The notes below the pieces were generated by a model. That model had not been told where the DNA came from. It did no database searches and was given only the letters and a program-made list of their open reading frames with translations. This document shows, in pieces, positions 1 through 64,000 of a DNA stretch of 64,000 nt (position 1 is the first letter of the stretch; each line of letters starts with the position of its first letter). Origin of the DNA: Fluviicola sp. (GTDB lineage: Bacteria > Bacteroidota > Bacteroidia > Flavobacteriales_D > Crocinitomicaceae); the NCBI RefSeq assembly GCF_029266855.1, contig NZ_JAQSWB010000001.1:124001-188000 (forward strand). Reading direction: 5' to 3'. Position numbers and translations under genes: made by a program.

Positions 1-1215
1 CTGTGCCTGCTCCAGGGATTGAAGTGGATACAGGAAAACAAGGGGTTAAACCTGCTGTTTTTTTTCTTTTTCCTTGGACTTTCATTCGCTATTAGACCTA
101 CGAACATCCTGATACTTTCTGTCATTCCCTTTTTGTTTGCCACGAACAAAGAATTATGGAACCGTTTGAAGGCACTTTTCACTCGGCAATGGAATACCCT
201 GTTGTTTGGTGTTGTACTATTCGGAATTCCTGTTCTGATTCAAATTTATTCCTTCTATCTCCAAATGGGAGAGGTGAGGTTAAACAGCTATTCCGATGAG
301 GGCTTTTCAAATTGGAAAGATCCTTATTTATGGCAAATTCTTTTCGGTTTCCGCAAAGGAATGTTTGTTTACAGTCCGTTTTTGCTCCTGTTGTTCCCAG
401 GCTTGGTACTCATGTTTTTCAAGAGTAAACGATTATTTGCAGGAGTTCTCATTTTTGGATTACTTTCCGCCTATGTTTTGTCGTCCTGGTGGTGCTGGTG
501 GTATGGAGGTTCTCTGGGGTTCAGAGCAATGATTGACTTTTATGGTGTTTTGGTTATTCCGGTTGCTTTTTTAATACATTACTCACCGGGAATTTGGCGT
601 GTCTTTATTTTATTGTTTATCGTTTTGACCGCTTACGTTTATCAAACTTACGAGTTCCAGTACCGCAAAAGAATCATCCATTACGATTACATGAATTACC
701 CGATGTGGAAAAAGATCTTTCTGAAAGAAGACCCACGTTTTAACTTTGTGTTCTATTCAAAGATTGACACACTTCCGCAGAACAGCCAACCTGTGAGCAG
801 TTTAATGGGGTTTTCAGTAAAAGGGCAGCCCTTAAAGCACGATCGTGTTTACGGAGGCGATTCACTGGTGATCTATCCCAATACAGTCGATTTCATGAAA
901 CGTTTAAGTTATCCGAATTTGACTCGATCCGATGCGTTTGCAGGTGTCCGGGTTTCGATGGATCTTTATTTGGGAAAACCGGATGAAAACGTGAACATTC
1001 TTGCCAGGTATTTCAAATCGGGTTCCGAGCTGGGAATGGACGATATGATTATAAGTTCCAGGCCCAGAAACATTAAGGAATGGGAGTTTATTAAGGTAGA
1101 TCTCACCTCGGATCATCGATGGAAAGATCTCGATTCCATACAATGCAGCCTGGTCATCGGGGGAGAAACCACCCGGTTTAAGAATTTGAACATACAGTTC
1201 TTTAAGTACCATTAA
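1..1215 (+). CDS. Membrane protein, C-terminal part (5' end outside window)
   Basis: The frame is open from base 1, so the N-terminus lies outside the window; the TTG at 19 is probably internal. About 400 residues are visible. The first 215 or so form several hydrophobic segments, with a Trp-rich motif WWCWWYGG near residue 162 followed by FRAMIDFY. This resembles the multi-pass membrane proteins of Bacteroidota that look like GT-C/PMT-type glycosyltransferases. The last 150 residues are soluble and beta-rich. No catalytic residue can be named because the N-terminal half is missing. Inner-membrane location is inferred from hydrophobicity. The next gene starts 67 bases downstream on the same strand. 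Confidence 0.7.
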   Translation: MCLLQGLKWIQENKGLNLLFFFFFLGLSFAIRPTNILILSVIPFLFATNKELWNRLKALFTRQWNTLLFGVVLFGIPVLIQIYSFYLQMGEVRLNSYSDEGFSNWKDPYLWQILFGFRKGMFVYSPFLLLLFPGLVLMFFKSKRLFAGVLIFGLLSAYVLSSWWCWWYGGSLGFRAMIDFYGVLVIPVAFLIHYSPGIWRVFILLFIVLTAYVYQTYEFQYRKRIIHYDYMNYPMWKKIFLKEDPRFNFVFYSKIDTLPQNSQPVSSLMGFSVKGQPLKHDRVYGGDSLVIYPNTVDFMKRLSYPNLTRSDAFAGVRVSMDLYLGKPDENVNILARYFKSGSELGMDDMIISSRPRNIKEWEFIKVDLTSDHRWKDLDSIQCSLVIGGETTRFKNLNIQFFKYH

Positions 1216-1282
1216 TTTAATTCAATTCATTCCTTGTTTTTAACTAAAAATAAGAGAGAAATTGCTGTTTTTCTTCTTATAA

Positions 1283-2575
1283 ATGGTTAAATTCAAAGGC
1301 ATGGAACGAAAAAGAATTGTCATCATAGGAGGTGGCTTCGCGGGATTGAATCTCGCTCGTAAATTGGCAAAGTCCGATTGTGAAATTATCCTGGTGGATA
1401 AACAAAACCACCACATGTTTCAACCTTTATTCTACCAGGTGGCAAGTGCGCGCCTGGAACCTTCGAATATTTCTTTCCCATTCAGGGCTATTTTCAGGCG
1501 AAGGAAGAATGTGATTTTCAGGTATGCGACTGTAAACCGGATTCGTCCGGATGACCAAGTCATTGAAACTTCAATGGGAGAGCTTTGGTATGATGAACTT
1601 GTCATTGCAACAGGATGTAAAACCAATTTTTTCGGAGATCCTGATTTGGAGAAATACACCATGGCTATGAAATCCACCCAGCAAACAATCCATATCCGGA
1701 ATACCATTCTTACGAAATTCGAGAAGATCATGTTTGTGAGCAACCAGCAGGAGAAAGATGAATTGATGAACCTGGTAATTGTTGGTGCCGGTCCCACAGG
1801 TGTAGAGCTTTCAGGTGCTTTGGTGGAAATGAAAACAAAGGTTCTTCCGAAAGACTATCCGCATTACGATTTTTCAAAGTTGAAAATCATTTTGCTGGAA
1901 GGGAGTCCGAATACCCTGAACTCCATGAGTGACAAATCCAGGATATGGTCTCGCAGGTACTTAGAGAAAATGGGGGTAGAAGTGAGGACTTCGACAGTTG
2001 TTTCTTCTTATGACGGGCATAACCTTGCATTGAAAACCGGGGAAATAATCCCTACGCAAACAGTTATTTGGGCTGCCGGTGTTCAGGGAAATGTTTTGCC
2101 CGGTTTGGAAAAGGCAACAATGGTGAGAGGAAGATATACAGTTGACAGGTATTCACTGGTTCAAGGCTACGGCAATATTTATGCTATTGGAGATATTTCC
2201 TACATGGAAACCGAGAAATATCCTCAAGGGCATCCGCAATTGGCAAACGTAGCTATCAACCAGGGGAAAAGACTTGCAAAGAACCTTCGCGCACGCTGGT
2301 CAGGAGATCAGATGCAGCCTTTCGAATACAAAGACAAGGGAACAATGGCAACCGTTGGGAAGCACAAAGCTGTTGTTGAGTTACCGAACTTTAAATTCCA
2401 GGGATATTTTGCCTGGATGGTTTGGATGGTACTTCACCTGATGCTGATCTTAAGTATTCGCAATAAGATCGCCGTGTTTTTCAACTGGGCATGGAGGTAC
2501 ATTACCGGAGACACTTCCCTGAGATTGATTCTGCGGGATGAACGCGACAGGGAACTTACCAGAAGAAACGATTGA
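1283..2575 (+). CDS. ndh: Type II NADH dehydrogenase (NAD(P)/FAD-dependent oxidoreductase)
   Basis: This enzyme oxidises NADH and passes electrons to the quinone pool without pumping protons. It has an N-terminal FAD-binding Rossmann motif (GGGFAG, residues 16-21), a second dinucleotide motif GAGPTGVELSG near 168-178 for NADH, the ATG-like motif VIWAAGV near 260, and the FAD-contacting AIGDI near 300. The C-terminal hydrophobic stretch (FAWMVWMVLHLMLILSI) fits the membrane-attaching tail of this family. The length of 430 residues is usual. An ATG at 1301 (residue 7) is an equally plausible start. A strong hairpin follows the gene at 2610-2647. Confidence 0.9.
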   Translation: MVKFKGMERKRIVIIGGGFAGLNLARKLAKSDCEIILVDKQNHHMFQPLFYQVASARLEPSNISFPFRAIFRRRKNVIFRYATVNRIRPDDQVIETSMGELWYDELVIATGCKTNFFGDPDLEKYTMAMKSTQQTIHIRNTILTKFEKIMFVSNQQEKDELMNLVIVGAGPTGVELSGALVEMKTKVLPKDYPHYDFSKLKIILLEGSPNTLNSMSDKSRIWSRRYLEKMGVEVRTSTVVSSYDGHNLALKTGEIIPTQTVIWAAGVQGNVLPGLEKATMVRGRYTVDRYSLVQGYGNIYAIGDISYMETEKYPQGHPQLANVAINQGKRLAKNLRARWSGDQMQPFEYKDKGTMATVGKHKAVVELPNFKFQGYFAWMVWMVLHLMLILSIRNKIAVFFNWAWRYITGDTSLRLILRDERDRELTRRND

Positions 2576-2609
2576 TTTTTTATTGTGAACCATTGAAAAT
2601 GAAGTGTTA

Positions 2610-2647
2610 AAACCGTAGTTTTGGTTCTATGATCAAAACTACGGTTT
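2610..2647 (+). promoter_or_regulatory. Perfect 14-bp hairpin overlapping the next start codon
   Basis: Bases 2610-2623 (AAACCGTAGTTTTG) pair perfectly with 2634-2647, leaving a 10-base loop. No T-run follows, so it is a poor intrinsic terminator for ndh. The TTG start of the kinase gene (2646-2648) lies in the 3' arm. An in-frame stop (TAG, 2616-2618) rules out a start upstream of the hairpin. It could act as a transcript 3' end for ndh, a translational lid on the kinase gene, or both. Confidence 0.6.
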
Positions 2648-5600
2648 GCTGAATAAAACATCTATACTGCTTTTCTTCCTTGGACGGTGCTTTGGTCTTT
2701 TCGGACAATCCAATACCGGTCAATTCATTAACTATGGTGTAAAAGACGGTTTGTGTGAAGCCGTGTGTTCCGGAATTGTCCAGGATAATCGCGGTTTTTA
2801 TTGGATTTCTACTCAGGGCGGGATAAATCGGTTTGACGGGGCAAATTTCAAATCTTATTTTCCAAGTGAACTGCTTGGAGAAAAACAATTGATGGATAAT
2901 TCGAAGGTTTTCTTTGAGAGTATCCCTAATCATATATTGGTAACCCTTGGTAATTCGGAGGCATTTACTCTGAACACGATTTCCCAGGATCTGATCCCGA
3001 TAAAAAGTCTGAAAAACAAGAATACACTTGACTTTAACCGGCTTGATAAAAACCGGATCATGGTTTCCTCCATTGACACGATTTTTATACTGGACAACCA
3101 GTTAAACATTATCCAGAGCATTGTCCCGCCGCTTAAGAAAAAAGGATTCGGACTTCAATTGAAAATGCTCGGATCTTCCAAGTGCATTATCAATGCCAGC
3201 AATGAGCGTTTCCTGTTTGACTTTAAAACAAAAAGATTTCAACCCTTTTACGGGGAATTGCCCAAAGAAGATTTGTTTAATACCGGCTTTGATTTGTTGT
3301 ATACAGACCCAATCAATCAGCGCATCTACTTTGTCAATTATTTTCACGGCCTGATCGAACTTGATTATTCCGGGAAAGTTGTTTTCACCTGGAGCCAGGC
3401 ACTCCTTCAGCAGGATCTGTGCGGATTACCAAATAAAATTATCCGGGATAAGAACAACAAAGCATTCGTTTGGGTTGCGGGAAGTAAAGGTATTTCCCAT
3501 TTAAATTTGAATTCCCGCCGGGCAGTCAATTATTCCAATAATCCACAGATCACCTTTTCAATTTCAGACAATCAAACCAATAATCTTTACATAGATCAAT
3601 ATGATAACTTATGGGTTACTACTTATAAGGGGATAAGCATACTGAACAGGAATACCACCTTAATTGACGACTGGGATCTGAAATTAGGATTCGATGAGCC
3701 CCTGATGAATATTTGCCGGATCTCAAAAACCGAATTACTGGCCACCAAATATTATGACGGAGTTTACCGGATCGATGAAAAGCTTGATCAGACGTTACCT
3801 TATCATAAATCACAGCTGACTGATTCGTGGTTTGTTTTCAGAGACGGTTCAAAATTGATCCATGGAGGTAAGGGGACAAAACTGCAGGTGGTTGATTTGG
3901 ATTCAGACCAAGTGACGGAATTGTCTTTCCTGGAGAAGTATTTCAAACAATCCGAGCTGGTAGCGATGGGCTTCAGGGATCGCTCAGGTAATTGGTGGTT
4001 TAGCGGGAATTCCGGCGGCGGTTTGGTGCGATTCAATCCAAAGACGAAGAAGGCCAGTCATTTCTCAAGGACAGAGAATTCTTTTTCCGGATCTTATTTC
4101 ACGAATTATTCAGAAGCTCCCAACGGAGACATTTGGTTTTCATCCAATAAGACACAAATATTAACACACTGGATCAAAGAAGAAGACCGTTTTGAAGAAG
4201 TCAATTTCGGACGGATCTTTGAAAAACAGCATCAAAGCACCATTTTGTGTTTAAGCACAGACCGTCAGGGAAATGTATGGATCGGGTTTGAAGGAAGTGG
4301 TTTGGTGCGGTATGTTCATTCAAGCAGAAAAACTACCGTTTTCGGTAAAAAGCAGGGTATTCCGTCGAATTATATTTACAATTTGGTCTTTGATGACAAG
4401 GGGAGATTATGGATCGGTACGAAAAAGGGTCTTGGATGTCTTGAAGCAGATTTAAAGACTGTTCGGTTTTTCGGAATTGAAAACGGATTTCCCTCAGAGC
4501 ATTTTGACCAATCTTCCTGGTTTGATGATCAAACAGGAAAGTTATGGACTTCTTGTGATAATTACCTGCTGTGTTTTCTTCCGGATAAACTGTTAAAAAC
4601 GGCCCATCTCGGATTGGATATTTTTATTGATGAATTCTGGGTGTCCAATCAGAAACAAAAACTTCAAAACGCGAAGAATTATCGTTTTTCACCAAACCAG
4701 AACACGCTTCAACTGACTTTTTCAGCTGTAAATTCCAGTGAGAAAAACCAGCTGGAATATAGTTATTTGCTGGAGGGAAGTTCCGGAGCATGGATTTCGA
4801 TAGGAACAAATTCAAGCGTAAACTTTCCATCCTTACCATCCGGAGTCTATACCTTTCGCCTGCGTGCAAAGATTCCCGGAATGCTTACCTGGGTTTACCT
4901 GAATAAGCCGCTTCATTTCGAAATTGAAACACCCTGGTATCGAACCTGGTGGTTTAAAACGCTTCTTTTTGCGGTTGGCGCAGCTTTGATCTTCTTCATT
5001 ACCCGGATGTACTTTTTGAGTAAAATTGCAAAACAGCGTGCCATTCTTGAAAAACAGCGCGCAGTTCAAAATGAACGCGATCGAATTGCTTACGATATGC
5101 ATGATGATTTGGGGAGCGGTCTTACCAAGATTTCCTATTTAAGTAAAGAAGCGCTGCGTAAATTGGAAAACCAGCCCGAACTGAACCGAATCAATGCAAC
5201 TTCGCTGGAGCTGGTAAAGAACATGAGCGAATTGATTTGGGCAATGAAAGTGGAGAATGACTCCCTTCTTGATTTAGTGAGTTATCTGCGCCATTATGCT
5301 ATGGAGTATTTTGATGCAAACCAGATAGCCATAAAAATGGAAATCGATGATCTGGCTGAAGACGAGCAAATTTCAGGTGAAATCAGAAGACAAATCTTCC
5401 TGGTTTTTAAGGAAGCATTACACAACATTGTAAAGCATGCCCAAACAGAAAAAGTTTCCATCCGGATTCGCTTATATGACGGACAGATGCAAATTTCAGT
5501 ACGCGATTTCGGTAAGGGGTTCCGGAAGAATCAGCCCGAAAGTCCCGGATCAGGAAATGGAATGAAAACCATGCAGGAACGGATTCGCAAGTTGAGTGGT

Positions 5601-5669
5601 ACGATGCAGATCCTTCATAAGGAAGATGGGGTTGAATTGCTCTTTGAATTTCCTTTTAGATTTGGGTAG
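2646..5669 (+). CDS. Two-component propeller sensor histidine kinase (HisKA_3 type)
   Basis: This is a large membrane sensor of 1007 residues. It has an N-terminal signal/anchor sequence (residues 1-21), then WD-like two-component regulator propeller repeats (recurring phrases such as GFYWISTQGGINRFDG, DNLWVTTYKGIS and GRLWIGTKKGLG), a Y_Y_Y domain (about 670-760) and one transmembrane helix (about 770-792). The cytoplasmic kinase follows, with phospho-acceptor His819 in AYDMHDDLGSG and an HATPase_c domain containing EALHNIVKHA and DFGKGF. The periplasmic propeller probably senses the signal; the ligand is unknown. The start is TTG 2646, because an in-frame stop lies just upstream. Its likely partner is the response regulator at 6010. 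Confidence 0.88.
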   Translation: MLNKTSILLFFLGRCFGLFGQSNTGQFINYGVKDGLCEAVCSGIVQDNRGFYWISTQGGINRFDGANFKSYFPSELLGEKQLMDNSKVFFESIPNHILVTLGNSEAFTLNTISQDLIPIKSLKNKNTLDFNRLDKNRIMVSSIDTIFILDNQLNIIQSIVPPLKKKGFGLQLKMLGSSKCIINASNERFLFDFKTKRFQPFYGELPKEDLFNTGFDLLYTDPINQRIYFVNYFHGLIELDYSGKVVFTWSQALLQQDLCGLPNKIIRDKNNKAFVWVAGSKGISHLNLNSRRAVNYSNNPQITFSISDNQTNNLYIDQYDNLWVTTYKGISILNRNTTLIDDWDLKLGFDEPLMNICRISKTELLATKYYDGVYRIDEKLDQTLPYHKSQLTDSWFVFRDGSKLIHGGKGTKLQVVDLDSDQVTELSFLEKYFKQSELVAMGFRDRSGNWWFSGNSGGGLVRFNPKTKKASHFSRTENSFSGSYFTNYSEAPNGDIWFSSNKTQILTHWIKEEDRFEEVNFGRIFEKQHQSTILCLSTDRQGNVWIGFEGSGLVRYVHSSRKTTVFGKKQGIPSNYIYNLVFDDKGRLWIGTKKGLGCLEADLKTVRFFGIENGFPSEHFDQSSWFDDQTGKLWTSCDNYLLCFLPDKLLKTAHLGLDIFIDEFWVSNQKQKLQNAKNYRFSPNQNTLQLTFSAVNSSEKNQLEYSYLLEGSSGAWISIGTNSSVNFPSLPSGVYTFRLRAKIPGMLTWVYLNKPLHFEIETPWYRTWWFKTLLFAVGAALIFFITRMYFLSKIAKQRAILEKQRAVQNERDRIAYDMHDDLGSGLTKISYLSKEALRKLENQPELNRINATSLELVKNMSELIWAMKVENDSLLDLVSYLRHYAMEYFDANQIAIKMEIDDLAEDEQISGEIRRQIFLVFKEALHNIVKHAQTEKVSIRIRLYDGQMQISVRDFGKGFRKNQPESPGSGNGMKTMQERIRKLSGTMQILHKEDGVELLFEFPFRFG

Positions 5670-5754
5670 GGGACAAGGTGGGTTTCCAGGGTTGACAGAT
5701 GAGTGAAACGGTTTGTGGATAATTAATTTGTCAGTTAATTGTTTTGACTTGTTT

Positions 5755-5919
5755 AACGAATTAACTAAATGGTTTACAAGTTGGATTAATACGATTAACG
5801 AATTAACTAAAAGGTTTACAATTTAATGTGCTTAGTTGAATTAATCTGTTTAACGAATTAACTAAAAGGTTTACAAGTTTAAATTAATATGATAACGAAT
5901 TAATAAAATGGTTTACAAC
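5755..5919. repeat. Four-copy direct repeat array between kinase and regulator genes
   Basis: The 340-base gap 5670-6009 holds four copies of a 26-base unit, AACGAATTAACTAAA(A/T)GG followed by TTTACAA(n). They begin at 5755, 5797, 5852 and 5894, so the spacings are 42, 55 and 42 bases. Copies 2 and 3 are nearly identical; copy 4 has one change in the middle. The linkers also share an (A)ATTAAT motif. An AT-rich, degenerate partial copy may lie near 5711. Nothing in it codes for protein. It lies directly upstream of the response-regulator gene and may be a set of protein-binding sites. Confidence 0.85.
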
Positions 5920-6009
5920 TATTAACCCAAATCCCACCCTCTCAATCCCAAAAATCAACCGTTTGTTTCATTGTATGGCAACGTTCAAAATGTTTAATTT
6001 GTAAAAGAG

Positions 6010-6627
6010 ATGATTAGTATTTGTATCATAGAAGATATCCTGGATATTCAACAGGGATTGCGTTCTGTTATTGAAAGCGATCAGCGCCTGCATTGGATGC
6101 GTTCTTTTGAAACAGCTGAAGAAGCAATAGAGTGGATTCCGAAGTTGAACCCGGACGTGGTAATTACCGATATTAATCTCCCTGGTAAAAATGGGATTGA
6201 ATGTGTTTCGGAATTAAAAAACACTGCTCCCGATATCCAATTTATCATGTTCACCATTTACGAGGACAATGATCAGGTCTTTGAAGCATTAAAGGCAGGT
6301 GCTACGGGATATATTCTCAAAAATACCACCCCGGAAAAGATCGTGGAAGCCATCCTGGAACTACATGAAGGTGGAAGTCCTATGTCTCCGAAGATTGCCC
6401 GAAAAGTACTTCAGTCTTTTAATAAAACCGAGAACCCTGTTCTGCAGCTGGTCTCCAAACGGGAACGGGAAGTCCTCGAACTGTTGAGCAAGGGATATTT
6501 GTACAAGGAAATAGCTGATCAATTGAATATCACCTTGAGCACCGTAAAGCGGCATTTGAATCATATCTATGAAAAATTGCAGGTTCAGAACAAAACCGAA
6601 GCAGTGAATAAGCTCTATGGTAAATAG
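6010..6627 (+). CDS. NarL/FixJ-type response regulator
   Basis: A receiver domain (residues 1-120) is joined to a LuxR-type helix-turn-helix (about 145-205). The expected phosphorylation site is Asp54 in VVITDINLPGKNG, and Lys102 in GYILKNT is the conserved receiver lysine. The output domain contains SKREREVLELLSKG and LNITLSTVKRHLNHIY, typical of DNA-binding NarL proteins. It very likely receives phosphate from the propeller kinase encoded at 2646-5669, which is of the matching HisKA_3 class. The upstream repeat array (5755-5919) may be where it or another regulator binds. A near-consensus -7 box (TTAATTTG) lies shortly before the start. Confidence 0.9.
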   Translation: MISICIIEDILDIQQGLRSVIESDQRLHWMRSFETAEEAIEWIPKLNPDVVITDINLPGKNGIECVSELKNTAPDIQFIMFTIYEDNDQVFEALKAGATGYILKNTTPEKIVEAILELHEGGSPMSPKIARKVLQSFNKTENPVLQLVSKREREVLELLSKGYLYKEIADQLNITLSTVKRHLNHIYEKLQVQNKTEAVNKLYGK

Positions 6628-6740
6628 TTCAAATCCCAATAGCTAATCAGGATCAAAGTTCAAAATTGATTTTCTTAGGCAGCTTGAATTTGAACCCATT
6701 GAACTAGTTTAACCTTGTGAAAAATGAACCAAATGGTTGA

Positions 6741-6771
6741 TTGACAAGCCCTTTTTCTCCGAGTACTTTTG
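6741..6771 (+). promoter_or_regulatory. Bacteroidota-type promoter for the beta-helix lipoprotein
   Basis: TTG at 6741-6743 and TACTTTTG at 6764-6771 are 20 bases apart and match the -33/-7 pattern of Bacteroidota. The ATG at 6789 follows 17 bases after the box. A TTG upstream start at 6741 would lie inside the promoter and is rejected. Confidence 0.6.
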
Positions 6772-6788
6772 TTTTAAAACAAACAACT

Positions 6789-7910
6789 ATGAAGAGAAAA
6801 ATAAGCGTAGCAAAATACTTAAGCGTATCACTTGCTTTGGTGTTGATTTCATGTAATAAAAATAACCCGGAGCCGGAACCTGTTGTTCCTGTACCAACAG
6901 GATGTAATGTCATCCAGGTAAATCCCGACGAGATCGGAGTAACTATTTCCACACCCACTACCTGGACGGCAGGAAATGTCTACGTGGTAAGCGATTATGT
7001 GACAGTTACTTCCGTTTTGACCATTGAACCGGGAGCAATTATTAAACTGGATGTGGATGGAAAGCTTCAGGTCATTAATTCCGGAAAGATCACTGCAAAC
7101 GGAACAGCATCCCAGCATATAACCTTCACATCCGTAAAGGACGACAGTTATTGCGGAGATTCAAATGGCGACGGAACTGCAACATCACCGCAGAAAGGTG
7201 ATTGGTTAAATATTTATCTCAATGGTGGGAATAATAATTCCTTTACTTACTGTGATATTTTGTATGCAGGAAGAAACGATAGCGGTTATTACAATGCCGT
7301 GGTAATTTCTGTTGCCGGCCCGTCATTCACATTCGATCATTGCACATTTGCCCATACATTAAGTAATTCATCTTCTTCATCGGCATACACTTTTCATGGA
7401 GGATCTTATATGAATGATCCGTCAGTTTCCGTTTTTACAAATAATGTATTTTATGACAATGACAGACCATTATATTGCAGCCTCGATTATACTGTGAACA
7501 CCAATAATATTTTTCATAATCCTGCAAACCCTGCAGAGAAAAATACGCGAAACGGAATCTTTATGTGGGGCGGAATCGGAGTTGCTGTAAGTTATAATGT
7601 TTCAGAAGTTCCGTATGTTCTTGGAAGTTTCACAGGTGGCGGAAGTGCCGCGGTTCGCAATGTAAATATCGGGAATGATGTGATACTCAAATTTACAGAC
7701 TCAGGTTATGGAATTGCAAGAGGAACAGACAATCACATCAATATGCAACCCGGAGTAATTTTCACATCATATAAAGACGATGCCCACGGCGGAGACACAA
7801 ATGGCGATGGAAACGCGAGTTTACCTGCAACAGGAGACTGGGATGGTTTTTGGGATTATGCCACCGGTTCTTATGTTTCCGGATCTTATATTTTCTATGC
7901 GGCACACTAA
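6789..7910 (+). CDS. Right-handed beta-helix-like lipoprotein
   Basis: The 373-residue product starts with a lipoprotein signal ending in LISC (Cys22), followed by a Pro/Glu-rich linker, so it should be anchored to a membrane, probably the outer membrane. The body is rich in short beta strands with Gly/Asn turns. It contains two similar calcium-loop-like segments, SVKDDSYCGDSNGDGT and SYKDDAHGGDTNGDGN, separated by about 210 residues, as in parallel beta-helix proteins of Bacteroidota. No catalytic residues of a polysaccharide lyase can be recognised, so no enzyme function is proposed. A Bacteroidota promoter lies at 6741-6771 and a terminator follows. Confidence 0.75.
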   Translation: MKRKISVAKYLSVSLALVLISCNKNNPEPEPVVPVPTGCNVIQVNPDEIGVTISTPTTWTAGNVYVVSDYVTVTSVLTIEPGAIIKLDVDGKLQVINSGKITANGTASQHITFTSVKDDSYCGDSNGDGTATSPQKGDWLNIYLNGGNNNSFTYCDILYAGRNDSGYYNAVVISVAGPSFTFDHCTFAHTLSNSSSSSAYTFHGGSYMNDPSVSVFTNNVFYDNDRPLYCSLDYTVNTNNIFHNPANPAEKNTRNGIFMWGGIGVAVSYNVSEVPYVLGSFTGGGSAAVRNVNIGNDVILKFTDSGYGIARGTDNHINMQPGVIFTSYKDDAHGGDTNGDGNASLPATGDWDGFWDYATGSYVSGSYIFYAAH

Positions 7911-7960
7911 CAGTAACTCAATTCCCACATTTTAAAGTTTAGTTAAGGTGGATAGGTAGC

Positions 7961-8005
7961 AAAAGAACGGGATGATACGCCACGGCGAATGATCCCGTTT
8001 CTTTT
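7961..8005 (+). terminator. Intrinsic terminator after the beta-helix gene
   Basis: AACGGGAT (7966-7973) pairs with ATCCCGTT (7992-7999), followed by TCTTTT. The rest of the gap 7911-8123 shows no gene. Confidence 0.6.
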
Positions 8006-8123
8006 CAAAGATGAGAGTAGGTGCAATGAGATCCGAAGTAAACGATCAACCAACAAAGCATTTAGAATTTCATCTCCTCCTGACTAAGCCCAACTTAATA
8101 TCAATCTGATCTTTCTATTTGGA

Positions 8124-9023
8124 TCAGTTCTTTATAATTCGAACCGTTTCTTTGAAATTCTTGGACTGAATAATGATCAAATACAATCCACTTGTCAGAT
8201 CATTGAGTTCGATCATCTGACGAATGGTTCCCCTGGAAAGCTTCCCGGAATGTATGTCGCGGATAAACTTCCCGCTTGTGTCATATAACTTGATGTCCAT
8301 CCGTTCTTTTTCAGGTACCTGAACTTCCAGTGTGGTACTCTCAACAGCGGGATTCGGAAAAACCAGGGCCTTAAATTCAGTTGGATAGGGAACACCATTT
8401 TCATCCAGTTCAACTTCCGGCACCGTTTCTTCCAGGTAATCATAATAAACGTTGTGTGTTACCATTACTCCGCTAGTAACGTAATACTCCCGATCTTCAG
8501 AGATTTCAACTTCTTCCAGTTCCTCTTCGATAGATACCATATCGTAAATTTCAGGAGTCACGTCCGGATACATTATTTCCATAGGCGCAATAACAGCAGG
8601 AATAAAATCCGGCTTAGTTTCCACAAGAACATCTTTGTCAGGAACCAGTTTGACTTCAATTGCCCGGCTCAAAGCTGCCTGTGCGTCGCCAATTCTGCGC
8701 TGATCCCGTTCGTCTTCACAACTGAAAAGACTTAGTCCGAAAACAATCAATAGTGCAGTAATAAACAAACGTTGGAAATTGGTCTTATTTTCTTTGATCC
8801 ATGCTTCGAATTCACGATTTAATAGGCGTTCCTGTGTCAAAGTCATTCTACCGCAAACTTCCTGACCTTTTAATTCCAGCAAAGTATGCTTGATCTCATT
8901 GGTGGATTTAGTTGTAAAGTCATAAACCTGTTTAGCACATTTCTGACAGAATGCTCCTTTTTCGGTTGGTGTCATCTTGTTCCAGTCCTCAGAACAGGCA
9001 TGCTGAATTCCTACATTTTTCAT
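8124..9023 (-). CDS. Membrane protein with N-terminal Cys motif and T9SS type A C-terminal domain
   Basis: The 299-residue protein has three parts. Residues 1-60 hold Cys10 and the pair FCQKC (Cys26, Cys29) in a context (EDWNKMTPTEKGAFC, QVYDFTTKS) also seen at the N-terminus of some Bacteroidota TonB-like and regulatory proteins. Residues 85-101 form a single hydrophobic segment ending in LFSC. Residues 218-299 look like a T9SS sorting domain (VFPNPAVESTTLEV ... DTSGKFIRD ... LTSGLYLIII). There is no classical N-terminal signal peptide, so the Cys-containing part is predicted to stay in the cytoplasm. That topology is hard to reconcile with T9SS export. Function unknown; the domain calls are fairly secure. 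Confidence 0.7.
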   Translation of the reverse strand: MKNVGIQHACSEDWNKMTPTEKGAFCQKCAKQVYDFTTKSTNEIKHTLLELKGQEVCGRMTLTQERLLNREFEAWIKENKTNFQRLFITALLIVFGLSLFSCEDERDQRRIGDAQAALSRAIEVKLVPDKDVLVETKPDFIPAVIAPMEIMYPDVTPEIYDMVSIEEELEEVEISEDREYYVTSGVMVTHNVYYDYLEETVPEVELDENGVPYPTEFKALVFPNPAVESTTLEVQVPEKERMDIKLYDTSGKFIRDIHSGKLSRGTIRQMIELNDLTSGLYLIIIQSKNFKETVRIIKN

Positions 9024-9167
9024 AGCAGCTGAATTTGGTTTCTAATTTATGTCGGTAGTAAGATGCAAGCTAAAATGATTTTCCATAAACTTTCTTAAAA
9101 AGATTTAAAGCTTCGCTTATCATTGATTAAAATGTGGCTGAATCGAATTGAATAAAATCTAAATTGA

Positions 9168-9175
9168 TAACTTTG
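9168..9175 (+). promoter_or_regulatory. -7 box for DUF4293 gene
   Basis: TAACTTTG matches TAnnTTTG. TTG at 9148-9150 may be the -33 element, and the ATG is 19 bases downstream. Confidence 0.5.
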
Positions 9176-9194
9176 AGATCAAATTAGTGAAAAC

Positions 9195-9662
9195 ATGATT
9201 CAACGCATTCAAACCGTATATTTTTTAATCGCAGCCTTGCTGGTTGCAACCACACTTTTTGGAACCGATTTATTTTCTTTTGACCAGGGAGAATTTGTTC
9301 ATTCAACGGCCTATAAACTTTTCAGAGGTTCTGATCTGGAAGGGAAAAAAGTAGATTTCTGGATGCTTTCACTGGTTCAGGTCATTTTTGCATTGATGAT
9401 CATATTTTCTTTTAAAATGCGTCACCGCCAGATTTTCTTAGGCTGGATTCTTTTGCTATTGAATATTTTAAGTTCGGTTTGGATTGTTTTGGGAGCAAAT
9501 GTTCATTCCCTTGAATGTACGACATGTGATCAGACTGCAACTAATTTATCATTTGGAGTTGTATTTTTCTTACACGCTGCGGCCTTCATTTTCGTGTTCC
9601 TTGGAATCAGGGGAGTGCGTAAGGACAAGAAAATGATTGATTCTCTAAACAGACTTAGATAA
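9195..9662 (+). CDS. DUF4293 family membrane protein
   Basis: The 155-residue protein begins MIQRIQTVYFLIAALL, the usual opening of the DUF4293 family, and has four predicted membrane helices (about residues 5-25, 53-75, 80-100 and 120-140). The charged tail RKDKKMIDSLNRLR is probably cytoplasmic. DUF4293 proteins are small four-helix inner-membrane proteins of Bacteroidota with no known activity. A short loop with CTTC lies between helices 3 and 4. The gene has its own promoter (9168-9175). Its TAA stop is the first three bases of a dispersed repeat element (9658-9793). Confidence 0.8.
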   Translation: MIQRIQTVYFLIAALLVATTLFGTDLFSFDQGEFVHSTAYKLFRGSDLEGKKVDFWMLSLVQVIFALMIIFSFKMRHRQIFLGWILLLLNILSSVWIVLGANVHSLECTTCDQTATNLSFGVVFFLHAAAFIFVFLGIRGVRKDKKMIDSLNRLR

Positions 9663-9793
9663 TTACGAATTCGCCTGTTTTAAAATAGAATTCGCTAAAA
9701 GAATTAACAGGTAGAAGCGAAAAATTTTTCGCCTCTACGGTTTGTATCTTCTTTTCCATTTTGTCATTGGGTAATTCGGCATTCGGAATTATC
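9658..9793. repeat. MITE-like element with inverted ends and internal palindrome
   Basis: The left end GATAATTACGAAT (9658-9670) and the right end ATTCGGAATTATC (9781-9793) are inverted repeats with 12 of 13 positions matching. Inside, CCTGTT (9674-9679) pairs with AACAGG (9706-9711). A 28-base palindrome at 9711-9738 (GCGAAAAATTTTTCGC core, one mismatched pair) follows. No coding potential was seen. The element starts within the end of the DUF4293 gene, using its TAA stop codon. Confidence 0.55.
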
Positions 9794-9795
9794 TT

Positions 9796-9998
9796 TCGTC
9801 ACTGCCGCACTAATCCCAGACGTCCGGGATTGTGACTCAGTCTTTCCGCCGCGGCGGACTAGCGCTTTATCCCTCGTCACTGCCGCACTAACGTTTGTTG
9901 TGACTCAGTCTTTCCGCCGCGGCGGACTAGCGCTTTATCCCTCGTCACTGCCGCACTAACGTTTGTTGTGACTCAGTCTTCAAAAGCTAGCGCTTTTT
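9796..9998. repeat. Three tandem hairpin repeats before the ABC-F gene
   Basis: Copies begin at 9796 (78 bases), 9874 (68 bases) and 9942 (partial), each opening TCGTCACTGCCGCACTAA. Each copy can form a hairpin closed by GTCAC/GTGAC. Copy 1 has the inner stem AATCCC/GGGATT, while copies 2 and 3 have AAC/GTT. Copies 1 and 2 also carry the 14-base perfect palindrome TCCGCCGCGGCGGA (9845-9858, 9913-9926); copy 3 has lost it. The same palindrome recurs at 46860 and 46945. Confidence 0.8.
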
Positions 9999-10000
9999 CT

Positions 10001-10008
10001 TATCTTTG
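10001..10008 (+). promoter_or_regulatory. -7 box for ABC-F gene
   Basis: TATCTTTG matches TAnnTTTG, 23 bases before the ATG at 10032. The region where the -33 element should lie is the end of the tandem hairpin array, so the repeat supplies part of this promoter. Confidence 0.5.
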
Positions 10009-10031
10009 CACCTTTCAAAACAACAATTAGC

Positions 10032-11906
10032 ATGAATTTTCTTTCTGTTGAAAACCTTACAAAGTCTTTTGGGGACCGCGTGATCTTTTCAGATATTACT
10101 TTCGGGATCGACCAGGGAGACAAGGTTGCCATCGTGGCAAAAAACGGAAACGGTAAAACAACTTTACTGCGCTGTTTGATGAATTTGGAGCAAATTGATT
10201 CAGGAAGAGTTGTTTACAGAAACGACCTTCGGGTGGCATTTATGCAGCAGACAGAAACATTGGATGATTCACATACCATCCTGGAAGCAGTTTTTTCTCA
10301 TGATCTGCCCGAACTTCAAATCGTTAAAAAATACAACCAGGCACTTCGCGAAGGAAACGAAGAAGCTATTCATGCATGTTATGAAGAATTGACCGAATTG
10401 AATGCCTGGGACATGGAAGTAAAGGTTAACCAAATACTTTCTGTCCTGAAGCTGAACGATACAAGTTTGCTGGTCGGAAGTCTTTCCGGAGGACAAAAAA
10501 AACGGGTGGCGCTGGCACAAGTACTGGTTGCTGAAGCCGATTTCCTGATCCTGGATGAGCCTACGAATCACCTGGACCTGGATATGATCGAATGGCTGGA
10601 GGAATATCTTTCCAAGTCAAAATCCACGATCTTAATGGTTACTCACGACCGGTATTTCCTGGAGGTAGTTTGTGATACGATCTACGAATTGGAAGACAAA
10701 ACAATCTATAAATACAAAGGAAACTTCTCTTATTATTTAGAGAAAAAAGCAGAACGACAGGAACAGCTACAGTCTACCATTGATAAGGCCAGAAATACCT
10801 TTAAGAAGGAATTGGATTGGATCCGCAGACAGCCAAAGGCACGCGGAACGAAACAAAAGGCGCGTGTAGACAGTTTCCAGGACGTTAAAAAAGTTGCAAG
10901 TCAGCGAATTGACGACGATGAAATCGATATCCCGGTGAAAATGGAACGTTTGGGATCTAAAATCCTGGAGTTACATAAAATAGGGAAATCATACGGTGAA
11001 AAAGTGATCCTGGATAATTTCTCCTATAACTTCCAGCGCAAAGAACGATTGGGAATTGTTGGGAATAATGGTACCGGGAAATCTACCTTCTTAAATATTA
11101 TCCAGGGAAGAGAAGAGGTTGACAGGGGGAAAGTTGTAACAGGGGAAACGGTCGTTTTCGGTTATTACAGCCAGGAACTGATCAAAGTGGATGAGGATAA
11201 AAAAGTGATCGATGTGATTCGCGATATTGCCGAATTCATCCCACTTGAAAAAGGTCGCCAGCTTTCTGCAGCACAATTCTTAGAGAAATTCCTGTTTCCG
11301 CGCCACATGCATTACAATTTTGTGCACAAACTAAGTGGTGGTGAGAAAAGACGTTTGAAACTGATGACCGTTCTGATGTCAAATCCGAATTTCCTGATCC
11401 TCGATGAGCCGACAAATGATCTGGACATCTTCGTGATGAGTGTTTTGGAGGATTACCTCAGAACATTTGAAGGATGTTTGATCGTTGTTTCGCATGACCG
11501 TTATTTCATGGATAAAATGGTGGATCACCTGTTTGTTTTTGAAGGACAAGGGGCGATCAAAGACATAATCGGTAATTATACGGAATTCAGAAAACAAACC
11601 GCAGCCGACTATAAAAAGGACAAATCAAGCGATGATAAGCCTGTTGAAGTGGTCAAAGTGAAACAAATCTCCGAAGAAGCGCCAAAAGAGAAACGCAAAT
11701 TGTCTTTTAAGGAAAAGAGCGAGTTCGACCAGATTGAAAAGGATTTGGAGCGTTTGGAAGAAGAGAAACTGAAGTGGACAAATGTATTGTCCGATTCAAA
11801 TTCGAATAACGAACAACTAATGGAAGCCGGTGTGAAACTGGGAGAGATCGTTTCTGAAATTGACACCAAAACTGAGCGCTGGATTGAGTTGTCGGAATTT
11901 GCTTAA
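10032..11906 (+). CDS. ABC-F family ATPase, Uup-like
   Basis: This soluble protein has two ABC ATPase domains and no membrane segments, as in the ABC-F family that acts on ribosomes or nucleic acids. Domain 1 has Walker A AKNGNGKTT, signature LSGGQKKR and Walker B LILDEPTNHLD. Domain 2 has GNNGTGKST, LSGGEKRR and LILDEPTNDLD. Between them is the charged linker (about residues 235-310) that distinguishes ABC-F proteins. The last 80 residues form a charged, coiled-coil-like C-terminal domain (FDQIEKDLERLEEEKLKW) as in E. coli Uup. The 624-residue length fits Uup better than EttA. All nucleotide-binding residues look intact. Confidence 0.9.
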   Translation: MNFLSVENLTKSFGDRVIFSDITFGIDQGDKVAIVAKNGNGKTTLLRCLMNLEQIDSGRVVYRNDLRVAFMQQTETLDDSHTILEAVFSHDLPELQIVKKYNQALREGNEEAIHACYEELTELNAWDMEVKVNQILSVLKLNDTSLLVGSLSGGQKKRVALAQVLVAEADFLILDEPTNHLDLDMIEWLEEYLSKSKSTILMVTHDRYFLEVVCDTIYELEDKTIYKYKGNFSYYLEKKAERQEQLQSTIDKARNTFKKELDWIRRQPKARGTKQKARVDSFQDVKKVASQRIDDDEIDIPVKMERLGSKILELHKIGKSYGEKVILDNFSYNFQRKERLGIVGNNGTGKSTFLNIIQGREEVDRGKVVTGETVVFGYYSQELIKVDEDKKVIDVIRDIAEFIPLEKGRQLSAAQFLEKFLFPRHMHYNFVHKLSGGEKRRLKLMTVLMSNPNFLILDEPTNDLDIFVMSVLEDYLRTFEGCLIVVSHDRYFMDKMVDHLFVFEGQGAIKDIIGNYTEFRKQTAADYKKDKSSDDKPVEVVKVKQISEEAPKEKRKLSFKEKSEFDQIEKDLERLEEEKLKWTNVLSDSNSNNEQLMEAGVKLGEIVSEIDTKTERWIELSEFA

Positions 11907-11938
11907 TGGTGATCTCACTTAAGTTTAACCGCTAAGAT

Positions 11939-11954
11939 CACAAAGTTCACGAAG
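11939..11954. repeat. Left copy of an inverted 16-base repeat flanking gene 11978-12448
   Basis: CACAAAGTTCACGAAG here matches the reverse complement of 12555-12570 at 13 of 16 positions. It sits in a longer AACCGCTAAGAT-type context that resembles dispersed intergenic repeats of Bacteroidota. Confidence 0.45.
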
Positions 11955-11977
11955 CTTTTGTTGACCAGAATGTAACT

Positions 11978-12448
11978 ATGGAAACAATTAGATTTACGAT
12001 AGACACGAATTTGGAAATTTGGGAATTCATCGATAAAACGGTTGATCATATTCTTATCCGCAGTTTTCAAGCACATAATATTCTGGAGTGGTGGGAGTCT
12101 ACTGTTAAGCTTAGCCCGACAAATACACTTAAAAATGTGAAAGTTCGAAATATGCAATTTGACATTCAGACAAATATTTCGGGACTCAGGCAAATTCTGG
12201 AACAAGAAAGTAATTCATTAGACATTTACCAATTTAACAAAGCAATTTCAGACACTCTCGTCATCGAAGCTTTACCCGATAATGATGCTGAGAGAATTTT
12301 AATTCAGAATGGATTACAACATATTATTAGTGTGAACTTTGAGTCAATAACAGTTTTAAGTATTAGACCTGACTTTATTAAAGGCATAGCTGAAAATTCT
12401 ACTTTTGCTACCCGAATTCAATATAACTCGACGATAGATAGGGTGTAA
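11978..12448 (+). CDS. Hypothetical protein, possible acquired cassette
   Basis: I do not recognise this 156-residue protein. It is mixed alpha/beta, without signal peptide, membrane segment or Cys/His metal motif. It contains HNILEWWESTVKLS near residue 31 and ends RIQYNSTIDRV. Its codons look more AT-rich (many ATT, TTA, AAT) than those of the neighbouring ABC-F and receptor genes. It is flanked by inverted copies of a 16-base repeat (11939-11954 and 12555-12570). A short cytoplasmic protein gained as a cassette is possible, but this rests on base use and repeats only. Confidence 0.6.
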   Translation: METIRFTIDTNLEIWEFIDKTVDHILIRSFQAHNILEWWESTVKLSPTNTLKNVKVRNMQFDIQTNISGLRQILEQESNSLDIYQFNKAISDTLVIEALPDNDAERILIQNGLQHIISVNFESITVLSIRPDFIKGIAENSTFATRIQYNSTIDRV

Positions 12449-12554
12449 TTGAACAACTAAGAGTATTGAGCACTCAAAGATTTCTAAGAGGTTTCTTAAT
12501 TTTTATATGACACTGAATTTGATTAGCCGCTCCAAAGAGTTTGTTATAATTAAT

Positions 12555-12570
12555 CCTCGTGTTCTTTGTG
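12555..12570. repeat. Right copy of the inverted 16-base repeat
   Basis: CCTCGTGTTCTTTGTG is the inverted counterpart of 11939-11954. The gap 12449-12616 otherwise shows no gene. Confidence 0.45.
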
Positions 12571-12616
12571 GTTTATAAAGGTCCTGTATATTGTTTTTAG
12601 ATTCTTTTTAAAATAA

Positions 12617-12634
12617 TTTTAGACAAGACTAAAA
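12617..12634. promoter_or_regulatory. Palindromic operator-like site, possibly DtxR/MntR-type
   Basis: TTTTAG-ACAAGA-CTAAAA is an 18-base inverted repeat with 7 of 9 pairs matching. It lies between the expected -33 and -7 positions of the receptor promoter, where a bound repressor would block RNA polymerase. The half-site resembles sites of metal-dependent DtxR/MntR-family repressors, but that assignment is from memory of consensus form only. Confidence 0.5.
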
Positions 12635-12641
12635 ATAGTTT

Positions 12642-12649
12642 TATATTTG
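12642..12649 (+). promoter_or_regulatory. -7 box for TonB-dependent receptor
   Basis: TATATTTG matches TAnnTTTG. It overlaps the TTG at 12647, so that TTG cannot be the translation start. Confidence 0.6.
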
Positions 12650-12664
12650 CATAAATATTTTTTT

Positions 12665-14749
12665 GTGCGTTATATTATTTTGATAGCAGTTTTGTGTGAA
12701 GTTTCGCTTTTATCAGCTCAAAATCAAGTGCCTGATAGTTTGCGTACATTTCGGGATTCCCTTAAAGAAATAGAGGAAGTAACGATTACCGGAAGCAGGA
12801 TCGCTCAACTAAAAAAGAATAGTGTTGTTTCTGTTTCGACCTTAGATCAAAAGCTTTTCAGAGCTATTTCCGCTTCATCGATTTCCGATGCGCTCAAATT
12901 TTCTCCGGGAATAAGAATGGAAACCAATTGTCAGACATGCAATTACACGCAAGTCAGGATGAATGGTTTGGGTGGTTCGTATTCCCAGATACTGATTAAC
13001 GGCAGGCCCTTATTCTCTTCACTCATGGGGCTTTATGGTTTGGAGCAAATCCCAACAAATATTGTTGACCGTATTGAAATAGTCAACGGTGGAGGTTCGG
13101 TTCTTTATGGTTCGAATGCAATTGCAGGGACTATCAACATCATTACCAAGCACCCGGAATACAATTTCATTGAAGTTTCGGATAAAGTATCCATCATTCC
13201 CAATGGTCCGGTTGAACAAGCTGTTCAGGTCAACGGAGCGTATCTTTCAAAATCAAAAAAGAGTGGATTTCTATTCTCCGGAATGAATAAGACCAGAGAT
13301 GGTTATGACCGCAATAAGGATGGGTACACGGAAATTCCGAGAATTAACAACTCCTTGCTGGGAATTAATGCTTTCCAGAAAATTGGAAAATCTATTGAGT
13401 TGCATGCAGACTTTTGGGTCTTACACGAACAACGCCAGGGAGGACAATACTGGAATGGAGATCCGCAATTGCAGGCAGACCAAAGTGAGTTCAGGAACCA
13501 GATTACAAGTATTGGTCAGTTTTCCGGGATTTGGAACTCCCGGAATAAGAAATGGAATGTTCAGGCTTATACAGGCTATCAAAAAACAAACAGGCATCAC
13601 TATACCGGACTGGATCATGCGGATGCCTGGGGAAAAACAAACAATGTTACCTTACAGTCAGGTGCCCAGTTCAGTTTCGTGCAAAAGATAGGACAAAAAG
13701 GTAAGTCCACACTTATTGGCGGCCTGGAACACTATTATGATGTTATCCAGGATGAAATAAGGGGTTACGATTATTTTGTGGATCAGAACATCACCCAGGT
13801 GGCTGGATTTTTACAGGATCAATTTGATCTTGGGGAAAAGTGGTCGTTTGTCGCAGGAATCAGAACTACGAATCATTCCAAAGTCCAGAATCTGATTGTT
13901 ACACCCCGTGCGGCTCTTTTATTTAAACCGAACGGACAATGGCAGTTTCGTTTGTCCTATGGAAACGGATTTAAAGCGCCCCAGGTTTTTGAAACGGACA
14001 TGCACATCGCTTTTGCAAATGGCGGAATCTCTCAAATCCGGGTTGATAAAGACTTGAAAAGCGAAAAATCGCATGCTTATTCAGCGCAGGTAAATTGGAA
14101 CAGACGAAGAAAACGCATGCTTTATTCATCCGAATTATCACTTTTCCATACCCAGTTGCTTCACTCCTTTGTCCTGAATGAAATACCAAGCGGCGATCCG
14201 AATAAAACCCTGCTTTTGAGAACAAACGGATCCAATGCGGAAGTAAGCGGATTGAGTGAATCCGTTCGTGTACGTTGGCACAAATACCTCCAGGTCGATT
14301 TGAACCTTACTTACCAGGAATCGCGTTTTACAGAAGCACAACAATGGTCACTGGAAGTTGAACCGATCAAACAATTCCTAAGAACTCCGAATGTGTACGG
14401 TTCCTCAACGATTTCTATCTTTCCGGAAGGATCCTGGTCAGGATCTCTCAATTGTGTTTACACCGGAAGCATGTTGGTTCCACATTTCGGCGGTGCACCT
14501 GAATTGGATCACGATGAGGTCTTGCATACGAAATCATTCTGGGATCTAGGACTTCGGGCAGAACATGCCATTCACATTCATAAATTTGAGCAAACGGTTC
14601 GGATAGGCCTGGGAATTCAAAATCTTTTCGACAGCTATCAAAATGACTTCGACACCTCCAAATACCGCGACAGTAATTTCGTTTACGGTCCGCCAAGACC
14701 ACGAACTGTATTCGTAGACCTTAAATGGGTGATAGGAGATAAACATTGA
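12665..14749 (+). CDS. TonB-dependent outer-membrane receptor (CirA/BtuB-like)
   Basis: This is a ligand-gated outer-membrane channel for metal chelates or cofactors. A signal peptide ending at LLSAQ is followed by a short TonB-box-like stretch, the plug domain (about residues 40-150: EEVTITGSRI, VRMNGLGGSYSQILINGRP, IVNGGGSVLYGSNAIAGTINI) and a 22-strand-type barrel ending FVDLKWVIGD. The plug holds a Cys pair (NCQTCNY). There is no carboxypeptidase-like domain and no SusD partner, so an iron, copper or cobalamin ligand is more likely than a glycan. I chose GTG 12665 because the earlier TTG at 12647 lies in the promoter; a TTG a few codons later is also possible. The palindrome at 12617-12634 suggests metal regulation. 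Confidence 0.82.
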   Translation: MRYIILIAVLCEVSLLSAQNQVPDSLRTFRDSLKEIEEVTITGSRIAQLKKNSVVSVSTLDQKLFRAISASSISDALKFSPGIRMETNCQTCNYTQVRMNGLGGSYSQILINGRPLFSSLMGLYGLEQIPTNIVDRIEIVNGGGSVLYGSNAIAGTINIITKHPEYNFIEVSDKVSIIPNGPVEQAVQVNGAYLSKSKKSGFLFSGMNKTRDGYDRNKDGYTEIPRINNSLLGINAFQKIGKSIELHADFWVLHEQRQGGQYWNGDPQLQADQSEFRNQITSIGQFSGIWNSRNKKWNVQAYTGYQKTNRHHYTGLDHADAWGKTNNVTLQSGAQFSFVQKIGQKGKSTLIGGLEHYYDVIQDEIRGYDYFVDQNITQVAGFLQDQFDLGEKWSFVAGIRTTNHSKVQNLIVTPRAALLFKPNGQWQFRLSYGNGFKAPQVFETDMHIAFANGGISQIRVDKDLKSEKSHAYSAQVNWNRRRKRMLYSSELSLFHTQLLHSFVLNEIPSGDPNKTLLLRTNGSNAEVSGLSESVRVRWHKYLQVDLNLTYQESRFTEAQQWSLEVEPIKQFLRTPNVYGSSTISIFPEGSWSGSLNCVYTGSMLVPHFGGAPELDHDEVLHTKSFWDLGLRAEHAIHIHKFEQTVRIGLGIQNLFDSYQNDFDTSKYRDSNFVYGPPRPRTVFVDLKWVIGDKH

Positions 14750-14751
14750 GG

Positions 14752-14768
14752 AATTCAAAATGCAAAAT
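14752..14768. repeat. Dispersed 17-base repeat, copy 1
   Basis: AATTCAAAATGCAAAAT recurs exactly, in inverse orientation, at 54910-54926. This copy lies immediately after the receptor stop codon. Confidence 0.5.
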
Positions 14769-14781
14769 TCAATTTCAGTCT

Positions 14782-14801
14782 CTATTAATTTCAATTAATA
14801 G
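14782..14801 (+). terminator. Hairpin after the receptor gene
   Basis: CTATTAATT (14782-14790) pairs perfectly with AATTAATAG (14793-14801). A T-rich tract follows only at 14812, so it may be a weak terminator or simply a transcript-end hairpin. Confidence 0.4.
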
Positions 14802-14830
14802 GAGAGATTGATTATTTTTAGAATAAAAAC

Positions 14831-15412
14831 ATGATTCTCAGAATTGCTCTCCTATTCCTTGTTTTGCGCTATTCATCGGTTCATGCCCAAATTTCAGATT
14901 CTGAAATGGAAACTTTGAAAACAAAGTGGCGTGTGGAATTGAGGGAAAGGTGGCATGAATTGTCACAACACCCGGAAAGAGAGGGAGGGGCAAGTGATTA
15001 TTCAGAAAGAGAAACCGGAGCGAGTGATTTTTCAGATTCGATTCGCCGTCGGTTTTTGGAAGATACTTTCATAGCTGATAATTTGCGCCAGAAACAACTG
15101 GATAAAGAAGCCACAACCCTCGGAATAAACAAAGCGAATCTTGCCTGTGCATCGGAATATGAGAAGCTGGTTGAAATCTACTTCAATATTCTCCTTTCCA
15201 AAATGAAGGATAAAGATAAAGACCTGGTGATCTCCTCACAAAAAGATTGGAAATCATTGATGGAAAAAGAACGGGCTTTAGCAGGAAAATTAATGCAGGA
15301 GGAATACAGCGGAGGCGGGAGTCTTCATTCCATTGAATACACCGAGCGTTTAATGAATCAACAGAAAAACCGGCTTTTGACCTTAATAAATTACCTGACT
15401 CACCTAATCTGA
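14831..15412 (+). CDS. Secreted LprI/DUF1311-like protein
   Basis: The 193-residue protein has a signal peptide (MILRIALLFLVLRYSSVHAQ). The C-terminal half resembles the lysozyme-inhibitor LprI/DUF1311 family: helices around residues 100-180 with SSQKDWKSLMEKE, a Gly-rich loop (SGGGSLHS) and a terminal stretch EYTERLMNQQKNRLLTL. Members are small periplasmic or surface proteins; some inhibit lysozyme, but many are untested. Residues 50-70 contain a short internal repeat (ASDYSERE/ASDFSDS). The next gene starts 5 bases after the stop, so the two are probably co-transcribed. The family assignment is by pattern and moderate. Confidence 0.65.
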   Translation: MILRIALLFLVLRYSSVHAQISDSEMETLKTKWRVELRERWHELSQHPEREGGASDYSERETGASDFSDSIRRRFLEDTFIADNLRQKQLDKEATTLGINKANLACASEYEKLVEIYFNILLSKMKDKDKDLVISSQKDWKSLMEKERALAGKLMQEEYSGGGSLHSIEYTERLMNQQKNRLLTLINYLTHLI

Positions 15413-15417
15413 ATTCG

Positions 15418-16503
15418 ATGAAAAACAAACTGCTTATTTTCCTTTTCCTTTATTTTGTTTCCGGCTATTCGTATGCTCAATTGAAACCCGGCTACGACAA
15501 ATACGAAGCAATGGAGTTACTGAAAGTCAACTTTCGCTTTGCCGACACCACTTTTTGGGATTCCATGCCATCTCCTGAAAGATTTGAATTTAAATACCGT
15601 TCGGAAACCCTGGGTTTTGATAATAAATGGGATTATTGGGAAGATAAAGCGGGAGTAGGTGTTTTATCCTTACGCGGAACAACCGGAACCTTTGCGAGCT
15701 GGGGAGCCAATTTCTATGCAGGAATGATTCCGGCAAAGGGATGGATTAAAACCAGTGAAAAGGACACTTTTTATTACGAATTATCCAAAGACCCGAAAGC
15801 ATTGGTACATGTAGGCTGGACAACGGCTTTGGGCTGTTTGTGGAAAGATATGGATTCGCTGCTTTTTGCAGAGATCGACAAGGGGAAGAAAGAATTTTAT
15901 ATTACAGGACACAGTCAGGGTGGAGCCCTGGCATATTTGCTTACGGCCCATCTTTTAATCATGAAAGAAAACGGGATCATTCCGGCAGACGTTCAGTTTA
16001 AAACCTATTGCAGTGCAGCTCCTAAGCCGGGGAATTTATATTTCGCCTATTACTATGAAAAAATGACACAAAGTGGCTGGGCATACAATACTGTTAACTC
16101 GTTGGATTGGGTACCGGAATCACCTTTTTCTGTACAAACGGTGAATGATTTTAATACTGTGAATCCATTCAGGGATGCTAAAAAAGCAATTAAAAAACTG
16201 CCATTTTTCCCAAGACTTGTGGTTCGGCACATGTACAACAAAATGGATAGACCTTCCAAAAAAACACAAAGAAGTTTTGAAAAATATTTAGGGAGAAAAG
16301 TAGGAAAGTTAATGACCAGGAATTTAAAAGGTTTTGAGCCTCCTCAATTAGCCAGTTCAACAGCTTTTACACGCTGCGGGAATTTCATAATCCTTTACCC
16401 GGATGTGGAATATTACAGGAAATTCCCCCAAGATCCGAAAGAGATCTTTATGAATCACATGCTGGAACCCTATTTGTTGATGATGGAAAAGCTGCCTGAA
16501 TAA
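15418..16503 (+). CDS. Secreted class 3 lipase family protein
   Basis: The 361-residue protein has a signal peptide ending SYAQ. The alpha/beta-hydrolase core has the nucleophile elbow GHSQGGALA with Ser166, preceded by the lipase_3 feature VHVGWTTAL. A later NSLDWVPESP segment could supply the catalytic Asp, and FVVRHMYN-like residues (VRHMYNK near 265) a candidate His. It should hydrolyse ester bonds in acylglycerols outside the cytoplasm. The C-terminal 90 residues extend past the usual domain. It follows the LprI-like gene by 5 bases. The downstream gap holds a partial ATTACGAAT repeat and no clear terminator. Confidence 0.8.
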   Translation: MKNKLLIFLFLYFVSGYSYAQLKPGYDKYEAMELLKVNFRFADTTFWDSMPSPERFEFKYRSETLGFDNKWDYWEDKAGVGVLSLRGTTGTFASWGANFYAGMIPAKGWIKTSEKDTFYYELSKDPKALVHVGWTTALGCLWKDMDSLLFAEIDKGKKEFYITGHSQGGALAYLLTAHLLIMKENGIIPADVQFKTYCSAAPKPGNLYFAYYYEKMTQSGWAYNTVNSLDWVPESPFSVQTVNDFNTVNPFRDAKKAIKKLPFFPRLVVRHMYNKMDRPSKKTQRSFEKYLGRKVGKLMTRNLKGFEPPQLASSTAFTRCGNFIILYPDVEYYRKFPQDPKEIFMNHMLEPYLLMMEKLPE

Positions 16504-16563
16504 GGAGATATTCAATTACGAATGTGTCACAATTTCTATCGGGACACGATTGATTGACTTAAA

Positions 16564-17217
16564 TCATCCGATCTTTACGGGCGTTCCCAAAAACTTAGAA
16601 TCCACACCAAACAGGATGTCCCAAAAGACTTTCATTCTTGCAAAACGTTCGCGGACCTTTGTTTTAAAACCACCCATTTTGGCAACATCCTGGGCGTTAT
16701 ATCCGTAGACCGTCATTCCGAAATGCTCTCCCAGATAGATTGCACGTTCATTGTGAAAGCGTTGGGAAATAACAATAACTTCTTTTTGACCAAATACTTT
16801 CAAAGCGCGCTCCATTGAATCCAGTGTTCTGAATCCGGCATAATCGAGGAAGATTCTTTTTCCGGGTATTCCGGCTGCAATCAACGCATTCTTCATATCG
16901 GTCGGCTCATCATAAGTAGCGATGCTGTTATCACCGCTTACCAGGATGTATTTTACCTTTCCGGCACGGTACAATTCGACAGCAGCTCTTATCCTATATG
17001 AAAAATAGAGGTTATCATTTCCGTGTTTATTGGTTCGGGAAGTTCCGAGAACAAGCGCAACTTTTACTTTTGGGCAATCACCCACCTGATCAAAAATCTT
17101 TCCTTCAGCATTGGATTCGATTGCCCAGTTGGCTCCAAAGAACCAAAACAGTCCGAAAAGGAAGGTGAAAATTGCCGTTCGTTTAATGATTCGAGGCCAG
17201 TTCCGTTTGCGCTTCAT
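16564..17217 (-). CDS. SanA/YdcF-like DUF218 membrane protein
   Basis: The 217-residue protein has one N-terminal membrane helix (about residues 11-30) and a DUF218 domain. Typical features are LVLGTSRTN, YRIRAAVELYRAGKV, ILVSGD, DEPTDMKNALIAAGIP, LDYAGFRTLDSMERA, and VISQRFHNERAIYLGEH with the late Asn-Ala-Gln-Asp. E. coli SanA, of this family, protects the envelope barrier against vancomycin at high temperature; the biochemical reaction is not known. The domain should face the periplasm. It converges with the lipase gene. Confidence 0.82.
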   Translation of the reverse strand: MKRKRNWPRIIKRTAIFTFLFGLFWFFGANWAIESNAEGKIFDQVGDCPKVKVALVLGTSRTNKHGNDNLYFSYRIRAAVELYRAGKVKYILVSGDNSIATYDEPTDMKNALIAAGIPGKRIFLDYAGFRTLDSMERALKVFGQKEVIVISQRFHNERAIYLGEHFGMTVYGYNAQDVAKMGGFKTKVRERFARMKVFWDILFGVDSKFLGTPVKIG

Positions 17218-17453
17218 TTATTAGAAATAAGTTGGTGTAAAAGTAATGGATAAACTGAAATTGGAAGTAGAAAAGGGAAAGAAATGTGGTGTTGGATTTT
17301 AGTGATTAATTGGTTGTGATACCACTGATTTATCGCTTACTTGTAAATAAGTTTACTAACATGCTCATCTTTGAATTTGTCAAATTCGCGAATACTTTTC
17401 TCGCCAATACAACTGTGGTTTACACTCGCCATTTCCGAATCAATTTCTCACAA

Positions 17454-17494
17454 AAAAAAGCGAGAAATCCACTTTCACGGACGCTCGCTTTTTT
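17454..17494 (-). terminator. Strong intrinsic terminator of clpB
   Basis: Read on the minus strand, AAAAAAGCGAG (17494-17484) pairs with CTCGCTTTTTT (17464-17454), followed by more T. The rest of the 17218-17514 gap shows no gene. Confidence 0.85.
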
Positions 17495-17514
17495 CTTGGG
17501 CTATTAAATTCTAT

Positions 17515-20139
17515 TTATTCATCTGCATGAATTTCCTCTTCCTGGTTAATTGCTTTTCTAAACACAATTTTACCATCGAAAATATCCATGACAACTGTCT
17601 GTGAAGTATCCAGTGTTCCTGCCAATAATGCTTTGGATAATTCGTTGAGCACTTGTTTTTGGATGACGCGTTTTACCGGTCGTGCACCGAAATGCGGATC
17701 ATAACCTGCTTCAACCAAATGTGCTTTAGCTTCTTCGGTCATGTATATTTTGATTCCTTTGTCGAGTAACATCCGTTTTAACTGATCCAATTGCAATTGA
17801 ACAATTTGTTTTACGTAACGTTTATTCAAAGGAGTGAAGATGATCGTTTCATCAATCCGGTTTAAAAATTCCGGACGAATGGTTTGTCTCAGTAACTCCA
17901 AAACTTTAAATTTCGCTTTCTCCATAGCTTCGTGCAAGTTCTCTTCTTTCACGCCTTCAAAGCTTTCCTGGATGAGATGAGAACCCATGTTGGAAGTCAT
18001 GATGATGATCGTGTTCTTGAAATTCACCGTTCTTCCTTTATTGTCTGTTAAGCGTCCATCGTCGAGTACCTGAAGTAAGATGTTGAAGACATCCGGATGA
18101 GCTTTTTCAATCTCGTCCAGGAGAACGATCGAGTATGGTCTTCTTCGCACGGCTTCCGTTAATTGTCCGCCTTCATCGTAACCAACATATCCCGGAGGCG
18201 CTCCGACTAATCTGCTCACACTGTGTTTTTCCTGGTATTCCGACATATCAATGCGAGTCATTGCATTTTCATCATTGAACAGGAAGTCAGCCAATGCCTT
18301 TGCGAGTTCGGTTTTACCAACTCCCGTCGGGCCTAAGAAAATGAAGGAACCGATCGGTTTACGCATATCCTGCAATCCGGCTCGGCTTCGTCTCACGGCA
18401 TCGGAAAGTGCTTCGATCGCTTCTTCCTGGCCAACCACTCGTTTTCCAAGTTCATCCTCTAAGCGAAGTAATTTGGAAACTTCACTTTCAACCATTTTTG
18501 ATACCGGGATTCCTGTCCATTTCGAAACCACGTCGGCAATTTCCTGTGCGTCTACTTCTTCCTTGATCAACTTGGAATTTGCCTGCATTTCGATCAGTTT
18601 TTTCTTAGCTTCTTCCAATTGGATTTCAGCTTCTTTGATTCTACCGTAACGGATTTCGGCAACTTTTCCATAATCTCCCGAGCGTTCTGCCTGATCTGCT
18701 TCAAGCTTCAGGTTTTCTATCATTTCCTTGGTCTTTTGAACTCCGTCAACAATGTCTTTTTCGGCCTGCCATTTGGCATTGAAAGCATTACGCTGTTCTT
18801 CAAGCGTTGCCAACTCCTTACCCAGAACCTCCAGTTTCCGGGTGTCATTTTCACGTTTAATTGCCTCGCGTTCAATTTCCAGTTGCATGATTCTACGATC
18901 CAGTTCATCCAGTTCCTCCGGTTTTGAATTGATTTCCATTCGAAGTTTAGAAGCTGCCTCGTCAATTAAATCGATCGCTTTATCGGGCAAATGGCGTTCG
19001 GTAATGTAACGCTGGGACAATTCCACTGCAGCAATGATCGCTGCATCTTTGATGAGAACCTTATGGTGATTCTCATACTTATCTTTGATCCCGCGCAAAA
19101 TTGAAATAGCATCTTCCGTATCCGGTTCATCTACTAAAACAGGTTGAAAACGGCGAACCAATGCTTTGTCTTTTTCAAAGTATTTTTGATATTCATTTAA
19201 AGTGGTTGCTCCAACAGCTCGTAATTCTCCTCTTGCCAGGGCCGGTTTTAAAATGTTGGCAGCATCCATTGCACCTTCTCCGCCACCGGCACCAACTAGT
19301 GTGTGAATTTCGTCGATAAACAAAATGATCTCGCCATCAGCGCTGGTTACTTCCTTCACAACAGATTTCAGGCGTTCTTCAAATTCACCTTTGTATTTTG
19401 CTCCGGCAACTAAAGCTCCCATATCCAAACTATAAACGATTTTGGATTTCAGGTTTTCAGGAACGTCACCGTCGATAATACGATGGGCAATCCCTTCTGC
19501 GATCGCTGTTTTACCAACTCCGGGCTCACCGATCAGAATAGGGTTGTTCTTAGTTCTGCGCGTTAAGATCTGGAGCACCCGACGGATTTCGTCATCACGA
19601 CCGATTACCGGGTCGAGTTTTCCTTCTTTAGCCAGTTCATTTAAATTCTTCGCATATTTTTCCAACGATTTGTATGTTCCTTCCTGTTGGTTGGAAGTGA
19701 TTTTTTCTCCGTTTCTTAAATCCATAATGTCTTTTATAACCTTTTTCCGGTCGAGTTTTGCATCTCTTAATAACTGTCCTATCTGATCTTTTGAATCGAT
19801 CAGTGCAAGGAAGAGCATTTCGATAGTTGCATATTCGTCACCATTTTCTTTTGCGATCTTTAAAGCCGTTTGGAGTGTTTCCTGGGCTTTAGGCGAAAGG
19901 TAAATTTGTCCGCCTGAAACTTTACTCTGGCCTTCTAATATCCGGTCTAAAGCAAGTTCTATGGTTTTTGGATTTACCTGTGATTGTTTCAATAAATAGG
20001 GAACTACATCCGCATCCTTGAGGAAGATTCCTTTCAATAGGTGTGCATTCTCGATAGCTTGGTGCCCTTCTGTCTGAGCATACTCCTGAGCTGCCTGAAT
20101 GACTTCCTGAGTTTTGATGGTAAATTGATTGCTATCCAT
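17515..20139 (-). CDS. clpB: ATP-dependent chaperone ClpB
   Basis: This hexameric disaggregase rescues aggregated proteins together with DnaK. The order is: N-terminal Clp domain (residues 1-150), NBD1 with Walker [10 protein letters not shown] and Walker B ILFIDEIH, a long middle coiled coil (about 400-520, rich in Glu/Lys/Arg), NBD2 with [14 protein letters not shown] and [13 protein letters not shown], then the C-terminal small domain. The length of 874 residues is usual. The ATG at 20139 was chosen because the protein then starts [13 protein letters not shown]; the longer frame to 20229 adds 30 unrelated residues. It stands alone with its own terminator. Confidence 0.96.
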
Positions 20140-20301
20140 GTTTGTTTTTTTGCTTCTATTTGTCAAATCCTGAACCAAATCACAATTTTGAATAATATCA
20201 AGACAAAAAGACAGTTTACAAAAAATCAAACAGACAAAATGACATTATTCAATCTTGTGAGGTGATTGTTTTAAGTAGTAATTTAGCGAAAAATTGGATC
20301 A

Positions 20302-20412
20302 ATGTCTAAAATCAAAGAAACATATAAGAAACTCTATCCGTATTTTGTTGATGTTTGGCAATACATTGCGATCATCGTGATTTTCATCATTGCTGCGATA
20401 TTCATTTTATGA
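20302..20412 (+). CDS. Small membrane protein of 36 residues
   Basis: This ORF begins ATG TCT AAA ATC. It has a charged, amphipathic N-terminus (MSKIKETYKKLYPY) followed by a hydrophobic helix (about residues 20-36, IAIIVIFIIAAIFIL) that runs to the stop. It is therefore predicted as a tail-anchored inner-membrane peptide. It lies alone between divergent clpB and a glycosyltransferase. A -7-like box (TAATTTAG) precedes it. I do not recognise a family. The good gene-like composition and clear membrane helix favour a real gene, but conservation must be shown. Confidence 0.5.
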   Translation: MSKIKETYKKLYPYFVDVWQYIAIIVIFIIAAIFIL

Positions 20413-20470
20413 AGACCAACGGAGATTAATATTCAGAGTTTGAAAGTAATTGCCAATTCGCTAGAATCCT

Positions 20471-20478
20471 TATTTTTG
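20471..20478 (+). promoter_or_regulatory. -7 box for glycosyltransferase gene
   Basis: TATTTTTG matches TAnnTTTG. TTG at 20450-20452 is 18 bases upstream, and the TTG start codon at 20495 is 16 bases downstream. Confidence 0.55.
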
Positions 20479-20494
20479 TTCAAAAGTTAAAACC

Positions 20495-21445
20495 TTGGAA
20501 AATCAACTTGAATTATCAATAGTAGTCCCTTTATTTAATGAAGTAGAGTCTTTACCGGAACTGCATGCATGGATCAAGCGTGTATTGAACGATCACAAGC
20601 TATCATATGAAATCATTTTCATTGACGATGGTAGTAAGGATGGTTCATGGAAGGTTATTGAGTCATTGAAATTAGCGGATTCGAATGTTCGGGGAATTAA
20701 ATTTCAGCGCAATTACGGTAAATCTGCCGCTTTGCATACCGGTTTCCAAGCAGCAACGGGGAAAGTCGTTGTAACGATGGATGCCGATCTGCAGGATTCT
20801 CCTGATGAGCTTCCGGAATTGCACCGGATGATTACCGTTGATGACTACGATGTTGTCTCAGGCTGGAAGAAAAAACGGTATGATCCGATGACTAAAACGA
20901 TCCCGACAAAATTATACAACTGGGCAGCACGCCGAATGACCGGAATTCATTTACATGATTTCAACTGCGGATTAAAAGCCTATAAGAATGCAGTCGTGAA
21001 GAGTATTGAACTTTACGGCGATATGCACCGCTATATTCCACCTCTGGCCAAGTTTGCCGGATTCAATAAAATAGGGGAGAAAGTGGTTATTCACCAATCC
21101 AGAAAATACGGGACGACCAAATTCGGGCTGAATCGTTTTTTAAATGGTCCCCTGGATTTGATGACCGTTGTTTTTATGGGGAAATTCGGTAAAAAACCGA
21201 TGCATTTTTTCGGGGCAATGGGATCATTACTGTTTATCATCGGGTTTGGGATCGCTGCTTATCTTACAATTGATAAATTATTTTTTCATTCTACGGCAAT
21301 TAAACTGGCTGAGCGCACAGAATTCTTTATCGGACTTACTGCGATGATCATGGGAGTTCAATTCTTCCTGGCCGGGTTTTTAGCAGAACTGGTCGGGCGT
21401 AATTCCTCCAGCCGGAATCATTACCTGATAGAAACCGAAATCTAA
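20495..21445 (+). CDS. Family 2 glycosyltransferase, DPM1/GtrB-like
   Basis: The 316-residue enzyme has a GT-A fold (residues 8-230) with the nucleotide-sugar motifs VPLFNEVESLP, FIDDGSKDGSW and TMDADLQDSPDE (DxD). The acceptor loop includes VVSGWKKKRYDP and DFNCGLKAYK. Two C-terminal helices (about 238-262 and 280-305) anchor it in the inner membrane. This is typical of enzymes that load a sugar onto undecaprenyl or dolichyl phosphate. The start is TTG at 20495, the only in-frame start giving the usual N-terminus MENQLELSIVVPLFN. It is followed at 6 bases by a HAD phosphatase gene. Confidence 0.88.
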   Translation: MENQLELSIVVPLFNEVESLPELHAWIKRVLNDHKLSYEIIFIDDGSKDGSWKVIESLKLADSNVRGIKFQRNYGKSAALHTGFQAATGKVVVTMDADLQDSPDELPELHRMITVDDYDVVSGWKKKRYDPMTKTIPTKLYNWAARRMTGIHLHDFNCGLKAYKNAVVKSIELYGDMHRYIPPLAKFAGFNKIGEKVVIHQSRKYGTTKFGLNRFLNGPLDLMTVVFMGKFGKKPMHFFGAMGSLLFIIGFGIAAYLTIDKLFFHSTAIKLAERTEFFIGLTAMIMGVQFFLAGFLAELVGRNSSSRNHYLIETEI

Positions 21446-21451
21446 ATCTCC

Positions 21452-22003
21452 ATGAAAAACTGGCATTTGGATCGATCATGGACCCTTTTCCTGGATCGGG
21501 ACGGGGTGATCAATGAACGGCTTATGGGTGATTATGTCAAACACAGCGATGAATTCGTATTACTTCCCGGAGTTGCCAAATCCATTGCGAAAGCAAACAA
21601 GCTGTTTTCACACGTTTTTGTTGTCACAAACCAACAGGGAATCGGTAAAGGAATCATGACAGAACGTAACCTTTCGGAAATCCACAGTTATTGTAGTGAA
21701 TTACTGGAAGCTGAAAACGCGCATGTTGACCGATATTATTTTGCACCGAACCTGGCTTCCGAGAATTCACCATTAAGAAAACCAAATTCAGGAATGGCCA
21801 TCTTAGCAAAGCAGGAGTTTCCAGCAATTGATTTTAATAAATCGATCATGGTAGGTGATTCGGACTCGGACATTGAATTTGGCAGGAAACTTGGAATGAA
21901 AACCGTGTTTATAAAACATGAAGGTGTTTTAGAGCATGGAACTGCTGATTTAACTTGTGATTCACTGGAATCATTTATAAACTTATTGAACTATGATGTT
22001 TAG
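21452..22003 (+). CDS. HAD-IIIA phosphatase, GmhB/HisB-N-like without zinc cysteines
   Basis: The 183-residue HAD phosphatase has motif I FLDRDGVIN (Asp nucleophile and general acid), motif II VVTNQQGIGKG, the lysine-bearing RKPNSGM and motif III MVGDSDSDIEFG. GmhB dephosphorylates heptose 1,7-bisphosphate for lipopolysaccharide core synthesis; HisB-N dephosphorylates histidinol phosphate. The Cys/His zinc loop that normally precedes the RKP motif is absent here (APNLASENSPLRKP), so the exact substrate is uncertain. The preceding glycosyltransferase supports a role in surface sugars. It overlaps the next gene by 11 bases. Confidence 0.8.
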   Translation: MKNWHLDRSWTLFLDRDGVINERLMGDYVKHSDEFVLLPGVAKSIAKANKLFSHVFVVTNQQGIGKGIMTERNLSEIHSYCSELLEAENAHVDRYYFAPNLASENSPLRKPNSGMAILAKQEFPAIDFNKSIMVGDSDSDIEFGRKLGMKTVFIKHEGVLEHGTADLTCDSLESFINLLNYDV

Positions 22004-22754
22004 AATCATTTTTGTTGCACTATTTATTGTTGCACCTCAGACCTGGGGTCAATCGCTTAATCAGAAAGATACACAGGGAAGAAAACAGGGAGCATGGCAA
22101 AAGACTTATCCTAAATCCCGTGCGTTTGAATATAAAGGACAGTTTAAGGATGATAAACCGGTAGGGACATTTACTTATTACTATCCGTCAACGAAAGTAA
22201 AAGCAGTTGTTAAACACGATGAAAAAACCGGACGTTCATCTTCCGTGATGTATCACGAAAACGGGGTATTGATGGCAAAAGGAATTTTCAGAAACCAAGA
22301 GAAAGACAGTATCTGGGAATATTACGGGCCTTCCGGAAGATTGAGTACCAAGGAAACTTATTCCAAAGGAAAACTGAACGGGAATCAAACGATCTATTAC
22401 GTGTTTGAAGATCCGAGTGATAAACGTGTCATAGTGGCCAAGGTTACACCTTATAAAATGGGAGTTATCAGCGGAGATGTAATTGAGTATTTCGATACGG
22501 GAATTATTAAAAGTAAGGTTACTTATATCAACGGTAAAAAAGAAGGTGTAGCTGTAATAAATCATCCGAACGGAAAGCCGATGATAACGGAACGTTACAA
22601 AGGAGGGATTCAGCATGGCTGGCAATCTGCCCATGATCATACAGGAAAAGAAACGGGTAAACAATATTACCGTTACGGAAAGAGGATCGAAGGCAAGGAA
22701 TTAGAGAAGCATTTAAAGCAACTGAAAGATAAAGGAATCAATCCAAACGGCTAA
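21993..22754 (+). CDS. Secreted YwqK/MORN-variant repeat protein
   Basis: The 253-residue protein has a signal peptide (cleavage after APQTWGQ). Repeats of about 22 residues follow, such as GRKQGAWQKTYP, FKDDKPVGTFTYYYP, GIFRNQEKDSIWEYYG, KGKLNGNQTIYY and YINGKKEGVAVINHPNGKP. They are characteristic of MORN-variant proteins annotated as YwqK. Database labels as an antitoxin come from B. subtilis YwqK and do not by themselves mean a toxin-antitoxin system; no toxin is next to it. Start ATG 21993 overlaps the HAD gene, which suggests translational coupling; ATG 21996 is also possible. Confidence 0.8.
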   Translation: MMFRIIFVALFIVAPQTWGQSLNQKDTQGRKQGAWQKTYPKSRAFEYKGQFKDDKPVGTFTYYYPSTKVKAVVKHDEKTGRSSSVMYHENGVLMAKGIFRNQEKDSIWEYYGPSGRLSTKETYSKGKLNGNQTIYYVFEDPSDKRVIVAKVTPYKMGVISGDVIEYFDTGIIKSKVTYINGKKEGVAVINHPNGKPMITERYKGGIQHGWQSAHDHTGKETGKQYYRYGKRIEGKELEKHLKQLKDKGINPNG

Positions 22755-22825
22755 ATTTTTAGTTATATCCGCGTTTTGAACATTTACGAGGCATCGAAAA
22801 AGTCTTTTTTAGTACTTTTCGATCC

Positions 22826-23515
22826 ATGTTTAAGAATCTAAAAACCATAGCGGTAGCTATTTTATTACTACTTACTTTTGTTGGAATAAACTCGTGCAAG
22901 AAGGATGATCCTGTGCAAATGTACTATGATTACTTTCCTTTGAATGAAGGTCATTACGTGATTTATTCCGTTCACGAAGTACTTGTGGATCAGCAAATCC
23001 AACAGAAAGACACCTTTGATTATTTCATAAAAACAGTTATCGGTGCACCTGTGACTGATAATTCAGGTCGAGCAGCGAAACAATTTGAGCGCTATTACAG
23101 TTCGGATGCAAACGGACCGTGGACCATTCACGATGTCTGGACCGCTATAATAGATGGACCGAGGGGCGAGCTTGTGGAAGAAAACAACCGCGTAATCAAA
23201 CTGGTCTTTGCACCCAGCGAGGATGATGAGTGGAATATGAATGCATACAACACATTAGAAGGTCTTGATTGTTATTATTCCAACCTCCATCAGTCCTATT
23301 CGGTTGGCAACAACTCTTTTTCCTCTACAGTTACTGTTGAACAAGAGGATTTCAGTTCCTTTATTGATTCACGCAGGAAGTATGAAGTTTATGCCAGGGG
23401 AGTAGGAATGGTATACAAGTACTTTAAGGATTTCATTATAATCAACGGAGATCCCACCAATGTAAAGAAAGGACGTGAACTCGAAATGCGACTTGTATCG
23501 TATGGTCAGCAATAA
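22826..23515 (+). CDS. Lipoprotein of unknown function
   Basis: The 229-residue product has a lipoprotein signal with lipobox GINSC (Cys24) followed by KKDD. The mature part is rich in aromatic residues and beta strands (YYDYFPLNEGHYVIYSVHEV, WTIHDVWTAI). This pattern, with a conserved 'YFPL..G.Y.iY.V' opening, is common in uncharacterised Bacteroidota lipoproteins. The Asp residues after Cys do not rule out outer-membrane sorting in this phylum. A hairpin-like inverted repeat (22793-22803 with 22814-22823) lies two bases before the ATG. Function unknown. Confidence 0.7.
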   Translation: MFKNLKTIAVAILLLLTFVGINSCKKDDPVQMYYDYFPLNEGHYVIYSVHEVLVDQQIQQKDTFDYFIKTVIGAPVTDNSGRAAKQFERYYSSDANGPWTIHDVWTAIIDGPRGELVEENNRVIKLVFAPSEDDEWNMNAYNTLEGLDCYYSNLHQSYSVGNNSFSSTVTVEQEDFSSFIDSRRKYEVYARGVGMVYKYFKDFIIINGDPTNVKKGRELEMRLVSYGQQ

Positions 23516-23665
23516 CCACTTATTCTGATTTCTCCCAACCTGAAATACAGCGGAACTTTAATACTTCACATTCATAATTAAAAATTAATTTTGTCCTGAA
23601 AGGAGTTTACAAGTGTTCTTTTATGAAAAGGATTTTTGTGACTTGTTTTTGTTCAATGCGAAAGG

Positions 23666-24682
23666 ATGGAGATAGAAAAAGTTGAAAGGATTAATATTTC
23701 ATTTATAATTCCGGTATACAATAGACCCAAGGAAGTCGAAGAGTTACTTGAGAGTATGGTTCAACAAACGGAGCATGGATTTGAAGTAGTCATCGTTGAA
23801 GACGGTTCCAGCGTTTCTTGTGAAGCAATCTGCGAGAAGTACCAAAATCAACTGAATTTAAGTTATTTTTTCAAGAATAATTCCGGTCCCGGTTTGAGCA
23901 GGAATTACGGGAGCGAACGAGCTTCGGGAGATTATTTGATCTTTTTGGATTCCGATTGTATCTTACCGCCTGATTATTTTAAAATTGTCAGCCGGGCCCT
24001 GAGCGAGAATTACATAGATGCTTTCGGAGGACCGGATAATGCTCATGCAGATTTTAGTATTTTGCAAAAAGCGATCAATTATTCGATGACCTCTTTTTTG
24101 ACTACCGGAGGAATCAGAGGTGTTAACGAGAAGCTTGAAAAGTTTCATCCCAGAAGCTTTAATATGGGGTATTCCAAAGATGTTTTTCAGAAATCAAAAG
24201 GTTTTTCTCCCATGCGGTTTGGAGAAGATATCGATATGAGTATCCGAATCATAGCATGTGGTTTTAAAACCCGCCTGATAAAAGAAGCTTTCGTATACCA
24301 CAAAAGAAGAACCAGCTTCAAACAATTCTTTAAGCAGGTTTTTAATTCAGGCATTGCCCGAATTAATTTGTACAAAAGACATCCGCAATCACTTAAAATA
24401 GTTCATGCTGCACCGGCATTATTCACAATCGGATGCATTGCACTTGTTTTTCTTTCCATCTTTTGTTCAGTTCTGTTTCTGATTCCCATCGGCATTCACG
24501 TAATACTGCTTTTAATTGATTCAAGTATTAAAAACAAGAGTCTCCTAATTGGCTCTGTGTCGGTTATCACCAGTTATATCCAGCTTTTCGGATACGGAAC
24601 CGGATTTATTACAGCCGTATGGAAACGATTAATCCTGAATAAGAAGGAGTTCGCAGCGTATACGGAAACTTTTTACGACTGA
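23666..24682 (+). CDS. Family 2 glycosyltransferase with C-terminal membrane helices
   Basis: The 338-residue enzyme has a GT-A domain with FIIPVYNRPKEVEELLESM, VVIVEDGSS, the motif GPGLSRNYGSERASGDYLIFLDSDC (written here in parts: GPGLSRNYG, SGDYLIFLDSDC containing DxD) and FGEDIDMSIRI (ED acceptor motif). Two hydrophobic segments near 245-272 and 285-315 suggest membrane association. The sugar and acceptor cannot be told from sequence. It probably adds a residue to an extracellular glycan, as is common for GT2 proteins with this tail. It stands alone, 150 bases after a lipoprotein gene. Confidence 0.83.
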   Translation: MEIEKVERINISFIIPVYNRPKEVEELLESMVQQTEHGFEVVIVEDGSSVSCEAICEKYQNQLNLSYFFKNNSGPGLSRNYGSERASGDYLIFLDSDCILPPDYFKIVSRALSENYIDAFGGPDNAHADFSILQKAINYSMTSFLTTGGIRGVNEKLEKFHPRSFNMGYSKDVFQKSKGFSPMRFGEDIDMSIRIIACGFKTRLIKEAFVYHKRRTSFKQFFKQVFNSGIARINLYKRHPQSLKIVHAAPALFTIGCIALVFLSIFCSVLFLIPIGIHVILLLIDSSIKNKSLLIGSVSVITSYIQLFGYGTGFITAVWKRLILNKKEFAAYTETFYD

Positions 24683-24854
24683 TTCACTTAATACAGGGCC
24701 TTAAAACAGGTGAAAAATCCAGTTATTTTTTTGAAATGAATGACTTGATTTAAATTCAAGCAGCTATAATCATATAACAATGAAACAGTTCTGTGTTTTA
24801 CTGTCATATCGGACTAACTGGATTTTGCAGCACTAATGAGTCCGGAAGACGCTG

Positions 24855-24883
24855 ATCCAATTCCGCTTATCTGGATTTTTTTT
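24855..24883 (+). terminator. Terminator-like hairpin upstream of secDF
   Basis: ATCCA (24855-24859) pairs with TGGAT (24872-24876), followed by seven T. It probably ends transcripts from the glycosyltransferase gene. The 277-base gap also holds a long-range inverted repeat, ATCCAGTTA (24717-24725) with TAACTGGAT (24815-24823). Confidence 0.45.
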
Positions 24884-24926
24884 AAAAGGTTTTGCACATA
24901 AGTTGAATTTATTTAGCCGTAAATGA

Positions 24927-24934
24927 TATATTTG
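24927..24934 (+). promoter_or_regulatory. -7 box for secDF
   Basis: TATATTTG matches TAnnTTTG, with TTG at 24903-24905 as a possible -33 element (21-base spacing). The ATG follows 25 bases downstream. Confidence 0.6.
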
Positions 24935-24959
24935 CGACCTTAAAATACAATCAATCAAA

Positions 24960-27900
24960 ATGCGTAATAAAGGATTTTTCTGGTTTTTAACGATTTTGCT
25001 TACTGCGGTATGTGTATATCAATTATCATTTACTTGGGTAGCAATTAACGTTGAAAACGATGCTGAACGAGAGGCACTGGTGCTAGTTGAAGAGTTAAAG
25101 GTAAAAGCTGCGGCTACAGATAGTAATATAGTTGCATTGTCAAATGGAACTGTAATTGACTTCAACAAGCCCGAAGCGTTTGAACTTGCTAAAGCAGCAA
25201 TGATCAACCAGGTTTTATCTGAGAAAGCAGAAAAATCTGTTTATCCTGTTATCGGAACTAAGTTTAAAGACGTTAAAGCACGCTCATTGGCTTTCGGTTT
25301 GGATTTGGTTGGTGGTATGAGTGTAACAATGGAAATTGATGTTCCTGCGTTTGTTAAATCATATGCACGCAGTTCGCGAGACTTAAAATTCCAGGTTCCA
25401 TTTGATGAAGCATACAGAATTCATACAACCCAAGGTGGAGATTTCATCGATTTGTTCATTGAGCAATTCGAAAAAAGAAATGGTTCCGATAAATTGGTTC
25501 GCCAGTTAAATATTTCTGAAGTAAAAGAACTGTCTTACAACACTTCGAATGCGGATGTTGCAAGTTACTTCCATGACAAGATCGCAAGTTCCATGGACGG
25601 AGTAGAGCAGATCATGAGTAAGCGTATCAACCAATTTGGGGTTGCACAGCCGAATATTCAGAAGGAATCACGTAAGAACCGTTTATACATTGAACTACCG
25701 GGAGTTCAGGATGAAGCAACAGTTGCCAAAAAATTGCAATCAACTGCGAATCTTGAATTCTATGAAACATATGTGTTACAAGATCCGAACATTCAGCAAG
25801 GATTGTCTAATGCGAATATTGTTTCAAGAAGCCCTGAGATCAAAAAATCAGCAATAGACACTGCTACAGTTGCAGATACTACTAAACAAGCTCCTGTCAA
25901 ACCGATCAAATCACTTTCTTTGAAAGGAAAAGGAACAAAAAAACCTTTATTCGATTATTTGAAGGTTCAGCCTGGAATGGGTATTGGTATGGCGAATGCT
26001 GAAGACAGAGATGAAATTGATGAAATCCTGAAACGTTCCGATGTTGTCAGTTTATTCCCTGAAGATTTGAAATTCATGTGGGGAGCTAACCTGGAAGATA
26101 TCGGAGACGGTAAAAAAGGATATGTATTATATGCTGTAAGAATCCCTGAAGGCGGAAAACCAATGGTTGGCGGTGAAGATGTGAAGTCTGCCGTACGTTC
26201 ATTCAATCAGCAATCACTTCAAACGACAGTAAGCGTAACGATGTCAATTGACGGTTCTCAGAAATGGGCTCAAATGACAGAGAAGAACGTTGGTCGTTCG
26301 GTAGCAATTACAATGGATAACGTAGTTTACTCTGCACCGGTTGTAAATGAGCCTATTACCGGAGGAAGCACTGAGATTTCAGGAAACTTTAGTATTGCCG
26401 AAGCAGATGATTTATCCGGATTGTTAAACGGAGGATCACTTCCTGCACCATGTGTTATCAAGCAACAAACAAAAGTAGGACCGACGATCGGTAAAGAAAA
26501 TTCCGAAGCAGGATTGATCTCTTTCGCTTTTGCTTTCCTTGCAGTATTTATCTACATGTATTTCTACTACGGAAGAGGAGGTTTGGTAGCAAACATCGCT
26601 TTGGCTGTGAACGTAATCCTGATCTTTGGTTGTTTGGCATCTTTCGGAGCTGTATTGACTCTTGCAGGTATCGCAGGTATCGTACTAACAATTGGTACGG
26701 CAGTCGATGCGAATATCCTGATCTTCGAGCGTATCAAAGAAGAAAACGCTCTTGGAAAATCTTCAGAAGAGGCAGTGAATATCGGATTCATCAAAGCATT
26801 GCCATCAATCATTGATGCGAACGTAACTCACTTATTGGTTGCGATGATTTTGAAAATTTTCGGAACAGGTGAGATCGAATCTTTTGCTACGACATTGATC
26901 GTCGGGATCTTTACTTCTGTTTTCTCTGCAATTATTATTTCCAAACTGATCATTACATCTTCATTGGAAAAAGGAAGAAAAATTTCTTTCAGCACGAAAT
27001 ACACACACAACATGTTCTCAAACTTCCGTTTCGATTGGATCGGTAAGAGAAAATACTTCTACATCTTCTCTATTACGGTTACAATCCTTGGAATTGCGGC
27101 TTTTGCAACAAGAGGTCTGAAACAAAGTGTTGAATTTACGGGAGGTAGAACTTTCGGTGTGAAAATGGATAAGCCTGCAGATATCGAAACTATCAGAAAG
27201 GCAATGGAGTCTGTTTTTATTGAACCTAACGGTGAAAAATCGAATGTGGAGATCAAGAACAAATCAAATTCTTATAACGTAGAGATCACAACAAACTATT
27301 TGTTGGCTGATGCTTCTGCTACTTCAAAAGTAGAGGAGAAAATGAAAGAAGGATTTGAAACGATCAAACATAAGTCCGGAGATATCCAGGTAACGGATAC
27401 ACGTTCGATCTCTGCTTCTGTTTCCGAAGAAATGTGGTCTTCTGCCACACTCTCAATTACGTTGGCTTTGATCGCAATTTTTGCCTACATCTTCATTCGA
27501 TTCGGTCAGTGGCAATATTCACTTGGAGCGATCATAGGATTGGCTCATGACGTTTTATTCGTACTTTCCGTATTCTCATTACTTCACGGGTTCCTGCCTT
27601 TCAGTCTGGATGTGAACCAGGCGTTTATCGCTGCGATCCTCACAGTAATCGGATATTCGATGAATGATACTGTGATTGTGTTTGACCGTATCCGTGAAAG
27701 TTTGAATTTTGATAAGAACCAGCATGAGGCGAAAGAAGTAATCAATGATGCATTGAATAAGACCTTGAGTCGTACGTTCAACACATCCATGATCTTATTT
27801 GTGGTGTTGCTTATCATGTTTATTTTCGGTGGACCTGCAATCAAAGGATTCTTGTTTGCGTTACTTGTCGGTGTTGTGATCGGAACGTATTCTTCCCTGT

Positions 27901-27962
27901 GTGTTGCTACACCTATCCTGGTTGACTTTACGAGATCATTTAAGATCAAGACTAAGAAATAA
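24960..27962 (+). CDS. secDF: Fused protein translocase subunit SecDF
   Basis: SecDF uses the proton gradient to pull secreted proteins out of the SecYEG channel on the periplasmic side. The 1000-residue protein is a natural fusion. SecD (about 1-690) has helix 1 at residues 5-25, the DxxGG motif LGLDLVGGMSV, periplasmic domains P1 and head, and helices 2-6 with GTAVDANILIFERIKEE. SecF (about 690-1000) starts at the helix KYFYIFSITVTILG, with FTGGRTFGVKM and the motif GYSMNDTVIVFDRIRE. Fusion is the usual arrangement in Bacteroidota. A 60-residue Lys-rich insert (about 290-330) lies in the P1 head. It has its own promoter and terminator. Confidence 0.95.
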   Translation: MRNKGFFWFLTILLTAVCVYQLSFTWVAINVENDAEREALVLVEELKVKAAATDSNIVALSNGTVIDFNKPEAFELAKAAMINQVLSEKAEKSVYPVIGTKFKDVKARSLAFGLDLVGGMSVTMEIDVPAFVKSYARSSRDLKFQVPFDEAYRIHTTQGGDFIDLFIEQFEKRNGSDKLVRQLNISEVKELSYNTSNADVASYFHDKIASSMDGVEQIMSKRINQFGVAQPNIQKESRKNRLYIELPGVQDEATVAKKLQSTANLEFYETYVLQDPNIQQGLSNANIVSRSPEIKKSAIDTATVADTTKQAPVKPIKSLSLKGKGTKKPLFDYLKVQPGMGIGMANAEDRDEIDEILKRSDVVSLFPEDLKFMWGANLEDIGDGKKGYVLYAVRIPEGGKPMVGGEDVKSAVRSFNQQSLQTTVSVTMSIDGSQKWAQMTEKNVGRSVAITMDNVVYSAPVVNEPITGGSTEISGNFSIAEADDLSGLLNGGSLPAPCVIKQQTKVGPTIGKENSEAGLISFAFAFLAVFIYMYFYYGRGGLVANIALAVNVILIFGCLASFGAVLTLAGIAGIVLTIGTAVDANILIFERIKEENALGKSSEEAVNIGFIKALPSIIDANVTHLLVAMILKIFGTGEIESFATTLIVGIFTSVFSAIIISKLIITSSLEKGRKISFSTKYTHNMFSNFRFDWIGKRKYFYIFSITVTILGIAAFATRGLKQSVEFTGGRTFGVKMDKPADIETIRKAMESVFIEPNGEKSNVEIKNKSNSYNVEITTNYLLADASATSKVEEKMKEGFETIKHKSGDIQVTDTRSISASVSEEMWSSATLSITLALIAIFAYIFIRFGQWQYSLGAIIGLAHDVLFVLSVFSLLHGFLPFSLDVNQAFIAAILTVIGYSMNDTVIVFDRIRESLNFDKNQHEAKEVINDALNKTLSRTFNTSMILFVVLLIMFIFGGPAIKGFLFALLVGVVIGTYSSLCVATPILVDFTRSFKIKTKK

Positions 27963-27978
27963 GTATACTTAACTAATT

Positions 27979-28013
27979 AAAAGCGGCTCTTCAATAGATG
28001 AGCCGCTTTTTTA
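27979..28013 (+). terminator. Intrinsic terminator of secDF
   Basis: AAAAGCGGCTC (27979-27989) pairs with GAGCCGCTTTT (28000-28010), followed by further T. Confidence 0.9.
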
Positions 28014-28213
28014 TGCCTTTTTTTACAACCTTTAGGTAAGAGCAACATCAGAATAGAAAGTAAAACACACAGACCATGATAGTTATCGTTTCACTCGTTC
28101 TCGCATTACTTGTAGGGAATATTTTAATCCAAAGAAAAGACTGAAGGGCTATAGCCCAGAAAGAGAATGAGAGCGAGAATGAGGATTGAAACATCCTTCT
28201 CATTCTGAATCAT

Positions 28214-29590
28214 TTATCCTCCGAAGGGAATTTTTACTGTTTCCTGATTTTTTCTAAGGTAATAACGCAGAATCGTTCTGGCATCCTTATCCTCGGGATG
28301 CAAATCAATAAATCGAAGCCAATTCCTATGCGCTTGCTTTAATGTGTAGTAAGGTACAAAGCCGAAACCACGATATGAGCCATTTTCGATCCATATGACG
28401 CTCTTTTCACGCTTGTCCCGACCATTTTCCACTATAAAGAAATTATCGTCGTCAAACGTCAGTAAATTGATCAATTCGCTAACTCTTAAATTGTAGGATT
28501 CTGGATTTTCTGTTCCCACACAAGCTCCGTGGCATCTGCGTACCTGGTATCCGAAACAACTTCCGCTGCTTTTTTCCAGGCTGCACAATTTTTGACAAAG
28601 CTGATGTTTTTCAACGAGGTTAAAAATATAGTCGTTGGCTTCCCGCTTGGTGGTAAAAGTAGTAATCGGAGCGCTGGATGTTTTACTGATCTTATCGACA
28701 TAAAGCTGCACATATCCTGCCTGATCCTCATAATCAAACAAACCGTAAGCAAAGGTGCTTTTTCTGAGCGCACGGTTGTATTGTGGTTTGTGCACCTTAA
28801 TCAGTTCCGATTCAAAAAGCAAAGCGATTAACTCCGAACCCGTTAATTCGAATTCAATACGGGCAATTTCCTGCCTCATCACCGAACCTTTAAGGGTTTT
28901 GACGTTTTTTAAATGCTGTTCGATCCGTTTCCTGATGTGTTTGCTTTTCCCAATATAGATAAGCTGATTGGTATCATTATAGAACTTATAAACTCCGGGT
29001 TTATTCGGAATTTCTTCTAGAATTTCAAGGTCCAGATTCGGATGCAGGATTTTAGGATTGACCTCTTCCTGGATAAATGTCTGTAATCCTTTTGAATCCG
29101 TTTTATGTAAAAGAGTGAACAGATGAGCTGTTGCTTCTGCATCGCCCTTCGCACGGTGCCGGTCTGTAAGATTAATACCAAGTGCCTTCGTAAGTTTTCC
29201 AAGACTGTAGGACTCGTGGTTTGGAATCACATAGCGTGAAGCCCTTACAGTGCATAAATGAGCTTTACGGTAATCATAACCAAGCAATTTGAATTCATGG
29301 CGAATGATTCCGTAATCAAAGCCCACGTTGTGAGCTACGAAAATACAATCGTTCGTAAATTCAATGATCTGTTTTGCTATTTCGTAGAATTTGGGAGCAT
29401 CCTCTACCATCTTGTCGTGAATTCCTGTCAACCTTGAGATAAATTCAGGGATAGGCATTTCAGGATTTACAAGTGTTGAAAATGAATCAATTATTTGAAT
29501 TCCGTCATGCTTATATATAGCGATCTCAGTAATCTTTGAAGATTTGGTTGATCCACCGGTTGTTTCAATATCTACAATTGCATAATTCAC
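28214..29590 (-). CDS. DnaQ-like exonuclease fused to GIY-YIG nuclease
   Basis: Residues 1-165 form a DEDDh exonuclease: ExoI AIVDIETTGG (Asp, Glu), ExoII AHNVGFDYG (Asp) and ExoIII HRAKGDAEAT (His, Asp). Residues 195-275 form a GIY-YIG domain like that of UvrC/Cho: NKPGVYKFY, LIYIGKSKHIRKRIEQH with the catalytic Tyr and Arg, then later Glu. The remaining 180 residues contain several Cys (HQLCQKLCSLE, SGSCFGYQVRRCHGACVG), similar to the Cys-rich part of UvrC. The fusion combines 3'-5' trimming with strand incision, so a role in DNA repair is likely. The -7 box is only four bases from the ATG, so the mRNA may be leaderless. Confidence 0.88.
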   Translation of the reverse strand: MNYAIVDIETTGGSTKSSKITEIAIYKHDGIQIIDSFSTLVNPEMPIPEFISRLTGIHDKMVEDAPKFYEIAKQIIEFTNDCIFVAHNVGFDYGIIRHEFKLLGYDYRKAHLCTVRASRYVIPNHESYSLGKLTKALGINLTDRHRAKGDAEATAHLFTLLHKTDSKGLQTFIQEEVNPKILHPNLDLEILEEIPNKPGVYKFYNDTNQLIYIGKSKHIRKRIEQHLKNVKTLKGSVMRQEIARIEFELTGSELIALLFESELIKVHKPQYNRALRKSTFAYGLFDYEDQAGYVQLYVDKISKTSSAPITTFTTKREANDYIFNLVEKHQLCQKLCSLEKSSGSCFGYQVRRCHGACVGTENPESYNLRVSELINLLTFDDDNFFIVENGRDKREKSVIWIENGSYRGFGFVPYYTLKQAHRNWLRFIDLHPEDKDARTILRYYLRKNQETVKIPFGG

Positions 29591-29594
29591 GGCA

Positions 29595-29602
29595 CAAATT
29601 TA
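29595..29602 (-). promoter_or_regulatory. -7 box four bases from ATG
   Basis: TAAATTTG on the minus strand, four bases before the ATG at 29590. A transcript starting at the usual distance would have almost no 5' leader. Confidence 0.5.
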
Positions 29603-29678
29603 CGGATTTTTTAGTGCTTGATTTGTCAATCTATTGTCACATCACCAGGAAAATTAGCTGAAGTCAGGGATAATTCCT

Positions 29679-29686
29679 TAAATTTG
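29679..29686 (+). promoter_or_regulatory. -7 box for 85-residue protein gene
   Basis: TAAATTTG matches TAnnTTTG; the ATG is 17 bases downstream. Confidence 0.55.
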
Positions 29687-29703
29687 TTGAAAATTGTATC
29701 AAA

Positions 29704-29961
29704 ATGGCAAATAAGAGATTAATCAAAAAACAATTGAACGGAATGATCATCGACGTTCTTGATGAGTGTTTTTCAATCCAATTGTATAACGAATCTAAAA
29801 CAGAGGCTACAGAGAAATTAATTGACGAAGCTTTAAGTTTTGGAGATGATGTTTTGACTAAGATTCACGAAGCTAAATCAAAGAAAGATTTCCCTGCTAT
29901 CCGTCAGATGATGGAAGATAAGGGTGTTTATTTTGTTGAAGAATTAAACGGATTGCAATAA
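29704..29961 (+). CDS. Conserved-looking small cytoplasmic protein
   Basis: The 85-residue protein starts MANKRLIKKQLNGMIIDVLDEC and is predicted to be all-helical, with the pattern DEALSFGDDVLTKIHEAKSKKDF. It has no signal peptide or metal motif. It lies alone with a good promoter (29679-29686) and ends before a perfect palindrome, so it is very probably expressed. I do not recognise a named family. It resembles small helical proteins found widely in Bacteroidota genomes without known role. Confidence 0.7.
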   Translation: MANKRLIKKQLNGMIIDVLDECFSIQLYNESKTEATEKLIDEALSFGDDVLTKIHEAKSKKDFPAIRQMMEDKGVYFVEELNGLQ

Positions 29962-29981
29962 AATCAGATGATTTTAATAAA

Positions 29982-30021
29982 AAACACGTAGGGACGCGAT
30001 TAATCGCGTCCCTACGTGTTT
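29982..30021. terminator. Perfect 40-base palindrome between convergent genes
   Basis: Bases 29982-30001 are the exact reverse complement of 30002-30021 (AAACACGTAGGGACGCGATT arm). The end touches the TAA stop of the minus-strand GNAT gene. Flanking A and T runs make it a plausible bidirectional terminator. The core GTAGGGACGCG resembles the degenerate sequence at 61708-61729, so it may be one member of a dispersed family. Confidence 0.75.
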
Positions 30022-30505
30022 AATGCACTAATTTTTTTCGCATCCAGAGATCACAGGCAAAATGTCCTGAATTTCCATATGGACGATCGAGGTATTCAAA
30101 TCCCAAATGTTCATACAAACCAACAGCTATATGTAACTCCGGAAGTGTTTCCAGGTAAAGCTCCCGATAACCTTCAGAAGTAGCTGCTGCAATGGATCTT
30201 TCGATCAGTTGTTTTCCTAATCCGGTACCACGATAGCTTTTCGCAACATATAATTTGACTAATTCAACGCAGCCTTCAGGTAATCCCTCAGTCGGATAAA
30301 TTCCGCATCCACCGGCAATGATTCCATTTTCTTTCGCAATAAAATAGTGGGATTGGCCGGTTTTAAAAAGTTCAAATAAAGCATCGGTTGTGGGGTCGGT
30401 GAATACGGTTCCCGGTTTATTGGCTCCAAATTCAGTTAAAACTTCCCTGATCAGTTCTGCAATTGCCGCATTGTCTTCCTGTTTTATGTGTTCGATAGAG
30501 ATCAT
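30020..30505 (-). CDS. GNAT family N-acetyltransferase
   Basis: The 161-residue acetyltransferase has the acetyl-CoA binding motif A YRGTGLGKQLIERSIA (Q/R-x-x-G-x-G/A type) near residues 87-105, preceded by CVELVKLYVAKS. Motif B ends YLETLPELHIAVGLYEHLGFEYL. The acceptor substrate cannot be inferred. The start codon overlaps the stop of the upstream acyltransferase gene by 4 bases, which suggests translational coupling and shared expression from the promoter at 31652. Confidence 0.85.
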   Translation of the reverse strand: MISIEHIKQEDNAAIAELIREVLTEFGANKPGTVFTDPTTDALFELFKTGQSHYFIAKENGIIAGGCGIYPTEGLPEGCVELVKLYVAKSYRGTGLGKQLIERSIAAATSEGYRELYLETLPELHIAVGLYEHLGFEYLDRPYGNSGHFACDLWMRKKLVH

Positions 30506-31617
30506 GCCCTGAAATAGCGTTTTAAGTTTAATATTGGTTTTTCGAACCAGCGATAAGAAATAACAGATAATAAGCTATTGGAGAATAGTAAAATGAAAAA
30601 ATAAAGAATAAAATAAGCTGCATGCTGATTCCAATTTACTGACTCGAAGGTTTTACAAAGATAGTAAATGAGTAAACTGTGAAATAAATAGAATCCATAA
30701 GTCAGTTTACCGGCCCGTGCAAAATAAGGGATTCGATCAGCTTTGAAAAAAGAATGCCTTGCTCTTAATTGCTCTACTAAAACAAAGGCGAAGAAGGTTC
30801 CGGAAACTAATCTTTCGAAAGCAATTAATCTTCCGGGAAGGATCTTATGTGAAACAAAGAGGAATGAAATTCCAAGAAGATAAATGAGTGCGATCTGCCA
30901 TTTTTTTAACTCCTCTACAATCCTGATCCCTGATCTTTCAAAAACCAGGGTTGCCAATAATCCTCCTATCGCCATATCGGAAATAACACTCAGCGTATGG
31001 TAATAAATGAAAGCAGGATTGTCAGCATGGTAAAATCTGAAAGCGAATGAGCCTCCTACAACCAGTAAAAAGAAAATCCGGAAGGAACGGATCGTTTTCC
31101 ATTGAAAAAAACCGATCACTAAGGCCCAGCCGATATAGAACTGTTCTTCAATACTCACACTCCAGGTAGCAGTAAGAAAATTCAAAGAATCCCTACTGCC
31201 ATTGATGATCTCATCGAAATTTGACAAAAACAGACTGTAGCGCCAAAACTCGTGAACGGTATGAATTCCGAACGGGAGATAAGGGAATAGGAAAAACCCG
31301 AAAAGTACAATAACAAAATAAAGAGGCCAAAGCCTCAGGATCCGTCGGATGAGAAAGAAGCCAATATGAATTTTTCCACGTTCTTTCAGTTCTTTCAGGA
31401 GCAGATACGTAATTAAGAATCCACTCAGTACAAAAAAGAGATTGACACCATAATGTCCGATGGAAGTCAGTTTTCGAACCGCTATAAAAGGTGCGGATTC
31501 AAAAAACGATCCCCACACTTCCCTGTTAATTGTAAACGCGTGAAAAAGAAAAACCATGAAAGCACCAATGAATCGCAATCCATTCAGGTTTTCAAAGTGA
31601 ATTTTTTCTTGTTGCAT
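30502..31617 (-). CDS. Acyltransferase family 3 (OafA/YrhL-like) membrane protein
   Basis: The 371-residue protein has about ten membrane helices and the family signature: GLRFIGAFMVFLFHAF (His near residue 22), GHYGVNLFFVLSGFLITYLL, ILRLWPLYF and TWSVSIEEQFYI with the conserved Glu. These enzymes move acetyl or other acyl groups across the inner membrane onto surface polysaccharide or lipid. I chose ATG 31617 because it gives MQQEKIHFENLNGLRF, the usual N-terminus; the longer frame to 31683 overlaps the promoter region. It lies upstream of GNAT in the same operon. Confidence 0.87.
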   Translation of the reverse strand: MQQEKIHFENLNGLRFIGAFMVFLFHAFTINREVWGSFFESAPFIAVRKLTSIGHYGVNLFFVLSGFLITYLLLKELKERGKIHIGFFLIRRILRLWPLYFVIVLFGFFLFPYLPFGIHTVHEFWRYSLFLSNFDEIINGSRDSLNFLTATWSVSIEEQFYIGWALVIGFFQWKTIRSFRIFFLLVVGGSFAFRFYHADNPAFIYYHTLSVISDMAIGGLLATLVFERSGIRIVEELKKWQIALIYLLGISFLFVSHKILPGRLIAFERLVSGTFFAFVLVEQLRARHSFFKADRIPYFARAGKLTYGFYLFHSLLIYYLCKTFESVNWNQHAAYFILYFFILLFSNSLLSVISYRWFEKPILNLKRYFRA

Positions 31618-31651
31618 GTTCGGCTCTTGGTTTCTTCCCTGGGAAGTTGTC

Positions 31652-31659
31652 CAAATGTA
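31652..31659 (-). promoter_or_regulatory. -7 box for acyltransferase/GNAT operon
   Basis: TACATTTG on the minus strand matches TAnnTTTG, 34 bases before the ATG at 31617. Confidence 0.45.
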
Positions 31660-31732
31660 ATCATTTCGATTTTTCCGTCTCACTTTGTCTCAAACCTTTG
31701 TTGGTCTTCGTCTTCAAAACCGCGACTTTTTT

Positions 31733-31740
31733 TAACTTTG
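31733..31740 (+). promoter_or_regulatory. -7 box for lhgO
   Basis: TAACTTTG matches TAnnTTTG, 18 bases before the ATG at 31759. It supports this start over the longer open frame upstream. Confidence 0.6.
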
Positions 31741-31758
31741 CACCAAATTTTTATCTAC

Positions 31759-32970
31759 ATGGCATTCGACGTAGCAATTATTGGTGGTGGAATCATAGGT
31801 GCGGCAACACTTTATAAAATGCAGAAACGTTACCCTGACCTGGCAATTGTTTTGATTGAAAAAGAAGCGAAACTTGCTGATCATCAAACGGGAAATAATT
31901 CCGGGGTTATTCACAGCGGTCTGTATTATAAACCAGGTTCATTAAAAGCTAAAAATTGTGTTTCAGGACGCCATGAATTAGTTGCTTTTGCCAAAGAACA
32001 CCATATTGCTCATGATGTTTGCGGAAAAGTAGTTGTAGCGGTGGATCCTTCCGAACTGTCCAATATGGACAAGATCTTTCAGAATGGATTGGCGAACAAT
32101 ACAGAAGGAATTGAAATGATCGACGCGAAACGCGTAAAGGAAATCGAACCTTACGTAGAAAGTATCGGTGGCATCTGGGTCCCGTGTACCGGAATTATTG
32201 ATTTTCGCGGAGCTACGGAGAAAATGGCTGAGATTGCACTTTCCATGCAGCCGAAAAGCGCCATGAAGTTAAGTCACGAAGTAGTAGGAATTGACCGTTC
32301 ATCCGAAAGAACAATCATTGCAACAAATAAAGGAAACATTGAAGCTAAATTCCTGATTTTCTGCGGAGGATTGCAAGCGGATCGTTTGGCAAAGAAAGAC
32401 GGAGTAAAGTTGAAAGAGAAAGTAGTTGGTTTCCGGGGTGATTATTATGAATTAACCGAAGAAGCGAAATACAAAGTAAAAAATCTGATCTACCCGGTTC
32501 CAAATCCTGATTTTCCCTTCCTTGGAGTGCACTTTACCCGCATGACAAATGGTGAAATCGAATGTGGTCCGAATGCCGTTTTTACATTTAAACGAGAAGG
32601 TTACGGAAAAACCGACTTTTCATTTAAGGATACGTTTGATGCTTTAACTTATAAAGGAACCTGGAAATTGTTTTTCAATAATATGAAATTCGGGATCGAT
32701 GAATATCGCAGGGCATTTTCAAAACGCTTATTCCTAAAAACATTGCAGCGCATTATTCCAACTTTGACGATGGAAGATATTCATCCGGGAAGAGCAGGGG
32801 TGAGAGCACTTCTATTGGCAGAAGACGGAGATACACGTGACGATTTCCGTTTCGAATTCCATGAAAACTCAATCCATGTTTTGAATGCACCTTCACCGGC
32901 AGCAACAGCATCGCTGGCAATTGGTGGCCAGATCGTAGACGAGGCCGAAAAGCATTTCGGATTAAAATAG
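31759..32970 (+). CDS. lhgO: L-2-hydroxyglutarate oxidase
   Basis: This FAD enzyme oxidises L-2-hydroxyglutarate to 2-oxoglutarate and feeds electrons to quinones. The 403-residue protein has the FAD-binding motif AIIGGGIIGAATLY, the family block HQTGNNSGVIHSGLYYKPGS (one continuous signature around residues 44-63), FRGDYYEL and a C-terminal PSPAATASLAIGG. The ATG at 31759 gives MAFDVAIIGGGIIG and is 18 bases after a -7 box; the upstream 102 codons are open by chance. It is peripheral to the inner membrane. It converges with the ArsR-type regulator gene with a 7-base gap. Confidence 0.9.
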   Translation: MAFDVAIIGGGIIGAATLYKMQKRYPDLAIVLIEKEAKLADHQTGNNSGVIHSGLYYKPGSLKAKNCVSGRHELVAFAKEHHIAHDVCGKVVVAVDPSELSNMDKIFQNGLANNTEGIEMIDAKRVKEIEPYVESIGGIWVPCTGIIDFRGATEKMAEIALSMQPKSAMKLSHEVVGIDRSSERTIIATNKGNIEAKFLIFCGGLQADRLAKKDGVKLKEKVVGFRGDYYELTEEAKYKVKNLIYPVPNPDFPFLGVHFTRMTNGEIECGPNAVFTFKREGYGKTDFSFKDTFDALTYKGTWKLFFNNMKFGIDEYRRAFSKRLFLKTLQRIIPTLTMEDIHPGRAGVRALLLAEDGDTRDDFRFEFHENSIHVLNAPSPAATASLAIGGQIVDEAEKHFGLK

Positions 32971-32977
32971 ATTCAAT

Positions 32978-33259
32978 TTAGTTGAGATATAGCTGATAAT
33001 TTTCCTGATGCAGGGTGATATAGTATTCATGCCTTGCATATTCAATGTGGATTAAATCTGCTTGTTTTAAGATCTCAATATGTCTGTGAATGGTAGAAAC
33101 GTTCATTTCCAGCTTTTTGCACATATCGACATTTCTGAATGAGCCATAATTAAGAAGAATCTTTATCATTTTAAATCTTGCGGGGTGTGCAATTGCTCTT
33201 CCAAACTGTGAACCGCTTATTTCTTCAGGTGAATAATTGTAATCTTTTCTTGCTCCCAT
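32978..33259 (-). CDS. ArsR-like winged helix regulator
   Basis: The 93-residue protein is a single winged helix-turn-helix domain: AIAHPARFKMIKILL, then NVDMCKKLEMNVSTIHRHIEILKQADLI (recognition helix VSTIHRHIEIL), and a wing with IEYARHEYYITL. This is the ArsR/SmtB pattern, in which a repressor leaves DNA on sensing metal or another signal. Only one Cys (near 46) is present, so a canonical metal site is not obvious. Two palindromes (33356-33404) lie about 100 bases upstream and could be its own operators. Adjacent lhgO is a possible but unproven target. Confidence 0.82.
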   Translation of the reverse strand: MGARKDYNYSPEEISGSQFGRAIAHPARFKMIKILLNYGSFRNVDMCKKLEMNVSTIHRHIEILKQADLIHIEYARHEYYITLHQENYQLYLN

Positions 33260-33355
33260 TTGAGTAATTGTTTTAGTAAATAATGAATTGATTTATTTTA
33301 AGTTAGTTGAAAAGTTCATTTGAAACAATAGCAAATTTGTTAAATTCAGAAATTG

Positions 33356-33404
33356 CAACATGGCAATATTGCAATGTTGGAAAATAGCAATATGTGAATA
33401 TTGC
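33356..33404. promoter_or_regulatory. Two adjacent AT-rich palindromes upstream of the ArsR-like gene
   Basis: CAACAT-GG-CAATATTG-CA-ATGTTG (33356-33379) is a 24-base palindrome with one mismatched pair. GCAATAT-gtga-ATATTGC (33387-33404) is an 18-base hairpin or palindrome. Both share the GCAATAT core, as expected for a pair of dimer-binding sites. Confidence 0.55.
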
Positions 33405-33538
33405 AAAATGCTTTTGGTGATCTACGTTTCCAACAGCATGCTCTGAATGATTTACTTAATCACTGACATAACATAGCCTTATTAATTATAATATATGCCC
33501 GTTACTCAAACTTTTTGAATAAATAATAAGTGATTTAC

Positions 33539-33568
33539 TTGTTTAAGAGACAAATTATTATATATTTG
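33539..33568 (+). promoter_or_regulatory. Promoter with long leader for the secreted protein at 33829
   Basis: TTG (33539-33541) and TATATTTG (33561-33568) are 19 bases apart, a good Bacteroidota promoter. The leader to the ATG at 33829 is about 255 bases and includes small hairpins (33605-33621, AGCCA/TGGCT). No protein or known riboswitch was seen in the 569-base gap 33260-33828. Confidence 0.6.
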
Positions 33569-33828
33569 TTATGTTACTCTAAATAACAAACTGATATCTT
33601 GAGTAGCCATTTTTTTTGGCTAACTTCAACAAGATCTGAATACTCGACTAATCTAGTAGAATTATAACTGACTGTTGCGTTTTGGTAAAATAGGCTGACT
33701 GTTTAGTCAAAAAGGAAGTCTTTAAAACAGATGACTTGACTAAATTTTTTTGGAGGGTTATTATTAAAACACACATCTATTAATTAACATTTGTCTACTA
33801 TAGACCGATGCTACTAACTGTTAGATTT

Positions 33829-34251
33829 ATGAAAAAAGTTCTGTTCAAATGGACTAAAGGTATTGCAGCATGCGTGCTTTTTAGTTCGACAGCGTTTTCA
33901 CAGGAGGAGCACCAGCTCATTACCACTCCACAACTCAAAATATCCTATGTGGGTGGCCTTTGTGACGTTGAATCGGGAAAACAAGCTTATCAATTTGCTT
34001 TTTTAAAAATTGAGAACCTGACAAATACTGCTTTGCATGTCGGTTTTAATATTGTTACTCAATTTGCTGAAGGCTGTTCTGGCTGCAATGCAAATGATGA
34101 GAGTCTCTACTACTTAAGTTTGACACCCAATCAGGTCTTTACAGCTGATTGCGGAACAGACGACAAGTCGAAAATCTATCTTCGTAATCCCAATTTTTCG
34201 GGAGCATGGAACTTCCAGGAACTACGAATCGAAAACTTGGTTGTTGAATAA
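33829..34251 (+). CDS. Small secreted protein of unknown function
   Basis: The 140-residue product has a signal peptide (MKKVLFKWTKGIAACVLFSSTAFSQ is the region; cleavage likely after AFS or Q). The mature part is beta-rich with four Cys, including EGCSGCNAND and DCGTDD, and an aromatic KIYLRNPNFSGAWNF segment. I do not recognise the family. ATG 33829 was chosen over ATG 33808, which would add seven residues before the signal peptide. It precedes by 63 bases the large T9SS protein gene and may be co-expressed with it from the promoter at 33539-33568. Confidence 0.65.
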   Translation: MKKVLFKWTKGIAACVLFSSTAFSQEEHQLITTPQLKISYVGGLCDVESGKQAYQFAFLKIENLTNTALHVGFNIVTQFAEGCSGCNANDESLYYLSLTPNQVFTADCGTDDKSKIYLRNPNFSGAWNFQELRIENLVVE

Positions 34252-34314
34252 AAGATAAGACGCCGGTCTATCGAATTATTCGACTTAGGATTAATTAATA
34301 TTTACTGAACTACT

Positions 34315-37300
34315 ATGAAAGCAACATTACTTTTAATGTGCTTACTCGGTGCTATTACCGGGTATTCACAAACCTGCTCTGTCACGATCGCAGGTCCCAA
34401 TCCCCTTCAGGTATGTCCGGGAACTTCAATTACGCTAACAGCCACAGGGACAATAACACAGGCAAACCAGTCATTTAATTTCAATAACAACGCGCTTCCG
34501 CCGGGATGGTCAACTTCCGGAACAGCGAACTATGGTGTGTTGTGTGGGAATTCGATGGATAACACCCCTTATTTCTGGGCTTCAACGGCTGCGGGAACAC
34601 CTCAAATTACCACCGATAATTTTGATGTGTGTTCGGGAGGAACCCTGGATTTTGAGATGAGATATGCTGTTCAGGCAGGTGGCGTTCCATGTGAGGGACC
34701 GGATGAACAAGACGAAGGAGTTTCCATTCAATACAGTATTGATGGAGGTGTTACCTGGATTGAATTCGTTTATTTCAGTCCATGGGGATTTCAATTAGGA
34801 GCTAATCCGGGAGGAAATGCATCAATTAACGGTGCAACAGCCTATACGAACTGGAATAATTTTTCAATTCCGATTCCGGCAGCAGCTGCAACAACAAATA
34901 CTATGTTCCGATGGATTCAGACCAATTCATCAGGAGGTTGCTGTGACAACTGGGGATTGGATAACATTTTTATCAATGCAGGTCCGTGTTTAACAACCAG
35001 TATCGGTTGGGATATTCCTGGGAGTAATACACCTTCTTCCAATACAATTACTATCCCAATTTATAGTGATACAGTAATTGTAGCAGGATTGTATGATCCG
35101 AACGGAGTTCTTTTGTGTCAATCTGCTCCTTTCACGGTGAACATTTTCACTCCTTTCATTGATGGCGGTCCGGATCAGACGATCTGTGCAGGTCAAAATG
35201 TAACTCTTAATGGTTCCAGCGGAACAAACTTTGTTTGGGATAACGGTGTTACGGATGGTGTAGCTTTTGCTCCTGCAACTACTCAAACATATACTGTCAA
35301 TGGAATTGATTTGAATGGTTGTGCAGCAACAGACCAGGTTCTTGTCACTGTAAATCCTTCCAACGTATATACCTTATCTTATCCAAACCCGGAGTATTGC
35401 ATGGATGCCGCTGATCCTACCCCTGCGCTGTCAACTCCTGTTGCCGGAACTTACAGCGTTGCACCGGCTACAGTAACCATCGATGCAAACACAGGACTTT
35501 TGGATCTGTCGTCGAGTACAACAACCACAAGTGAAGTGTATACTGTTACATTTACGCCATCAGTTCCGTGTTACCAGGCGGTTACAACCCAGGTAACAAT
35601 TAATGCACTACCTGTTGTAGATGCTGGAATTGATGCTGCTATTTGTGATGGTGATCAAATGATGATGCTTGCGACAGGAACAGCCGCCAATTACTTCTGG
35701 GGAGCAAATGTTCCTAATGGAACTATGGTAGCACCTTCTGTTACGACTACCTATACTGCTACCGGAACAAGCGCAGCGGGCTGCATAAATACAGACAATC
35801 GGGTAATAACTGTAAATCCGTTACCGAATGCAACGATTACAGGAAGTACGACAGTTTGTTTGAATGATCTGCAACCAACAGTTACATTTACAGGATCTGG
35901 TGCAACTGCTCCATATACATTCAGTTATACTTACAACGGAGGTGCACCTGTACAGGTTATCTCGAATGCTGCAGGAGTAGCAACGATCGGAATACCTACA
36001 AATATTGCCGGCAATCATCAGTATGCGATCATCAGTGTTGAAGACGCAAGTGCAACAACTTGTTTAAGTCAGCAGCAAGGATTGGTTACGGTTGTGGTAA
36101 ATGATTTGCCTACAGCTTCCATTGCCGGAGACATCACTATTTGTCAATTCTCAAATCAGCCACAGGTTACTTTTACCGGTGGAAATACTGTTGGACCGTA
36201 TACATTTACCTATACGCTTAATGGTGGTGCTCAGCAGACCATTACAACATTGAATGGTTCAAATTCGGCAACGATCACTGTGCCAACAACGGTTGTGGGG
36301 AATTTTGCTTACACATTAATAAGTGTTGAAGATGGCTCTCTAACAGGATGCCTTGCAAATCAGGGGGGTACGGCAACAGTGAGTGTGAACCCCTTACCAA
36401 ATGCCAGTATTGCGGGTGATACGAGTTTGTGTTTGTATGAGAATTCACCCCTTGTGACCTTCGAGGCAACAAATGGAGTTTCTCCCTTCACCTTCACTTA
36501 TTCTTTGAACGGAGGAGCACCTCAGACAATTGTTTCTCCAAGCGGACAGGCAACTATTCCGGCACCAACAAATGTTCCCGGAGATTATATCTATCAATTG
36601 ATTTCGGTACAGGAAAGTTCCGCATCGATGTGTTCTAATGCCATTGGAACTGATGTTATGGTAAGAGTTTGGGATTTACCAACTGTATTTGCGGGGAATG
36701 ATTTCTCGATTTGTGACGGGGACTGGGTTACTTTAAACGGTCAGGGAGCTGCTACTTATATCTGGGACAATAATGGAATCGACGGAGTTCCTTTTCTTCC
36801 TCAAACAACGCTGAATTATACCGTTGTAGGAACAGATGTAAACGGATGTACGAATACAGATGTGATCCAGGTTACCGTAGTTCCGATTCCCCAGGTCGAT
36901 TTTACAGCCACAGAAGTTGCAGGATGTTCTCCTTTGATAACAACCCTGACAAATCAATCGACCGGAAATTTGACTAATTGTCAATGGACCTTATCCAATG
37001 GATCACAATACAACGGATGCGGTTCTATCAACCTGGAGTTGACAGAAGCAGGATGCTACGATGTCACATTAACTGTTTCGACTCCCGAAGGTTGTGCAAA
37101 TACAGGAACAAAACCCGCATTTTTATGTGTGTATCCAAATCCGATTGCTGACTTTGATCTAACTCCGAGTGAAGTTGAAACATCCAATACTTTTGTCAAT
37201 TTCTTTAATAATTCATACGGTGCAGTAAGTTACTCCTGGGATTTTTCGGATGGTTCTTCAGGCAGTACTGCTGAAAATCCAACACATGTTTTCCCGGATG

Positions 37301-37677
37301 ATGAAGGAGGATATTATATTGTATATCTGGAAGCCATTAGCAGCGACGGTTGCCGGGATACAGCAGCGAGAACCGTTCATGTCGGAGAAGACCTGATTTA
37401 TTATGTTCCGAATGCCTTTTCACCGGATGGCGATGAATTTAACAACGTCTTCAAACCTATTTTAACGACAGGATTTGATGTGAACAGTTATCATCTTCAA
37501 ATCTTCAACAGATGGGGAGAACTCATTTTCGAATCTCTGAATTATGAGGAAGGATGGGATGGTACTTATCACGACGAAAAATTGTTGGATGGAACTTACA
37601 TCTGGAAGATAAAAGTAAAGAACAGAAGTTCGGATAAGAAAGTAGAATTGGACGGGCATGTAACATTGTTGAAGTAA
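34315..37677 (+). CDS. Large T9SS type B surface protein with PKD/Ig-like repeats
   Basis: The 1120-residue protein has a signal peptide (cleavage near TGYSQ), an N-terminal jelly-roll-like region (about 30-220), several Ig-like repeats with the pattern '..V.VNPLPNA.I.G....C......V.FTG....PYTF.Y..NGG' (about 490-790) and PKD domains (VSYSWDFSDGSSGST near 970). It ends in a gliding-motility-associated C-terminal domain (VPNAFSPDGDEFNNVF, QIFNRWGELIFES, DGTYIWKIKV), the type B signal for the type IX secretion system. It is thus exported across the outer membrane and attached or released. An adhesin-like role is inferred. The three similar Ig-like units suggest internal duplication. Confidence 0.88.
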   Translation: MKATLLLMCLLGAITGYSQTCSVTIAGPNPLQVCPGTSITLTATGTITQANQSFNFNNNALPPGWSTSGTANYGVLCGNSMDNTPYFWASTAAGTPQITTDNFDVCSGGTLDFEMRYAVQAGGVPCEGPDEQDEGVSIQYSIDGGVTWIEFVYFSPWGFQLGANPGGNASINGATAYTNWNNFSIPIPAAAATTNTMFRWIQTNSSGGCCDNWGLDNIFINAGPCLTTSIGWDIPGSNTPSSNTITIPIYSDTVIVAGLYDPNGVLLCQSAPFTVNIFTPFIDGGPDQTICAGQNVTLNGSSGTNFVWDNGVTDGVAFAPATTQTYTVNGIDLNGCAATDQVLVTVNPSNVYTLSYPNPEYCMDAADPTPALSTPVAGTYSVAPATVTIDANTGLLDLSSSTTTTSEVYTVTFTPSVPCYQAVTTQVTINALPVVDAGIDAAICDGDQMMMLATGTAANYFWGANVPNGTMVAPSVTTTYTATGTSAAGCINTDNRVITVNPLPNATITGSTTVCLNDLQPTVTFTGSGATAPYTFSYTYNGGAPVQVISNAAGVATIGIPTNIAGNHQYAIISVEDASATTCLSQQQGLVTVVVNDLPTASIAGDITICQFSNQPQVTFTGGNTVGPYTFTYTLNGGAQQTITTLNGSNSATITVPTTVVGNFAYTLISVEDGSLTGCLANQGGTATVSVNPLPNASIAGDTSLCLYENSPLVTFEATNGVSPFTFTYSLNGGAPQTIVSPSGQATIPAPTNVPGDYIYQLISVQESSASMCSNAIGTDVMVRVWDLPTVFAGNDFSICDGDWVTLNGQGAATYIWDNNGIDGVPFLPQTTLNYTVVGTDVNGCTNTDVIQVTVVPIPQVDFTATEVAGCSPLITTLTNQSTGNLTNCQWTLSNGSQYNGCGSINLELTEAGCYDVTLTVSTPEGCANTGTKPAFLCVYPNPIADFDLTPSEVETSNTFVNFFNNSYGAVSYSWDFSDGSSGSTAENPTHVFPDDEGGYYIVYLEAISSDGCRDTAARTVHVGEDLIYYVPNAFSPDGDEFNNVFKPILTTGFDVNSYHLQIFNRWGELIFESLNYEEGWDGTYHDEKLLDGTYIWKIKVKNRSSDKKVELDGHVTLLK

Positions 37678-37700
37678 AGTAAATTAATATTGGTTTTGGT

Positions 37701-37740
37701 AAAAGTCGTCTCAAGTTTAAACCTGAGGCGATTTTTACTT
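37701..37740 (+). terminator. Terminator after the T9SS protein gene
   Basis: An imperfect stem TCGTCTCAAGTT / AACCTGAGGCGA is followed by TTTTTACTT. Confidence 0.6.
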
Positions 37741-37772
37741 TATAAAGCAAATCCGGATTCCTTTTTTCAACG

Positions 37773-37780
37773 TATTTTTG
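37773..37780 (+). promoter_or_regulatory. -7 box for yaaA
   Basis: TATTTTTG matches TAnnTTTG, 18 bases before ATG 37799. The TTG at 37778 lies inside it and is not the start. Confidence 0.6.
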
Positions 37781-37798
37781 GGCAAAGCAAAAGCAATT

Positions 37799-38563
37799 AT
37801 GAAAATTCTCATTTCTCCGGCAAAATCGATCAATGAAAACTGTCAATTTCCTGAATTTCAATATACACAACCCATTTTTGCTAAAGAAGCAAAGTCGCTG
37901 GTGGGGAAGTTGAAAAAAATGAAGGCAAAAAACATTATGGAATTGATGCATGTATCGAAGGATATTGCGGAGCTAAATGTAAATAGAAATAAATCCTGGT
38001 ATTTGTCTGCCGAACCAACAGATGATGTGAAACCGGCAGCTTTTTTATTCACAGGTGAAGTATACAAAGGCCTGGATGCGGAATCGCTTTCAGAAAAGGA
38101 ATTGGAAAGAGCTCAGAAAAATCTGCGTATATTATCCGGAATGTATGGTTTATTGAAACCCATGGATTTAATACATCCGTATCGACTTGAGATGGGTACC
38201 CGGTGGGAGATCAAAGAAAATATTAATAACCTGTACCAGTTTTGGGGAGATAAACTGACCAAATCCCTTTTGAAGGAAACAGAAAAGGGTGAAGCAATTG
38301 TTAATCTGGCTTCGGCTGAATACAATAAAGCAATTCTCTGGAAAAAGGTAAAAAACCCGGTTGTAACTCCAGTATTTAAGGAATTTAAAAATGGTGAATA
38401 CAAAATTGTCATGATCTTTGCGAAGCATGCCCGTGGTGCAATGGCCAGATATATTATCCAAAATGAAATTTCCAAGCTGGAAGATTTGAAGGGATATGAT
38501 GTGGATGGTTATTCGTATGATGAGAAGCAATCATCCGCTACGGAATGGGTTTTTGTTAGATAA
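37799..38563 (+). CDS. yaaA: YaaA family peroxide-stress protein
   Basis: The 254-residue protein has the DUF328/YaaA signature: MKILISPAKSIN at the start, ALYLFTGEVYKGL-like FLFTGEVYKGLDA, RILSGMYGLLKPMDLIHPYRLEMG (seen as LSGMYGLLKP and PYRLEMGT), VNLASAEYNKA and AKHARGAMARYII. E. coli YaaA lowers free iron during hydrogen-peroxide stress and binds DNA through a helix-hairpin-helix. The length is typical. Start 37799 follows a -7 box at 18 bases. It is a single-gene unit. Confidence 0.92.
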   Translation: MKILISPAKSINENCQFPEFQYTQPIFAKEAKSLVGKLKKMKAKNIMELMHVSKDIAELNVNRNKSWYLSAEPTDDVKPAAFLFTGEVYKGLDAESLSEKELERAQKNLRILSGMYGLLKPMDLIHPYRLEMGTRWEIKENINNLYQFWGDKLTKSLLKETEKGEAIVNLASAEYNKAILWKKVKNPVVTPVFKEFKNGEYKIVMIFAKHARGAMARYIIQNEISKLEDLKGYDVDGYSYDEKQSSATEWVFVR

Positions 38564-38638
38564 TCGGGAAAATCATACAACAACGTTCAATTTAATCAGA
38601 TTTACTCTCGAATTCTTAACAATCTGCTGATGAAAACT

Positions 38639-38646
38639 TACCTTTG
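38639..38646 (+). promoter_or_regulatory. -7 box for sdaA
   Basis: TACCTTTG matches TAnnTTTG; the ATG lies 54 bases downstream. Confidence 0.5.
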
Positions 38647-38700
38647 CAAGAGCGGTAAAAGCAGTTTCTTTGCTTAATCTTGCTTCAGTAAATTCACCCA

Positions 38701-40125
38701 ATGGAACAAATTAGTGTTTTTGATATTTTCAAAATCGGAGTTGGTCCTTCGAGTTCTCATACAATGGGACCCTGGAGAGCTGCTCAGCAATTCATTAACC
38801 TGTATAAAGTAAATCCCGGAATCAATGAGATTAAACGGATTCGTGTGGATTTATATGGTTCTTTGGCAAAGACAGGTAAAGGACACGGTACTGATATTGC
38901 TGTTCTTTTGGGATTAATGGGAGAAGATCCGGTTACCATTGCAGTGAATACGATCAATCCCAAGTTTGAAAAGATTTATCAAACGAAAACATTGGAGATT
39001 TGCGGAGAGCAGGTCATTACTTTCAACCCGGAAACTGACTTAATATTTCATTTTGACAAATCCCTTCCCGGACATCCGAATGCATTAACATTAACTGTTA
39101 CCCTAATGGATGGGTCCGAAGATTCCCACACTTACTATTCAGTTGGTGGAGGATTTGTGGTGAAAGAAGGGGAGGGAGAGAAAAATGCGAGCAACACGGT
39201 ACAGTTACCTTATCCGATTGAAACAGCAGCAGATCTGAAAAGATACTGCGATGAACAGGGAGCAAGTATTTCCGAAATTGTATTGAAGAATGAACTGACC
39301 TGGAGAACACAGGAAGAGACATTTGATGGCTGCATGGAGATTTGGAATGTTATGCGCGAATGCGTTTACAGAGGTGTGAATACGGAGGGAATACTTCCGG
39401 GCGGCTTGAACGTAAAGCGAAGAGCCTACGAAATGAGCAGACGTTTGTTAAACGGAATTGCTTGCAGAGACTCAAAAGATTTCATCAAACAAATTCAGGC
39501 AACAAGTAATATTTTTCAGAATACACTGAACTGGGTGAGTTGTTTCGCTCTTTCCGTGAATGAAGAAAATGCAGCTTTCGGAAGAGTTGTTACAGCTCCG
39601 ACAAACGGAGCTTCCGGTGTAATTCCTGCGGTTTTAATGTATTATGTTTGCTTTTCAGGCGGAACAGAGGACAAGGACATCGTGCGGTTTATGACAGTAG
39701 CTGCCGAAATCGGTAGTATTTTCAAAAAGCGATCGACCATATCAGCTGCGATGGGTGGTTGTCAGGCAGAAATCGGTGTTTCTTCCGCAATGGCTGCGGC
39801 GGCATTGACAGAATGTTTGGGCGGAAATCCGGATCAGGCAATGATGGCTGCCGAGATTGCGATGGAACATCACCTGGGATTGACCTGCGACCCGATCGGA
39901 GGCTTGGTTCAGATTCCATGTATCGAAAGAAATACTATGGGTGCGATTAAGGCTATTACAGCTTGTCAGCTGGCTTTGCAGGGAGATCCCAGTACGGCTA
40001 AAGTTTCGCTGGATGGAGTCATTAAAACCATGTGGGAAACTGCTTTAGACATGAACGAGAAATACAAAGAAACATCTGACGGAGGATTGGCAACCAATAT
40101 TCCTGTGAATCTTTCGGAGTGCTAA
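38701..40125 (+). CDS. sdaA: L-serine ammonia-lyase (serine dehydratase)
   Basis: This iron-sulfur enzyme converts L-serine to pyruvate and ammonia. It is the single-chain form: a beta domain (residues 1-160, [20 protein letters not shown]) joined to the alpha domain (about 180-474, [57 protein letters not shown]). Candidate [4Fe-4S] ligands are the Cys residues in GGCQ, LTCDP and IPCIE. The length is normal. It ends 3 bases before the convergent phosphatase gene. Serine use links it loosely to the sulfur amino-acid genes nearby. Confidence 0.94.
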
Positions 40126-40128
40126 TGC

Positions 40129-42237
40129 TTATTTGATTTCAACAATCATGACACAGACATCATCCACTTGTTCGGTGTTCATTTTCCATTTGTGAAAGGC
40201 ATCACGCATGTAATTTATTTGATTCTCAATAGCTTCAGCAGATGAAACCAAAAGTAAATTCATCATGTTTGCACGTTTCATTTTTTTACCGATTTCTCCT
40301 CCAATCTGATCCGAATAACCGTCAGAGAATAAAACGATCCGATCGCCGGAGATACAATTGAAGCTGTTATTTTCAAAAGGTACATTTACAAAAGATCGTC
40401 CGACAGGTCTCCGGGTTCCGCTAATGACACCGATCTGCGTACTCTCATTTTCGTATTTAACCGGAAACTCCTCTTGCTCGTTACTTGATTTAGCACGAAT
40501 TATCAAGGCATTGTGGTTGGCTCCGGTAAAATGAAGTGTTTTGGTGGCAGGTTCAAAAATGCAAAAGCTCAAATCCATACCATCGTTAATTGTACTGCTT
40601 CCCCGGTGAAGACTTTTCAATAAAAACTGGTTTACATCTTCCACCATCGAAGCGGTATTCATCCCGGTATTCTCTTTTGTGACTTTTTCCAAGCCGTTCA
40701 TTCCGATCAATGAAACCATTGCTCCCGGAACACCATGACCCGTACAATCTCCAATTCCGAAGATGATTGCATCCTTTCGCGGAAATAAGAAGTAGAAATC
40801 ACCGCTTACAATATCTTTCGGAGAGAAGAACAATTCGATATCCAGATGCGAATCCTTCAATTGCTTTAAATTGGGTAAAGATGCTTGTTGAATATAATTC
40901 GCATAATTAATGGAATCCAGGACTTCTTTATTTTTGATCTGAAGTTCATCCATTGCTTCCGACAAAGCAGCATGAGACTGAGCGATTTCAGAATTTTTAG
41001 AGTTGAGTAATTTATTGGAAAGTTGTTTCTGCCTGTTCGACCTGATGAGTATAATAAGTCCACCACTCAAGAACAGAAGCAGTACGATGGCTAAAATTAC
41101 GTAGTTCCTGTTCTTTTCAGCCTGGTCATTTAAGCGCTGTTCACGCTCTTTTTGCAATTCACCCTGAATTTGAAGATTCTTTATTTGTGCTTCTTTTTTT
41201 TCAGTTTCATACTTTGTTTCCAATTCTCCCAATGTTCTTGCCTGCTCATGTAAATTCATGGTGTCTTTCAACGAATTGTGTTTTTCCATGAATTCAAAAG
41301 CCTCTTTATAAGAGCCGTTTTTCGCATAAGCACCCGCGAGTCCCAGGTAACTGGATATCAGGTTTAATGAATCGCCAATCTCTTGTTTTAAATCACAGGA
41401 TTTTTTGAAATAGGTGATAGCCTCGGAATAATTGGAAAGATCTTCATACGTTTGGCCAATATTATTGTAATTGAATGAGATCCATTCCTGGTTATTACTA
41501 GCCTTGTTCATTTCCAGGGCTTTGAAAAAGTAGTTCAGCGCTTCGTTGTATTTTTTGGTACGACGCATTACATTCCCCAGGTTATTGTAATTCCCGGCAA
41601 TTAAGCGTTTGTTCTTTAGCTGTTTTGCAATGGTCAAGCTTTTATTGTAATAGCGAACTGCCTCAGGATATCTTTTTTGTTCCTTTACTGCATTCCCGAG
41701 ACTGATGAATGCATTGGCCTGTAACAAAGGATCATCTAATTCCTTTGCAATTTTCAGGGAACTCAATAAATGGCTTTCGGCTTTTTTATATTCATCCAGT
41801 TTCAAATAACTCAGAGCAATTTGTCGCTGGATAGTTGCTTCGGTGAAAGGAAATGAATTCTTTTGAGACATTTTAAGTCCTTTGTAAAACAAAACGATTG
41901 CATCATTGAACTGGCTGGAATCAGCTTTTTGCTTACCCAAAGCAAGATATGCCGAGGCACCGTATTTTAAATCCGGAAGCAGTTTAAGCGGAATTAATTG
42001 AAGGATTGAATCTCTTTGCTCGGAACCAATTGAATCTAAGACTCCGACTTCCCATGCCAGCCACTCAAACTTTTTCTCTTTGTCTTTTCTGATCTCAGAA
42101 TCAACGGTTTTAACAAGCATTAAATCACAATCATCCGATTTGCAATTTTTGAATTTATTGAAAGCAGAAGAGGGAGAAAATTGAGACCATAAAAGTAGTG
42201 GGCTCAGGAACAGTATAACCAGTAGTATGTTTTTCAC
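40129..42237 (-). CDS. TPR-containing SpoIIE-type protein phosphatase
   Basis: The 702-residue protein has a signal or anchor sequence (1-18) and an extracytoplasmic part with about six TPR motifs (residues 95-340; for example ANAFISLGNAVKEQKRYPEA, NYNNLGNVMRRTKKYNEAL). A transmembrane helix (about 377-397) and a coiled coil (400-450) follow. The cytoplasmic PP2C/SpoIIE domain has SPKDIVSGDFYF, IGDCTGHGVPGAMVSLIG and LFSDGYSDQIGG with the metal-binding Asp residues. It should dephosphorylate Ser/Thr on a partner-switching protein in response to a periplasmic signal. The GTG start at 42237 overlaps a -7-like box (TAGTTTTG, 42244-42237), so the true start may differ slightly. Confidence 0.85.
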   Translation of the reverse strand: MKNILLVILFLSPLLLWSQFSPSSAFNKFKNCKSDDCDLMLVKTVDSEIRKDKEKKFEWLAWEVGVLDSIGSEQRDSILQLIPLKLLPDLKYGASAYLALGKQKADSSQFNDAIVLFYKGLKMSQKNSFPFTEATIQRQIALSYLKLDEYKKAESHLLSSLKIAKELDDPLLQANAFISLGNAVKEQKRYPEAVRYYNKSLTIAKQLKNKRLIAGNYNNLGNVMRRTKKYNEALNYFFKALEMNKASNNQEWISFNYNNIGQTYEDLSNYSEAITYFKKSCDLKQEIGDSLNLISSYLGLAGAYAKNGSYKEAFEFMEKHNSLKDTMNLHEQARTLGELETKYETEKKEAQIKNLQIQGELQKEREQRLNDQAEKNRNYVILAIVLLLFLSGGLIILIRSNRQKQLSNKLLNSKNSEIAQSHAALSEAMDELQIKNKEVLDSINYANYIQQASLPNLKQLKDSHLDIELFFSPKDIVSGDFYFLFPRKDAIIFGIGDCTGHGVPGAMVSLIGMNGLEKVTKENTGMNTASMVEDVNQFLLKSLHRGSSTINDGMDLSFCIFEPATKTLHFTGANHNALIIRAKSSNEQEEFPVKYENESTQIGVISGTRRPVGRSFVNVPFENNSFNCISGDRIVLFSDGYSDQIGGEIGKKMKRANMMNLLLVSSAEAIENQINYMRDAFHKWKMNTEQVDDVCVMIVEIK

Positions 42238-42307
42238 AAAACTAAATTTAGTAAAATTTTAGAAAGATGGTTCATAATTATCAAAATCAAAAATATTGCA
42301 GATTTAT

Positions 42308-42339
42308 TTTGATATGTCAGAATATTTTAAGAATCTTTG
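42308..42339 (+). promoter_or_regulatory. Promoter of the metX leader
   Basis: TTTG (42308-42311) and AATCTTTG (42332-42339) are 20 bases apart, close to the Bacteroidota consensus. A transcript would start near 42345, about 25 bases before the riboswitch. Confidence 0.45.
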
Positions 42340-42369
42340 TGGCGTAATTCTAAGCGAGAATACAAATAG

Positions 42370-42506
42370 TTTATACAGAAGAGGCGAGAGACGGACTTTT
42401 AGACCCTCTGGCAACCAACTTTAAGTTCTTCCGAATAGTTCGGGTGGATTGGAAAACCGGTGCCAACTTCCGAGTTTGATGCATTTTGCTATCAGACGAA
42501 TATAAA
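42370..42506 (+). ncRNA. SAM-I-like riboswitch upstream of metX
   Basis: The conserved core strings are present in order: GAAGAGGCGAGAGACGG near 42378, GGCAACC (42410-42416) and GGTGCCAA(C)TTCC (42459-42471). P1 can form from TTTATA (42370-42375) and TATAAA (42501-42506). P2 forms from AGAGG and CCTCT directly before GGCAACC. P3 has ACCAA/TTGG with an inner CCGAA-tag-TTCGG hairpin, and P4 can form around 42477-42497 (TGAT/ATCA). S-adenosylmethionine would stabilise P1. No intrinsic terminator follows. Instead the 33-codon leader ORF starts 10 bases after P1, so the output may be translation of that ORF. The location before metX-hom-metZ fits SAM control of methionine synthesis. Confidence 0.8.
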
Positions 42507-42515
42507 ATTGTGTTT

Positions 42516-42617
42516 ATGAAAAGTGCAAAAATTTCCTATCAAAACATCCAGCCTAAATCCAGGCTAAAAATTACTATTGATTTTACTTCAGATCGAATGT
42601 GTTGTTGTTGCTGTTAA
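42516..42617 (+). CDS. Leader peptide ending in five cysteines
   Basis: A 33-codon ORF starts MKSAKISYQNIQPK and ends with a Met codon, five consecutive Cys codons (TGT, TGT, TGT, TGC, TGT) and TAA. It lies between the SAM riboswitch (10 bases before) and metX (38 bases after). The Cys codons and the preceding Arg-Met codons form the 5' arm of an inverted repeat (42595-42605) whose 3' arm (42644-42654) ends one base before the metX ATG. This is the layout of a ribosome-stalling leader peptide: slow decoding of Cys codons would keep the metX start open. A short hairpin (AGCCT/AGGCT, 42550-42565) lies within the ORF. The role is inferred; the sequence features are seen directly. Confidence 0.75.
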   Translation: MKSAKISYQNIQPKSRLKITIDFTSDRMCCCCC

Positions 42618-42654
42618 TTGCTTCAGTTCAATAATTTCTCATTACAACACATTT
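42595..42654 (+). promoter_or_regulatory. Stem sequestering the metX start, formed with the Cys codons
   Basis: AATGTGTTGT (42596-42605) is the exact reverse complement of ACAACACATT (42644-42653), and G42595-T42654 adds a wobble pair. The loop is 38 bases. The 3' arm occupies the bases just before ATG 42656, where ribosomes bind. A ribosome paused on the Cys codons would cover the 5' arm and open the site. Confidence 0.7.
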
Positions 42655-42655
42655 C

Positions 42656-43711
42656 ATGTCAACAATTTATTCATCCCGTATTGACGGGAGGCTTTTGCAG
42701 CCATTACAACAGGTTTATTCTTCCCAATCCGAATTCTCTTTGGAATCAGGCGGGAAACTATCCGGTTTTTCCCTGGTTTATCAGACATGGGGGAATCTCA
42801 ATGAAGACAGATCGAATGTCGTTTGGGTTTGTCATGCTCTTACCGGAAATCACCGTGTCCAGGAATGGTGGGGTGGATTATTCGGTGAAGGTAAATGCTT
42901 TGACCCGGAAGATTATTTTATTGTGTCAGTAAATGTTCCCGGAAGTGCTTATGGTTCGACAGGGCCTTTAAGTGAAGAGCTATTACCCGAAGAACGGTTC
43001 GATGCGTTTCCGGTTCTCACGATCAGAGACATGGTTGCAGGCTTGGAACTGGTTCGAAAAGAACTCCGGATAGAACGGATCCATACCCTGATTGGTGCAT
43101 CTTTAGGTGGACAGCAAGTTTTAGAATGGGCTTTGTTGATCCCAGGTAAAATCGAACACATCATTCCAATTGCAACTAACCTGAAACATTCCCCGTTTGG
43201 AATCGCATTCAATGAAGCACAGCGAATGGCCATCCAGGCAGATCCGACTTTTTACGGTAAACAGGAAAGCGGGGGGAGGAACGGATTGAAAGCCGCCAGA
43301 GCAATCGGGATGTTGAGTTACCGAACGTACGAAGGTTATAAAATCACACAAAGCCAGGAAGACAATTCCGGTTTCGATGATTTCAAAGCAAGTTCCTATC
43401 AGCAATATCAGGGCGATAAATTAGCACACAGGTTCAATGCCTTCAGTTACTGGACTCTCTCGAAAGCAATGGACTCTCACAATGTATTCAGAAACAGGGA
43501 AGGGGAAGTCCTTGAACGCTGCCGGATGCCGGCTTTGGTTATTGGAATAGATTCCGATCTGTTATTTCCAATCTCAGAACAGGAAGAAATAAGTAAACAA
43601 TTGCCACATGCAATATTGATCAGTCTTCATTCCGAATTCGGTCATGACGGATTTTTAGTGGAAACAGAAACTCTCGCAAACCACATTAAACAATTTTTAA
43701 ACAAGAACTAA
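42656..43711 (+). CDS. metX: Homoserine O-acetyltransferase
   Basis: This enzyme acylates homoserine with acetyl-CoA, the first committed step to methionine. It is an alpha/beta hydrolase of 351 residues: VYQTWGNLNEDRSNVVWVCHALTGN (seen in parts: YQTWGN, CHALTGN), the nucleophile motif LIGASLGGQQVLEWA with the catalytic Ser, the RMAIQADP segment, and the Asp/His pair in GIDSDLLFP and EFGHDGFLVE. It is cytoplasmic. It is the first gene of metX-hom-osmC-metZ and is preceded by a SAM riboswitch and Cys-rich leader ORF. Hom begins 1 base after its stop. Confidence 0.93.
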   Translation: MSTIYSSRIDGRLLQPLQQVYSSQSEFSLESGGKLSGFSLVYQTWGNLNEDRSNVVWVCHALTGNHRVQEWWGGLFGEGKCFDPEDYFIVSVNVPGSAYGSTGPLSEELLPEERFDAFPVLTIRDMVAGLELVRKELRIERIHTLIGASLGGQQVLEWALLIPGKIEHIIPIATNLKHSPFGIAFNEAQRMAIQADPTFYGKQESGGRNGLKAARAIGMLSYRTYEGYKITQSQEDNSGFDDFKASSYQQYQGDKLAHRFNAFSYWTLSKAMDSHNVFRNREGEVLERCRMPALVIGIDSDLLFPISEQEEISKQLPHAILISLHSEFGHDGFLVETETLANHIKQFLNKN

Positions 43712-43712
43712 G

Positions 43713-44960
43713 ATGAAAAAACAACTCACAATAGGATTATTCGGTTTCGGATGTGTAGGAACCGGCTTGTATGAAGTATTAAACAGGACCACCCTGCTCC
43801 AGGCTTCGATCAAACACATTGTAATTAAAGACTTAAGCAAGAAACGAATCATTGATCCCGGTTATTTTAGTACAGATGCAGACCGCATTCTGAACGATAA
43901 GGAGATCAACGTTGTTGTGGAACTGATCAATGACTATGAGGCAGCCTATGCAATTGTAACACGCGCATTGAAAGCCGGGAAACATGTGGTTTCAGCGAAT
44001 AAAAAACTGATTGCATATTATTTGGATGAATTAGTTTCCCTGGCAAAAGAAAACAATGTTTCCTTCTTATACGAAGCTTCTGTTGGCGGTTCCATTCCGA
44101 TTATCCGGAACCTGGAAGAATATTATAACAACGATTCGCTTTCGAATATCAGCGGGATTGTAAATGGAACAACCAATTACATTCTTACAAAAACAGGGGA
44201 AGGTGAATCGTTTGATGAAGCCTTAAAGAATGCGCAGGAATTAGGTTTTGCAGAGCTGGATCCGACTTCAGATGTCGACGGCTTTGATGCGAAATACAAA
44301 TTGGTCCTGCTGTTAAAACATGCTTTTGGATTTACGGCGAAACAAGATGAGCTTTGGAATTACGGGATTCGTCAGTTGAAGGATTGGGATGCAACTTATG
44401 CACGTGAAAAAGGATTGAAGATCAAATTATTGGCTTACGGAACACGTATCAATAACCAGGTGATCGGTTTTGTGGCTCCTCATTTGATTCCGGCCAATCA
44501 TTTTGCATTTAATGTTGAAAATGAATTCAATGCAGTTGTGGTAGAAGCTTTATTTTCAGACAAGCAATTGTTTTTGGGAAAGGGAGCAGGAAGCCACCCG
44601 ACAGCCAGTGCTGTTCTTTCGGATATATCCGCTCTGCAATTTGACTACGCTTACGAATACAAAAAGTCGAAAACAGAGGAAGCACTGGCTTTTGAAAGTG
44701 ATTATTCCGTGAAAGTGTATTTGAGTGCAACTTCCCAGGAAAAACTGGATCAGGTTAGATTTATTGAAACACTCGAAACCTATTCAGGGCCATCTCACAG
44801 TTACAAAATAGGAATTATCCCCTATGAAGAGATCCGAAAGCAAGATTGGAACAATGAACCGGATTATTTCCTGGCCATCATTCCGGATAGTGTGGAGTTG
44901 ACAAAAGGTATTGAATTTAAGGAAACAGAATCAGCAGGATTAATAGAAGAATTGTCATGA
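43713..44960 (+). CDS. hom: Homoserine dehydrogenase
   Basis: This enzyme reduces aspartate semialdehyde to homoserine using NAD(P)H, supplying the substrate for MetX. The 415-residue protein has the nucleotide-binding motif GLFGFGCVGTGLYEVL. VSANKKLIAYYLDEL follows, then the catalytic domain with YEASVGGSIPIIRNLE, GIVNGTTNYILTK and DPTSDVDGFDAKYKL, with catalytic Lys and Asp/Glu. The last 90 residues could be a degenerate ACT-like region. Unlike many Bacteroidota there is no fusion to aspartate kinase in this copy, so it is probably dedicated to methionine. It overlaps osmC by 4 bases. Confidence 0.92.
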   Translation: MKKQLTIGLFGFGCVGTGLYEVLNRTTLLQASIKHIVIKDLSKKRIIDPGYFSTDADRILNDKEINVVVELINDYEAAYAIVTRALKAGKHVVSANKKLIAYYLDELVSLAKENNVSFLYEASVGGSIPIIRNLEEYYNNDSLSNISGIVNGTTNYILTKTGEGESFDEALKNAQELGFAELDPTSDVDGFDAKYKLVLLLKHAFGFTAKQDELWNYGIRQLKDWDATYAREKGLKIKLLAYGTRINNQVIGFVAPHLIPANHFAFNVENEFNAVVVEALFSDKQLFLGKGAGSHPTASAVLSDISALQFDYAYEYKKSKTEEALAFESDYSVKVYLSATSQEKLDQVRFIETLETYSGPSHSYKIGIIPYEEIRKQDWNNEPDYFLAIIPDSVELTKGIEFKETESAGLIEELS

Positions 44961-45370
44961 AGTTAGATCTCAAATTAATAGAATCGCCCTTTGTTTTAGA
45001 GGTAAGAAACGAATCAGGAATTTCAATTAAGATTGATGCTACTGAAAAGATCGGTGGAAAAAACAAGGGAATGAGACCGATGGAACTTTTAGCTTCCTCA
45101 CTTGCTGGCTGCATGTCTATTGATATTTTACTGATATTACAGAAACAGCGTCAGGAAGTCACCTTTTACGAAGTGACGATTGATGCGAATAGGAAAGATG
45201 CTGTTCCGGCAGTATTCGAATCAATTTACCTGGTATTTTCTTTCAACAGGGAAGTGGACTTAGAGAAAGCTGAGGCAGCGGTTAAGTTAAGTCATGAAAA
45301 GTATTGTTCGGTTTCTGCCTCCCTGAATCCGCAAATTAGTATCCAAACAGAAGTCAAGTATCAATCATGA
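44957..45370 (+). CDS. OsmC family thiol peroxidase-like protein
   Basis: The 137-residue protein has the two redox Cys typical of OsmC/Ohr: one in ASSLAGCMSIDIL and one in HEKYCSVSASL, with MRPMELLASSLAGC at the start of the central helix. OsmC proteins reduce organic hydroperoxides with dithiol partners. Some OsmC-like proteins sit in sulfur gene clusters. Its place between hom and metZ, with 4-base overlaps on both sides, argues for a role in handling reactive sulfur or oxidised thiols during sulfhydrylation. That role is inference. Confidence 0.85.
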   Translation: MKLDLKLIESPFVLEVRNESGISIKIDATEKIGGKNKGMRPMELLASSLAGCMSIDILLILQKQRQEVTFYEVTIDANRKDAVPAVFESIYLVFSFNREVDLEKAEAAVKLSHEKYCSVSASLNPQISIQTEVKYQS

Positions 45371-46533
45371 AGAATTACAGAAACGAAACCCTTGCCATCC
45401 GTATTCAAAACGAGCGCTCACAAGAAGCAGAGCACAGTGTTCCTTTGTACCTGACATCCAGTTATGTGTTTGATGATGCAGAGCAAATGCGGGCTGCCTT
45501 TTCAGATGAGATAGAGGCCAATATTTACTCCCGCTATTCCAATCCGAATGTGGATGAATTGCTTGAAAAAGTATCCGTGCTGGAAGGGGGAGAAGCTGCA
45601 TGGGCTACGGCAACCGGAATGGCAGCTGTTTTTACGACTTTTGCTGCATTGCTTCAGAGTGGGGATCACATTGTTTCGTCCAAATCCGTTTTTGGCTCTA
45701 CTCACCAGTTATTTGTCAACATCCTTCCGAAATGGGGAATTACGACGACCTACGTGGATGCCATTGATTACGATGCTTATGAGCAGGAAATTAAACCGGA
45801 AACGAAAATTGTTTATATCGAAACACCATCCAATCCAGGATTGGATATCATCGACATCAAACGGTTGGCTGAGATCTGTAAAGCTAAGAATGTACTCCTG
45901 GTAGTTGACAATTGTTTTGCAACTCCGGTTTTACAGCAGCCACTGAAACTTGGGGCAGACATTGTAATTCACTCTGCAACCAAATACATGGATGGCCAGG
46001 GAAGGGTTTTGGGAGGATTGATCGTCTCGACAAAAGAAACGATTGCGAAAATCCAGGGCTTTGCACGACACAGTGGTCCGGCTTTATCACCTTTCAATGC
46101 CTGGATTCTTTCCAAATCACTTGAAACACTGCACCTGAGAATGGAAAAACATTGTTCTCAAGCTTTTGAAATTGCAAAACGACTGGAGGCAAATGACGAG
46201 GTTTCATGGGTGAAATACCCGTTCCTGGGTTCACATCCGCAGCACGATATTGCCCGGGATCAAATGAAATATGGAGGTGGAATTGTGACTTTTCAGATCA
46301 AGGGAGGATTGGAGGCAGGACGCAAATTCCTGGACCGCTTGAATTTATTTTCTCTTACTCCCAATCTGGGCGATAGCAGGAGTATAGCGACACATCCGGC
46401 ATCCACCACACACAGCAAGTTGAAACCTGAAGAACGGGAAGCAGTTGGTATTTCGGATGGATTGGTACGATTGAGCATCGGTTTGGAACATATTGAGGAT
46501 ATTTGGGAAGATATCGAACAAGCGCTTTTATAA
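45367..46533 (+). CDS. metZ: O-acylhomoserine sulfhydrylase / trans-sulfuration PLP enzyme
   Basis: The 388-residue enzyme belongs to the Cys/Met metabolism PLP family. It has YSRYSNPNVDELLEKVSVLEGGE (seen as SRYSNPN), ATGMAAVFTTF, YIETPSNPGLDI, VVDNCFATPVLQQPL (Asp that binds PLP nitrogen) and HSATKYMDGQGRVLGG with the Schiff-base Lys. The DGQGR context fits MetZ-type sulfhydrylases, which make homocysteine directly from sulfide and O-acylhomoserine; with MetX upstream the substrate would be O-acetylhomoserine. A cystathionine gamma-synthase role cannot be excluded. It ends in TAA, which begins the repeat region 46531-47063. Confidence 0.88.
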   Translation: MKNYRNETLAIRIQNERSQEAEHSVPLYLTSSYVFDDAEQMRAAFSDEIEANIYSRYSNPNVDELLEKVSVLEGGEAAWATATGMAAVFTTFAALLQSGDHIVSSKSVFGSTHQLFVNILPKWGITTTYVDAIDYDAYEQEIKPETKIVYIETPSNPGLDIIDIKRLAEICKAKNVLLVVDNCFATPVLQQPLKLGADIVIHSATKYMDGQGRVLGGLIVSTKETIAKIQGFARHSGPALSPFNAWILSKSLETLHLRMEKHCSQAFEIAKRLEANDEVSWVKYPFLGSHPQHDIARDQMKYGGGIVTFQIKGGLEAGRKFLDRLNLFSLTPNLGDSRSIATHPASTTHSKLKPEEREAVGISDGLVRLSIGLEHIEDIWEDIEQALL

Positions 46534-47063
46534 TTACGAATTTATTTAGAGATTGCTTTGTTTCAAGCTTCGAATGCGAAACCTACTTCCATTGACGCTA
46601 CGGTCAAGGTTTTCAACCCTGACGCTTTGGTCAGGGCTTTCAGCGCTCTTTCGAGCTTCGTAGGTTAAAAGGAGACAGTAGCAGACTTAACAGTCGCTAC
46701 ATCTCGATGTGGGGTACCTCAGGTTATAACTTCTGTTGAAGTTACCTTCGTCTTCAAGTGCTATCGCACTTTCTTCTATACTTAATCCATGCTTTAACTA
46801 CGGAATATAGTAGCTATATCCCTCGGTTTTCTGTCTTGTGAGACAGAACCTCAGTCTTCGTCCGCCGCGGCGGACTCTTATCCATGCTATATCTACGTTA
46901 TGTCCCTCGGCTTTTCCGTCTTGTGAGACGGAGCCTCAGTCTTCGTCCGCCGCGGCGGACTCTTATAGTGGGAGTAAAGTCGCTTTATCTACGAGGTGCT
47001 TAGGCATTACAGGGGAGATTAAATGAGTGCTTAATTGCAAATTCCAAATTGAGAATTAGATTT
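46531..47063. repeat. Stem-loop-rich repeat region with inverted ends
   Basis: The 535-base gap after metZ consists largely of successive hairpins. Among them are TTGAC/GTCAA (46592-46607), CCCTGAC/GTCAGGG (46617-46636), both within an outer stem AACCTAC/GTAGGTT (46580-46586, 46660-46666). Next come GTAGC-a-GACT/AGTC-GCTAC, AACTTC-tgtt-GAAGTT, AAGTGC/GCACTT and ATATAG/CTATAT. Two tandem copies of an 85-base unit follow, each with a GG(T/C)T...AGAC(A/G)GA hairpin (46825-46850, 46909-46935) and a 16-base perfect palindrome GTCCGCCGCGGCGGAC (46860-46875, 46945-46960). The ends TAATTACGAATTT and AAATTGAGAATTA are weak inverted repeats (10 of 13). No open reading frame looks genuine. Confidence 0.75.
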
Positions 47064-47068
47064 GTGGA

Positions 47069-47527
47069 ATGAGTATTGAAATTATAGACTATTCGGATGA
47101 GTTGAAAGAATATATCAAGACACTCAATTATGAATGGCTGGAGGAACATTTTTACGTGGAAGAAGGAGATGAGATTTCACTTTCCAATCCGAAGGAACAC
47201 ATTCTTGACAAAGGTGGATTTATTTTCTACGCCAGGTATAACAATGAAATTGTGGGAACAGCATCTCTTCTCAAAAAGACCGATGAGGTATTTGAGCTGG
47301 GAAAAATGGCGGTAGCTAAAAATGCGCAGGGGCTGGGAATCGGAAAAATTTTAATGGATCATTGTTTGACTTTCGCAAAAGAAAACCAAATCAAAAAACT
47401 CATACTCTATTCCAATACCAAACTGGAAACTGCCATTCATCTTTATCACAAGTACGGCTTTGTCGAAGTTGAAATGGAGCAAGGGATTTATGCAAGAGGC
47501 AATATTAAAATGGAGAAGACTCTTTAA
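47069..47527 (+). CDS. GNAT family N-acetyltransferase
   Basis: The 152-residue acetyltransferase has the CoA-binding motif AKNAQGLGIGKILMDHCL near residues 88-105, preceded by EVFELGKMAV. It ends with YHKYGFVEVEMEQGIYARGNIKMEK, typical of small-substrate or amino-acid acetyltransferases. The substrate is unknown. It is flanked on both sides by repeat elements (46531-47063 and 47526-47620), and its TAA stop is the start of the latter. There is no obvious partner gene. Confidence 0.83.
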   Translation: MSIEIIDYSDELKEYIKTLNYEWLEEHFYVEEGDEISLSNPKEHILDKGGFIFYARYNNEIVGTASLLKKTDEVFELGKMAVAKNAQGLGIGKILMDHCLTFAKENQIKKLILYSNTKLETAIHLYHKYGFVEVEMEQGIYARGNIKMEKTL

Positions 47528-47620
47528 TTACGAATTAAGAAGGCAGAATGCAGAGAGAGTTTGGTTTAAACCTGTTTAATTCTCTCTTCATTCTTAATTC
47601 AGCATTCATAATTAGTAATT
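47526..47620. repeat. Short MITE-like element between GNAT and FKBP genes
   Basis: The ends AATTACGAATTA...GAATGC (47526-47551) and GCATTC-ATAATTAGTAATT (47602-47620) are inverted repeats. The middle GAGAGAG (from 47553) pairs with CTCTCT (47581-47587), so the 95 bases fold into one long imperfect hairpin. No ORF. Confidence 0.6.
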
Positions 47621-47651
47621 ATGAATTACCTTTACGCCAAATTTATAAAGC

Positions 47652-48257
47652 ATGTCACAAGATATTCAAGCAGTCAGCTACTGCATCGGTTTAAGCGTAG
47701 CGGACAGCCTTTTACAGCAAGATTTAGGTGGAATTGATCCAACAGTAATGGCACAAGCTATTTCTGATGTTTTTCAAGGAAAAACAATGAAGTATTCACC
47801 AGATCAGGCAAATGAGATTATTCAAAAGTACGTTCAGGAACTTGCAGCTTCAAAATTCGAAGTTTATAAAAAAGAAGGAGAGGAATTTCTTGCTGAGAAT
47901 GCGAAAAAAGAGGGAGTTACTACTACTGCTTCCGGTTTGCAATACGAAGTAGTTGAGTTGGGTACCGGTGCAAAACCAAAAAGCACAGATACGGTAAACG
48001 TTCATTACCACGGAACTTTGATCGACGGAACTGTTTTTGACAGCTCTGTTACGAGAGGAATTCCTGCAACTTTCGGAGTTCACCAGGTGATCAAAGGCTG
48101 GACAGAAGCATTGCAATTGATGCCGGTTGGGTCCAAATACAGACTTTATATCCCCGAAGATTTGGCATATGGAGCGCATCCGCATCCGGGTGGGGCAATC
48201 AAGCCTTTCATGACGCTTATTTTTGATGTTGAATTATTAGGAATTGAAAACAATTAA
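47652..48257 (+). CDS. FKBP-type peptidyl-prolyl isomerase (cytoplasmic)
   Basis: The 201-residue protein has an N-terminal helical domain as in Mip/FkpA (residues 1-85, SVADSLLQQDL, GKTMKYSPDQANEIIQKYVQ) and a C-terminal FKBP domain (about 100-200: GTGAKPKSTDTVNVHYHGTL, GTVFDSSVTRG, VIKGWTEALQLMPVGSKY, IPEDLAYG). Catalytic-pocket Tyr, Phe, Asp and Trp residues are present. There is no signal peptide, so it acts in the cytoplasm. It lies 1 base before a second FKBP gene with a lipoprotein signal, so the pair serves both compartments. Confidence 0.92.
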   Translation: MSQDIQAVSYCIGLSVADSLLQQDLGGIDPTVMAQAISDVFQGKTMKYSPDQANEIIQKYVQELAASKFEVYKKEGEEFLAENAKKEGVTTTASGLQYEVVELGTGAKPKSTDTVNVHYHGTLIDGTVFDSSVTRGIPATFGVHQVIKGWTEALQLMPVGSKYRLYIPEDLAYGAHPHPGGAIKPFMTLIFDVELLGIENN

Positions 48258-48258
48258 G

Positions 48259-49176
48259 ATGAAAAAAATTATTCTGGCTTCCCTGCTATTAGCGTTAAAC
48301 TTCGCATGCGGTGACGAAAAAGATGCAGGAAAAGTACTGCCTTTAACAACTCAAAAACAGCAAATTTCTTACCTGATGGGTGCCGATAATGCGGGACAAT
48401 TACTTCAGGATCCAAATTTCGCCAAGTATGATAAAGATCAGATCCTGAAAGGATTTGAAGAAGGTTTGGAAGATGAGAAATCATTTGATATGGCTTGTCA
48501 GCAAACGATTAAGGACTTATTGGGGCCAACTCAACAGGAATTCAATCAAAAACATGCGAAAGATGCATCTCTGTGTATTGGTAAGTTTATTGGAGGAATG
48601 TTTAAAACCAGTTGGGAGCAGGCAAAATCCTTCAATGAATTTGATAAGAAATATTTGGTGTACGGTTTTGGCCTTGGTTTGAAAAAAGAGGATACTTTGA
48701 TCAAAAAGGAATTGAAAGCAACGATGCTGAAAGACTTTATGGCAAAGATCAATGGACGCGTAATGGCTGATGTTACCAAAAAAGAAACGGCATACTTCGG
48801 TAAAGTGAAGCAAATGGCTGGTATTAAGGAATTGCCGAACGGAATATACATGGAAACCATCAAAGCCGGTAACGGAGGAAGTCCGACAGCTGCGAGTGAT
48901 GTAAAAGCTCACTATGTTTTGATGAATACCGAGGGAGACACTTTGCAGTCATCTTTGAGTGCGCCTCAAATTCCGGTATTTAATCTTGGAGGAGTCATTC
49001 CGGGATGGACAGTAGGTATTCCTTTTATGAAAAAAGGAGGAAAATATAAATTGTATGTTCCTCAAAATATGGCTTACGGAAAAGATACACCGGATCCGAA
49101 TACGATTCCACCGTTCGCAACATTGGTTTTCTATGTGGAACTGGTTGATTTCGGTCCGATGGGAACGATAAAATAA
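48259..49176 (+). CDS. FKBP-type peptidyl-prolyl isomerase, lipoprotein
   Basis: The 305-residue protein has a lipoprotein signal with lipobox NFAC (Cys17). A helical N-terminal part (about 30-195) contains two stretches similar to the Mip dimerisation domain (KQQISYLMGADNAGQ and IGKFIGGMFKTSWEQ), followed by a C-terminal FKBP domain (about 200-305: VKAHYVLMNTEGDTLQSS, IPGWTVGIPFMKKGGKYK, VPQNMAYG). The Tyr and Asp of the active site are partly changed (LQSS instead of FDSS), so isomerase activity may be reduced. ATG 48259 follows the previous stop by 1 base. A strong terminator follows the gene. Confidence 0.88.
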   Translation: MKKIILASLLLALNFACGDEKDAGKVLPLTTQKQQISYLMGADNAGQLLQDPNFAKYDKDQILKGFEEGLEDEKSFDMACQQTIKDLLGPTQQEFNQKHAKDASLCIGKFIGGMFKTSWEQAKSFNEFDKKYLVYGFGLGLKKEDTLIKKELKATMLKDFMAKINGRVMADVTKKETAYFGKVKQMAGIKELPNGIYMETIKAGNGGSPTAASDVKAHYVLMNTEGDTLQSSLSAPQIPVFNLGGVIPGWTVGIPFMKKGGKYKLYVPQNMAYGKDTPDPNTIPPFATLVFYVELVDFGPMGTIK

Positions 49177-49181
49177 TTGTG

Positions 49182-49213
49182 AATCCCCTTCGAATTTCGA
49201 AGGGGATTTTTTT
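49182..49213 (+). terminator. Intrinsic terminator after FKBP pair
   Basis: AATCCCCTTCGAA (49182-49194) pairs with TTCGAAGGGGATT (49196-49208), followed by TTTTT. Confidence 0.9.
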
Positions 49214-49266
49214 GATGTATTCTTTTGAATAAGCTCTGATGGTTAATATTGACATAGTTCCGCATC

Positions 49267-49280
49267 CCGATAGCTATCGG
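49267..49280. repeat. Dispersed palindrome CCGATAGCTATCGG
   Basis: A 14-base perfect palindrome in the gap 49214-49345, of the kind often repeated in Bacteroidota intergenic regions. A related half-site (CTATCGGGACACG) occurs near 16538. Confidence 0.4.
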
Positions 49281-49345
49281 ATACGTCAGATACTTTAAGT
49301 GAGTTGAGTTAAAAAACTTAAAATGAATAGGTTAAAAGAACAGAT

Positions 49346-49900
49346 ATGAAGCTAAACGAAGACATTTTCGACCAATTTCCGGTCATTCAAACAGAACGAC
49401 TGGTTTTGAGACAGATTCAAACGGAAGATGCAGTTGAAATCATGAAAATGAGGCAAAGCAAGCGGGTGAATCAGTTTATTGCCCGGGACACGCTGTCCGG
49501 AATAGAACAAGCTCACGAGCTGGTAAAAAAGACTTCCGAAGCTTTTGCTTCAAAGCAGGGAATCGGTTGGGCCGGAATTTTAAGAGACCGTTCCGAGATA
49601 ATCGGAACATGCGGATTTAACAGGATCGATTACCTGAACAATCGCGCAGAGATCGGCGGGGAGATGGCTGTGGATTACTGGGGAAAGCATATTGCTTTGG
49701 AAGCAGTTCGGGCAATCATCGCTTTTGGATTTGAAAAGATGCAACTTCATGCGATTGAAGCAGTGGTTTCACCGGAAAACAGGGGGGCAATTTTTCTGTT
49801 GGAGACTTTAGGTTTCGAAAAGGAAGCTCATTTTAAAGAGCGGATCTATTTCAATGGCACCTATTCTGATATGGCTGTTTACACGGTTTTTTCCAGATAG
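49346..49900 (+). CDS. RimJ/RimL-type GNAT acetyltransferase
   Basis: The 184-residue protein matches the Acetyltransf_3 family: FPVIQTERLVLRQIQTEDA at the N-terminus, then GWAGILRDRSEIIGTCGF, RAEIGGEMAVDYWGKHIALEAVRAIIAFGFEKM (CoA-binding region) and VSPENRGAIFLLETLGFEKEAHFKE. Members acetylate N-termini of proteins such as ribosomal proteins, or antibiotics and polyamines; the substrate here is not known. It is followed on the opposite strand by an outer-membrane protein gene with an 18-base gap. Confidence 0.88.
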   Translation: MKLNEDIFDQFPVIQTERLVLRQIQTEDAVEIMKMRQSKRVNQFIARDTLSGIEQAHELVKKTSEAFASKQGIGWAGILRDRSEIIGTCGFNRIDYLNNRAEIGGEMAVDYWGKHIALEAVRAIIAFGFEKMQLHAIEAVVSPENRGAIFLLETLGFEKEAHFKERIYFNGTYSDMAVYTVFSR

Positions 49901-49918
49901 TTGGAGCCCTTTAACTTG

Positions 49919-50527
49919 TTAAAGTTTGAAGAAAAAGGCAATGCGGTAAATAAGCGGAATAAGCGTCCCGTTTTCTTTTTTCATAAAATATCCCGGTCTA
50001 AATGGGCTGTTCGGACTATTGATGATGTCGTACATAATCCCCGCATTTAACCTGAAATTTTCTTCCTCTCCAAAAGCGTGGGAAAAACCAAAACCCAGGA
50101 GTCCGGTTGGTGCCCAAACTCTTTTCGCTGAAATGATCCCGTTGGAATAATTGTAAGGGTTAGACAAAAGCTCAAATTCGAATCCGACGAATAAATAATT
50201 GAAAAACCGGCCATGGACAAATGCCCCACCTCCATAAACAGAATAAGAACCGGTAAGACCGTATTGTTTATAAAAAGAATAATGGTAACGTGCGGAAGGA
50301 CCAAATGAAAGATACTTATTCCGAACCACTCCGAATTTTAAACCGATTCCACCGGTTCCGCCGAAAGTGCTTGCCGAAAAATGCATGTCAGCTCCAATTT
50401 CATTATATGGAGTGAATTCCTTTTCACTTGTTTCTTCTTCTTCGTGAAGATATAATTCGGTGTCTTCCTGTCCAAAACCGATGTTAATACTGGAAAGAAG
50501 CATTAAGAATAAAACGAATTGTTTCAT
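49919..50527 (-). CDS. Secreted outer-membrane beta-barrel-like protein
   Basis: The 202-residue protein has a signal peptide (cleavage near NIGFGQ) and an acidic stretch (LHEEEETSEKEF). It continues with alternating beta strands rich in Gly and aromatic residues (GIGLKFGVVRNKYLSFGPSARYHYSF, GLLGFGFSHAFGEEENFRLNAGIMYDI in parts) and ends with the aromatic residue-rich RIAFFFKL. This is typical of an eight-strand outer-membrane barrel. Function unknown. It is the last gene of the minus-strand operon dnaX - lipoprotein - esterase - barrel and overlaps the esterase gene by 4 bases. Confidence 0.72.
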   Translation of the reverse strand: MKQFVLFLMLLSSINIGFGQEDTELYLHEEEETSEKEFTPYNEIGADMHFSASTFGGTGGIGLKFGVVRNKYLSFGPSARYHYSFYKQYGLTGSYSVYGGGAFVHGRFFNYLFVGFEFELLSNPYNYSNGIISAKRVWAPTGLLGFGFSHAFGEEENFRLNAGIMYDIINSPNSPFRPGYFMKKENGTLIPLIYRIAFFFKL

Positions 50528-51153
50528 AATATGGAGATAAGCGTTTCTTTATGTATGTGGTGTGTCCCTTCGAAGCGTACAGTTTGAATTCCTTTCGATT
50601 GGTAATCAGCAATCAGTATTTCCTGGTCTTCCTCGGGGAAAAACTCATCTTCTGTTCCCAAAACGAAACTGTTTTTTTTCGCCAGATTCCGATGATCTTC
50701 AATGGCGAGATCGGGAGGATAAACACTTGCCCATGAAATAAAATGGTCGCAGGTAATCTTTCCTTGAGCAAGCCAGCGTGCAGCTGTCGCACCGCCTTGT
50801 GAAAAACCAATGACAGTAATTTTTTCGGGAGAACAGCTTTTTAGAACGGTTTCATGCAGTATATTCAAGCTCAGGATATTCAGACGAATATCTTCTTCCC
50901 GCCATTCTTTGGTCATCCAGGAAGCGCCAACTCTGCCCGATGTTCCTCTTAAGTAAAAACGGTGCCGGCCTTCGGGGAAGACAAAAAGGGTATCTTTCAA
51001 CGAGAAATCATTGAATTTCTGGCTGAAATATTCAACCAACTGTCCGTATCCATGAAACACATAAACCAGATGTTTGGGCGAACTACCTTCCGGGTTTATT
51101 ATCCGGTATCTTAAGGAAGAGGGAACCTCAATTATCCCTTCAACTGAATTCAT
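50524..51153 (-). CDS. Alpha/beta-hydrolase, phospholipase/carboxylesterase type
   Basis: The 209-residue cytoplasmic hydrolase has an oxyanion-hole segment (LVYVFHGYGQL), the nucleophile motif VIGFSQGGATAARWL (Ser near residue 118), a late Asp in LGTEDEFFPEED and the catalytic His in FEGTHHIH. This matches the phospholipase/carboxylesterase (abhydrolase_2) group, which cleaves acyl esters, including protein or lysophospholipid thioesters. It overlaps the genes on both sides by 4 bases, so it is translationally coupled in the dnaX operon. The natural substrate is unknown. Confidence 0.82.
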   Translation of the reverse strand: MNSVEGIIEVPSSLRYRIINPEGSSPKHLVYVFHGYGQLVEYFSQKFNDFSLKDTLFVFPEGRHRFYLRGTSGRVGASWMTKEWREEDIRLNILSLNILHETVLKSCSPEKITVIGFSQGGATAARWLAQGKITCDHFISWASVYPPDLAIEDHRNLAKKNSFVLGTEDEFFPEEDQEILIADYQSKGIQTVRFEGTHHIHKETLISIL

Positions 51154-51953
51154 ATCTTTTTAGGCAGATTTTTAGCAAATTCCGGATAAAGCCGGTATTT
51201 CTTCGCAACCGGGTCCAGGAAAAATTTAAATTTCAATTCCTTTTTCTTCGTGATGGATGGAATGTACTTATAAACATCTCCTACATTTTTAGTATAGGAA
51301 TCAATCTCGCTGCTATAAATAGCGATATCCATAGGTACCTGGTTCGGGTTCTCTTCGTAGGCATGAAGTAATGCTTCAGGCTGATCTTCTCCTATAAAAT
51401 CAAACGATTTCCATTGGAAGACCATCATCATATCGTGGTCATTGAACACCGAAAAGTAACTTTTCCAGCCGGAATTCCGGATCCGGTATCCCACGATCAC
51501 ATCTTTTCGTGTAGGGGCAACAACAGGTTTGAATTCAATATCAAGTTCTCTTCCCGGGCTGGAAGGAGCAAAGATCGGGTTTGAAATGCGGTCCAGTGCC
51601 CCGTCGTAATAAAACATGTAATTGTAATTCCCGGTGAATCCCAGTTCTGCGGCTTTTGCCTGCCGGTTGTTTTTGATGGCTTCATCCATGGCATATTCCA
51701 TGCGATTGATTGTGATAATCGCATCTTCGATTGTATCAGCATTGATGTACTCCCTGTAAATCCTCATAGAGAATTTTTCATTAACCGGAATAGCCAAAGA
51801 TGCCATGATCTCTCTTCTGGCTCTTGCATCCAGGCTTTCGTTGCTTTTTTCTTTCGTTCCTTCTACGTTTTTAGTAGATTCTGTGGTGGTTTCACCGCCG
51901 CAAGAACTTGTAACAAGCAGCAGGCAAATAAGGGAAATTTCAACTAGTTTCAT
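51150..51953 (-). CDS. Lipoprotein of unknown function
   Basis: The 267-residue protein has a lipobox VTSSC (Cys18) followed by Gly-Gly-Glu and a Thr/Ser/Glu-rich linker. The mature part is mixed alpha/beta with RIYREYINADTIEDAIITINRMEYA (in parts) and SYFSVFNDHDMMMVFQW. I do not recognise a family. It lies 4 bases after the dnaX stop and overlaps the esterase gene, so all four genes are probably one transcript. Confidence 0.7.
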   Translation of the reverse strand: MKLVEISLICLLLVTSSCGGETTTESTKNVEGTKEKSNESLDARARREIMASLAIPVNEKFSMRIYREYINADTIEDAIITINRMEYAMDEAIKNNRQAKAAELGFTGNYNYMFYYDGALDRISNPIFAPSSPGRELDIEFKPVVAPTRKDVIVGYRIRNSGWKSYFSVFNDHDMMMVFQWKSFDFIGEDQPEALLHAYEENPNQVPMDIAIYSSEIDSYTKNVGDVYKYIPSITKKKELKFKFFLDPVAKKYRLYPEFAKNLPKKI

Positions 51954-51957
51954 ATAA

Positions 51958-53672
51958 TTAATAATCGATGTCTAAATTAAAACGATTTTTCAGGTCAAAA
52001 AGATTGCTGTTTTTCTTAGCCAGTTTATCGAAGCGGTCGGGACCGTTCAGATACTTCACTTCTTCCTGAGCGTCTTTGATCAGTTCCAGCTGAATGTTCA
52101 GATCGTAATTCTGGATTTCCTTGCGAATATAAGCCATGACTTCTCCGATAGCACCTTCAAGCCTGGTAAATTGAATGGTATTATCCACCTCAAATTGGAA
52201 GGTTGTCTCATCCAATTGAACGGGTTCGCGTTTGATCATTACATGGTAGACCTGGTCCTGACCGTTCAGTTTTTGAGTATGAGCCATTGTTTTCCAAAGA
52301 CGGATCACATCATCCCGATGGAATTCCTTCTTCGGTAAATCACTTTGCGGAACGTGAGCTTTTGCTTTTTGCTGTTCAATTAAATGATTAATTGATAAGT
52401 TGTTGGAGTTTAGATTTCCGGTCGGAGCGGCAAGTACTTTTGCTTCCGGCTTAGCAGAAAAAGCAACTCTTTCCTGGGTAACGGATGGTTTATTTACAGG
52501 CTTGGATTCGTTTCTCAGACTTTGTCCTGCGTAAGGGATAATCTGTACCGGATCAGTTAAGGATTTTTTTTTTCGAGCTCAGATTTCACCGAACAAATTT
52601 GCATCAGGGTCAGCTCGACCAGCAGTCGCTGATTTTTTGCGGCCTTGTAATCGACATCTGCTTTACTGAGAACTCCCAGGCAGCGCAATGCAAGAGCACC
52701 GTCCACTTTTTTAGCCTGATCAACAAATAACTTTTCAGTTGTTTCACCAACTTCCAGTAAGTTTGCTGTCCGCGGATCCTTGCAAATCAGCAAATTTCTG
52801 AAATGTTCGGCAAGTCCTACAAGGAACTGATGACCATCAAATCCTTTCTCCATGACATCATTGAAGAGCAGCAAACAAGCCGGAATGTCTTCATTCAATG
52901 CATTTTCCACCACTTTAAAATAATAGTCGTGATCCAATACATTCAAGTTTTCCAAAACTGCTTTATGTGTAATGGTAGTTCCGCAAAAACTAACGATCTG
53001 GTCGAAGATAGATAAAGCATCACGCAAAGCACCATCCGCCTTTTGAGCGATTAAATGCAAGGCATCAGGATCTGCTGAAATTGCTTCCTGGGTTGCCACA
53101 TGTGCCAAATGATCGGCGATATCTTTTACTTTAATACGCTGAAAGTCGAAAATCTGGCAACGGGATAAAATAGTCGGCAGGATCTTATGCTTTTCTGTGG
53201 TTGCTAAAATGAAAATAGCGTGAGCCGGCGGTTCTTCCAGGGTTTTCAAAAAAGCATTAAAGGCTGCAGTTGAGAGCATGTGAACCTCGTCAATGATATA
53301 GACCTTGTGAGTTCCCAATTGCGGTGCGATCCGCACCTGATCAATCAACCCGCGGATATCATCCACCGAGTTATTTGATGCTGCATCTAATTCGTATACA
53401 TTCAGAGAAGCTCCTTCGTTGAAGGAAAGACAGCTGTCGCATTGATCACAAGCCTCAACAGATTCCGTTCTGTTAAAACAATTGATCGTCTTGGCTAAAA
53501 TACGCGCAGTAGTTGTTTTACCAACTCCTCTGGAACCACAGAACAAGAATGCTTGAGCTAAATGCTGATTCTTGATTGCATTTTTCAGGGTGTTGGTAAT
53601 TGCCTTTTGCCCAACAACCGTATCAAAGGTTTGGGGCCTGTATTTTCTGGCAGAAACAACGAAATCCGACAT
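51958..53672 (-). CDS. dnaX: DNA polymerase III subunits tau/gamma, with frameshift at A10
   Basis: DnaX is the motor of the clamp loader and organises the replisome. The zero-frame product (52557-53672, 371 residues) has Walker A GSRGVGKTTTARI, zinc-binding Cys (CFNRTESVEACDQCDSC in parts), Walker B IIDEVHML and sensor motifs (LATTEKHKILPTILSRCQ), and stops at TAA 52559-52557. Five codons before, a run of ten A (52573-52564) allows a shift to the -1 frame, which stays open to 51958. The shifted frame encodes a linker (SLTDPVQIIPYAGQSL...) and the C-terminal domain (VIRLWKTMAHTQKL ... LFDLKNRFNLDIDY). Full-length tau would be about 571 residues. Gamma and tau by slippage is known in E. coli and Thermus. 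A sequencing error in the homopolymer is the alternative. Confidence 0.88.
52564..52573 (-). promoter_or_regulatory. Slippery run of ten A in dnaX
   Basis: On the coding strand the sequence reads GAGCTCG, ten A, TCCTTAACT. In the zero frame the stop TAA follows two codons after the run. With one extra A, or a -1 ribosomal slip, the downstream 200 codons are in frame. No strong hairpin follows directly, which favours transcriptional slippage as in Thermus. Confidence 0.75.
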
Positions 53673-53677
53673 GAAAA

Positions 53678-53685
53678 CAAAATTA
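53678..53685 (-). promoter_or_regulatory. -7 box five bases from dnaX ATG
   Basis: TAATTTTG on the minus strand, five bases before ATG 53672, so the dnaX mRNA may be leaderless. Confidence 0.5.
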
Positions 53686-53746
53686 GCTAAACTTTCGCAA
53701 AGTTTGAATGCTGTTAATAACTAAAAAGAATAAAAAGCACAGAATG

Positions 53747-53808
53747 TTGACTTCGACTTCGCTCAGCCAACGAGGTGTTTAATGCTCATTGAGTAGAGCC
53801 GAAATGAC
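53747..53808. repeat. Imperfect inverted repeat, dispersed type
   Basis: TTGACTTCGACTTCGCTCA (53747-53765) pairs imperfectly with TGAGTAGAGCCGAAATGAC (53790-53808), with several G-T positions. The CTTCGACTTCGCTCAG string is a common intergenic repeat type in Bacteroidota. It lies between the DUF6340-like gene and dnaX. Confidence 0.45.
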
Positions 53809-53822
53809 TCTTTGTTTTTTAG

Positions 53823-54857
53823 CTATTGAGTAAGCTGATTTTCCAGAATCCCGAATTCCCTGATCCGTTTTTCAAGAATATTGGAGTATTCCAAAGCTTC
53901 ACTTTTCCCATCTTCGATGTAGGATTTCTGAACCCATGCTTTAGCATTCTGCAAATCGTTGAGAACTTCGTACGCAAGTGCTACATTATAAGCAGCCCGG
54001 GCTCTGATCTTCGATTTGGGATTTGATTCGTATTCTTCTTTCCAGGTCTTCAAAGCACCTTCCCAGTCTCTTGTTAAAGCTTGTCTTGAACCGATTTTCA
54101 TTCCTCCTTTTTTCCCGATATACATCATACGCTGTTCCCAAAAATAGAGTGGAACAAGGTCGTGAGCGAATGACTGCCCGGTGAAGTAACTTACTTGCGT
54201 TAAGGCTTCATTCCGTTTGATGAGGCGGGCAATTGCTTCCACGGGATTGGTAGAACGCTGTCTCCAGGTTTTATCCTGCTTGTAACGGTCTTCATAAATA
54301 ACAGTTTTTGTAGCGGGGTCGTACAAACGGAAACCTGCCCGCGCTGTTGCTTTACCGGTAATTTCAATTTCCGCACCATTTCCATTCAGTACATTTTGAA
54401 CAGTTGTTGCCGCTGTTGCCGCAGGATTGATAACACTAAAATCCGTATCGAAGAATTCCAAACTTAGAATGGCATCTGTTTCGTACTTTTTACAAATACT
54501 GTCTACCTGATCCCAATTCATCATTCCCCCAAAATCAACGCTTGTGTTTTTGGAAGCCAGCATTGAGCTGTCACATCGCTTGATCTGAAAACGCTCACTT
54601 GTTCTTAAAAGTTCATCAATTCCTTTAATACATTCGTTTGACAATTCCTTATCCTGTTTGGGAGTTTCCAGGGTTAGCGTGCCTTCAATCAATCCGAATT
54701 TTCCCGGAATAGAATGGTTCAGCAATGCAAGCGACTTAATTTTAGGGTTCACACTGATAGTAGCGGGTCTCTGAACTTCGATCCGCATTCCCTGCGTTGT
54801 TTTGCATGAACTGAAAATCAATAAACTAAAGAGGCTAATTGTAAGTATTTGTTTCAT
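53823..54857 (-). CDS. DUF6340-like lipoprotein
   Basis: The 344-residue lipoprotein has lipobox IFSSC (Cys18). It continues with RPATISVNPKIKSLALLNHS and a central domain including DAILSLEFFDTDFSV, AGFRLYDPATKTVIYEDRYK, and a C-terminal helical-repeat part with ALKTWKEEYESNPKSKIRARAAYNVALAYEVLNDL (seen in parts), similar to TPR motifs. This architecture matches the DUF6340 lipoproteins of Bacteroidota, of unknown role. ATG 54857 was chosen since it gives a regular lipoprotein signal; the longer frame to 54911 adds a charged segment before it. It is divergent from the cystathionine beta-synthase gene. Confidence 0.75.
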   Translation of the reverse strand: MKQILTISLFSLLIFSSCKTTQGMRIEVQRPATISVNPKIKSLALLNHSIPGKFGLIEGTLTLETPKQDKELSNECIKGIDELLRTSERFQIKRCDSSMLASKNTSVDFGGMMNWDQVDSICKKYETDAILSLEFFDTDFSVINPAATAATTVQNVLNGNGAEIEITGKATARAGFRLYDPATKTVIYEDRYKQDKTWRQRSTNPVEAIARLIKRNEALTQVSYFTGQSFAHDLVPLYFWEQRMMYIGKKGGMKIGSRQALTRDWEGALKTWKEEYESNPKSKIRARAAYNVALAYEVLNDLQNAKAWVQKSYIEDGKSEALEYSNILEKRIREFGILENQLTQ

Positions 54858-54909
54858 AGCGTTTTTCTTGAATACAAATATATCCGATTCTTTTACTTTT
54901 TCATTTTCC

Positions 54910-54926
54910 ATTTTGCATTTTGAATT
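54910..54926. repeat. Dispersed 17-base repeat, copy 2
   Basis: ATTTTGCATTTTGAATT is the exact reverse complement of 14752-14768. It lies between two divergent genes and just before the -7 box at 54932. Confidence 0.5.
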
Positions 54927-54931
54927 AAAAC

Positions 54932-54939
54932 TATCTTTG
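54932..54939 (+). promoter_or_regulatory. -7 box for the cystathionine beta-synthase gene
   Basis: TATCTTTG matches TAnnTTTG, 15 bases before ATG 54955. It supports this start over the longer open frame. Confidence 0.6.
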
Positions 54940-54954
54940 TGTAAAATTCAATGC

Positions 54955-56316
54955 ATGAAAATTTATAACAATATATTGGAAACCATAGGCAACACTCCTT
55001 TGGTTAGATTAAACAAGCTCACTAAAAATTGTAAAGCTACTGTTTTAGCGAAAGTTGAAACAACAAATCCGGGGAATTCAGTAAAAGACCGGATGGCGGT
55101 AAAAATGATCGAAGATGCTGAGAAATCAGGACTTTTGAAGCCGGGTGGAACAATCATTGAAGGAACTTCGGGAAATACCGGAATGGGCTTGGCTTTGGTT
55201 GCAATTATTAAAGGATATAAACTGATTTGTGTATTGAATGACAAACAGTCGAAAGAAAAGATGGATATTTTACGTGCTGTAGGAGCTGAAGTTGTGGTTT
55301 GTCCGACAGCTGTTGAACCAACAGATCCCCGTTCTTATTATTCCGTTTCAAAAAGACTGGCAAAAGAAATTCCGAATTCCTGGTATGTAAACCAATACGA
55401 TAACTTATCGAACAGGATTGCTCATTACGAACAAACCGGCCCGGAGATTTGGGAACAAACGGATGGAAAAGTAACGCATTTTATCGTTGGAGTAGGAACA
55501 GGAGGAACGATCTCAGGGGTTGGAAAATACCTGAAAGAGAAAAATCCGGATATTAAAATCTGGGGAGTCGATACTTACGGTTCTGTTTTCAAAAAATACA
55601 AGGAAACCGGAGTTTTCGATGAAAATGAAATTTATCCTTACATCACGGAAGGAATCGGGGAAGATATTCTTCCTGCGAACGTGGATTTTGATGTGATCGA
55701 TTTGTTTGAAAAAGTAACAGATAAAGATGCAGCTGTTTATACACGCCGTTTGGCTCGTGAAGAGGGAATTTTTGTAGGGAATTCTGCGGGTGCAGCAATC
55801 GCCGGATTATTACAGTTGCAGGATCAACTGACAGAAAAGGATGTGGTAGTTGTCTTGTTCCACGATCATGGAAGCCGCTATGTTGGTAAAATCTTCAATG
55901 ACGACTGGATGCGTGAGCGCGGATTCCTGGAAGAAGAATTTAAAACTGCAGAAGATGTGATTGCACGTCATGCTGACTTGCCATTGGTAACCTTGTATTC
56001 GGAAGAGCTGGTTTCACATGCCATTATGAAAATGCGCAAATACAACATTTCTCAAATCCCGGTTCTAAGAGACGGTGAGTTGGTAGGTTCCTTAAACGAT
56101 TCCCAGGTTTACCAGTTATTGGTTGACAATCCTGCATTGAGAGATACCCCGATTTCAAAGATCATGCAAAAACCTTTCCCGGTTGTTCTTGGAACAGCGA
56201 AACTGGAAGAGGTGGCTAAACTGATCAATGAGCAAACGCCGGCAGTTATTGTTGAGCGCGCAAACGGGGATAAGAAGATCTTGACACGCCAGGATGTAAT
56301 TGCTTCTTTGGCTTAG
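54955..56316 (+). CDS. Cystathionine beta-synthase with CBS domain pair
   Basis: The 453-residue PLP enzyme is built like human CBS without haem. The catalytic part (1-320) has NILETIGNTPLVRLNKL, NPGNSVKDRMAVKM with the Schiff-base Lys, EGTSGNTGMGLAL, the GVGTGGTISGVGKYL phosphate loop and GNSAGAAIAGLLQL. Two CBS domains (about 335-450: HAIMKMRKYNISQIPVLRDGELVGSL, PISKIMQKPFPVVLG) follow and may bind an adenosyl ligand such as SAM. It condenses serine with homocysteine (or sulfide). With MetX/MetZ in the window, both directions of trans-sulfuration may operate. Start ATG 54955 follows a -7 box. O-acetylserine sulfhydrylase activity cannot be excluded. Confidence 0.9.
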   Translation: MKIYNNILETIGNTPLVRLNKLTKNCKATVLAKVETTNPGNSVKDRMAVKMIEDAEKSGLLKPGGTIIEGTSGNTGMGLALVAIIKGYKLICVLNDKQSKEKMDILRAVGAEVVVCPTAVEPTDPRSYYSVSKRLAKEIPNSWYVNQYDNLSNRIAHYEQTGPEIWEQTDGKVTHFIVGVGTGGTISGVGKYLKEKNPDIKIWGVDTYGSVFKKYKETGVFDENEIYPYITEGIGEDILPANVDFDVIDLFEKVTDKDAAVYTRRLAREEGIFVGNSAGAAIAGLLQLQDQLTEKDVVVVLFHDHGSRYVGKIFNDDWMRERGFLEEEFKTAEDVIARHADLPLVTLYSEELVSHAIMKMRKYNISQIPVLRDGELVGSLNDSQVYQLLVDNPALRDTPISKIMQKPFPVVLGTAKLEEVAKLINEQTPAVIVERANGDKKILTRQDVIASLA

Positions 56317-57107
56317 TGAATAAAATTAAATACATAGATCAAATGCAGCGAACGGTGGAAATTAATTCCACCGTTTCGCGTATTGTCTCATTAGTTCCTT
56401 CGCAAACCGAGTTACTGGTTGATCTTGGCTTGCAGGACAAGCTGGTAGGAATCACCAAGTTTTGTGTACATCCTTCCGGACTTAGAAAACAGGTTCAATT
56501 AATAGGAGGGACCAAAAACGTCAAAGTAAAACTCCTTGAATCGCTGAATCCGGATTTGGTTATCGGGAACAAGGAAGAGAATAACCAGGCAGATATTGAG
56601 GAACTGGAGCAAAAGCTTCCAACCTGGATGAGCGATATTTTTAACCTGGAAGATGCGCTGGAAATGATCCGGCAGGTCGGAGAAATTACCGGAACCACAG
56701 AAAAGGCTCATGAAATCATTTCCAAAATCCGCACAAACTTTTCAGAATTAAATGAACTGAAACAGCAAAACAAAAGTGTTTTATACCTGATCTGGAAAAA
56801 TCCGTATCTCGCAGCCGGTACAAATACCTTTATTGATTCCATGCTTAGTACTTTGGGATTCCAAAATGCAGTGAAGCAGGAACGGTATCCGGAAGTTGAC
56901 CTAAAGCAACTCAATCCGGATTTTATTTTCCTGAGTTCGGAGCCTTATCCTTTCAAAGAAAAACACATAGCAGAACTGCAAAGTCTTTTCCCGGTAAGCC
57001 AGATCCTTTTGGTCGACGGAGAATATTTTTCCTGGTACGGGTCCAGACTGATCGAAGCGCCGGCCTATTTTAGAAAATTGTTAAATACAATTCAAGCCGG
57101 AAAATGA
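56316..57107 (+). CDS. BtuF-like helical-backbone metal receptor without signal peptide
   Basis: The 263-residue protein matches the cobalamin/iron-siderophore solute-binding fold: VSRIVSLVPSQTELLVDLGL, LVGITKFCVHP, GGTKNVKVKLLESLNPDLVIGNKEEN (in parts), a long helix (about 85-120), LYLIWKNPYLAAGTNTFIDSMLSTLGF and LLVDGEYFSWYGSRLIEAPAY. There is neither a signal peptide nor a lipobox, and no permease or ATPase gene nearby, so it may act in the cytoplasm rather than in import. The start is GTG 56316, overlapping the previous TAG by one base, which suggests coupling to the CBS gene; ATG 56343 would still leave no signal. Confidence 0.8.
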   Translation: MNKIKYIDQMQRTVEINSTVSRIVSLVPSQTELLVDLGLQDKLVGITKFCVHPSGLRKQVQLIGGTKNVKVKLLESLNPDLVIGNKEENNQADIEELEQKLPTWMSDIFNLEDALEMIRQVGEITGTTEKAHEIISKIRTNFSELNELKQQNKSVLYLIWKNPYLAAGTNTFIDSMLSTLGFQNAVKQERYPEVDLKQLNPDFIFLSSEPYPFKEKHIAELQSLFPVSQILLVDGEYFSWYGSRLIEAPAYFRKLLNTIQAGK

Positions 57108-57150
57108 TAGATAAGAAGTATTAACTTTATGTACGCATATCTATTTTACC

Positions 57151-57594
57151 ATGAAAAGATCATTAGTTACCTTTCTTTTATTTGCTTTCGTCTATTTGGT
57201 TTCCGTTTCATTCAAAGCTCCGGGTTACCATACGATCACAATTAAAGTCACCAACATTCGAAATAATTCAGGAAACATGCAGCTTCAAATTTTCCGAAGT
57301 GCAGAAAATTACAATAAGGGCCTTGCCTGGAAAGTAAAGACGGTTGACAAAAGTGAAATGAAAAACAATACACTTACCTGTACCTTTACCGGAATTGAAG
57401 ATGGAGAATACGGAATAGCTGCTTTAGATGATGAAAATAAGAACAAGGAAATGGATTATACTATGTTCATGCCTGATGAAGGATTCGGATTCGCCGATTA
57501 TTACCACACTTCCTGGAGTAAACCAAAATTTGAAAGTTTTAAATTCCAATTAAAAAGCGATAAGACGATGACGGTAAAGATTCGTTACGTCTGA
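57151..57594 (+). CDS. DUF2141 secreted protein
   Basis: The 147-residue protein has a signal peptide (MKRSLVTFLLFAFVYLVSVS). A single domain follows with the DUF2141 pattern: TIKVTNIRNNSGNMQLQIF at the start, CTFTGIEDGEYGIAALDDENKNKEMDYT, and GFGFADYYHTSWSKPKFESFKFQL near the end (quoted in parts). DUF2141 proteins are small periplasmic or surface Ig-like proteins with unknown role. It ends directly against the convergent gene at 57595. A -7-like sequence (TAACTTTA) precedes it. Confidence 0.85.
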   Translation: MKRSLVTFLLFAFVYLVSVSFKAPGYHTITIKVTNIRNNSGNMQLQIFRSAENYNKGLAWKVKTVDKSEMKNNTLTCTFTGIEDGEYGIAALDDENKNKEMDYTMFMPDEGFGFADYYHTSWSKPKFESFKFQLKSDKTMTVKIRYV

Positions 57595-58947
57595 TCATTC
57601 TGCAAAAAAGGGCATTCCGCTTACCATTTTGGTCATTTCATGCAGCGGAAGCTTGCCTTTCTTGAAATTGATCTGTCCGCTGATCGCATAACGATCTCCC
57701 CGTTTCGGTTTGATCTCAATGTTGATCGACTCAGAACTATTCAGGAAATCATTAAATGCTTTGACCGGCCCCATGTTTTCTATGAAAGCCGTTACGAAAG
57801 TACTTCCGTAAACCTTGGTTGATTTCTCCAGATGGCCCTTTATAAAAAAGACTTCATTACCTGAATGTGAAATAACCGCATTCGGATCAACTCCAATGAA
57901 ATAAGCATTCGCAGCAAGCTGTTTCAAATGGAAAACCGTATTTCCAAAGCTGAGAGTCAGGTTTGGTCTGCGAACCGATTGAGGAAATGCTTTCCATAAG
58001 TCAGTTATGTCACATGCATTCTTTGTTTGAACGATCAGGTTCATTACGGGAGTCGGCAGAAACCCAATAATACTTGGAAGACTGTCCTTCGGATCCTCCA
58101 GGTAAGTTCCTTTGAAATCAATAGCATAAGCTTCGATATCTTTGAAATGAGGAAGTCCTTGCGGTAAAAAGTTCAATAAAGTATCGGGTAAGCCTTCCGG
58201 TATAAACCTGGAATAAACGTATACACCGGTTGATTTCAGTCCGAATTTTAAATTTGGGTGCAATTTTTTCGGATAGATCACTTCTCCTTCCAGGTTGATT
58301 GATTTCTCCTGGTGCTGAACAGAAAGTATCATAGAAGAAAAACCACTGCTGACAGGCAACTTTTTTAAGTTTAAAGCAATAAATTCATTTTTATCAGGAG
58401 CAGCTTTCTTTAATTCTTTAAACGGTTCGCTTAAAATTTTCCGGGCAGTGATTTCCAGTTCTTCCCGGCTTGCTTTCTTTCCTTTGATCTGTTGAATAAA
58501 TAATCCGCAATTGTCCCTGGCAGCACCGGCCTGATTGGATTTGCAGTAATCCGAGATATTATTATCAAAAGCAGAAGCATCTTTAGTTTGCACTGCAATT
58601 AATAAAAAACTTTTATGATTGCGTTCGACACTGTAAAGAACAATATCTTCCTGCGGATCGATGCGAAGCGACCTTTTGTTTGACTCGGTATTGATGTTCT
58701 TTTCCATCAGTTCACGAACCTTTTGAATAAACGCATCGTCCTTTTCGGCAAACAAGGTGTTGTAAATTTCTTTTTTCACGAATGTTTCGGCATCCAGGCG
58801 TAAAACCCATTTGGCATCATCCGGAATCGGAACCATCGGGTTGTTTTGGTTTGTTGAAAGGAGATTCAGACAAATAAAAATGAGTAAACTGGATGCTGTG
58901 AGTAGCACTACAAGGAAGGCTGCATAAAAGCGTTTTTTTATTTGCAT
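57595..58947 (-). CDS. Membrane-anchored protein of unknown function
   Basis: The 450-residue product has a single N-terminal membrane helix (about residues 9-32), followed by a large extracytoplasmic part starting PMVPIPDDAKWVLRLDAETF and containing EDIVLYSVERNHKSFLLIAVQ, LSVQHQEKSINLEGEV and DAYAIDFKGTYL-type beta strands. The 'PDDA..V..LD...' opening recalls Bacteroidota proteins grouped as DUF4836, but I do not claim membership. It is probably attached to the inner membrane facing the periplasm. It is divergent from the PlsC-like gene. Confidence 0.7.
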   Translation of the reverse strand: MQIKKRFYAAFLVVLLTASSLLIFICLNLLSTNQNNPMVPIPDDAKWVLRLDAETFVKKEIYNTLFAEKDDAFIQKVRELMEKNINTESNKRSLRIDPQEDIVLYSVERNHKSFLLIAVQTKDASAFDNNISDYCKSNQAGAARDNCGLFIQQIKGKKASREELEITARKILSEPFKELKKAAPDKNEFIALNLKKLPVSSGFSSMILSVQHQEKSINLEGEVIYPKKLHPNLKFGLKSTGVYVYSRFIPEGLPDTLLNFLPQGLPHFKDIEAYAIDFKGTYLEDPKDSLPSIIGFLPTPVMNLIVQTKNACDITDLWKAFPQSVRRPNLTLSFGNTVFHLKQLAANAYFIGVDPNAVISHSGNEVFFIKGHLEKSTKVYGSTFVTAFIENMGPVKAFNDFLNSSESINIEIKPKRGDRYAISGQINFKKGKLPLHEMTKMVSGMPFFAE

Positions 58948-58976
58948 ATCATAAAGGTAATTTTTTATTGAAATTG

Positions 58977-58984
58977 TAACTTTG
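58977..58984 (+). promoter_or_regulatory. -7 box four bases from ATG of the PlsC-like gene
   Basis: TAACTTTG is followed after four bases by ATG 58989, predicting a leaderless or near-leaderless transcript of the three-gene operon. Confidence 0.5.
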
Positions 58985-58988
58985 TTTC

Positions 58989-59546
58989 ATGGGAAAATTC
59001 TTTTTCTGGTTAATCAAACTATTCGGTTGGAGAATAGATGAGCACGTTCCGAATGGAGTTAAGAAAGCAGTGGTGGTAATGGGGCCTCATACATCCAATT
59101 GGGATTTTGTTATTGGAAAAATAGCATTCGCACAGTATAAAGTGAACGCCAAATTCTTAATCAAGAAGGATTTGTTCTTTTTCCCGCTTGGTTATATTCT
59201 GAAAGCAATGGGCGGTATCCCGGTCGACCGCAAGAAGAACAACAACATTACAGATCAGGCGGTAAAGTATTTCAAGGATCACGAAAAATGTTTCATGGTG
59301 TTTACACCAGAGGGAACACGGGGATATCAGCCGAAATGGAAAAAGGGATTTTATTATATCGCTGAACAGGCGCACGTTCCTATTTATATCGGGTACATCG
59401 ATTATAAAAAGAAAATTGGCGGGTTTCACTCCCTTTTTGAGCCAACAGGTGATGTCGATGCGGATATCAAATACCTGAAGACTGTTTTATCGCAATATAC
59501 AGGGAAAGTTCCTGAGAACGGTATTCGTAAACCGGATGAATTATGA
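58989..59546 (+). CDS. PlsC-like lysophospholipid acyltransferase
   Basis: The 185-residue acyltransferase has the HX4D motif (PHTSNWDFV), the FLIKKDLFFFPLG substrate-binding stretch, GGIPVDRKKN and the PEGTRG motif. It moves an acyl group from acyl-ACP or CoA to a lysolipid or related acceptor at the inner membrane. It is shorter than classical PlsC, as in the 1-acylglycerol-3-phosphate O-acyltransferase-like group of Bacteroidota. It overlaps the HipA-like kinase gene by 4 bases, so they are co-translated. Confidence 0.85.
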   Translation: MGKFFFWLIKLFGWRIDEHVPNGVKKAVVVMGPHTSNWDFVIGKIAFAQYKVNAKFLIKKDLFFFPLGYILKAMGGIPVDRKKNNNITDQAVKYFKDHEKCFMVFTPEGTRGYQPKWKKGFYYIAEQAHVPIYIGYIDYKKKIGGFHSLFEPTGDVDADIKYLKTVLSQYTGKVPENGIRKPDEL

Positions 59547-60331
59547 CTGAATTCTTAAGAACGGTAAATGTTACACGTTATATTTCCCCTTTGCGTGAAG
59601 GAGGGTCACTTCCGGCGTTGGTAGATGCAGACGACGATTTTAAGTATGTCTTAAAATTCAGAGGCGCCGGGCATGGAGTTAAAGCGCTGATCTCGGAATT
59701 TCTTGGCGGAGAAATTGCACGCATTCTAGGATTTAAAGTTCCTGAACAGGTTTTTGTAAACCTGGACGAGGATTTCGGGCGATCGGAAGCAGATGAGGAA
59801 ATACAGGATTTGCTCAGAGCCAGTCACGGGTTGAATTTGGGGCTGCATTTCCTTTCCGGAGCTATCACCTTTGATCCGGTAGTAACGAAAGCCGATGAAG
59901 AAACCGCTTCACGGATTGTTTGGCTGGATGCTTTCATTACGAATATCGACCGGACTTTCCGCAACACGAATATGCTGATCTGGAAAAAAGAACTGTGGTT
60001 AATTGATCACGGTGCTTCGTTCTATTTTCACCACACCTGGGAAAATTGGGAGAAAACCGCAGTCAGCAATTTTGTTTATGTAAAAGATCACGTGCTTTTA
60101 CCGCAGGCATCAAAGATGGATGAGGCAAATGTATTTGCTCATTCAAAATTGAATGAAGAAAAGTTGAATGCTTTAGTTGATGCGCTTCCGGAATCGTGGT
60201 TGATCTGGGAAGATCTGGATGCCACTCCCGATGAAATAAGAACGGTTTATAAGCACTTTTTAAGTATCCGACTGAAGAACTCACAGAATTTTGTAAACGA
60301 AGCTAAAAACGCCCGAAATGTTCTTATATGA
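59543..60331 (+). CDS. HipA-like kinase (HipA_2 type)
   Basis: The 262-residue protein resembles the HipA-like kinase family rather than the classical HipA toxin. It has a nucleotide-binding segment YVLKFRGAGHG, SEFLGGEIARILGFKVPEQVFV, the catalytic loop NIDRTFRNTNMLIW (Asp and Asn) and the metal-binding motif LIDHGASFYF. The N-terminal Couple_HipA part is missing. Its C-terminus overlaps the DUF3037 gene by 14 bases. HipA-like/DUF3037 neighbours are a recurring pair of unknown role. The substrate is unknown; HipA phosphorylates glutamyl-tRNA synthetase, but this should not be assumed here. Confidence 0.82.
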   Translation: MTEFLRTVNVTRYISPLREGGSLPALVDADDDFKYVLKFRGAGHGVKALISEFLGGEIARILGFKVPEQVFVNLDEDFGRSEADEEIQDLLRASHGLNLGLHFLSGAITFDPVVTKADEETASRIVWLDAFITNIDRTFRNTNMLIWKKELWLIDHGASFYFHHTWENWEKTAVSNFVYVKDHVLLPQASKMDEANVFAHSKLNEEKLNALVDALPESWLIWEDLDATPDEIRTVYKHFLSIRLKNSQNFVNEAKNARNVLI

Positions 60332-60692
60332 ATACGCGGTAATTCGCCTGGTTCCTCTAGTTGAACGGGAAGAATTCATCAATGTGGGTATTATTATCTT
60401 TTCCAAAAAAGAAAAATTCATCCGTGCAAAGATTGTGCTTCCGGAAGAGCGTTTGAAATCCTTCAAGTGCGAGCTGGACCTGGACCAGGTAAAAGCAAAT
60501 CTGAGGGCTTTTGAACTGATCAGCTCAGGAGCAAAAGAGGGCGGACCGATTGCCTGTGAAGAATTGCCGGAACGTTTTCGCTGGCTGACAGCCGTAAGAA
60601 GTTCGATTATTCAGACTTCACGGCCACATCCGGGAAAGACAAATGATTTGGAAAAAGAGGTTGAAAGGTTGTTTGTGGAATACGTAGGATAA
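60318..60692 (+). CDS. DUF3037 protein, partner of HipA-like kinase
   Basis: The 124-residue protein begins MFLYEYAVIRLVPLVEREEFINVGI and continues with IIFSKKEKFIRAKIVLPEERL, the DUF3037 pattern (YAVIRLVP..EREEF.NVG.I). It has no membrane segment or DNA-binding motif. Its first codons overlap the end of the kinase gene, so a fixed ratio of the two products is likely. It may be a regulator or substrate of the kinase; there is no direct evidence. Confidence 0.85.
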   Translation: MFLYEYAVIRLVPLVEREEFINVGIIIFSKKEKFIRAKIVLPEERLKSFKCELDLDQVKANLRAFELISSGAKEGGPIACEELPERFRWLTAVRSSIIQTSRPHPGKTNDLEKEVERLFVEYVG

Positions 60693-60743
60693 AATAAACA
60701 AACAATCAGCTAACCAGAATTTAAGTTTACAATTCCCAAAAGT

Positions 60744-61712
60744 ATGCGATCAGAAAAAAAAGAACCCGTTTCAAAAAGGTTACATGCCCGAAACAGAAAC
60801 CGTGACAGGTACGATTTGGATGCGCTTTTGATTTCTAATCCTGAATTGAAAGGGTATATGAAGCCCAACCATTTTGGGGAAAATTCCATTGATTTTTCAA
60901 GCCCAGCGGCGGTGAAGTTATTGAATAAATCCTTACTCAATCATTATTATGGAATAGCGAATTGGGATTTCCCGGACGAGAATTTATGTCCACCAATACC
61001 CGGTCGAGCGGATTACCTTCATTATATAGCTGATTTATTGGCAGAAAACAATTTTGGTGTCATTCCAAAGGGAGAAACCATCATCTGTTTGGATGTTGGA
61101 GTTGGCGCAAGTTGTATTTATCCAATTATCGGGGTTACAGAATTTGGCTGGAAATTTATCGGGAGCGATATTGATCCAAAATCAATTGCATCAGCGCAGG
61201 ATATTGTTGATGCGAACGAATCACTTAAAAACAAGATTACTTTTAGACTGCAAAAAGATCCAAGGGCCGTTTTTCGGGGAATTATTGGTGATTCAGAGAA
61301 AATTGACTTAAGCATTTGTAATCCTCCGTTTCATGTTTCGCCGGAAGCTGCTGAAGAGGGAACCCGCAGAAAAATCAAGAATTTATCAGGGAAAACAGCA
61401 AAAACGCCCGAACTCAATTTTGCAGGGAATGGAAATGAACTAGTTTGCGATGGCGGTGAATTCCAGTTCATTCAGAATATGATTTCGGATAGTAAAATCG
61501 TTGCGAAAAACTGTTTTTGGTTTTCGACCCTGGTATCAAAAGCATCGAATCTGAAAGGAATTTATAGATCATTAGAAAAAAATGGCGCAATTCAGATCAA
61601 AACGCTTCCTATGGGAACCGGGAACAAATCCAGCCGAATTGTAGCCTGGACTTTCCTTTCTAAATCAGAACAAAAAGAGTGGCGTGAAACGAGATGGAAA
61701 AAACAAAGGTAG
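60744..61712 (+). CDS. rlmF: 23S rRNA (adenine1618-N6)-methyltransferase RlmF
   Basis: RlmF uses SAM to methylate A1618 of 23S rRNA. The 322-residue protein has the family N-terminus RLHARNRNRDRYDLDALL, the SAM-binding region ICLDVGVGASCIYPI and FIGSDIDPKSIASA, and the amino-group methylation motif SICNPPFHVSPEAA (NPPF). Length and motifs are normal. The stop codon TAG is followed immediately by a degenerate GACGCGGAATTACGTCC repeat (61708-61729). Confidence 0.95.
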   Translation: MRSEKKEPVSKRLHARNRNRDRYDLDALLISNPELKGYMKPNHFGENSIDFSSPAAVKLLNKSLLNHYYGIANWDFPDENLCPPIPGRADYLHYIADLLAENNFGVIPKGETIICLDVGVGASCIYPIIGVTEFGWKFIGSDIDPKSIASAQDIVDANESLKNKITFRLQKDPRAVFRGIIGDSEKIDLSICNPPFHVSPEAAEEGTRRKIKNLSGKTAKTPELNFAGNGNELVCDGGEFQFIQNMISDSKIVAKNCFWFSTLVSKASNLKGIYRSLEKNGAIQIKTLPMGTGNKSSRIVAWTFLSKSEQKEWRETRWKKQR

Positions 61713-61749
61713 CGACGCGGAATTACGTCCAACTAAGGGCGGTGAAAGA

Positions 61750-61935
61750 TTACTTTTTAAAAGAGTCCGTTCGTTTATCATAGCCATACGGACAATGCCT
61801 GCAGCCGCTTTTACAGCAATGACCTCGTTTTAAATGGTATTTTTCAGTAAAAACAATATAACCTTCAGGGGTATAATAAAAGTCTTCCGGATCTAAACCA
61901 TTATTTTTGGGGAGTGGACGAAAATCATCATTCAT
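61750..61935 (-). CDS. DUF5522 Cys-rich small protein
   Basis: The 61-residue protein ends in a compact Cys cluster: HCCKSGCRHCPYG near residues 39-51 with four Cys and two His, matching DUF5522. This motif recalls iron-sulfur or zinc binding, but no ligand has been shown. It starts PLPKNNGLDPEDFYYTPEGYIVFT. The -7 box (61940-61947) is four bases from the ATG. It is divergent from the PLP-enzyme gene at 61956. Confidence 0.85.
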   Translation of the reverse strand: MNDDFRPLPKNNGLDPEDFYYTPEGYIVFTEKYHLKRGHCCKSGCRHCPYGYDKRTDSFKK

Positions 61936-61939
61936 AACA

Positions 61940-61947
61940 CAAAATTA
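61940..61947 (-). promoter_or_regulatory. -7 box four bases from ATG of DUF5522 gene
   Basis: TAATTTTG on the minus strand, four bases before ATG 61935; another leaderless candidate. Confidence 0.5.
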
Positions 61948-61955
61948 CGCATTTC

Positions 61956-62855
61956 ATGGAGCTATTCGATACGTCAAAGTCCATTTTACAGGAAATCAAG
62001 CTCGATCCTGTGTTCGGGAATGTGCACTTGCTTGTAAAACGGGATGATCTGATACACCCGGAAGTTTCAGGGAATAAATGGCGAAAACTGAAGTACAACA
62101 TCGACCTGGTCCTCTTTCAAAAGAAAGATGGGATTTTAACTTTTGGGGGAGCTTACTCGAATCATCTTTTAGCAACAGCCGCAGCCTGTAAGCTTGCCGG
62201 ATTGAAATCCATCGGGATAGTTCGGGGTGAAGAGCTGAATGCGGATATCAATGAAAACCTGAAGCACTGCGCAGAATTGGGCATGGACCTGAAATTTGTT
62301 TCAAGAGAAGCGTATGATTCCAGGAATGAAAAGTCTGCCCAGGAAACCTGGAAGGAAGAATATCCGTTTTACCTGCTGGTTCCTGAAGGAGGTGCGAATT
62401 ACTACGGAATAGTCGGATGCCAGGAAATTTTAAAGGAATTACCGGCTAATATCGATCATTTATTCGTGGCACAGGGAACAACGACAACCAGCTGCGGTTT
62501 ACTTGTCGGGATAGAAGAAAACACACAATTGCACGTGGTTCCTGTTTTGAAGGGATTTGATGCAAAGGCGGAGATGAAAAAACAACTTTTCCCGTTTTTA
62601 ATTGACGAAGAAACGATAGTGGAACATCTGAACAAGGTAGAAGTACATCCGGATGCACATTTCGGGGGATATGGAAAATGGAATACGGAATTGACAGACT
62701 TTATTTCGAAATGCGAGGAGAAATATAAGCTCCCACTGGACAAGATATACACCGGCAAAGCTTTTTACGCTTTGATGGATTGGCTGAAAGCTCAAAAATT
62801 TGAAACCCCTCAAACAATTGTTTTCCTTCATACCGGCGGCTTGCAAAACGGTTAG
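61956..62855 (+). CDS. ACC deaminase / D-cysteine desulfhydrase family PLP enzyme
   Basis: The 299-residue PLP enzyme has LLVKRDDLIHPEVSGNKWRKLKYN with the Schiff-base Lys (SGNKWRKLK), LTFGGAYSNHLLATAAACKLAG, EGGANYYGIVGCQEI and QGTTTTSCGLLVG (phosphate loop). This is the fold-type II group containing D-cysteine desulfhydrase (DcyD) and 1-aminocyclopropane-1-carboxylate deaminase. D-cysteine or another D-amino acid is the likelier substrate outside plant-associated bacteria. It is cytoplasmic. It is followed by a large inverted repeat (62867-63014). Confidence 0.85.
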   Translation: MELFDTSKSILQEIKLDPVFGNVHLLVKRDDLIHPEVSGNKWRKLKYNIDLVLFQKKDGILTFGGAYSNHLLATAAACKLAGLKSIGIVRGEELNADINENLKHCAELGMDLKFVSREAYDSRNEKSAQETWKEEYPFYLLVPEGGANYYGIVGCQEILKELPANIDHLFVAQGTTTTSCGLLVGIEENTQLHVVPVLKGFDAKAEMKKQLFPFLIDEETIVEHLNKVEVHPDAHFGGYGKWNTELTDFISKCEEKYKLPLDKIYTGKAFYALMDWLKAQKFETPQTIVFLHTGGLQNG

Positions 62856-62866
62856 TGTTTTTATTT

Positions 62867-63014
62867 CCTCCCCCTTAGTCCCCCTCCAAAGGGGGAGTTT
62901 TTAATCCTCCCAAAAAAGAGAATTACTTACCTGTAATTTAAAATATCGAAGAACGAATTGATTTTTAAAGATGAATCTTTGATTTCCCCCTTTGGAGGGG
63001 GACTAAGGGGGAGG
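62867..63014. repeat. Perfect 30-base inverted repeat between convergent genes
   Basis: Bases 62867-62896 (CCTCCCCCTTAGTCCCCCTC...) are the exact reverse complement of 62985-63014, separated by 88 AT-rich bases. Both arms also contain CCCCCT/AGGGGG self-complementarity. It lies between the stops at 62855 and 63021 and may act as a terminator or be a non-autonomous mobile element. Confidence 0.8.
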
Positions 63015-63020
63015 ACTGGG

Positions 63021-63602
63021 TTATTTTAACTGTTTCCCCCAATTCTCCACTTTTCCCAACCACTTCTCCCGCATTTCAGGAGTAGAACCTTTTATAATTC
63101 CGATATAGCTGACTTTTACTGGACTAATTCCACAAAATTGAAGCACGGAACGTTTCAATTGATTCACACTCGGTCTTCTGAAATAAAAGCGGTAAAACCA
63201 GCCCGGTTGATCCAAAGTGGTAATGATATGAGCTGTTTTTCCTTTCAGGAGTTTATCCCACATATGAGAGTTTTCCCTGTATTGAAAAGCAAAGCCCGGT
63301 AGAAACAGGCGGTCGATAAATCCTTTTGTTATTGCCGGGAGTCCGCCCCACCAAACCGGATGGATCCAAACCAAATGATCTGCCCATTGAATGTTTTCCC
63401 AGGCTTTTAGAAGATCGGGTTCCAGCTCGGTTCTTTTCTGGTAACCGAATTGCAGGTTCGGATTGAAATCCAGTTCCGCAATGACAATTTCCCTGATCTC
63501 TGAACCTGTGGATTCTGCACCTTTCCGGTAAGCTTCGGCAATGCCAAAATTGAATGATTCTTTGTTGGGGTGTCCGTTAATGATTAAGATTTTCCTGCTC
63601 AT
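63021..63602 (-). CDS. NAD(P)H-dependent flavin oxidoreductase (MdaB/KefF-like)
   Basis: The 193-residue flavodoxin-fold protein has ILIINGHPNKESFNFGIAEAY, DLLKAWENIQWADHLVWIHPVWWGGLPAITKGFIDRLF (in parts: WADHLVWIHPVWWGG, AITKGFIDR) and FAFQYRENSHMWDKLLKGK. This is typical of FMN/FAD quinone reductases that reduce quinones by two electrons. The protein is cytoplasmic. It lies 55 bases downstream of a Crp/Fnr-type regulator gene on the same strand, which may control it. Confidence 0.88.
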   Translation of the reverse strand: MSRKILIINGHPNKESFNFGIAEAYRKGAESTGSEIREIVIAELDFNPNLQFGYQKRTELEPDLLKAWENIQWADHLVWIHPVWWGGLPAITKGFIDRLFLPGFAFQYRENSHMWDKLLKGKTAHIITTLDQPGWFYRFYFRRPSVNQLKRSVLQFCGISPVKVSYIGIIKGSTPEMREKWLGKVENWGKQLK

Positions 63603-63657
63603 ACTAATTGTTTAGAGCAAAGCTAGATTCACCGGTCGTATAAAAAAAGGACATATG

Positions 63658-64000
63658 TCACGAAACGAGTAGTTGTTTCCTGATCCGGCTCAAATGACGT
63701 TGTGTGATTCCTAGATAAGAGGCGAGGTGCTGTACCGATATTTGCCGGATGTATTCCGGTTGCTCTTTGATGAGATTTTCATAGCGTTCCTGGGCGGAAT
63801 CCCGCTGCAGTTGAAACACACGTCCTTCCAGTTCGAGGTATTGCTGTTCGGCTATGATTTTCAAAAAATGGATCCATGCCGGACTTTTCGTTAACAACTG
63901 ATCAATTTGATCTTTAGGGATGACCAATAGTTCCGTATCGGCAAGTGCCTGGATGTATTCCACACTTCCGTTTCCTGTGATGAACGCGGAATATGCTGCA
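63658..64000 (-). CDS. Crp/Fnr family transcriptional regulator, C-terminal part
   Basis: The frame remains open past GTG 63963 to the window end, so the N-terminus of the cNMP-binding domain is outside. About 114 residues are seen: the end of the cyclic-nucleotide-binding domain (YIQALADTELLVIPKDQIDQLL), the dimerisation helix (FLKIIAEQQYLELEGRVFQL) and the winged helix (IRQISVQHLASYLGITQRHLSRIRKQ). No Fnr Cys cluster is visible in this part. It may regulate the adjacent oxidoreductase gene. Confidence 0.85.
   Translation of the reverse strand, partial: AAYSAFITGNGSVEYIQALADTELLVIPKDQIDQLLTKSPAWIHFLKIIAEQQYLELEGRVFQLQRDSAQERYENLIKEQPEYIRQISVQHLASYLGITQRHLSRIRKQLLVS

Follow-up and report, generated by a model that had tools for sequence, protein, structure and literature searches.

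Why should a metX operon carry in its leader both a SAM riboswitch and a short open reading frame that ends in a run of cysteine codons? We addressed this question at a locus within 64,000 nucleotides of DNA (the window, meaning the whole stretch analysed) from a Fluviicola-like host in the Crocinitomicaceae, the family to which Fluviicola belongs. The five named records closest to this metX are 79–82% identical (two Fluviicola, two Flavobacteriales MAGs and one titled Glaciecola). On the + strand, the locus consists of a SAM-I riboswitch, 7 nt, a 33-codon upstream open reading frame (uORF), 38 nt, metX, a homoserine dehydrogenase gene, an OsmC-family gene and a metZ-type gene. The homoserine O-acetyltransferase gene metX (42656–43711) has TIGR01392 as its best NCBIfam match, at 323 bits, below the cut-off of 500. 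Homoserine dehydrogenase (43713–44960) is supported by NF004976 (342 bits, cut-off 205), PF00742 and PF03447, the OsmC-family protein (44957–45370) by PF02566, and the metZ-type homoserine-ester sulfhydrylase (45367–46533) by NF006003 (536 bits, cut-off 522), a model named O-succinylhomoserine sulfhydrylase. We consider it likely that the leader acts on the metX operon as an RNA switch with two steps and two inputs, in which SAM would block the uORF and a ribosome stalled by low Cys-tRNA would free metX.

A preliminary description, made from the letters alone, had named a SAM-I-like aptamer here, and this was borne out: the SAM-I (S-box) model RF00162 matched 42368–42508 (+ strand) over its full length (1–108) at 47.1 bits, against a gathering threshold of 44.4. 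RF00162 was the sole Rfam match at gathering in the window, where no T-box element was found. The Rfam model places the P1 arms at about 42368–42375 and 42501–42508, so that a 7-nt gap (42509–42515) separates P1 from the ATG of the uORF. The start codon had been described as closely following P1, which is correct, although the distance given, 10 nt, reflects a shorter P1. The uORF (42516–42617, + strand) translates as MKSAKISYQNIQPKSRLKITIDFTSDRMCCCCC, from its ATG at 42516 to TAA at 42617, with the Met-Cys5-stop ending that had been read from the sequence. In the open reading frame listing, the same uORF extends in frame from an upstream TTG. The five Cys codons, TGT TGT TGT TGC TGT, occupy 42600–42614 and are the proposed stall site. 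By itself this run would be no evidence, because five consecutive TGY codons are not rare in such genomes, with 9 matches in genome G000.

The case for the uORF comes from its relatives. Within the genus, 12 of 14 sampled genomes carry metX, and all 12 metX leaders contain a SAM core followed by an ATG-initiated uORF with 3–6 Cys codons before the stop. In L036 and L038, one Arg codon intervenes before the stop. In a family sample, metX was found at E ≤ 1e-40 in 87 of 240 genomes (88 matches); three leaders were unreadable (L198, with 26 bases, and L136 and L180, at contig ends), leaving 85. SAM-I together with a uORF was present in 58 of these (56 by motif, and L125 and L128 by Rfam). The rest comprise 14 leaders with SAM-I directly before metX, one with SAM-I in another arrangement (L185) and 12 without SAM-I by motif or Rfam. 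Across the 56 loci, Cys makes up 31.5% and Met 12.1% of the last 14 codons, against 1.0% and 0.4% in the uORF bodies. At least three tail Cys codons were counted in 48/56 loci and at least two in 53/56. The Cys run across relatives is thus far beyond chance, and the recurrence of the ORF, on which the preliminary description had made its reading depend, was found throughout the genus and in most readable leaders of the family. To its account of the Cys codons we add that the tails hold Met too. Together, these results establish a real, family-wide feature with selection for Cys (and Met) codons.

Two other explanations for these tails can be weighed at this point. Selection might maintain the TGY run solely because it forms an arm of an RNA stem, the ORF being incidental; in the genus the run does overlap the 5′ arm of the stem described below, and tails read in frame +1 also yield 1.62 Cys. 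Cys nevertheless peaks in one frame: a tail read in frame holds 4.41 on average, the two other frames 1.62 and 0.23, and tail codons are divided between TGT (133) and TGC (114); as both are frequent, it is the residue that is kept and not the codon. The run is also retained where no stem response is predicted, and the ATG keeps a near-constant spacing after P1. We regard this explanation as extremely improbable. Alternatively, the peptide itself might act, for example through metal binding, which Cys-rich ends could possibly support, or through sequence-driven stalling, with Cys-tRNA supply irrelevant. Against this, uORF bodies examined by eye are not conserved between genera, tail order varies between genera beyond Cys/Met richness and, as described below, Cys-poor tails accompany cysE. 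A direct action of the peptide is therefore very unlikely in our judgement.

In the window, P1 of the aptamer adjoins a translation start, that of the uORF. Of 38 loci tested from the 56-uORF set, Rfam recognised SAM-I in 37 (L034 was missed twice), and it did so in L125 and L128 as well; the window's aptamer scores low relative to this set. Measured at the 37 uORF loci that Rfam matched, the end of P1 lies 5–12 nt (median 8) from the uORF ATG. By the same measurement, P1 lies 8, 8 and 11 nt from the metX ATG in three uORF-less leaders. A cruder distance, from the SAM core, is 40–54 nt to the uORF ATG in 55/56 loci (27 nt in one) and 43–50 nt to the metX ATG in the 14 leaders with direct SAM-I. 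Because these distances are alike, one riboswitch-to-start arrangement appears to serve either metX or the uORF. From this geometry and the natural swap with direct-metX leaders, we infer that SAM-I controls translation of the uORF, which lends support to the earlier suggestion that SAM acts on the leader itself. The same genome has a second SAM-I, before a metH-like gene, and there the uORF is absent. Other family SAM-I loci (L001 and L003–L032, n = 31) were the best-scoring 30 matches plus the metH locus, not a sample; 29 of them directly precede a metH-like gene, as judged by eye from the sequence, L008 precedes a cystathionine-synthase-like gene and L022 reaches the end of its contig. A Cys uORF was seen at none of these 31 loci.

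How might translation of the uORF reach metX? The preliminary description had drawn a stem between the two, and an 11-bp stem with one G-U pair is indeed present, formed by 42595–42605 (GAAUGUGUUGU, the Arg-Met-Cys-Cys codons) and 42644–42654 (ACAACACAUUU) on the + strand. It is also predicted by folding, and its 3′ arm lies immediately 5′ of metX, ending one base before the ATG at 42656. Alone, this stem is unexceptional (z = −1.44): 20 of 200 dinucleotide shuffles gave a fold at least as good, and the case for it is made by conservation. We compared the pairing of the final 75 nt of each uORF with the metX region from −25 to +15 at 51 loci, omitting L182, L191, L193, L194 and L197, where the metX start is uncertain or the gap long. 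True partners had a mean duplex energy of −13.16 kcal/mol, compared with −10.50 (s.d. 0.38) for permuted partners, and none of 2,000 permutations was as low. Removing the window's genus gave −12.61 versus −10.25 (s.d. 0.43; 0/2,000; 39 loci), and drawing one random locus per genus (10 genera) gave a median p of 0.002. Individually, 19/51 loci reached p ≤ 0.05 against start-region shuffles, the window's locus not being among them. At some of these loci, the part of the uORF that pairs is found well before the Cys run.

L041 has an 11-bp stem of unrelated sequence in the same place (UUUUCAAUGAU/AUCAUUGAAAA), L184 pairs CAUUUUAAUUGUU with AACAAUUAAAAUG, and L183 has a long stem of other sequence. 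Among the eight closest Fluviicola loci, all counted stem cells are paired, with G-C/G-U changes at 2 of 10 pairs; the other 8 of the 10 counted pairs are invariant and no pair has changed on both sides, so the covariation of the stem comes from more distant loci such as L041, L184 and L183. The uORF tail and the metX start co-vary between loci and genera, as would be expected from the stem originally drawn.

To model stalling at 48 loci, we blocked the 32 nt that a ribosome would cover when its A site holds the second Cys codon; L182, L191, L193, L194, L197 and three loci with fewer than two tail Cys codons were omitted. In the window, opening the metX start cost 5.7 kcal/mol without the modelled stall and 2.6 kcal/mol with it; a footprint placed upstream left the cost at 5.7. 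Medians over the 48 loci fell from 5.1 to 2.7 kcal/mol. An opening of at least 1 kcal/mol was predicted in 22/48 loci, compared with 3 of the 37 loci that permitted placement of the upstream control. Little effect was predicted for g16, g7, g12, g21, most of g4, about half of g22 and, in the genus, L042 and L043. In this model the stem explains about half of the relatives, and in the low-effect groups either the output must differ or these energies miss it; no competing alternative stem was identified. A switch by way of the stem, as first proposed, would fit the covariation, but would leave about half of the modelled relatives unaccounted for. A modelled ribosome on the stop codon likewise opened the window's stem (3.8 versus 2.6), so a response would depend on dwell time.

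Another explanation is Rho-dependent control, in which Rho would terminate an untranslated or quickly vacated leader, whereas a stalled ribosome would shield it. Rho could act alongside the stem, or be the output in stem-less genera. A consensus scan of the + strand from 42240 to 42760 found no intrinsic terminator-like site, a result that suits Rho and led us to reject a trp-type transcription attenuator. Published work reports a riboswitch–uORF–Rho route for a Mycobacterium tuberculosis Mbox (PMC12810186) and proposes Rho for Cys leaders of Actinobacteria (PMC1262725). A stem that reaches the metX start, however, better fits control of translation, and we regard Rho as unlikely to be the main explanation here.

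Translational coupling would make metX depend mainly on ribosomes that restart after the uORF, so that SAM, by closing the uORF, would lower metX. Termination–reinitiation behind a riboswitch-controlled uORF is reported for M. tuberculosis ppe2 (PMC11260477). Cys starvation would then lower metX, a sign opposite to that of the model we favour. The spacing from uORF stop to metX is 38–54 nt in 11/12 genus loci (L043 has 66 nt), and the two g17 spacings are 31 and 38 nt, distances that suit coupling, but in other genera it is 60–95 nt in 40/42 loci, and 127 and 238 nt in the remaining two. Spacings of 60–95 nt are long for reinitiation. Coupling also leaves unexplained both the co-varying stem and the association of Cys codons with genomes that seemingly need metX for Cys. 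We therefore find coupling quite unlikely.

In the two-step switch that we favour, ample SAM would lead the aptamer to close P1, the 3′ strand of which ends 7 nt short of the uORF ATG. The uORF would then not be initiated, its tail would pair with the bases before metX, and metX would be off; the natural swap and the spacing are what point to this step. Low SAM would allow translation of the uORF. With sufficient Cys-tRNA, the ribosome would pass the Cys run and depart, the stem would re-form and metX would stay low. With scarce Cys-tRNA, the ribosome would stall on the run and cover the 5′ arm, the metX start would open and metX would be high. The tail, the stem and the covariation of the stem point to this second step. 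In many relatives, a shortage of Met-tRNA may perhaps be sensed as well. The proposed rationale is that MetX would stand upstream both of Met/SAM and of Cys, the Cys branch running through a cystathionine beta-synthase-like enzyme and an enzyme of the cystathionine gamma-synthase/lyase family.

The gene content of genome G000 is consistent with such a branch. No CysE was found there above the curated cut-off (best match 75.7 bits versus 210.65). Its PALP-family genes at E ≤ 0.001 are two, one cystathionine beta-synthase-like and one ACC-deaminase-like. The former lies outside the leader at 54955–56316 (+ strand) and encodes a CBS domain (PF00291, PF00571); its protein falls below the curated cut-off (TIGR01137, 490.7 bits versus 510.25) and resembles cysteine synthases too, again below their cut-offs. 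Of the two PF01053 genes of full length, one is metZ and the other scores best against a model named cystathionine gamma-synthase (532.6 bits against a cut-off of 513), with 495.9 bits for gamma-lyase (cut-off 594). We infer that the second enzyme works as a gamma-lyase. As there is no clear CysE/CysK route and a beta-synthase-like gene is present, the most likely source of Cys is homocysteine, which would place Cys downstream of MetX. MetX would thus probably feed both SAM and cysteine in this host, and the making of Cys from homocysteine would give a reason for Cys control of metX.

Does another route to cysteine affect the leader? Our search for cysE and cysK covered 80 of the 87 genomes that carry metX. 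TIGR01172 matched at E ≤ 1e-25 in 27 of these. Twenty-four matches, at 158–183 bits, were all under the curated cut-off and were counted as cysE because 23 of the 24 adjoin a cysK-like gene without CBS domains (the G123 match lies near a contig end); G007, G012 and G049, at 103–115 bits, were counted as cysE-less. By this measure, in which absence may reflect draft incompleteness, cysE accompanies 7/47 Cys-rich leaders, 5/8 leaders with fewer than three tail Cys codons, 8/12 with direct SAM-I, the single other SAM leader (1/1) and 3/12 without SAM-I. The difference between Cys-rich leaders (7/47) and other SAM leaders (14/21) has a Fisher p of 4.2e-5 with kinship ignored. Nine of the 12 SAM-I-less metX loci have neither leader nor cysE. 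In g22, the tails of L157 and L176 have decayed in genomes with cysE, and that of L179 has decayed without it; g4 breaks the rule, three of its Cys-rich leaders coexisting with cysE.

On balance we lean, by a modest degree, towards a Crocinitomicaceae-wide version of the switch. Here SAM-I would gate a Cys/Met-counting peptide, metX would be on only if SAM and Cys-tRNA are both low, the module would be gained or lost through an AUG about 8 nt behind P1, and Cys codons would decay given a CysE/CysK route. If this is true, a single branched pathway would have two of its end products read in series, each by its own RNA principle, and a metabolite aptamer with a codon-counting ribosome would form a natural logic gate without proteins. 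Relatives would provide ready controls, with leaders that have or lack the uORF and that carry many or few Cys codons; many tend to occur where the genome lacks another route to Cys, and few where it has one. In Bacteroidota, this would allow joint tests of gate logic, leader evolution and sulfur physiology.

Our searches of open-licence PMC papers gave no description of a serial SAM-I/leader-peptide design, in line with the earlier remark that no such system had been described. That remark holds for the serial combination and not for its parts, as each half is known elsewhere: Cys-run leaders in Actinobacteria and riboswitch-controlled uORFs in M. tuberculosis. Leader-peptide codons also act together with a sensing leader RNA in MgtL of the Mg-responsive mgtA leader, where the inputs are Mg and proline. 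To our knowledge, attenuation in Bacteroidota has been little studied. Transcriptomes of Flavobacterium psychrophilum and Bacteroides thetaiotaomicron are cited for leader-peptide candidates in general (PMC9723704, PMC7366714).

Cys-run leaders were predicted in Actinobacteria (PMC1262725), and mycobacteria have poly-Cys leaderless short ORFs before operons (Canestrari et al. 2020, as cited in passages of PMC9031893 and PMC13236596). The mycobacterial ORFs resemble the Fluviicola uORF, according to those passages, in having contiguous Cys codons near the stop, in preceding sulfur amino-acid genes and in attenuation by Cys supply at translation. They differ in being leaderless, with no aptamer mentioned in those passages, whereas the Fluviicola uORF follows a full SAM-I, would control metX, holds Met too and sits in Bacteroidota. 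The uORFC-8-2 leader of cysS in Rhodobacterales likewise has tandem Cys codons within a stem and a proposed ribosome-mediated attenuation, but its stem is terminator-like, its target is cysS and the excerpt mentions no SAM aptamer (PMC8632094). The B12 riboswitch of uPPE2 (PMC11260477) and the Mbox of rv1805A (PMC12810186) in M. tuberculosis are alike in having a small uORF as first target, and in the case of ppe2 that uORF in turn controls the main gene (PMC11260477), as proposed here; their ligands are other ones, and the cited sections do not describe these uORFs as amino-acid sensors. In Clostridium acetobutylicum, an S-box and a Cys T-box bear on one sulfur operon, ubiGmccBA, but the excerpted account involves a T-box and an antisense RNA with no leader peptide, the S-box acting on the antisense transcript and not in series on the mRNA (PMC2940859). 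The Xanthomonas met operon SAM-I also acts on translation and has a tRNA input, although there uncharged initiator tRNA binds the expression platform directly and a leader peptide goes unmentioned in the cited part (PMC7270179).

Beyond the family, a motif search showed no Cys uORF at the 18 metX loci that the order's other families contributed (the upstream DNA of L218 is too short), and one SAM core, at L217, was confirmed by Rfam. Among the metX loci of the order sample, the design was found in Crocinitomicaceae only. Searching the genus with a 15-nt TGY pattern gave many matches and a sizeable background. Of 30 such loci examined, three are metX leaders (L240, L247 and L264) and 27 overlap open frames of at least 100 codons, so none of these 27 was accepted as a further poly-Cys leader. 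Short Cys-run ORFs among them (for example, L239 and L260) run against or across long open frames.

A further structure lies inside the uORF. A hairpin at 42550–42565 (+ strand, AGCCU/AGGCU) has compensatory changes within the genus: among the 8 closest Fluviicola sequences, 5 of its 6 pairs changed on both sides and 87.5% of cells are paired. The 12 both-side-changed cells were equalled in none of 500 shuffles, and the pair count was reached by 47 of 500. A mid-uORF hairpin has a mean z of −0.66 family-wide (below −1.5 in 11/56), so we claim it for the genus only. In L037, the hairpin pairs one base out of register.

We found that three metX leaders (loci L157, L176 and L179) retained the leader ORF (uORF) and its Met while having no more than one Cys in the tail, the last 14 codons of the uORF. 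Two of the three genomes carried cysE, a marker of the separate CysE/CysK cysteine route. Within the window's own 33-codon uORF, a hairpin at positions 42550-42565 showed compensatory changes among Fluviicola. A Cys leader of the same kind as those of Fluviicola metX was also present at locus L046, in record CP034120.1, where metX is Fluviicola-like (81% identical). The record is titled Glaciecola amylolytica, an organism label that looks doubtful.

The host genome (G000) contains a second SAM-I (L001, G000:C2:67773-67898), which is followed immediately by a metH-like gene, and no uORF lies between the two. A search of the whole host genome identified only two PALP-family genes at E ≤ 0.001, so PALP-fold threonine synthase, threonine dehydratase and tryptophan synthase beta may be missing.

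In other families of the order, metX was found within long open frames of 1136 codons (genome G245, contig C2), 1136 codons (G381:C24) and 684 codons (G253:C1), which are possibly fusions.

In the Dyadobacter metX leaders L055, L057, L059-L062, L069, L073, L074, L076, L086 and L090, SAM-I (checked for SAM against Rfam in L055) is followed by a different short ORF, which lies about 75 nt past GGTGC, has the conserved start MAL(I/F)S and contains no Cys run. This ORF could be a separate leader peptide or else a conserved RNA element. The Spirosoma metX leaders L091 and L106 have a SAM-I core followed by short ORFs, MLYIRCCMPLGAS and MFCNQRCMPIGAY, that are similar in form.
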